From a virus, in IMG/VR virus record IMGVR_UViG_3300038954_000142, positions 1 through 23,882 of that record: a stretch of 23,882 nt of DNA, one strand, 5' to 3'. The notes under the pieces were generated by a model, which had not been told where the DNA came from, did not search any database, and was given only the letters and a program-made list of their open reading frames with translations. This document shows, one piece after another, positions 1-23,882 of the stretch. Numbering within the stretch: the first letter of the stretch is position 1; every line of letters begins with the position of its first letter. Made by a program: the position numbers and the translations under genes.

Positions 1-2
1 GT

Positions 3-206
3 GGTAATGGTTATAAAACACTTTGGTATCACGAGGGTACATACTACTACGTTAGTAGTGTATTTCATATAGATGTACCTATTTCAGAGACAATGATATT
101 CAAGAGTGATGGGAATGGTAATGTTAGTGACTGGTCTGAATTGTATGTTTGCGGATACACTGAAGATCACCAAAGTGTAATGGAAGATTTCGTAAATGGA
201 TACTAA
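3..206 (+). CDS. hypothetical phage protein, 5' end outside window
   Basis: An open frame runs from the window edge to a TAA at 204-206, so only the C-terminal 67 residues are visible. They include ETMIFKSDGNGNVSDWSEL, followed by an acidic helix-like end. The pattern 'ETM(V/I)F...G.V.DW.EL....Y' resembles a small protein family I recall from many phages and prophages whose function is unknown to me. The last 11 bases overlap the start of the next gene (HNH endonuclease, ATG at 196), which fits translational coupling or insertion of that endonuclease at the gene's 3' end. Function not assigned. Confidence 0.55.
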   Translation, partial: GNGYKTLWYHEGTYYYVSSVFHIDVPISETMIFKSDGNGNVSDWSELYVCGYTEDHQSVMEDFVNGY

Positions 207-804
207 GCAATGCAATAAATGTAAAGAAACTAAAACTTTAGACCAATTTTATAAAGATAAAAAAGGTAAGTATGGTCTAGGGAGTAAATGTAAAGAATGT
301 TCAAATAAAATTTGTAAAGAATACAATAATAATAATAGAGATAGACTAACCAAATACCGAAAAGAATACTATACTAATAATAGAGATAAAAAATTAAAAT
401 ACCAAAAAGAATACCATAATAATAATAGAGACAGACTAAATAAATACAGAAAAGAACACCATAAAACTGAGAGAGGAAAGCTAATACATAAACTAAGTAG
501 TCAAAATAGACGGTATAGAAAACAATATAATACTAACCCTGGTGATAAACTAACTAAAAAGAATATAGAATACCTAACAGAAGTATACAAACATTGCGCT
601 TATTGTAGTACACCACTAACATCAGAGAATACCCACATAGACCATATACACCCATTATCTAAAGGGGGTTCACATAGTATTGATAATGTAGTATTATCCT
701 GTAAAGATTGTAATCTGAAAAAAAATGCTAAAACTTTAGAACAATGGCTAGACGAGACAGGTTATAATATATCGATTAAGCATTTAGTGTTTATGGCATT
801 GTAG
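196..804 (+). CDS. HNH endonuclease with N-terminal zinc ribbon and 15-residue repeats (copy 1)
   Basis: This 202-residue protein is a probable free-standing homing or mobile endonuclease that cuts double-stranded DNA. An N-terminal zinc ribbon (C6, C9, C32, C35) is followed by about three tandem 15-residue repeats at residues 41-85 (consensus KEYxNNNRDRLxKYx) and a degenerate fourth ending near 100. These basic repeats probably contact DNA. The HNH domain is C-terminal: C134-x2-C137, D149-H150 as the metal and general-base region, N164, and C169-x2-C172. The gene overlaps the previous one by 11 bases and has only a weak ribosome site (GGAAG). It is clearly paralogous to the gene at 1398-2006: the last 70 residues are nearly identical, and both copies lie directly behind another gene. 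Target site unknown. Confidence 0.88.
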   Translation: MDTKQCNKCKETKTLDQFYKDKKGKYGLGSKCKECSNKICKEYNNNNRDRLTKYRKEYYTNNRDKKLKYQKEYHNNNRDRLNKYRKEHHKTERGKLIHKLSSQNRRYRKQYNTNPGDKLTKKNIEYLTEVYKHCAYCSTPLTSENTHIDHIHPLSKGGSHSIDNVVLSCKDCNLKKNAKTLEQWLDETGYNISIKHLVFMAL

Positions 805-820
805 GTAAAGAGGAATTATA

Positions 821-1393
821 ATGCAAATAGAAACATTATATATAAGCGGTTTTTACTCCGCATCATATGGAGCTAGACTATCATATGGGGGTAGCTCATT
901 AGAAAAACTAGATAGTGATTATGAAACTGATAATTTAGGTAATAAAGATAAAAATCTATTAAGTAAACTTGTGCAACGTGGTAACTCTCACGCTAAAGCT
1001 GTTAGGATGATCAATGTAAGTTTTTATATACGTGCTAACAATCGTTTCTTATCACAATTAGATACATATAAAATTGGTACAGTATCAGCGAGTAGCAGCA
1101 CGATGCATACGATAATGAAACGAGATTTAACTAATGCTGATTTTAGTACTCCATTACCAAATGCATATTTAGCATATCTTAATTTACTACGTAATAAGAA
1201 AGAGTTTAAACGATTAGTAGATAGTCTACCTATGGGTTATCTTTATGAACGTGTAATGTTAGTAAACTATCAAACATTACGTAGCATCTATTATGATAGA
1301 TTAGAACATAGGTATGATTACTGGGATACCTTTTTATCTTGGATAGAAGAATTACCACATAGCAAAGAGTTAATAATCAATAAAGGATTATAG
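821..1393 (+). CDS. ThyX-like protein of unknown activity
   Basis: The start is supported by AGAGGA upstream of the ATG. The 190-residue protein has a central region (about residues 52-98) reading GNSHAKAVRMINVSFYI, then QLDTYKIGT and SSSTMHTI. This layout mirrors flavin-dependent thymidylate synthase ThyX (conserved H, 'F.I...SR....QL.RHR..S.NE.S.RY'), but the RHR flavin/dUMP signature is replaced by DTYKIGT. The C-terminal part has NYQTLRSIYYDR and FLSWIEELPHSKELI. I recall a widespread family in AT-rich bacterial and phage genomes with 'EFDTYKVGT..NS.STMH', usually annotated as hypothetical. A ThyX-like fold is my inference, and catalysis is doubtful. The neighbours MazG and ribonucleotide reductase are consistent with nucleotide metabolism. 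It sits between two near-identical HNH genes. Confidence 0.5.
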   Translation: MQIETLYISGFYSASYGARLSYGGSSLEKLDSDYETDNLGNKDKNLLSKLVQRGNSHAKAVRMINVSFYIRANNRFLSQLDTYKIGTVSASSSTMHTIMKRDLTNADFSTPLPNAYLAYLNLLRNKKEFKRLVDSLPMGYLYERVMLVNYQTLRSIYYDRLEHRYDYWDTFLSWIEELPHSKELIINKGL

Positions 1394-1397
1394 TGTA

Positions 1398-2006
1398 ATG
1401 GATACTAAGCAATGCAGCAAATGTAAAGAAAGTAAGAGTTTAGATCAATTTTATAAAGATAAAAATGGTAAGTATGGTGTAACTAGTATCTGTAAAAAAT
1501 GTAAGAAAAGAATTGTTAGAGAATATTACAATAACAATAGAGATAAAATAGCTAAATATCATAAAGAATACAGAAATATCAATAAAGATAGACTAATAAA
1601 ATATAATAGAGAATACAAAAATAATAACAGAGATAGGCTAAATAAATACCAAAAAGAATATCAAAAAACTGAACGGGGAAAGCTACTAAGTAAATTAAAA
1701 GAACAAAATAGAAGATACAAAAAGAAATATAATACTAACTCTGGTGAAAGATTAACAAAAGAACAAATAGATTATTTAACAGAAGTATATACACATTGTG
1801 CGTATTGTAGTACTCCACTAACACCAGAGAATACACATATAGACCATATACACCCATTAAGTAAAGATGGTTCACATAGTATTGATAATGTAGTATTAGC
1901 CTGTAAAGATTGTAATCTAAAAAAGAATTCTAAAACTTTAGATCAATGGTTAAATGAGACAGGGTATAGTATATCAATTAAACACTTAGTGTTTATGAGA
2001 TTGTAG
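1398..2006 (+). CDS. HNH endonuclease with N-terminal zinc ribbon and 15-residue repeats (copy 2)
   Basis: This is a 202-residue paralogue of the gene at 196-804, with the same length and domain order: zinc ribbon (C6, C9, C32, C35), tandem 15-residue repeats rich in N, R, K and Y, and a C-terminal HNH domain (CAYC, HIDHIHPLSK, SIDNVVLACKDC). The repeat region is the most diverged part, while the nuclease core and the last 15 residues are nearly unchanged. The start follows the ThyX-like gene by 4 bases, with AAGGAT inside that gene's end as a possible ribosome site. The DNA around the two start codons is almost identical (ATGGATACTAAGCAATGC), indicating a recent duplication or transposition of the unit. 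Probable homing-type nuclease; target unknown. Confidence 0.88.
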   Translation: MDTKQCSKCKESKSLDQFYKDKNGKYGVTSICKKCKKRIVREYYNNNRDKIAKYHKEYRNINKDRLIKYNREYKNNNRDRLNKYQKEYQKTERGKLLSKLKEQNRRYKKKYNTNSGERLTKEQIDYLTEVYTHCAYCSTPLTPENTHIDHIHPLSKDGSHSIDNVVLACKDCNLKKNSKTLDQWLNETGYSISIKHLVFMRL

Positions 2007-2024
2007 ATAGAGAGTTAATAATCA

Positions 2025-2219
2025 ATGGATAACCATTACGAAGAATTCACGTGTAGATACTGTGGGTACCATGACTATAGGTATGTTAGGTCTATTGTAT
2101 ACGATGTTTATCGATATGATTATATACCAGATATTTGTCAGTATGAACCACAGTATAAACAGACTGAAATAGTAACGAAACAGTGTAAGCTATGTTTTAG
2201 CAATGAAAGAGGGACGTAA
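2025..2219 (+). CDS. small zinc-ribbon protein
   Basis: This 64-residue protein has two CxxC pairs, CRYC near residue 10 and CKLC near residue 54, about 40 residues apart and separated by a tyrosine-rich middle (DYRYVRSIVYDVYRYDY). The spacing fits a single zinc-ribbon fold. No enzyme motif is visible, so a role in DNA, RNA or protein binding is only a guess. It lies 18 bases after the second HNH gene and 2 bases before the MazG-like gene, so all three are probably on one transcript. No strong Shine-Dalgarno site precedes the ATG, which suggests low or coupled expression. Confidence 0.6.
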   Translation: MDNHYEEFTCRYCGYHDYRYVRSIVYDVYRYDYIPDICQYEPQYKQTEIVTKQCKLCFSNERGT

Positions 2220-2221
2220 TT

Positions 2222-2578
2222 ATGGATATGAATGAATACCAAGAGAAAGCTAAGAGTACAGCGGTATACCCTCGGAGATACTATCAATCAGAAGATAGTG
2301 TACTCGGTATTGATACGGGTATTATGTACAATGCTCTTAATCTTGCTAGTGAAGCAGGAGAAGTAGCAGGTAAGATAGGTAAAGCTATACGTAAAGATGA
2401 GCCAGTAGACTTTTATATGGATAATATTGTAGATGAAATAGGTGATACTCTTTACCACGTTGCTATGCTTGCTTATGAATTAGGGTATAGTTTGGAGCAT
2501 ATAGCACAAAGGAATGTAGATAAACTTGCAGATAGAATGCAGCGTAATGTTATTATAGGTGAAGGGGATAAACGATAA
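2222..2578 (+). CDS. MazG-like nucleoside triphosphate pyrophosphohydrolase
   Basis: The 118-residue protein has the all-alpha NTP-pyrophosphohydrolase signature. A first helix carries E44 and E47 (SEAGEVAGKIGK), and a second carries D71, E72 and D75 (VDEIGDTLYHVAML), giving the E-x2-E and E-x2-D magnesium-binding pairs. Such enzymes hydrolyse (d)NTPs to monophosphates and pyrophosphate. In phages they have been linked to nucleotide-pool or alarmone control, which the sequence cannot decide. Length is normal for single-domain members. GGGA precedes the start. The stop overlaps the next ATG (TAATG), and the reductase follows, so it belongs to a nucleotide-metabolism operon. Confidence 0.85.
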   Translation: MDMNEYQEKAKSTAVYPRRYYQSEDSVLGIDTGIMYNALNLASEAGEVAGKIGKAIRKDEPVDFYMDNIVDEIGDTLYHVAMLAYELGYSLEHIAQRNVDKLADRMQRNVIIGEGDKR

Positions 2579-2844
2579 TGTTACATATCGATATTGTTGA
2601 TAAAATAAATGAGTTACTTACTGGCTATGATGTATTAGTAGGTACTTTAGTAATCACTAATACATCTGGTATAGTGGTAAATATAAATGAAGAAATATAT
2701 ATAGCATATGCAGTAGAAGAAGAACAAGTGTTTATAGGCAATAACTATAATGATGTACTTATTGGTAACTGTAGTTTAGTAGAATTTAGTATCTTTGTAA
2801 AAGACTTTATGAATACTTATGGAGATAATATATATGTTAAATAG
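2578..2844 (+). CDS. hypothetical protein between mazG-like gene and reductase
   Basis: An 88-residue acidic protein whose ATG overlaps the MazG-like stop (TAATG). Its 3' end overlaps the preferred reductase start by 11 bases, so translation of the three genes is probably coupled. Predicted content is an N-terminal helix (IDIVDKINELLTGYD), several beta strands (VLVGTLVITNTSGIVVNI, EEIYIAYAVEEEQVFIGN) and a C-terminal helix. No motif that I recognise. The conserved operon position suggests it is real. Function unknown. Confidence 0.6.
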   Translation: MLHIDIVDKINELLTGYDVLVGTLVITNTSGIVVNINEEIYIAYAVEEEQVFIGNNYNDVLIGNCSLVEFSIFVKDFMNTYGDNIYVK

Positions 2845-3578
2845 CATAGGTAGTGCAGTATGGAATAGTAAATACGCAGCATATGAGGGAGAAACTTTTA
2901 AAGATGGGTGTAAACGAGTAGTCAGTGTTACCGATGGGTACTTTAATAGATCAGAACAATCTTTGTTATTTGATATGCTGTATAATCTTAAGTTTTCTCC
3001 TGGTGGTAGAATATGGTTTAGTGCTGGAAAAGAGAAACCACAATACGCTAACTGTGCTTTATTTGATGTAGATGATACGAAAGAAAGCTGGGGTAGTACT
3101 CTCTCTGATATAGCTGTATCTCTAATGTCGGGTAATGGTATTGGTATAGAGGTATCTAATATCAGAGGTAAAGGAGAACGTATCAATGGCAGCGGTGGTA
3201 CAGCTAGTGGTACATTAAGTTATGTATCTATGATCAATGAAGTAGCACGACATATTATGCAAGGGAATATACATAGATCTGCTTGTCATAGTGCAGTACA
3301 CTGGAAGCATAAAGATGTATACCATTGGTTAACGAGTAAGCAATGGGATGAAAACTATACTAGACTAAAGAGCATTAGTTATGATTATCCTGCTCCATTT
3401 GATACCTTTAATTTGTCTATTCGATATGATACAGACTTTATAGAAGCATATCATAATCCAGAGAATGAAGATCATACATATGCTGTAGACTTGTGGAATG
3501 CTCATACTAGAGTTATGTTTGAATTTTCAGACCCTAGTATACAATTTGATACTGATGATAATATTCTTCGCAATGCGT
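2834..3578 (+). CDS. nrdJ: class II ribonucleotide reductase, exon 1
   Basis: This is the N-terminal 248 codons plus one base of an adenosylcobalamin-type ribonucleotide reductase, which makes dNTP precursors. Motifs: FSPGGRIWFSAG (residues 54-65), the redox cysteine C74 in YANCALF, the nucleotide/effector-site segment SGNGIGIEVSNIRGKG (about 100-114), and GSGGTASGTLSYVSMINE. The exon ends ...RNA followed by a T that must join two bases of exon 2. I chose ATG 2834 because GGAG at 2821-2824 lies 9 bases upstream; an in-frame ATG at 2819 is possible but lacks such a site. Read through without splicing, the frame stops at TAA 3578-3580. Joined to 3792-4663 it gives 538 residues, normal for a compact phage class II enzyme. 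Confidence 0.87.
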
Positions 3579-3791
3579 AAACTAACAATGCGCCTTTAGT
3601 CAGTAATGGCTATCGAATAACCTGGAATATCAGGGAAAGTCTAGAGATAGATAACCCTGAGAGATAGATGTACAATGGAGTACATAAGCTCGCAGAGACT
3701 ACCAACAGGGTACCATAACAAAGATGTATGGCACGTGGTATAGTCCGGACTATAGATATAATCTAACTACGAAACTATAGCTAACATATCG
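3579..3791 (+). ncRNA. ORF-less group I self-splicing intron in the reductase gene
   Basis: This segment is non-coding and interrupts an otherwise collinear reductase. It shows group I core features: GCAGAGACTA (P7 5' strand, around 3700) complementary to ATAGTCC (P7 3' strand, around 3740; GACTA with TAGTC), a P3 candidate ACCTG with CAGGGT, a P4/P5 region with ATATCAGGGAAAG and CCCTG, and a terminal G at 3791. P1 can form between exon GCGT at 3575-3578 and intron ATGCGC at 3588-3593, giving the usual U-G pair at the 5' splice site. P10 can form between intron AAC and exon 2 GTT. Removing exactly 213 nt restores the frame and creates the active-site sequence N-A-C-C-E. Splice sites are inferred. 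No endonuclease is encoded inside it. Confidence 0.85.
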
Positions 3792-4663
3792 GTTGCGAAA
3801 TATTATCGGATACAAATGGTGATAGCTGCCATCTTGCATCTATCAATCTAGCAAACATAAAAACAGATCTTGAGTTAAAGCGTGTTGTGTCTATAATGAC
3901 TAAATTTATGATGGTAGTTAAAAATGTAGATACATATGCTTTACCCTTTATGCGTGATATTGGTTTATCTAATGGTAGACTAGGGCTAGGGATTATGGGC
4001 ATGCACAATTGGTTATTGCAGAGAGAATTACCATACCAATGGTGTGATGATCTATATGGATTGTTTGATACGTATACGTATACTGCGAGAGAACAGGCAT
4101 ATGTTACAGCTAAGCAGTATGGTTTTAGTGAACCTGTAGCATTGTTCGCTCAAGCTCCGACTGGCAGTATAGCACGCCTTCACAATGGTATCTCAGGAGG
4201 GATAGAGCCTGTATACTCTGCTGCATACAAATGGAGATACCAGAGTAAAGGCAAGCGTATTGAAGAAACTGTTATAGATCCTTATGTGTACCGTCTCATT
4301 AAAGAAGGAAAGATAAACCCTTATGAACCATTTAAAGATGCACTATCATTAGCTAATCCAGAAGGGTTTCAAGATAGAGTATATATGCAATCTATGATAC
4401 AGTACTTCACAGATAATGCAATCTCTAGTACAATCAACCTACCCCAATGGGGTACAGAAGGTAATAACGAGAACACATTACCATACTATCGGAATGTACT
4501 TATGGAGTATCTACCTAAACTTCGGGGTATTACTGTGTATGCTGATGGGGCAAGAGAAGGTCAGCCTATGACTAGCATACCAATTATAGATGCACTTAAT
4601 GAAACAGGATTGATAGAGGATACTCAGTATAGTAACTGTAACTCAGGTCTTTGTGCTACATAG
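3792..4663 (+). CDS. nrdJ: class II ribonucleotide reductase, exon 2
   Basis: This is the C-terminal part of the reductase. With the split codon T+GT it begins C-C-E-I-L-S-D, so the catalytic triad reads N247-x-C249-x-E251, matching N437/C439/E441 of E. coli NrdA and the NPCGE motif of class II enzymes. A second redox cysteine is likely C261 in GDSCHLASINL. Further family blocks are RLGLGIMGMHNWL, APTGSIARLHNGISGGIEPVY (the phosphate-binding PTGS region), FTDNAISSTINLP and YADGAREGQP. The protein ends C531-x4-C536 plus AT, the mobile cysteine pair reduced by thioredoxin-like partners. An ATG at 3887 opens the same frame but is internal to conserved sequence and is unlikely to be a real start. 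A terminator follows. Confidence 0.87.
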
Positions 4664-4683
4664 ATTGTACCAGTAAGCACACA

Positions 4684-4817
4684 ATCGATTTTAAAAAATT
4701 ACCCTAAATTCTATGGCTTTCTAATGCTCTAAAATTTAGGGTATTTTTTATATAGGGGGTAAGTACACTCTATCCATAGTTCAGGTAGGGTAGAGTATAA
4801 AATAGGCAATATAAAAC
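4684..4817 (+). repeat. three-copy structured intergenic element, copy A
   Basis: This is the first of three related non-coding segments (others at 16087 and 21023), all in the same orientation. Shared blocks in order are ATCGATTTTWAA, a stem-forming segment, TTTTTTATATAGGGG, GTAAGT-like, a second stem around AGGTAGGGTA, and A-rich AATATAAAA. In this copy the first stem is ACCCTAAATT pairing with AATTTAGGGT. The second is ACTCTATCC (from about 4765) pairing with GGGTAGAGT around a 12-base loop. A regulatory RNA, terminator-antiterminator or processing element are all possible. It sits between the reductase stop and the first TTATCA promoter. Confidence 0.7.
4694..4750 (+). terminator. rho-independent terminator after the reductase
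   Basis: TACCCTAAATT at 4700-4710 pairs perfectly with AATTTAGGGTA at 4733-4743, followed by TTTTTT at 4744-4749. A-rich sequence before the left arm means the same hairpin could also stop transcription on the minus strand. It ends the nucleotide-metabolism operon and forms the 5' half of repeat element A. Confidence 0.85.
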
Positions 4818-4898
4818 AAATAGTACATATACTAACATATTAGAACATCTCTGTACATATAGTATAAGAACAGATATTCTTAATTCTGTATCACCTAT

Positions 4899-4966
4899 TT
4901 ATCATCTGTTTATCAGATGTTTATCAGCTTCTTATCATTTAACTCTCTGTAGCTATCTGGTATGAT
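4899..4966 (+). promoter_or_regulatory. TTATCA-array promoter 1
   Basis: Four TTATCA boxes start at 4899, 4910, 4921 and 4932, with an exact 11-bp period of about one helical turn. The last abuts a poor -35 (TTTAAC, 4938-4943), followed by a 17-bp spacer and a good -10 (TATGAT, 4961-4966). The same layout recurs at 5783-5850. A weak -35 with helically phased upstream boxes suggests a promoter that needs a phage or host activator. The first gene downstream starts at 5053. The rest of 4818-5052 is an AT-rich leader ending in AGGAG; no other gene is seen there. Confidence 0.75.
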
Positions 4967-5052
4967 AGGTACATCACTAAGTTGAATATCCAAACACTTA
5001 GTAAAAGTTAATACGGTATCAATGATCAATTACTATATTAGGAGTTACAACT

Positions 5053-5217
5053 ATGTACGTTATCATTACTGATTACGGGTATGTTAAAGCTATCAATGCT
5101 AATAATACGTTTAATACTACTCGTTATATTGACTACGCTATGAAGTTTTCTACTTATAATGAGGCTCTGGTTAAGATGGGTATGGTAGACGATAGCGCGT
5201 ATATTGTTAGTATTTAA
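5053..5217 (+). CDS. small hypothetical protein, first gene after TTATCA promoter 1
   Basis: A 54-residue frame (MYVIITDYGYVKAIN...) starts at ATG 5053, preceded by GGAG at 5041-5044 with 8-base spacing, and ends at TAA 5215-5217. A good ribosome site and position as first gene behind promoter 1 support it as real. It is predicted as beta strands followed by a helix (NEALVKMGMV), with no cysteine pairs or catalytic motif. The gene 14 bases downstream probably shares the transcript. Function unknown; a small early or middle host-interaction protein is only a guess from context. Confidence 0.65.
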   Translation: MYVIITDYGYVKAINANNTFNTTRYIDYAMKFSTYNEALVKMGMVDDSAYIVSI

Positions 5218-5231
5218 AGAGAGGTACACTA

Positions 5232-5420
5232 ATGGATATTACTATTGAGCAAGCTATGTTTACAATCGATAAACATTCTATCTATGATAATGGATACCAG
5301 ATTGATAGTATTATTTATCACGGGAATACCGATACATACACTATTGTATATTGTGATGGGTATGAAGTGGAAGTAGATAAAGAATATGAGGTAACGAATG
5401 TATTTTATGAGTATTCCTAA
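5232..5420 (+). CDS. small hypothetical beta-rich protein (paralogue pair member 1)
   Basis: A 62-residue acidic protein, start supported by GAGAGG. The core IDSIIYHGNTDTYTIVYCDGYEVEV resembles VENVLYLWDNVYLIRYSDGTEIQV of the next gene. Both read as an N-terminal 'YD.G..(I/V)(D/E)' segment followed by two or three strands and a final 'Y'. They are probably tandem duplicates of a small beta-sheet protein. The reading frame overlaps the next gene by 23 bases. No known family recognised. Confidence 0.6.
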   Translation: MDITIEQAMFTIDKHSIYDNGYQIDSIIYHGNTDTYTIVYCDGYEVEVDKEYEVTNVFYEYS

Positions 5421-5592
5421 CGTCTGGTATAATAATGTATGTAATACATACGATAGTGTATATGATGAGGGTAAACGTGTAGAGAATGTACTGTACCTTT
5501 GGGATAATGTATACTTAATAAGATATAGTGATGGTACAGAGATACAGGTACTTAACGATTATATGCTATCAATAGTGGAGAATGAACAATGA
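5398..5592 (+). CDS. small hypothetical beta-rich protein (paralogue pair member 2)
   Basis: A 64-residue protein. ATG 5398 has GAGG about 6 bases upstream, inside the previous gene, so I prefer it over the in-frame ATG at 5407. The sequence YDEGKRVENVLYLWDNVYLIRYSDGTEIQVLNDY parallels the preceding protein and suggests tandem duplication and divergence. Its stop overlaps the next ATG (ATGA), so the genes are translationally coupled. Function unknown. Confidence 0.6.
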   Translation: MYFMSIPNVWYNNVCNTYDSVYDEGKRVENVLYLWDNVYLIRYSDGTEIQVLNDYMLSIVENEQ

Positions 5593-5777
5593 AAGTATAC
5601 ATTATTATAGCTTCTAATAGGGAAGATGATAACGACTATGATTACGAAACTTCTATGGCTGTTTGTACTGCACAGAGTAAAGAGCAAGCTATTGATTTAT
5701 TCTTTCTATGGAATGTTGGGTATCCTTTTATTCTATCTTGTGAGGCGTACAATCCAGAAGTAGAAACTTTGTACTGA
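5589..5777 (+). CDS. small hypothetical protein
   Basis: A 62-residue acidic protein coupled to the preceding gene through an ATGA overlap. It has an N-terminal strand (MKVYIIIAS), an acidic turn (NREDDNDYDYE), a strand (SMAVCTAQ), and a helix SKEQAIDLFFLWNVGYPF typical of small alpha/beta phage proteins. No motif recognised. It is the last gene of the unit driven by promoter 1; promoter 2 begins 5 bases after its stop. Confidence 0.55.
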   Translation: MKVYIIIASNREDDNDYDYETSMAVCTAQSKEQAIDLFFLWNVGYPFILSCEAYNPEVETLY

Positions 5778-5782
5778 TATTT

Positions 5783-5850
5783 TTATCATCTGTATATCAG
5801 ATAGTTATCAGACATTTATCATTAAACTGTCTGTACCTTTTTGCTATGAT
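5783..5850 (+). promoter_or_regulatory. TTATCA-array promoter 2
   Basis: Boxes start at 5783 (TTATCA), 5794 (ATATCA), 5805 (TTATCA) and 5816 (TTATCA), again with an exact 11-bp period. They abut TTAAAC (5822-5827), a 17-bp spacer and TATGAT (5845-5850). Geometry is identical to promoter 1 and the flanks are also similar (TCTGTA, CTGTCTGTA). It drives the gene at 5902 and probably those downstream to 7746. Confidence 0.75.
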
Positions 5851-5901
5851 AGATACATAAGTTAAACATCTGGTTTAGCTAACTGATATGGAGTAACTAC
5901 T

Positions 5902-6207
5902 ATGTTTGTCTATGAAGCTACGTTGTTGGGTAATAGGTCTGGTAAGGTAGGTATCATCTGTGGTGATGAGAATGAACTATATGCCGCTATGGATAACTTG
6001 TACGGTACTGCTCATATTAGTTACAAAATACAAGATGAGGTAGAGTATTACGATACACTAGACGGGCATATCCTCTATACTAACTCTACAGGCAAGATGT
6101 ATGCTGCTCATAAATCTGTACTGATGTATACCTATGATTGCGGGGATATTGAAGATGCATACGATATGGTAGCTAATCTTATTAGTATTAAGTATCGTAA
6201 TTTCTAA
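5902..6207 (+). CDS. hypothetical protein, first gene after TTATCA promoter 2
   Basis: A 101-residue protein with GGAG upstream of its ATG. It begins with a strand (MFVYEATLLG), followed by GKVGIICGDENELYAAMDNLYGT, which suggests an alpha/beta arrangement, and a C-terminal helix EDAYDMVANLISIKY. It is the largest gene of the small-gene block. No family recognised and no catalytic signature visible. Its position directly behind an array promoter suggests co-regulation with the gene at 5053. Confidence 0.6.
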   Translation: MFVYEATLLGNRSGKVGIICGDENELYAAMDNLYGTAHISYKIQDEVEYYDTLDGHILYTNSTGKMYAAHKSVLMYTYDCGDIEDAYDMVANLISIKYRNF

Positions 6208-6231
6208 CTAATAGTAGAGGGGTACAGCTCA

Positions 6232-6450
6232 ATGATTACACTAGCATCTACACTCAATGGTTATGCAGTATACCATACCGTAGGCACAGAACAAACATTA
6301 GTGGGTACTTTGGAAGGTGAGTACCATCTACCCACTATGCAAGTGTATAAGTATATCTTTGATGGTACAGAGCACATTAAACAGTATCTCGGAGATATGC
6401 AGCGTACACAAGCATTCAAGATGTTTAAAGCGTTGAAAGATTGTGAATAG
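6232..6450 (+). CDS. small hypothetical protein with EYHLPT motif
   Basis: A 72-residue protein preceded by AGAGGGG. It contains GEYHLPTMQVYKYIF, and a matching DEYHLPTNTLVTYN occurs in the protein at 7131-7316. The corresponding DNA (GAGTACCATCTACC) is shared too. The two are therefore probably related small beta-strand proteins with a C-terminal helix (QAFKMFKALKD here). No known function. A perfect inverted repeat follows the stop. Confidence 0.6.
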   Translation: MITLASTLNGYAVYHTVGTEQTLVGTLEGEYHLPTMQVYKYIFDGTEHIKQYLGDMQRTQAFKMFKALKDCE

Positions 6451-6463
6451 TAAATTATAAAGC

Positions 6464-6495
6464 ATACTCCATATTCTTTGTTGAGTATGGAGTAT
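6464..6495 (+). other. intergenic hairpin
   Basis: ATACTCCATA (6464-6473) and TATGGAGTAT (6486-6495) form a perfect 10-bp stem with a 12-base loop between two small genes. No T-run follows, so it is more likely an mRNA processing or stability hairpin than a terminator. It also occludes an in-frame ATG at 6487, which favours the later start of the next gene. Confidence 0.6.
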
Positions 6496-6516
6496 ACACA
6501 GAAAGAGAGTATTACA

Positions 6517-6717
6517 ATGTGGAAAGAAGTAGATAGCGGTATTGTACGAACAATTGGTACTAAGAAATATATGATTATGGAAGGTACTACTAAATATAAT
6601 CTATACCTTTGGGATATTGATATCCGAGGATACCGATTGCTTAAGAGTAATATCAATCTTAAGTATGCAAAAGAAAGTGCATTGAAACATTATGATAAAT
6701 GGTTTCAAGCAGTGTAG
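6517..6717 (+). CDS. small hypothetical protein
   Basis: A 66-residue basic protein (MWKEVDSGIVRTIGTKKYMIMEG...). The frame is open further upstream, to a TTG at 6478 and an ATG at 6487, but these fall in a hairpin. ATG 6517 has GAAAGAGAG about 7 bases upstream and is preferred. Predicted strands (YMIMEGTTKYNLYLWDIDI) are followed by a helix (KYAKESALKHYDKW). The C-terminal 26 bases overlap the start of the third HNH gene. Function unknown. Confidence 0.55.
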   Translation: MWKEVDSGIVRTIGTKKYMIMEGTTKYNLYLWDIDIRGYRLLKSNINLKYAKESALKHYDKWFQAV

Positions 6718-7138
6718 TAGATGCAAACAATACAAACATATAGATCAATTCCATAGAAATAAAACCAGGGCAGATGGTAGAGTATATGAGTGTAGAGATT
6801 GCAAAACAATTTTAGATAGAGAAGTTAAAAGTACACTGACGTACAAACTATCAGCATTAAAATATAGACATAAGAGACGATCAATAGTCAATGATGACAT
6901 AGACATAGTGGTAGCATATACTTTATTACGTGGTGAAACATGTACGTATTGTGGTAAAATAACAAAACTTACATTAGATCATTTTGTACCAGTAAGCAAA
7001 GGAGGTAATAACGATATAAATAATCTTATACCTTGCTGTAAATCGTGTAATAGCAGTAAGAACGCACACAACCCTATACAATGGCTTATGGATAATAATA
7101 TACCTCTTAGTATCAATGGAGTATCAGCATATGAATGA
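6692..7138 (+). CDS. HNH endonuclease with N-terminal zinc ribbon (copy 3, no repeats)
   Basis: This 148-residue protein has the same domain order as the 202-residue HNH proteins but lacks their tandem repeats. It has a zinc ribbon at C8, C11, C34 and C37, a short basic linker (YRHKRRS), and an HNH core CTYCGK...LTLDHFVPVSKGGNNDINNLIPCCKSCN. The catalytic region is intact (DH pair, central N, two CxxC pairs). The gene overlaps the one before it by 26 bases and the one after it slightly, as if inserted at gene ends, which is typical of mobile HNH genes. No good ribosome site precedes ATG 6692, so coupled expression is likely. Target unknown. Confidence 0.85.
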   Translation: MINGFKQCSRCKQYKHIDQFHRNKTRADGRVYECRDCKTILDREVKSTLTYKLSALKYRHKRRSIVNDDIDIVVAYTLLRGETCTYCGKITKLTLDHFVPVSKGGNNDINNLIPCCKSCNSSKNAHNPIQWLMDNNIPLSINGVSAYE

Positions 7139-7316
7139 GTATGATTTTATGTATGGAGCATTCCAGTATACCATTATAACAGATAAAAAGGATAACCTTA
7201 TTAGTGTAGATGAGTACCATCTACCTACTAATACCCTGGTTACATATAACAGTAATAATAGTAACTGGAATGAAGTACAGGAATATTTTAGTAATCTCAT
7301 TGAAAAGTTAGGATGA
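7131..7316 (+). CDS. small hypothetical protein with EYHLPT motif
   Basis: A 61-residue protein. ATG 7131 is chosen because GGAG at 7118-7121 lies 9 bases upstream; an in-frame ATG at 7116 would place that site inside the gene. VDEYHLPTNTLVTYN parallels GEYHLPTMQVYKY of the protein at 6232-6450. It has strands plus a C-terminal helix (WNEVQEYFSNLIEKLG). No known family. The overlap with the HNH gene (8 bases) suggests that the HNH gene was inserted into a formerly continuous cluster. Confidence 0.55.
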   Translation: MNEYDFMYGAFQYTIITDKKDNLISVDEYHLPTNTLVTYNSNNSNWNEVQEYFSNLIEKLG

Positions 7317-7319
7317 TAT

Positions 7320-7559
7320 ATGAAACGATACAATATTAAAGCAATTGATCTAAAAACTCTTTATAATCCTGATACAGTATATGCACGATTGCCTCTAAGA
7401 GATATTTATAAATGTCATAATAATAGATATGTACTTGCATCTATTGAGCTATGGAATAGGGGATTAATCAATACAATTACATTTAACGTCTTTCATCCTG
7501 ATATGAATACTAAAATCATTCGTAATAGCTATCGTATGGAGAAACAGAGGGGTTACTAA
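7320..7559 (+). CDS. small hypothetical basic protein
   Basis: A 79-residue protein with AGGAT 6 bases upstream of the ATG. It is rich in R, K, N and Y (YNPDTVYARLPLRDIYKCHNNRYVLASIELWN), which might suit nucleic acid binding, but no motif is recognisable. Four bases separate it from the preceding gene and two from the following one, so the three are one translational unit. Function unknown. Confidence 0.55.
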   Translation: MKRYNIKAIDLKTLYNPDTVYARLPLRDIYKCHNNRYVLASIELWNRGLINTITFNVFHPDMNTKIIRNSYRMEKQRGY

Positions 7560-7560
7560 T

Positions 7561-7746
7561 ATGTATGATGATTATGAGGGTTATTATACCTTTGGATATG
7601 AAAGTAAATTCTATGGGCAATATATAATTTATACTGTACCTGCTAGTGAAGTTTTGCATATGTATGAAGATCTGCCAGATGATACAGTAGAGATTGTGCC
7701 CACAGTTTCACTAGACTATTTTGAAGTTGAATACTTTCGTAACTGA
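7561..7746 (+). CDS. small hypothetical acidic protein, last gene of block
   Basis: A 61-residue strongly acidic, tyrosine-rich protein (MYDDYEGYYTFGYESKFYGQYIIYT...) preceded by GAGGGG. Negative charge and small size are shared by many phage proteins that mimic DNA or inhibit host factors, but nothing specific here supports that. A rho-independent terminator follows its stop, marking the end of the small-gene operon. Confidence 0.55.
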   Translation: MYDDYEGYYTFGYESKFYGQYIIYTVPASEVLHMYEDLPDDTVEIVPTVSLDYFEVEYFRN

Positions 7747-7775
7747 CTGGTATAATTTTTAAGATAGAGCACTAC

Positions 7776-7813
7776 AAAGATACTCTGCATACGTTTGTAT
7801 GTAGAGTATTTTT
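7776..7813 (+). terminator. rho-independent terminator of the small-gene block
   Basis: TACTCTGCATAC (7781-7792) pairs with GTATGTAGAGTA (7797-7808), with one G-U pair and a GTTT loop, followed by TTTTT at 7809-7813. AAAGA before the left arm extends pairing with the T-run, so it may act in both directions. Confidence 0.85.
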
Positions 7814-8067
7814 ATGTCTGTAGATACTCCACTTAGATACCTCTTGGATACTCCACAGAGTAACAGAGCTTAGGATACCCCTAGAAACTCACCAAACAGC
7901 CTACAATGCCCCTCTGTATCTTTATCCGTATGTTGTGTCATCTTAGTATTTTCAACCTCTTAAAACGTCGCTCATAAATTCATAAGGTTTATCTTATATA
8001 TTGTATGTGCTAATACATATAGTTAGTATATACTAATATAAATATTTAGGCATCCCTAAAAATATAA
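7814..8067 (+). other. non-coding stretch before the structural operon
   Basis: No convincing gene on either strand. The first 50 bases repeat GATACTCC (about 7821 and 7849) with a related AGATACCTC between them. Beyond about 7970 the sequence becomes very AT-rich (TACATATAGTTAGTATATACTAATATAAATA), which may act as an upstream or melting region for the promoter at 8068. Confidence 0.5.
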
Positions 8068-8096
8068 TTGACAGTAACATAGTTTAGGTATAAACT
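8068..8096 (+). promoter_or_regulatory. probable promoter of the packaging/structural operon
   Basis: A consensus -35 TTGACA (8068-8073) is followed at 17 bp by TAAACT (8091-8096). TATAAA at 8089 (15 bp) and TATAAT at 8096 (22 bp) are alternative -10 elements. The palindromes at 8127-8175 then lie in the leader. It differs in kind from the TTATCA promoters. Confidence 0.6.
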
Positions 8097-8126
8097 ATAA
8101 TTGAGACGTAGTATCATTATAGTTAT

Positions 8127-8175
8127 TGTCATAGTGACACTAAGTATATATAGTGTTAAATTGACACTAAGTATA
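8127..8175 (+). promoter_or_regulatory. repeat/palindrome leader region of the structural operon
   Basis: TGACACTAAGTATA occurs at 8135-8148 and again at 8162-8175 (27-bp period). Between them lies TAGTGTTA (8151-8158), which can pair with TGACACTA of either copy, giving two mutually exclusive hairpins. The first copy also overlaps the palindrome TGTCA-TAG-TGACA (8127-8139). A repressor operator or a leader RNA switch are both possible. AGGAGGG and the first gene follow within 25 bases. Confidence 0.6.
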
Positions 8176-8195
8176 AAACATAGGAGGGTATCTAT

Positions 8196-8423
8196 ATGGG
8201 TGATGAGTTTAAAGAAGTTATTAAAGAAAGATTGTTCGAAGCACTAGGGCTATCAAAAGTAGATGGCATACCCATTAACAAGTTGATCTTTGCTTACACA
8301 ATGTTTAAGCGATTAGAATTAGAAATAGATGATAGTCAGAAAGATAATTATGATCGTATCATTGTAGAGTATATCGAAACTAAAGCAAAAGATTATAACA
8401 ATGCAGAAGATACAGCTACCTAA
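8196..8423 (+). CDS. hypothetical protein, candidate small terminase subunit
   Basis: A 75-residue, mostly helical acidic protein (KEVIKERLFEALGLSKV, NKLIFAYTMFKRLELEID, KDNYDRIIVEYIETKAKDY). It has the best Shine-Dalgarno site of the window (AGGAGGG, 7-base spacing), so it is probably made in quantity. It lies directly before, and overlaps by 23 bases, the large terminase. Position and helical content fit a minimal small terminase subunit, which would recognise the packaging site. It is shorter than usual, however, and no helix-turn-helix can be asserted from the sequence. Alternative: an unrelated leader protein. Confidence 0.5.
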   Translation: MGDEFKEVIKERLFEALGLSKVDGIPINKLIFAYTMFKRLELEIDDSQKDNYDRIIVEYIETKAKDYNNAEDTAT

Positions 8424-9603
8424 ATTATACCCTGCTCAATCTATGGTAAAGCACAATGCTAATAGACATAGATTTACTGTAGTAGCTAGTGCTAGAAGAT
8501 GGGGTAAATCTATACTTGGATTAGATCTAATAATAACGAAAGCATTAGAGACGGGTAACGATACTGCATTTATCTCTATCAGCTATAAACAGTTATTAAG
8601 TATGTTTGATATGGCTTGTTCTATCTTAGGCAATATAGCAAAAATAGATAGAGCTAATAAGAGGATTAGACTACCTCAAGGTAATAGCATAACTTTTTGG
8701 AGCGCAGATACAAATATAGCTGATAAGATCAGAGGGCAAAAGTACCAACATATTACGATAGATGAAGCTGCTTTCTTACCAGGATTAAAAGATATTTTCC
8801 ATATGGTATTACGTCCAACATTAGTAGATCTTTTAGGTAGTGCTATATTTATCTCTACTCCAAATGGTTATAATGATTTTTATCAGTTATATAATGAACA
8901 TAAACGTAACCCTTACCTCTGGTACAGCTATAGAGCAACATCATATGATAACCCATATCTCGATAGGAATGAATTAGATGATCTAAAACTACACTTACCT
9001 GAGAGAGTATACCAACAAGAGATATTAGCACACTTCTTAGAAAGTAACTATGGTGTATTCACAAACATATCAGCATTGTTTGATGATATACAACCTGTTA
9101 ATGGAGCTACAGTTATAGGTATAGACTTTGCACGTAGTAATGATAATACTGCTATGACAGTTATGCAAGGTACAAACGTTATCGATTTACGTGTCTATAA
9201 TGATATGTCTTTTGAAAGACAGATAGATACAACTATAGAGCTATACAAACAATATAAACCAGAAGCAATCATTATTGAAAAGAATGGTTTAAGTGAGCCT
9301 TTAGTAGAGCAGTTAACAAATAGTGGTTTACCTATATCCCCATTTCATACAACTAACGAAAGTAAAAAGATTATAGTTGAAAACTTAGCTGTAGCAATAG
9401 AGCAAAGAACTATAACAGTAGATAAAAACCTACGGCATACACAACAATTAGCAGATGAGTTATCTACATATGAAAGTAGAAGATCTAAAACAGGATTAAT
9501 AACTTACAATGCTGGGGGTAATAATCACGATGATATGGTAATGTCTTTAGCATTAGCGTACAAAGGTATAAGAGAAGATGATATAAATCTAGTATTATGG
9601 TAG
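8401..9603 (+). CDS. terL: terminase large subunit
   Basis: This 400-residue DNA-packaging motor and headful/site nuclease pumps DNA into the prohead through the portal. ATPase domain: Walker A-like ASARRWGKS (residues 29-37), Walker B HITIDEAAF (D121, E122) and coupling motif ISTPNG (151-156). RNase H-like nuclease domain: GIDFARSNDNTAMTV (D242), IIIEKNG (E293) and NHDDMVMSLALA (D377/D378), the three acidic positions that bind metals. Length is slightly short but all motifs are present. No Shine-Dalgarno site precedes the ATG; it starts inside the previous gene, so coupled translation is likely. Confidence 0.95.
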   Translation: MQKIQLPKLYPAQSMVKHNANRHRFTVVASARRWGKSILGLDLIITKALETGNDTAFISISYKQLLSMFDMACSILGNIAKIDRANKRIRLPQGNSITFWSADTNIADKIRGQKYQHITIDEAAFLPGLKDIFHMVLRPTLVDLLGSAIFISTPNGYNDFYQLYNEHKRNPYLWYSYRATSYDNPYLDRNELDDLKLHLPERVYQQEILAHFLESNYGVFTNISALFDDIQPVNGATVIGIDFARSNDNTAMTVMQGTNVIDLRVYNDMSFERQIDTTIELYKQYKPEAIIIEKNGLSEPLVEQLTNSGLPISPFHTTNESKKIIVENLAVAIEQRTITVDKNLRHTQQLADELSTYESRRSKTGLITYNAGGNNHDDMVMSLALAYKGIREDDINLVLW

Positions 9604-9607
9604 AACA

Positions 9608-9886
9608 ATGGATATAGCAATCATAGAAGCATTAAGTAATGTTGGTTTCCCTTTAGCATTCTTAATAATTACATATGGAGCATTAAAGGTTATATCTCCT
9701 ATTGTTAAAAACTTTCTAGATACCTATGAAAGTTTATTGAAAACATTAGTAGATATACAAAATGAACAAAAAGATATATTAAGAGCACAGCATATACTCA
9801 TACATACTATAGAGCAAAGATTAAATTATATTGAAAAGAATACTAATATGCTTTCTAGTAAAGAAGTAGGAAAAGATAAACAATGA
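9608..9886 (+). CDS. small membrane protein with coiled-coil tail, holin-like candidate
   Basis: A 92-residue protein. Residues about 11-33 (GFPLAFLIITYGALKVISPIV) form one hydrophobic helix, followed by a long amphipathic or coiled-coil helix (FLDTYESLLKTLVDIQNEQKDILRAQHILIHTIEQRLNYIEKN) and a lysine-rich end. This layout resembles small phage membrane proteins of the haemolysin XhlA/holin-accessory type, but its place between terminase and protease-capsid is unusual for a lysis gene. It overlaps the capsid gene through ATGA. A head- or portal-associated role is equally possible. Confidence 0.55.
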   Translation: MDIAIIEALSNVGFPLAFLIITYGALKVISPIVKNFLDTYESLLKTLVDIQNEQKDILRAQHILIHTIEQRLNYIEKNTNMLSSKEVGKDKQ

Positions 9887-11526
9887 ATAATGTTAAATCT
9901 TTAGGAGATAATAAACTTGGTGGGTATGGAATAATCTTTAACCATACTGATCTAACTGGTGATACATTCACAAAAGATACTGAATTAGGTTTTGATAGAA
10001 ACCCAATTGGTATGCCAGTGTACTATGCCCATAATGTAGAGAGTATCAAAGGTAAAATTGGTACAGTAACTCATTATGATATAGACGATGTTGGAGTATG
10101 GTTTGAATTAGAGTTAGATAAATCGAATAAGTATCTAGATGCAATACAAAGACTAGCAGCTAATAAACGATTAGGGTTATCTACTGGCAGTTTGCCCCAT
10201 ACGTTAGATAAAGATGATAATGGGAATATTAAAACTTGGATAGCAGGGGAGATTAGTTTAACAGTTACGCCAGCAGAACATAAGACTATCGGTATAAGTA
10301 ATATTAAATCTTTAGAAGAAAGTGAGAACAAAACAATGTCGGATGAAAAGAAGTACACGAAAGACGATGTACAAGAAAGTCATATTGTAGACTTAGAAGC
10401 TACGATGAAAGACTATAATGCTAAGGTAGATACTCTGCTTGATATGTGGAGTAATACGAAAGATGTAAAGAGCGGTAAGGTAGCAGGGGGTAGCTATGAG
10501 AATGAAGCTACTTCATTTGGTGGTTTCCTGAAAGCTATCGCACAGAAAGATTATGAACGTATTGAGAAAGTTTATAACGAACATCCTGCTAACCATATGA
10601 AAGTATTGAATACTGGTACGGGTAGTGATGGTGGATATATTGTACCGCAACAGTTTGCTACTCAGTTTATGAGTATGATTGAACGTATGGAGATTGTACG
10701 TCCCCGTGCTATGGTACAGCCTATTCCGTTTGGTAATATCGAGATACCTGGCATTGATTACAATCAGACTTGGGATGCAGGTCATGACCCTTTGTTGGGT
10801 GGGCTAAAGATGTATTGGACTGCAGAAGGGGCAACAGATACGCAGAGTGAACCGGAATTCCGACAGATTGAATTAAGAAGCAATGAAGCTACTACGTCTG
10901 TACCAGTTACTAACAAGCTTTTGGATAACAATGCTATTGGCCTTGAATCCTTGCTTATGCGCTTGTTTACTGCTGCTGCTGCATACACTGAGGATTACGC
11001 GTATATTCGTGGGGATGGGGTAGGTAAGCCTTTGGGTGTACAGAATGCCAATGCTACTATTAGTGTAGATGTTACTGCTGCTGGCCCTACTGTAGCAGAA
11101 CTTGCGAGTATGTATGTTCGGTTAGATCCTGAGTGTGTAGATACAGCGGTATGGCTTATCAATCCTCTGTTGTATGAAGATATTATGAGCTTGAATGCTG
11201 ATAATGATAGTGCTCTTACATTCTTGCCAGATATCAATGGTCGTATCACTCCTATGTTGTTTGGTATGCCTTTGTACAGAACTAAGATACTAAGCAATAG
11301 TTATACTAATGCTGGCCTTATGTTGGTTGATTTTAATAAATATGTTATTGGGCAAGATCTTAACCTTGAAATTGCTATGAGTGAGCACGTAGCATTCCGT
11401 AAGCGACAGACGGTATGGCGCGCTACTATTCGTACAGATGGGCAACCGCTTATGAATGCTGCTGTACCTATTGGCCCTACGAGTGATGAAACTGTTAGTT
11501 TTGCAGTTCAGTCTAGCACCGCTTAG
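9883..11526 (+). CDS. prohead protease-major capsid protein fusion (HK97 type)
   Basis: This 547-residue protein carries two normally separate functions. Residues 1-140 are an HK97-type prohead protease: H50 in VYYAHN, S100 in RLGLSTGS, and E123 in the block GEISLTVTPAEHKTIG. Residues about 145-205 are a helical, charged linker equivalent to the delta/scaffold domain. From about 205 comes the HK97-fold capsid protein (NTGTGSDGGYIVPQQFATQFM, RPRAMVQPIPFGNIEIPGIDYNQTW, YIRGDGVGKPLGV, WRATIRTDGQPL). Self-cleavage probably removes residues before about 190-205, leaving a shell subunit of about 345 residues. Codon use changes near 10340: before it arginine is AGA and leucine TTA, after it CGT and CTT/TTG. 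Met152 (10336) is a possible internal start with a weak ribosome site. Confidence 0.92.
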   Translation: MNNVKSLGDNKLGGYGIIFNHTDLTGDTFTKDTELGFDRNPIGMPVYYAHNVESIKGKIGTVTHYDIDDVGVWFELELDKSNKYLDAIQRLAANKRLGLSTGSLPHTLDKDDNGNIKTWIAGEISLTVTPAEHKTIGISNIKSLEESENKTMSDEKKYTKDDVQESHIVDLEATMKDYNAKVDTLLDMWSNTKDVKSGKVAGGSYENEATSFGGFLKAIAQKDYERIEKVYNEHPANHMKVLNTGTGSDGGYIVPQQFATQFMSMIERMEIVRPRAMVQPIPFGNIEIPGIDYNQTWDAGHDPLLGGLKMYWTAEGATDTQSEPEFRQIELRSNEATTSVPVTNKLLDNNAIGLESLLMRLFTAAAAYTEDYAYIRGDGVGKPLGVQNANATISVDVTAAGPTVAELASMYVRLDPECVDTAVWLINPLLYEDIMSLNADNDSALTFLPDINGRITPMLFGMPLYRTKILSNSYTNAGLMLVDFNKYVIGQDLNLEIAMSEHVAFRKRQTVWRATIRTDGQPLMNAAVPIGPTSDETVSFAVQSSTA

Positions 11527-11549
11527 TTATAAAAAGGAGAATATATATT

Positions 11550-11975
11550 ATGAATTATTATCTTAGTGAAAACTTTAGCATTGCATCTACTGTAGATCCT
11601 CAGTTACTTAATAACAATAGTGTTACAAGTGATTGGGTAGATATGTCTTTGTACCGTAAGGTTTCATTTATACTTAATGTTGGGGCAACAGATATTACTG
11701 TAGACGCTAAACTACAAGAAGCTACGGATAGTAGTGGTACATCTGCTCAAGACATTACTGGCTTTGCTATTACTCAGTTAACTGCTACAGATGATAATGA
11801 GCAAGTAGTTATTGAGATAGATGCTACAGAGTTGTCAGAGAATTATACACACGTTGCTCTTGTTGTCACTATTGGTAATGGTAGTACCGGGGCACAGATA
11901 TCCGCTATAGGTTTAGGTTATGAGGCTCGCTATGTAGAAGTTGATCATCTTGCTAGTGTAGCAGAAGTGGTATAG
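11550..11975 (+). CDS. putative head decoration or stabilising protein
   Basis: A 141-residue beta-rich protein with AAGGAG upstream. The sequence YRKVSFILNVGATDITVDAKLQEATDSSG and QVVIEIDATEL...YTHVALVVTIGNGSTGAQISAIGLG matches a small-protein type I recall directly downstream of capsid genes in many HK97-type phages, often treated as head decoration or stabilisation. No cysteines and no transmembrane segment, consistent with a virion surface beta-sandwich. Codon use (GTT, CTT, GGT) resembles the capsid part of the preceding gene, suggesting high expression. A hairpin follows the stop. Confidence 0.6.
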   Translation: MNYYLSENFSIASTVDPQLLNNNSVTSDWVDMSLYRKVSFILNVGATDITVDAKLQEATDSSGTSAQDITGFAITQLTATDDNEQVVIEIDATELSENYTHVALVVTIGNGSTGAQISAIGLGYEARYVEVDHLASVAEVV

Positions 11976-11982
11976 TCAATTT

Positions 11983-12020
11983 ATATAGAGCGTACTATAA
12001 AGATATAGTACGCTCTATAT
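11983..12020 (+). other. long perfect hairpin after the capsid genes
   Basis: ATATAGAGCGTACTA (11983-11997) pairs perfectly with TAGTACGCTCTATAT (12006-12020) around an 8-base loop, giving a 15-bp stem. No T-run follows, so an RNase processing or mRNA-protecting hairpin that raises capsid expression over downstream genes is more likely than a full terminator. It overlaps the leader of the next small gene. Confidence 0.7.
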
Positions 12021-12035
12021 GTAATGGAGATTGCT

Positions 12036-12203
12036 ATGCCTTATACACAACAACAATATCTACAAGTTATAAAATGGTACTTCTTACAGCAAAAAATACC
12101 CGTAGTAAAAACTCCGGTAGATGATAAAGATAAACTTATTGATACAGACAATAATACTGTAGTAGATGTTAATGGAGATGCTATACTAGCAGATCCTACA
12201 TAA
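12036..12203 (+). CDS. small hypothetical protein
   Basis: A 55-residue frame starting at ATG 12036 with GGAGA about 6 bases upstream, ending at TAA 12201-12203. It has a short hydrophobic N-terminal helix (YLQVIKWYFLQQK) and an acidic C-terminal half (DDKDKLIDTDNNTVVDVNGDAILADPT). The spacing of 12 bases to the tail spike gene and the good ribosome site support it. No family recognised; a structural or chaperone role is a guess from its position. Confidence 0.55.
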   Translation: MPYTQQQYLQVIKWYFLQQKIPVVKTPVDDKDKLIDTDNNTVVDVNGDAILADPT

Positions 12204-12215
12204 AGAGATGAGACT

Positions 12216-14126
12216 ATGCCAGATAAAATCATATGGGATTATATACTAGATAATACTCCACAAAGAACAGATAATGTATTATTGCAATCTAATGCTACGG
12301 CATTGTATACCCGTACAGAGATACAAGATATATTAGCACAATTACAAGCTAGTGATATACCAGATATATCAGCTACATATGCTGAATATGTACCACAGAG
12401 TAATATATACTATGTTGGTAAACACGGTGATAATACTAATGTAGGTACATCTATAGAGCAAGCATTCTTAACATTTAGTGAAGCAATGTCTAATGCTGTT
12501 AGTGGAGATGCTATTGTATGTTTCGATAATGGTACATACAATGAAGGTATAACGTGTAAAGATGGGGTTAATATATTTGCCCCTAATGCTACATTAAAGC
12601 TAGATAACCTACAGTTGCTTATGGCTACAGCTACAGTTTATTTTGATAAAATAACTAGAGATGTAGGCTCTAATGCTATGATACAGTTTAGTGGGGCAAC
12701 AGGTAGACAAAAGCTTATAGCTAATGTAGTAGATGACTATGGTAGTAATATTGCTATTAGATTAACATTTACTTCTATACCTATATTAGATATTAAAGAG
12801 CTATATGTTAGTGGCGGTGGTATAGGAATAGCAGATTTTACTAATGCGGTACACTTCCACGGATATGTTGCAGATTTATATGCTAATAGTAATAATGCTA
12901 TTTGTGTACAGATCAATGGAAGTACAGTATTAGGGGAGTTAAATGTACAGCATATAGTAGACTTAGGATTTACCAATACTGTTGGGGTAGATTGTAATGC
13001 TGGTACATTAGATTTAATCTGTAATACAATACTCTGCGATACTGCTATAGATATAGAAGATGGTGCTACACTTAACTTAGTGGGCTGCACTGTAAATGGT
13101 ACAATACAAAATGATGGTACATTAAATGGTTTAGTAGCAAATAATATTACAGATGATAACATCGTTATAAATCCAAGTGGAGCTATAGCAAATAGATTAG
13201 ATAGCCCTGGTACAGCTACAACTATAGACGATGCTAACTATGGTTTTGATAGGTGGAAAGTATTATCAGAGGTTGCTAATAGTGTACAGGTACAGCGTAT
13301 AGATGGCAATGAACAAAGATATGCAGCAAGGCTAATACAGAATGATGCTGCATCACAACAAATAGGTACAATACAGTATATAGAGGGTATAAACTGCAAA
13401 CATCTTAGAGGTAATGAAGTTACTGTATCAGGCTCTTTAAGGTCTAATGCTGCTATAAATGTAAAAGCAGTAATAGTACAATGGAATAGTACAGAAGATG
13501 TTATAACAAATGATCCCATTTCTAACCATAGTAGTACAGTAACTTTAGCACCTAACTTTACTAAAGCAGGTACAGAGAAGTCTATTAGTTTAGATGCTAA
13601 CATATGGAAAGATTTTAGCCATACTGTTACATTAAATAGTAGTTTTAATAATTTATGTATATTGTTTTATGTAACTTCTGGTATATTACAGAACACTACA
13701 CTAGATTATGAGAAGATTAAATTAACCAAAGGTAAGTTTGCTACTCCATTTGTTACTAGAGATATAGCTACAGAGTTGTCTCTGTGTAAACGCTATTTTG
13801 AAAGACGAAAGGTAACGGGTTTATTTCAGACCTTACCGGGTAGTGCAGGTATTATTACAGGCTCACAAGCTGCGCGTATACCGTTCGCCTATTCCGAAAA
13901 GCGAGTAACCCCCTCGATTACAACGGTAAACACATTTGATTTACTTGGCTTTAGTAGCGGCAGCCTCGCGGGGAACACTGCTACTTTGTCTTTTTCGTTT
14001 ATCTTAACACAAGGCTGTAGGATATCAGCGAGTACGTCTAGCGGCTCTTATACAAACGGAGATGCATGCAATCTAAGAGCATCAACGTCTAGCGGAGCTT
14101 CTTTAGACATAGATGGGGAGTTATAG
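12216..14126 (+). CDS. tail spike/fibre with beta-helix and acquired C-terminal tip
   Basis: A 636-residue protein. The N-terminal about 65 residues probably attach it to the virion. From YYVGKHGDNTNVGTSIEQAFLTFSEAM onward it shows a pectate-lyase-like right-handed beta-helix pattern: short strands, Asn/Gly turns, 'GTYNEGITCKDGVNIFAPNATL' and then stacked rungs to about residue 310. This fold is typical of receptor-binding or polysaccharide-degrading spikes. A jelly-roll-like carbohydrate-binding region follows (SGSLRSNAAINVKAVIVQW). The C-terminal block ELSLCKRYFERRK (about residue 528) is a widespread tail-fibre tip motif. From about 13860 the DNA is much richer in G+C and CpG than its surroundings, suggesting a recently exchanged tip. 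Enzymatic activity cannot be assigned. Confidence 0.82.
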   Translation: MPDKIIWDYILDNTPQRTDNVLLQSNATALYTRTEIQDILAQLQASDIPDISATYAEYVPQSNIYYVGKHGDNTNVGTSIEQAFLTFSEAMSNAVSGDAIVCFDNGTYNEGITCKDGVNIFAPNATLKLDNLQLLMATATVYFDKITRDVGSNAMIQFSGATGRQKLIANVVDDYGSNIAIRLTFTSIPILDIKELYVSGGGIGIADFTNAVHFHGYVADLYANSNNAICVQINGSTVLGELNVQHIVDLGFTNTVGVDCNAGTLDLICNTILCDTAIDIEDGATLNLVGCTVNGTIQNDGTLNGLVANNITDDNIVINPSGAIANRLDSPGTATTIDDANYGFDRWKVLSEVANSVQVQRIDGNEQRYAARLIQNDAASQQIGTIQYIEGINCKHLRGNEVTVSGSLRSNAAINVKAVIVQWNSTEDVITNDPISNHSSTVTLAPNFTKAGTEKSISLDANIWKDFSHTVTLNSSFNNLCILFYVTSGILQNTTLDYEKIKLTKGKFATPFVTRDIATELSLCKRYFERRKVTGLFQTLPGSAGIITGSQAARIPFAYSEKRVTPSITTVNTFDLLGFSSGSLAGNTATLSFSFILTQGCRISASTSSGSYTNGDACNLRASTSSGASLDIDGEL

Positions 14127-14130
14127 CCAT

Positions 14131-14379
14131 ATGAGATACGTAGATACAGAACAAACAGCTATATACTATCCTGCTCTTAATATCACAATACCTAACACTA
14201 CAGCTAATAGAGCATATAGAAAATATGTTATACCATACCTAAACGATGGTAATGTGATAGCTGAATACAAAGAAGATGTACCATCACCAGAAACATTACC
14301 AATAATTGAAGGTACTACAGATACAGAAAAATTAGATAGTATTATTAGTGTACTAAGAAGTAAAGGTATAGCGTTATAA
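14131..14379 (+). CDS. small hypothetical protein downstream of tail spike
   Basis: An 82-residue protein. ATG 14131 is preferred because GGGGAG at 14115-14120 lies 10 bases upstream; an ATG at 14113 in the same frame would overlap the spike gene. It has a beta-rich N-terminus (YYPALNITIPNT), a proline-rich middle and a C-terminal helix (DTEKLDSIISVLRSKG). It may be a spike chaperone or attachment partner given its place, but no motif supports this. Its stop overlaps the next ATG (TAATG). Confidence 0.55.
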   Translation: MRYVDTEQTAIYYPALNITIPNTTANRAYRKYVIPYLNDGNVIAEYKEDVPSPETLPIIEGTTDTEKLDSIISVLRSKGIAL

Positions 14380-14660
14380 TGGCAACAATAAACGAAAGAA
14401 TAAAAGCACATAGAAAAGCAGGTAATATACCAGCAAGTGTTAAATACATATACGATGCTTGCAATACTGCTAGATTGTTCTTAGAGGCGTACAATGATGG
14501 GGTATCTAATCCAGAGGGTATCAATGGTGAATTTAGTACTCAGGTAGATGCACTATTTAGTAGTGCAGAACTAACAGAGTTAAATATGGTACTCACTAAA
14601 GCATCTAGTCTATATACTGATTATGATACTAATCATACTTGGATAAAGAATATAACATAG
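14379..14660 (+). CDS. hypothetical helical protein
   Basis: A 93-residue mainly alpha-helical protein (INERIKAHRKAGNIPASVKYIYDACNTARLFLEAYNDG, ELTELNMVLTKASSLYTDYD), coupled to the preceding gene by a one-base overlap and 18 bases before the portal gene. No family recognised. Conserved-looking helices and operon position make it likely real; a minor structural or assembly role is inferred only from context. Confidence 0.55.
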   Translation: MATINERIKAHRKAGNIPASVKYIYDACNTARLFLEAYNDGVSNPEGINGEFSTQVDALFSSAELTELNMVLTKASSLYTDYDTNHTWIKNIT

Positions 14661-14678
14661 ATTGATTAAGGGTATAGT

Positions 14679-16079
14679 ATGTTAAAGTTATTTGACGGAT
14701 TAAAAAGTTACTTTTTTGATGACTATGGTTCACACTGGCGTACATTAACTACAGCTACAATGTCTACAGATGTATATAAACTATACGCTAGTGTACCATA
14801 CCTCTATAGAGCTATAGATATTAGAGCAAAGACAATACAAGCTATACCCTATTCTGTTTATAATGCTAAGGGTATAGACGTTACAGATAATGAAATATAC
14901 AAACAAATAATACAAAACGTTAGTGATTTACTTTACAGAACAGAAGCTGCATTATGTTTGTATGGTAGAGCATACTGGACGAAAGATGTAGAGCAGAGAG
15001 TACCTGTACCTAATTGGTTACTGCCTACATTAGTTAACCCTATGTATATCTCTGGTAAAGGTTTAACGCATTATGATTACTATGCATCTATTGATAGTGT
15101 TTATAGTGGTAAGCATATCCGCTTTAATCCTGATGAGTTAGTACGTTTCGAATACCCTTCGCTTACATCAGAAGGTTATTATGGTGTAGCCCCTGCTTAT
15201 GTAGCTAGTAACTCTGCAAGTACTTTATATGGTATAGATCGTTTTGCTAGTGGTTATTTTGATAGAGGCGCTATTAAAGCTACAGTATTGTCAGTTGAAG
15301 GAAACCCAACACAAAAGCATAAAGATGAATTAACTAATTGGTTTCAATCTATGCTTTCAGGTATACGCAATGCGTGGACAACTGCTGTATTATCTAGCAA
15401 AGTAGAGCCTGTAGTCATAGGCGCAGGTATTGAAGAGTTAAAAGATAATGATATCACAGAACGTAGAGAGAAACATATATGCGCTGCATTAGGTATACCT
15501 CACTCTCTCGTTAGTGCTGATGCTGCTAATTACTCTACTTCATTGTCTGATAGATTGAATTTTTATACGTTCACTATTATTCCAGAAGTTGAATTTTTAT
15601 TCTCTGTTATCAATGAACAGCTATTAAAACCTTATGGTTTAACTTTTGTAGTAGAACCATCACGACTAGAGGCATATCAACAAAGAGAGTTACAAAAAGC
15701 AGAAGGTCTTTCTAAACTTGTTGGTACAGATGAAAGCATAATGACTACCAATGAAGCGAGAGAGAAATTAGAGCTACCTGAGATAACAGAAGATAAACCA
15801 GATGTTAAGAAGCAACTTACTGAGGCTCTATTGAATACGGGTGCATTTAATAAGAATGAGATTAGAGAGTTCTTTGGGTTAGAACCTGTCGATACAACTC
15901 AGGATGAAAACCAGAGAGATATACGAACATACTTTAATCTTATAAAGCTAGGTACTGATGCTGGTTTACCGGCAGAGACAGTTATACAGATTATAAATAA
16001 AGAACGTGCTAGTTCAGTCTCGACTAAAGAGGTAAAGTTAAATAATTTCATTAAATCTACACGTCAATGGAGTAAGTAA
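14679..16079 (+). CDS. HK97-type portal protein
   Basis: A 466-residue protein forming the dodecameric portal at the DNA-entry vertex. Family features are the N-terminal VYKLYASVPYLYRAIDIRAKTIQAIPYSVY, the wing region LYRTEAALCLYGRAYWTK, the central GYYGVAPAYVASNSASTLYGIDRFASGYFDRGAIKATVLSVEG, and the stem/clip blocks VVIGAGIEEL and ERREKHICAALGIPHSLVSADAANYSTSLSDRLNFYTFTIIPEVEFL. The C-terminus is an acidic helical barrel region (EAREKLELPEITEDK, NKNEIREFFGLEP). A weak AGGG site precedes the start. In most related phages the portal lies between large terminase and protease; here it is far downstream, behind the tail spike. Repeat element B follows the stop. Confidence 0.9.
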   Translation: MLKLFDGLKSYFFDDYGSHWRTLTTATMSTDVYKLYASVPYLYRAIDIRAKTIQAIPYSVYNAKGIDVTDNEIYKQIIQNVSDLLYRTEAALCLYGRAYWTKDVEQRVPVPNWLLPTLVNPMYISGKGLTHYDYYASIDSVYSGKHIRFNPDELVRFEYPSLTSEGYYGVAPAYVASNSASTLYGIDRFASGYFDRGAIKATVLSVEGNPTQKHKDELTNWFQSMLSGIRNAWTTAVLSSKVEPVVIGAGIEELKDNDITERREKHICAALGIPHSLVSADAANYSTSLSDRLNFYTFTIIPEVEFLFSVINEQLLKPYGLTFVVEPSRLEAYQQRELQKAEGLSKLVGTDESIMTTNEAREKLELPEITEDKPDVKKQLTEALLNTGAFNKNEIREFFGLEPVDTTQDENQRDIRTYFNLIKLGTDAGLPAETVIQIINKERASSVSTKEVKLNNFIKSTRQWSK

Positions 16080-16086
16080 CCATAGC

Positions 16087-16225
16087 ATCGATTTTAAATA
16101 AATAGGGTATGATTTTATCCCTTTGTAATGCCCTAGATTTTTAGCTATTTTTTATATAGGGGTATAGTGTACTTCACTAGGGGTAAACTATGGGTAAGGT
16201 CTAAAATAGCAAATATAAAAAATAA
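16087..16225 (+). repeat. three-copy structured intergenic element, copy B
   Basis: This second copy has ATCGATTTTAAAT at 16087, a stem AAATAG...CTATTT leading into TTTTTT (16148-16153), then ATATAGGGG, a second stem centred on CACTAGGGGTAAACTATGGGTAAGG, and AAAATAGCAAATATAAAA. Stem bases differ from copy A while pairing potential is kept. It lies between the portal stop and the gene at 16258. The TTAGAACA that follows it also follows copy A. Confidence 0.7.
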
Positions 16226-16257
16226 TGTTAAATTTATATTAGAACAGAGAGAGTTAA

Positions 16258-16722
16258 ATGGAAGAAGATACAATAGCATTAGATACTGCGCTATCAATGT
16301 TAGCTGATAGGATAAATGAGTTAGAACAGAGACTAGAGGGTATAGCAAATAATCCTAGCATTGATCTGCCAAGTGGTATCTTAGAGCAGTATTCACAATC
16401 CAGGATTGTAGGGTATTATGTTGGTTTAGGTATTCCAGTTAAAGCAGCATTGGAGATTGTTGGTATTAGTACAGATCAGTTAGACCTAAGTTATGAGGCT
16501 GTAAATAACAATGAAGTATTTACAAACTATAGCGAGAGTATGCGAAGTCTACAAACATCACTAGAGGCATTGAAAAGTATATTTGAATATGCATCAGATG
16601 ATGACTATACTAAGAAAGATATACATACCGATGAAACAGAAGAAACCACAGAAACTAATACCGAACAAAAAGAAGATAGCAGAGAAGGTACAGAACCATC
16701 ACAAACAGATAACACTGAGTGA
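16258..16722 (+). CDS. acidic coiled-coil protein, scaffold-like candidate
   Basis: A 154-residue acidic protein. Its N-terminus (residues about 8-28, LDTALSMLADRINELEQRLEGI) is a short coiled coil. The middle contains VGLGIPVKAALEIVGIS and two further helices. The last 35 residues are low-complexity and rich in T, E and D (DETEETTETNTEQKEDSREG). AGAGAG lies upstream of the start. Position between portal and minor head proteins, high acidity and coiled coil would fit a scaffolding or portal-associated protein, but the capsid fusion already contains a delta-like domain, so that role is uncertain. The following gene starts 1 base after the stop. Confidence 0.55.
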   Translation: MEEDTIALDTALSMLADRINELEQRLEGIANNPSIDLPSGILEQYSQSRIVGYYVGLGIPVKAALEIVGISTDQLDLSYEAVNNNEVFTNYSESMRSLQTSLEALKSIFEYASDDDYTKKDIHTDETEETTETNTEQKEDSREGTEPSQTDNTE

Positions 16723-16723
16723 T

Positions 16724-17092
16724 ATGGATGAGTATGAGTTAATATTATATAGAGAGTTAGAACCATTATTTAAGAATGATACTCTAAGTGGATTAGATAC
16801 CTCTTTACGTAATGGGTTTAGATTAGTAGCAGAGAAATATATACTTAATAATACTGGTGATGAGGAATTTACAATAGAGGATGAGGTATGGAATGATTTA
16901 TATCTAGAGGCATTCTTACCCTTCTTAGATACCTATGTACCTGATGTAACAAAGACTATAAGAGAAAGTACTGATACTTCACACAATCGATTATTGAGCA
17001 TTGTTGTTACAGAGACTACACGTATTACTGCTACTACTGGTATAGCTATGCAGATGGTATATAATCACGCTATAGATATTCTCTATACATAA
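16724..17092 (+). CDS. minor head protein, N-terminal part of a MuF/SPP1 gp7-like protein
   Basis: A 122-residue helical protein starting at ATG 16724, directly after the previous stop. The same frame is open upstream to 16583, but that stretch lies inside the preceding gene and is basic low-complexity sequence, so the later start is chosen. Its C-terminal SIVVTETTRITATTGIAMQMVYNHA matches the helix that in MuF-type minor head proteins precedes the cysteine-rich domain ('V..TE.TR...A...'). That cysteine-rich domain is encoded by the next gene, so the usual single protein appears to be split. It probably binds the portal inside the head. Confidence 0.6.
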   Translation: MDEYELILYRELEPLFKNDTLSGLDTSLRNGFRLVAEKYILNNTGDEEFTIEDEVWNDLYLEAFLPFLDTYVPDVTKTIRESTDTSHNRLLSIVVTETTRITATTGIAMQMVYNHAIDILYT

Positions 17093-17104
17093 ATAGGGGT
17101 ACAT

Positions 17105-17410
17105 ATGTTAGGTGCATTGACACGAGGTATAGGCGGTATATTAGGAGCTATCAATAAAATAGGTAGCAGGATTAAAGGTAGAGTTACATCTACCACAAGT
17201 AAACCTAAAAGACGTAGGTATAAAATATCAGCTATTCGAGATAGTAAAACGTGTGCATTGTGTCAACGTATGGATGGTACAGTAGTTATTATGGATGCAA
17301 CAAATAGTGCTGAACAGATAGCTAAAATTATGAAAGATAAAGTACCTCCACTGCATATTAATTGTCGTTGCACTTTAGAAGAAACTGGTATATTTGGAGG
17401 GGTTATATAA
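17105..17410 (+). CDS. minor head protein, C-terminal MuF-like cysteine domain
   Basis: A 101-residue protein with GGGG upstream of the ATG. Its N-terminus is hydrophobic and glycine-rich (MLGALTRGIGGILGAINKIGSRIKG), followed by a very basic linker (KPKRRRYK) and the MuF signature RDSKTCALCQRMDGTV ... PPLHINCRC, with two CxxC-like pairs and the PPxHxNCRC end. In most phages this domain is fused to the helical part found here in the previous gene, 12 bases upstream. The glycine-rich amphipathic start might interact with membranes or be a processed leader, an unusual addition. Likely a virion component ejected with or attached to DNA. Confidence 0.75.
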   Translation: MLGALTRGIGGILGAINKIGSRIKGRVTSTTSKPKRRRYKISAIRDSKTCALCQRMDGTVVIMDATNSAEQIAKIMKDKVPPLHINCRCTLEETGIFGGVI

Positions 17411-17970
17411 TGGCTGTAAGAACAGGTATGGTAGATCTTGTGAATACGTTAGAACTATTAGTACAAGATACGTCTAATAACGATCTATCAGAAGATGAGT
17501 ACCAAAATATACTAGACTTACAATCGCATAGAATAATACGGCATTGTTTAGTGCCTTTAGATAAAGATGGTAAATACTGGCGTGCTAGTTGTGGATATTT
17601 TGAAAGTGATACCAGAGCACCTGAGTTAAAAGATTACGACGATAATACTCTATCGCATACGGCAGATTATAACAATGGTGTATTTATATTAGACACTCCT
17701 GATGATACAATTCAAGTCTATCTATGGGATGGTTATGTTTATAATATCTATGCCGCTGCTTATCTCGCTTGTAACTTGCTCATAGCAAAGATAAAGAATG
17801 AATATTCTATAACTGTAGCCGAAGGTAGCTTTAGTCGTTTTGATAGAGTAGAAACACTAGAGAAGTTAGGTATGATGTATTCGTCTATGTCGGATACTTT
17901 CACAGTACCTATGTCTGATTATGACTATACATCTACCATATACCAGAGGGATAACTATATAAGATGGTAA
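17410..17970 (+). CDS. putative head-tail connector/adaptor protein
   Basis: A 186-residue protein. ATG 17410 overlaps the previous stop (TAATG) and is preferred over an upstream in-frame ATG at 17362 inside the MuF-like gene. Helix-rich middle (YIYAAAYLACNLLIAKIKNEYSI) and 'FSRFDRVETLEKLGMMYSSM' fit the adaptor layer that docks under the portal; position after the minor head gene agrees. No exact family motif can be claimed. It overlaps the next gene by 7 bases. Confidence 0.55.
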   Translation: MAVRTGMVDLVNTLELLVQDTSNNDLSEDEYQNILDLQSHRIIRHCLVPLDKDGKYWRASCGYFESDTRAPELKDYDDNTLSHTADYNNGVFILDTPDDTIQVYLWDGYVYNIYAAAYLACNLLIAKIKNEYSITVAEGSFSRFDRVETLEKLGMMYSSMSDTFTVPMSDYDYTSTIYQRDNYIRW

Positions 17971-18464
17971 ATATATTATCTAGTACAGAGTTACAATCCA
18001 TATACAGCGCTGTATTAGCAAGCTATCCTACTGATGCTAAGATATACGAAAGTACTGTATCTAACCCTAATTTTAATACAGCTAACCCTAAACAAGATAC
18101 CTTTAGCTGTAGAGTGGAATACGTAGGTACACAGAGAGAGTTAAAAGAAACCACAGATACATACATATGGGTACAGACGTGGAAAGCTTTTGTACCTAAA
18201 TATGTTAATCCTGGTGTACCAACATCTGCTAATAATCCTGCTACAGGTGATTGGTTTCTAGCTTTAGGGTATAGGTTTCGAGTAGAAAGTATTGAGACAC
18301 CATATACCCATTCTTTTAGTAAAGAAGTTAACTTAAGGTGGGAAAGTGCAGATACAACGAACTATGGTACTTATATTTTTGATGGTGAAGCTCCATTTGA
18401 TGTATTGCTTACAGAGAGTTTAGAAAATATCTTAACAGAAGATGGTAACTTAATAGCGTTATAA
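17964..18464 (+). CDS. putative head closure or tail connector protein
   Basis: A 166-residue protein overlapping the previous gene by 7 bases. It has an N-terminal helix (SSTELQSIYSAVLASYPTDAKIYE) and then beta strands (FSCRVEYVG, YIWVQTWKAF, GDWFLALGYRFRVESIET), a composition common in head-closure or tail-terminator proteins. No diagnostic motif. The C-terminal 40 residues (FDVLLTESLENILTEDGNLIAL) include an LLTE(S)LENILTEDG pattern often seen at ends of phage structural proteins. Assignment rests mainly on gene order. Confidence 0.5.
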   Translation: MVNILSSTELQSIYSAVLASYPTDAKIYESTVSNPNFNTANPKQDTFSCRVEYVGTQRELKETTDTYIWVQTWKAFVPKYVNPGVPTSANNPATGDWFLALGYRFRVESIETPYTHSFSKEVNLRWESADTTNYGTYIFDGEAPFDVLLTESLENILTEDGNLIAL

Positions 18465-18486
18465 AGTTATAAAAACTAAAGTTATA

Positions 18487-18513
18487 AAGAAACTAAAGTT
18501 ACAAAGAAAGAAT
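18487..18513 (+). repeat. 27-bp direct repeat upstream of fibre gene 1
   Basis: It begins AAGAAACTAAAGTTACAAAG and continues AAAGAAT. The identical 27 bases occur at 19045-19071, and the first 20 occur inverted at 20665-20684. Each direct copy ends within 8 bases of a fibre-like gene start. Additional degenerate units (AACTAAAGTTATAAAG) precede this copy. No Shine-Dalgarno site is present in the leader. Confidence 0.85.
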
Positions 18514-18520
18514 ATAAACA

Positions 18521-19009
18521 ATGCCTAAAATATCAGAGTTAACAGACATAGGTACACTTGCATTTAATGATGAATTACCCGTACTAGATACTAGTGAAAG
18601 TATAACAAAACGCATAAACGTTAGTAATTTATTTAATCAATTTTCTGCTAGTGTTAATATTATAACAGAAATAGTACAAAGTATAGAATATAAAGATGAG
18701 GATTTATTACAATCATCAAGTGTACAGCTTGCACAACCTAACGACAGGATTATAGTTATATGGAATTTAACTAATCCTAATCAAACAACTAATACAGAAG
18801 TTTTTATTAACCCTTTAGATGATAATAGATTTTTTGTTATCTTTAACAATGATGCTACATATTCTATAGACTTTATAAAAAATGGATACACCCGAATGTA
18901 TTACAATGGAGCATTAACGACAAGTATTACTATTGCTCCACTTAAAATACTTTTTGGTATTGCGGGAAGTCCTACAGATGATAATCTTTATATACTTAAT
19001 CTTGTATAG
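18521..19009 (+). CDS. fibre-like structural protein 1
   Basis: A 162-residue protein. The N-terminal 38 residues (KISELTDIGTLAFNDELPVLDTSESITKRINVSNLF) are a module common at the N-termini of phage tail-fibre or appendage proteins, where it anchors the protein to the virion. The remainder is beta-rich (DRIIVIWNLTNPNQTTNTEVFINPL). The protein at 19076-19603 has the same N-terminal module but an unrelated C-terminal part, so the two look like variants of an exchangeable cassette. The start lacks a Shine-Dalgarno site and sits behind a 27-bp repeat. Confidence 0.65.
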   Translation: MPKISELTDIGTLAFNDELPVLDTSESITKRINVSNLFNQFSASVNIITEIVQSIEYKDEDLLQSSSVQLAQPNDRIIVIWNLTNPNQTTNTEVFINPLDDNRFFVIFNNDATYSIDFIKNGYTRMYYNGALTTSITIAPLKILFGIAGSPTDDNLYILNLV

Positions 19010-19044
19010 ATATAAACTAACATTACAAAGAAACTAACATTACA

Positions 19045-19071
19045 AAGAAACTAAAGTTACAAAGAAAGAAT
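19045..19071 (+). repeat. 27-bp direct repeat upstream of fibre gene 2
   Basis: Second exact copy of the 27-bp repeat at 18487-18513, 558 bases downstream. It is preceded by three degenerate related units (ACTAACATTACAAAGAA). Recombination between the two copies would remove or duplicate fibre gene 1 precisely, leaving an intact leader. Confidence 0.85.
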
Positions 19072-19075
19072 TATT

Positions 19076-19603
19076 ATGGCTGATAAAATATCTTCTTTCC
19101 CTGATCTGTCATCTATGGATACTGATGATACTATACCAGTAGTAGATGATAACATTGACGCTACTCGCGTTGTTAATCTTACTCAATTACTTACTTTATG
19201 GAATCCTGTATATATAGATAAGATAAATGAATTAGCTATCAAAAAAGATACTAATTATTCATACTCACCTAATATTATATCTGGTTTATCTGCTTTATTT
19301 TTTAGTGTTATAGGTATAGATCATTTAGCATCTTTTGATGAATTTAGATTGCCTGATAATACGACACAACAATTAGAAGTATATAATAGCTCTACTTTGG
19401 TATATAATTATAATGTAGTAGATGTAAGGTTTTTGTTACTGGTACACGATAAAGCGAATACAGTTAATGTTAACCTTTTGGGTACTGCTACATTCTCTGA
19501 TGGTTCTACTACTAAACCATTAACACAGTATGATATACTTTTCTTATTAGTAGATAGATCTAACAGTATATATTATCCTGTTTTTTATGTTTATACTCCA
19601 TAA
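19076..19603 (+). CDS. fibre-like structural protein 2
   Basis: A 175-residue protein with the same N-terminal anchor type as its neighbour (KISSFPDLSSMDTDDTIPVVDDNIDATRVVNLTQLL), then a different, beta-rich C-terminal region (LEVYNSSTLVYNYNVVDVRFLLLVHD, TFSDGSTTKPLTQYDILFLLVDRS). The C-terminal part probably forms a receptor-binding or trimerisation domain. It is the last gene of the structural operon and is followed by a 20-bp perfect palindrome and 1.65 kb of non-coding DNA. The start again lacks a Shine-Dalgarno site. Confidence 0.65.
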   Translation: MADKISSFPDLSSMDTDDTIPVVDDNIDATRVVNLTQLLTLWNPVYIDKINELAIKKDTNYSYSPNIISGLSALFFSVIGIDHLASFDEFRLPDNTTQQLEVYNSSTLVYNYNVVDVRFLLLVHDKANTVNVNLLGTATFSDGSTTKPLTQYDILFLLVDRSNSIYYPVFYVYTP

Positions 19604-19604
19604 G

Positions 19605-19624
19605 TAACTGTGATATCACAGTTA
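19605..19624. other. 20-bp perfect palindrome after the structural operon
   Basis: TAACTGTGATATCACAGTTA is fully self-complementary and begins 2 bases after the last fibre stop. Its core TGTGATATCACA also occurs twice at 22613-22648. It may be an operator or a hairpin; the T-poor downstream sequence argues against a simple terminator. Confidence 0.7.
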
Positions 19625-19982
19625 TACTTTAGTATTGTTTGTATACTTTAGTATTCCAGAGACTAGTGGTACACTTTGCTATTAAAAGTACTTCTGGACA
19701 CTAGCACAATCGTTCGTGTTATTTCTATCAGAAAACTTAAGTTCTTTACTTAACTACTTAACATTAGTATGTACTAACATTCCCAGATCTTTACTAACAT
19801 ACTTAACAATACATCATTAGTATACCTTAACTATGTCACATACTTCATACTTATTTACAAACATATATCTTATATATATCATTTATACTCTAACCTATTC
19901 TTTATAGATATATATCTATAAATTATAATTTACAAACATCCTATACAATTTTATATATACTAACAGTTCTTGACTAAAGTAC

Positions 19983-20013
19983 TTGACAAACATACCCCCT
20001 GGTATGGTATAAT
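19983..20013 (+). promoter_or_regulatory. promoter with palindromic operator in its spacer
   Basis: TTGACA (19983-19988) and TATAAT (20008-20013) are both perfect consensus but 19 bp apart. The spacer contains CATACC-CCCT-GGTATG (19991-20006), a perfect inverted repeat placed where a repressor, or a DNA-twisting activator of the MerR type, could act. A second TATAAT follows at 20039, after TGTCAAG (the inverse of CTTGACA). No gene follows, so any product would be an untranslated RNA or the transcript could act on replication. Confidence 0.65.
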
Positions 20014-20052
20014 AAAAATAAATGATACTGTCAAGTTTTATAATGAGAAGAC

Positions 20053-20300
<248 letters not shown>

Positions 20301-20462
20301 ATACTATACATATGTATAATATATCCCCCGGAGATAAGAGAACAAAGAGTATATAAAATATATCTTAGTATTCAATATACTTTAGTATTCTTAGTAACAT
20401 TAGTTTCTTAATTACTTTAGTCAAGTAACATATAATATAAAAAACATATTTAATAAATATAT

Positions 20463-20490
20463 GCGGCTTATAGCCGTAGGCACATGCCGC
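20463..20490. other. GC-rich hairpin island in AT desert
   Basis: GCGGC (20463-20467) pairs with GCCGC (20486-20490). Inside, CGGC-TTATA-GCCG and GGC-ACAT-GCC can form two small competing hairpins. It stands out sharply against hundreds of bases of A/T-only sequence, suggesting selection for the structure. Confidence 0.6.
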
Positions 20491-20664
20491 GTATATAATT
20501 TATAACTTATAAATATACATATATACTCTTTGTTCTTTAATTCTTTAGTCAATTAACTTATAATATATTCCTCTTACTTATATCTTCTTTGTAACTTCAC
20601 TCATATACTTAACAATAGTATATACTTATACAATACATATATAAGCATATACTATTGTTAGTAT

Positions 20665-20684
20665 CTTTGTAACTTTAGTTTCTT
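20665..20684 (-). repeat. inverted copy of the fibre-leader repeat
   Basis: CTTTGTAACTTTAGTTTCTT is the exact reverse complement of the first 20 bases of the repeats at 18487 and 19045. Several degenerate versions surround it. With the direct copies it brackets fibre gene 2 as inverted repeats, so inversion is conceivable. The region could also be a graveyard of lost cassettes. Confidence 0.75.
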
Positions 20685-21022
20685 CACTCAATTACTTCAC
20701 AATGTTTGTAACTTAAGTTCTTTACTCCACTAACTTATAATCCCCCAGAGTATTCTTAGTAACTTCACTCAACAATCTCTTTGTAACTTTATAACTTTAG
20801 TCAACAATGTAAGTATAAACCTAAACTTAAGTAGATTGGTTAAGTATACCCCTAAACTTAAGTTGTTAACTTAAGAACTTAAGAATGAGTACTACACATA
20901 CGAACAAGTGTACGACCAAACTATAAAGTATAAACAATATATATAAAGTATATACCTATACCTCATCAGTCTCTTAGTCTCTCTGTTACTACGTAAACTG
21001 GAATACACACACTCTATCTACA

Positions 21023-21160
21023 ATCGATTTTTAAATATCAGGGTATAAATATAGGTGATTACAAAGGGGTAGAAAATAAGGTATTTTTTATATAAGGGGT
21101 AAGTAGTATTCACTAGGGGTACAGGTAGGGTAGATGGTACAGAGACAAATATAAAAAATA
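21023..21160 (+). repeat. three-copy structured intergenic element, copy C
   Basis: This third copy has ATCGATTTTTAAA at 21023, a stem AAATATC...GGTATTT leading into TTTTTT (21084-21089), ATATAAGGGGTAAGT, CACTAGGGGTACAGGTAGGGTAGA and AAATATAAAAAAT. It lies in the convergent gap, in the same orientation as the other two and opposite to the nearest gene. A minus-strand frame over it (up to 21209) is a by-product of this structure. Confidence 0.7.
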
Positions 21161-21258
21161 TATACGCACATATATATATATATATATATATACGTATATA
21201 TTCTAACATCTTAGTTATTGAGTAAAATACCCAGTAAGATACGAACGAAATAACGTAG

Positions 21259-22050
21259 TTATTGAGTGAAGTATCCCTTCTGTTCTATACCTTTTTTCAG
21301 AACAATATTATAAACTTCACCAAACTTATACTTATAAATATCATCGATAGGATACCCGACAGATAGCTTACTATCTTCTTTTCTCTGCTTTAATGCTGCA
21401 AAAGATACCAGACCATTACGTATATCTGTACCCCCTATTTCTTTAGCTTTCCAGTTCTGTGCAATAAGCCAGATAAAAGCATTAAACTTTCTACCTTGTT
21501 GGGATATATCTAGGACATAGTTTTTAATATGTATATCCTGACGTAATAAAGAAGTATACTCATCTATGACAATTAACATATCGATAGTATGTCCCTTAGA
21601 TAAGTTAGTAGATACTGAATAGAGGTACTTTTTAATTTCATCTATATCAGATAGTATCTTGCAGGGAATACCTAACTTTTCCACACGTTTACCTAAAGAT
21701 TGGTTATCAGGGTAATGTATATCACAAATAGTAATGGGATATAAATGTACTTGTTTCAATAGGTAGGTAACGTAAGTAGATTTACCACTACCTGAGATAC
21801 CAGATATACCCATTGAATGTATATCGTGTATATCCACGTGTATATTATCTTGTATATATATACTTGTATCAATTGGTTTTGATTGTTCTTTCATACGTAT
21901 ATACTTATCATATAATGTTTGTCGATATTTAAAAATAAAAAATACACTCGCAATCACTAAGATAACGAGTGTACCAGTAATAAACCCATAATAAATATAT
22001 ATACCCATAGACATAATGACAGATAGTAATATTAGTTCATTCTCTTTCAT
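21259..22050 (-). CDS. membrane-anchored FtsK/HerA-type ATPase
   Basis: The protein has 263 residues when read from ATG 22050; a TTG at 22071 is an alternative. Two hydrophobic segments (about 5-22 and 24-41) anchor it in the inner membrane with the ATPase in the cytoplasm. P-loop domain: Walker A GISGSGKST (84-92), Walker B IDMLIVIDEYTSLL (D163, E164), and the FtsK-type block QQGRKFNAFIWLIAQNWKAKEIGGTDIRNGLVSFAALKQRKEDSKLSVG (about 184-232, cf. 'GRA.GIHLILATQ'). No gamma DNA-reading domain is seen. Candidate roles are DNA translocation or partition in a plasmid-like state, conjugation-like transfer, or a Zot-like assembly function. Its start overlaps the small membrane peptide gene, implying coupling. 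Confidence 0.75.
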   Translation of the reverse strand: MKENELILLSVIMSMGIYIYYGFITGTLVILVIASVFFIFKYRQTLYDKYIRMKEQSKPIDTSIYIQDNIHVDIHDIHSMGISGISGSGKSTYVTYLLKQVHLYPITICDIHYPDNQSLGKRVEKLGIPCKILSDIDEIKKYLYSVSTNLSKGHTIDMLIVIDEYTSLLRQDIHIKNYVLDISQQGRKFNAFIWLIAQNWKAKEIGGTDIRNGLVSFAALKQRKEDSKLSVGYPIDDIYKYKFGEVYNIVLKKGIEQKGYFTQ

Positions 22051-22165
22051 AACGATGTATCCATTTTTCAATATAGTGAATAACGGTATCTAATATCCCA
22101 TAATGCTCTGCTATGGAGTAGATTACAATACCAATAATAAATATTTTAGCAACTGTTTCATTCAT
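22037..22165 (-). CDS. 42-residue single-pass membrane peptide
   Basis: The frame starts at ATG 22165, with AAGGGG about 8 bases upstream, and ends in TGA at 22037-22039, overlapping the start of the ATPase gene by 14 bases. Residues 5-18 (VAKIFIIGIVIYSI) are hydrophobic, followed by an amphipathic, lysine- and arginine-containing helix (DTVIHYIEKWIHRYERE). The strong ribosome site and the tight overlap support it as real. It may be an accessory subunit of the adjacent membrane ATPase or a small toxin-like or holin-like peptide; the sequence does not decide. Confidence 0.6.
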   Translation of the reverse strand: MNETVAKIFIIGIVIYSIAEHYGILDTVIHYIEKWIHRYERE

Positions 22166-22181
22166 TAATTTACCCCTTTTA

Positions 22182-22598
22182 TTAATGTGGTCTCATTTGT
22201 CTATTAGAATAAGATCTATGCGTAGTAATAAATATCTCAGGTAGAATAGCTGTAGCAGTAGAGAGGAATACAGCTATAACAGTATTCGTTAACTGTACAT
22301 CTTCTCTCATACTATCTGGCAATACCATTGAAACATCCCCCATATTAGGGGATATGCCCCTATAGTTAAACCAGATATCACAAGCCATAAAAGCAATAGA
22401 GAACACTAAAACTACCTTCTTTTGTGTCTCTGGTAATGAACGATATTTATCAGTAGTTAAAACACTTTCTGATACTGTAAATAATGCCTGAACTATTAGA
22501 GCAGTAATAAATGGAGATGATACACCCATATCATTAAATGCAATGTATGTAAACCATACTCCACAAAACCATAATGCAAAACCTATACCCGCTAACAT
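22182..22598 (-). CDS. four-helix membrane protein
   Basis: A 138-residue protein with GGGG 6 bases upstream of its ATG. Four hydrophobic segments: 2-21 (LAGIGFALWFCGVWFTYIAF), about 28-45 (PFITALIVQALFTVS), about 62-78 (VVLVFSIAFMACDIWFNY) and about 104-124 (TNTVIAVFLSTATAILPEIFI). The loop between the second and third is charged (TTDKYRSLPETQKK). No enzyme motif and no known family recognised. It lies 16 bases upstream of the small membrane peptide and ATPase genes, suggesting a three-component membrane complex. Two TGTGATATCACA palindromes lie in its 5' leader and may control it. Confidence 0.65.
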   Translation of the reverse strand: MLAGIGFALWFCGVWFTYIAFNDMGVSSPFITALIVQALFTVSESVLTTDKYRSLPETQKKVVLVFSIAFMACDIWFNYRGISPNMGDVSMVLPDSMREDVQLTNTVIAVFLSTATAILPEIFITTHRSYSNRQMRPH

Positions 22599-22612
22599 AA
22601 TAACCCCATATA

Positions 22613-22648
22613 TGTGATATCACACACATATGTATATGTGATATCACA
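22613..22648. promoter_or_regulatory. paired TGTGATATCACA palindromes upstream of the membrane module
   Basis: Identical 12-bp palindromes at 22613-22624 and 22637-22648, centres 24 bp apart, lie 15-50 bases upstream of the four-helix protein start. The same core is found at 19609-19620. A dimeric regulator binding two sites is the simplest reading, and self-pairing hairpins in the transcript are also possible. Confidence 0.6.
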
Positions 22649-22655
22649 TTAACTA

Positions 22656-22907
22656 TTAAAATCTACCAATATCAATAAAGAATATAAACAACCATCTAAA
22701 CATATCATAATCTTTCTCATTATATGCTTTATGTATATCCGCCGATAGTTCACAGAGATAAAACATCTTAGTAGAATGTTTATCAGAGAAGTAAGGTATA
22801 AACTTCTCACACTCTAGGAACAATTTATAAAGAGATGACACATTAACTAAAGAATATGGTACAGACTTTCTATGCTTACTCTCATAAACTTGTGTTATTT
22901 CTAACAT
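22656..22907 (-). CDS. small hypothetical helical protein
   Basis: An 83-residue protein read from ATG 22907, which has GGAG 5 bases upstream. The frame is open further to 22946 but that part lies inside the exonuclease gene without a better site. It is helical, with aromatic-rich ends (LYKLFLECEKFIPYFSDK, YDMFRWLFIFFIDIGRF). The C-terminal hydrophobic stretch is too short and acidic for a clear membrane helix. It overlaps the exonuclease 3' end by 26 bases. Function unknown. Confidence 0.55.
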   Translation of the reverse strand: MLEITQVYESKHRKSVPYSLVNVSSLYKLFLECEKFIPYFSDKHSTKMFYLCELSADIHKAYNEKDYDMFRWLFIFFIDIGRF

Positions 22908-23628
22908 ATGTACTCCATACTCCTGTAGATATATAATGCATAACATCTTCTTTATCTAACTTCTCATTAACTGCTATTCTATGGGGCAAATGTGCCATAT
23001 CTATATTATCTAGAAATGTATCCCCATAGATTGAATATGCTACTTCAAATGGATTAGAGCTTTCGTATATAGCTCTACTTTCTCGAATAGCTTTTACTCC
23101 TTTAGGTATCAGTCTTGGTACATTATCTGTCTTATCCCCAAATAGACAGAGAGTTAAAAGGTACAGATCAGGAGTTAAAGGTATATCATATAAACTTTTA
23201 GGTATACCAGCGTGTAAGTTAGTTCGTAGTGATGTACCATCTAGTTTCTCAATTGAACACCATTCTGGTAATTGAGCTAAATCCTTGTCAGATGTAATGA
23301 TAGGATACCCTTGCAAAGCTTTAATAGCTAATATATCATCCGCTTCTAAAAGAGGATTATAAAGAGTATCAAACATAGAATTAGTATTTATATCATTAAA
23401 TATCTCTTTTGCCCTTTTTCTATACTCCATTTGTTTATCAGTGATTTTCGTGATATCACGATTAGCTTTATATGCCGGATACAATTGCTTTCTTATGTTT
23501 TTGTATCCTTCAGTTACAATAGTACATCCCGCATACTTACTATACAATGCCCTATCTTTCTTCCATTGTTCATAACCGCCTCTGTACACATATTGGTAAA
23601 CAAGGTACCCACCGTCAATATAATGCAT
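22882..23628 (-). CDS. 5'-3' exonuclease / flap endonuclease (FEN superfamily)
   Basis: A 248-residue nuclease of the PIN/FEN type, like phage T5 D15 and the polymerase I 5' domain, which removes RNA primers and 5' flaps during replication. Motifs in order: D5 (YIDGG), YPAYKANR (50-57; helical-arch Y/K/R), EADD (95-98), TSDKDLAQL (112-120) and the helix-hairpin-helix block FGDKTDNVPRLIPKGVKAI (163-181, D165, D168). All metal-binding acids are present. The block has PRLIPKG where most members have PGxxGxG, a mild variation. The start overlaps the HNH stop (TAATG) and AAGGGG precedes it. Minus-strand replication gene, opposite to the structural operon. Confidence 0.9.
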   Translation of the reverse strand: MHYIDGGYLVYQYVYRGGYEQWKKDRALYSKYAGCTIVTEGYKNIRKQLYPAYKANRDITKITDKQMEYRKRAKEIFNDINTNSMFDTLYNPLLEADDILAIKALQGYPIITSDKDLAQLPEWCSIEKLDGTSLRTNLHAGIPKSLYDIPLTPDLYLLTLCLFGDKTDNVPRLIPKGVKAIRESRAIYESSNPFEVAYSIYGDTFLDNIDMAHLPHRIAVNEKLDKEDVMHYISTGVWSTYVRNNTSL

Positions 23629-23867
23629 TACATTAACCCCTTTTGTAGCATTTCAAGTGGAGTTTTATCCTTTTTCCTACTATTACACGGCTTGCAAGCA
23701 GGCACTAAGTTATCTATAGTATTAGTACCGCCTCTACTAATCGGCTGCATATGGTCTACTGTTAGCTCATTTACTGGGAATGGTTTGTAACAGTATGCAC
23801 AGCAATAGTTATATTCTGCTAGACGTTCCTGCCATTGTTCATTAGTGTATGTGCCAGCATCTTGCAC
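23628..23867 (-). CDS. short HNH endonuclease (copy 4)
   Basis: A 79-residue single-domain HNH protein: C23-x2-C26, D38-H39 (LTVDHMQPISRGG), N53 and C58-x2-C61 (ACKPCNSRKK). It starts at GTG 23867, chosen for the strong AAGGAG (23875-23880) 7 bases upstream. Unlike the other HNH proteins here it has neither zinc ribbon nor repeats and resembles generic phage HNH proteins that either act in packaging or are mobile. Here it is coupled to the exonuclease through a TAATG overlap. Its own promoter must lie beyond the window. Confidence 0.85.
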   Translation of the reverse strand: MQDAGTYTNEQWQERLAEYNYCCAYCYKPFPVNELTVDHMQPISRGGTNTIDNLVPACKPCNSRKKDKTPLEMLQKGLM

Positions 23868-23882
23868 TTTGCTTCTCCTTAT

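Follow-up and report, generated by a model that had tools for sequence, protein, structure and literature searches.

The window analysed here, a whole stretch of 23,882 bp, is a linear IMG/VR fragment for which no similar DNA was found among 50,697 phage records. Its class II ribonucleotide reductase gene is read as two same-frame ORFs split by several stops, and part of the catalytic barrel is out of frame, through a frameshift, decay or an insert. Four HNH-type endonuclease genes occur in these 24 kb, and a Thy1-like (thymidylate synthase) ORF lies between two of them that resemble each other. A perfect palindrome, TAACTGTGATATCACAGTTA, lies directly past the last plus-strand structural gene, and TATATA-rich low-complexity stretches are found between the plus- and minus-strand genes (Table 1).

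The original prediction had described two arrays of hexamers repeated every 11 bp, each with a poor -35 adjoining the last box, a 17-nt spacer and TATGAT, and all of this was borne out by the letters. Array A has exact TTATCA boxes at 4899, 4910, 4921 and 4932, to which we add a fifth, degenerate one (GTATCA) at 4888, and array B has TTATCA at 5783, 5805 and 5816, with ATATCA at 5794. The segment 4690-4762 folds, at -20.3 kcal/mol (z -4.05), into a hairpin with a U run behind it, and since hairpin and U run close the ribonucleotide reductase gene, array A starts a new transcription unit. When one mismatch at most is allowed, the pattern of four boxes at 11 bp is matched three times in the window against none in 40 dinucleotide shuffles; a pairwise box pattern with two mismatches was not above chance in the window (11 seen, 10.9 expected).

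Table 1. Features of the window, members of the MFYA family and carriers of the array promoters.
Feature	Position or record	Strand	Remark
Thy1-like ORF	821-1393
HNH-type endonuclease genes	196-804, 1398-2006, 6692-7138, 23628-23882
Class II ribonucleotide reductase gene	2819-4663		stops at 3581-3840
Intrinsic terminator between ribonucleotide reductase gene and array A	4700-4750	+	fold and U run
Array A, GTATCA (degenerate) and four TTATCA, 11-bp period	4888-4937	+
-35-like TTTAAC adjoining last box of array A	4938-4943	+
-10 TATGAT of array A, 23 nt past last box	4961-4966	+	spacing as in all abutting-array members
Predicted initiator CA of array A	4972-4973	+	predicted +1 at A4973, from CA conservation
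Array-A operon, four small ORFs (54, 62, 64, 62 aa)	5053-5777	+	RBS GGAG at 5041
Array B, TTATCA/ATATCA/TTATCA/TTATCA, 11-bp period	5783-5821	+
-35-like TTAAAC adjoining last box of array B	5822-5827	+
-10 TATGAT of array B, 23 nt past last box	5845-5850	+
Predicted initiator CA of array B	5856-5857	+	predicted +1 at A5857, from CA conservation
Array-B operon, small uncharacterised ORFs and HNH endonuclease gene (6692-7138)	5902-7746	+	operon extent inferred
Perfect palindrome	19604-19624
TATATA-rich low-complexity stretches	20053-20190, 21158-21160
MFYA members	L231:1989-2390, L212:7429-7818, L211:320-724, L214:5996-6397
MFYA member	L210:1341-1727	-
Carriers, part 1	window (2 promoters); G001/L010 and relative G009/L142; G002/L019; G003/L051 (2 promoters)
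Carriers, part 2	G008/L138 (two further promoters); G010/L173; G014/L208; G015/L231; G011-G013/L038, L049, L052

For none of the four ORFs behind array A did a Pfam or PHROGs assignment exceed chance, and no relatives were found for the array-B gene. The same holds across the other phages described below, where short operons follow the array promoters and encode small proteins, of which almost none matches a known family. The middle timing considered in the original prediction is not supported, and the small uncharacterised ORFs that the arrays drive in the window could equally be early genes. One family of about 130 aa, MFYA (A1; FYA[IV]...RDAWV), has IMG/VR matches in only five contigs, all of them array carriers, as judged by two degenerate peptide patterns that may miss distant members, and its gene lies within about 1.5 kb downstream of an array in each of the five. 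Its predicted structure reached a pLDDT of 49 and was set aside as evidence. The first array-driven genes of G003 (L209) and G015 (L231) are alike by eye (FNGSGYTVEL and FGGSGYSVEL), in phages that otherwise look different. Together with the MFYA family, the array-driven small genes are candidates for roles in host takeover or counter-defence.

The search of other phages for a phased array with the TATGAT geometry, which the original prediction had called for, was run on IMG/VR and found members. With them the class amounts to 16 promoters in 12 contigs from about nine lineages with a GC content of 33-65%, so that besides the window at least eight lineages, mostly unrelated, are carriers; since the contigs are for the most part fragments and a few genes recur in some of them, the nine lineages are mostly, not strictly, independent. 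Several members were found with patterns that include the 23-nt offset between the last box and the -10 and are excluded as tests of that offset, for which only two scans are unbiased. Scanning IMG/VR for three TTATCA boxes with no promoter condition gave 50 stretches, most of them unrelated repeats, which left 34 distinct arrays after removal of near-duplicates; a -10-like hexamer (at least 5/6) was present at offset 23 in 4 of the 34, and in 3 at most at any other offset. The other scan, with the 17-mer TATCAGGTATTTATCAT alone, found a -10 at exactly +23 in all seven sites with at least three boxes, compared with none of the 12 two-box sites (Fisher 2e-5). Moreover, a weight matrix built from the other phages only placed the two window promoters on top (50.6 and 44.6 bits), the best unrelated site of the window scoring -7.2, and in the leave-one-out version each member was the top match in its own carrier, including the genomes of 55-65% GC. 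A comparison of the array itself with phages and plasmids returned chance matches or none, and a literature search for the box sequence gave incidental matches only among the matches listed.

Alignment of the members gives a repeat unit WTATCAGGTAT in 3-5 copies, with the boxes proximal to the promoter best kept and conservation declining with distance from it. In the form where the array abuts the promoter, the last box is always TTATCAT and ends 23 nt before TATRMT, and the -35 is weak (TNNAAM). Of ten independent promoters, nine have the dinucleotide CA at nt 6-7 past the -10, against one of 12 control sites, a feature spotted after the alignment of the members, with no prior prediction. 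TATRMT at a fixed place, the 17-bp spacer and the position of CA are together those of a sigma70-type promoter, and because CA occupies the expected start position, transcription is predicted to start at A4973 and A5857. A different spacing is found in G008, where three array promoters lie in a row on the minus strand (last boxes at 720, 383 and 51; L213): two further promoters of this carrier have a perfect TTGACA-17-TATAAT and variant TTCTCA boxes, the last of them 33 nt from the -10 and not 23. The array thus sits 10 bp, or one helical turn, further upstream, which keeps it on the same helix face, and the -35 is good precisely where the array does not abut. Such a one-turn shift is what one would expect if the array has to face RNA polymerase, and no other observation suggests as strongly that the bound protein contacts the polymerase and acts as an activator. 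The sequences thus show a promoter class, its geometry, its start dinucleotide and its helical-turn shift, and we have hardly any doubt that the class is real.

The carriers are heterogeneous. Three of them (L038, L049 and L052) are 9.95-11.9 kb long and have terminal repeats of 71-84 bp, from which we conclude that they are circular. Their gene content looks inovirus-like: it includes Rep_1-like, PAPS-reductase-like and DNA methylase genes, and one for a secreted protein that contains proline-threonine linkers. L038, the annotated one, has a cytosine methylase, a Rep_1-like protein that falls slightly under the Pfam cut-off, and a P-loop protein that looks like an inovirus Zot ATPase. The proline-threonine linkers bring Chloroflexota to mind as a tentative candidate for the host. 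G003 is probably temperate, judging by a probable integrase gene that adjoins its array (annotated from sequence, with no family search), and its terminase is 45% identical to those of Streptomyces phages; the DnaN of one carrier is only 27-30% identical to plasmid copies. Not a single gene recurs in all 12 carrier contigs, of which most are fragments.

How could such an array work? The reading of the phased boxes beside a weak -35 as cooperative activator sites stands as the best one, on account of the recurrence with fixed geometry in unrelated phages, the start dinucleotide and the one-turn shift, and we consider it probable that the arrays serve an activator. The array would be a tandem site on which monomers bind in a head-to-tail row, one per 11-bp unit, along a single helical face. 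The monomer nearest the promoter, occupying roughly -41 to -36, would hold RNA polymerase by its sigma region 4 and/or alpha where the -10 is good but the -35 weak, and the operons of small uncharacterised proteins would be transcribed from there. As for the identity of this activator, the original prediction placed it outside the window or among the small genes within; a small window gene now looks less likely than a host-encoded protein, no gene being common to the carriers. We lean towards a host origin, since there is no such common gene, the circular genomes have no recognised HTH, and a box that recurs in about nine lineages, most of them unrelated, suggests a conserved host protein. In this regard, no PF00486, PF12728, PF01381 or PF04545 domain (OmpR winged helix, HTH_17, HTH_3 and sigma region 4) was found in the three circular genomes, and no PF00486 (Trans_reg_C winged helix) in the 11 carrier records searched, that is, all but G015. 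Several direct repeats at about 11 bp on one helical face are also the tandem-operator geometry of OmpR/PhoB regulators, and because the sites of ArcA, PhoB and SARP activators match in geometry and those of BldC differ, an OmpR/PhoB-type winged helix is our tentative choice of protein, made by analogy of the sites. The whole explanation, a host OmpR/PhoB-type activator on a tandem array, has in our estimation a probability of about 0.5. Against the fit to this family, PhoB and SARP sites have their last repeat 8-10 bp away from the -10, where the arrays have 23. Against the host, a shared phage-encoded regulator could lie beyond the carrier fragments, and the strict three-box form with TANNNT gave 26 matches in 84,980 prokaryote genomes, AT-rich or simple repeats and none convincing, which is unexpected if hosts use an identical array, although so strict a pattern would miss weaker or fewer-box host sites.

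The rival that we keep foremost beside the host OmpR/PhoB-type activator is a head-to-tail binder encoded by the phages themselves, a small HTH_17 (excisionase/BldC-like) or Cro-like protein that would activate and of which each carrier would have its own version. HTH_17 domains occur in five of the 12 carriers (G001, G003, G009, G014 and G015), small divergent Cro-like genes lie directly upstream of arrays in G002 and G014, and both BldC and excisionase-like proteins bind direct repeats cooperatively (PMC5859096, PMC11963761). Yet HTH_17 is absent, even at E 10, from the window, G002, G008, G010 and the three circular genomes, the carriers as a whole have no protein family in common, BldC repeats measure 9 bp and not 11, and one box common to unrelated phages sits badly with unrelated regulators, so we regard a phage-encoded binder as unlikely, though worth keeping in mind. 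The same Cro-like genes near two arrays, and the integrase gene annotated from sequence beside the array of the probably temperate G003, would suit operators of a prophage repressor or a host silencer keeping the operons off. Such a role is quite doubtful for boxes that lie upstream of the -35 and do not cover the -10, that are best kept proximally, and whose -35 is weak where the array abuts and perfect where it is one turn away.

Iterons and partition sites are likewise direct repeats, and the arrays of the circular genomes adjoin a Rep_1 gene; but the arrays of the tailed carriers precede operons of small genes, the array is present twice in two carriers and three times in another, and the fixed spacing to the -10 and the CA start are promoter constraints, which makes an origin of replication or a partition site with an incidental promoter very improbable. 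As for a functionless chance or low-complexity repeat, the window is indeed AT-rich and many AT-rich contigs have TTATCA repeats by chance, but the empty shuffles, an identical geometry in genomes of 55-65% GC and the results of the 17-mer scan, the CA initiator and the weight matrix contradict this idea, whose likelihood we take to be negligible.

As a rule, phage promoters that depend on an activator are restricted to phages that are related and carry the gene for it, and the occurrence of one design in about nine lineages, mostly unrelated, speaks for a shared host factor. It is conceivable, if somewhat speculative, that tailed dsDNA phages (one probably temperate) and filamentous inovirus-like elements each came independently to place operons of small proteins under one host regulator by means of a standard 11-bp array, so that a host signalling system would act directly on genes of infection. 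In any case, the class offers exact predicted starts, a testable rule of helical phasing and a bait sequence for the regulator.

Phage activators that help promoters with a weak -35 include T4 MotA, P2 Ogr, Mu Mor and lambda CII. To our knowledge, none of them relies on a row of 3-5 hexamers spaced 11 bp apart, and each is confined to related phages with their own activator gene. Other systems share the direct repeats. The MerR-like BldC binds cooperatively and head-to-tail to 9-bp direct repeats, AATTXXXXC (PMC5859096), a layout of direct repeats like that of the arrays, which differ in their 11-bp period and their box; proteins of the BldC/excisionase type were not found in several carriers. 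The SARP activators of Streptomyces, with an OmpR-type winged helix, read direct repeats 11 bp apart (PMC4393881) in a geometry that is also fixed relative to the -10, but a SARP site consists of two repeats on the face opposite RNA polymerase, and its 3′ repeat lies 8 bp from the -10, a place that the last phage box does not take. In Pho boxes the activator reads 11-nt units head-to-tail, as seen for PhoB (PMC4415409), and among the PhoB, PhoP and SphR systems SphR requires at least three repeats (PMC4415409, PMC1906773). Their sequence is CTGTCAT or CTTAACCT and not TTATCAG, the phage consensus being WTATCAGGTAT, and in E. coli they lie 10 bp from the -10. With their last box 23 or 33 nt upstream of the -10, the phage arrays are thus neither Pho boxes nor SARP sites. 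A further likeness is to the operators of ArcA, an OmpR/PhoB-family response regulator of E. coli, with 2-5 direct repeats, mostly 11 bp centre to centre and on one face (PMC3798270), which agree with the arrays in repeat number, period and helical face. They have another box sequence and vary in number, spacing and location (PMC3798270), whereas the phage arrays keep their fixed 23 or 33 nt from the -10. The repeat geometry, which the original prediction took to be possibly novel, is therefore already known from host OmpR/PhoB regulators such as ArcA, PhoB and SARP; no phage example was found in the literature, and what appears to be new is its use across unrelated phages.
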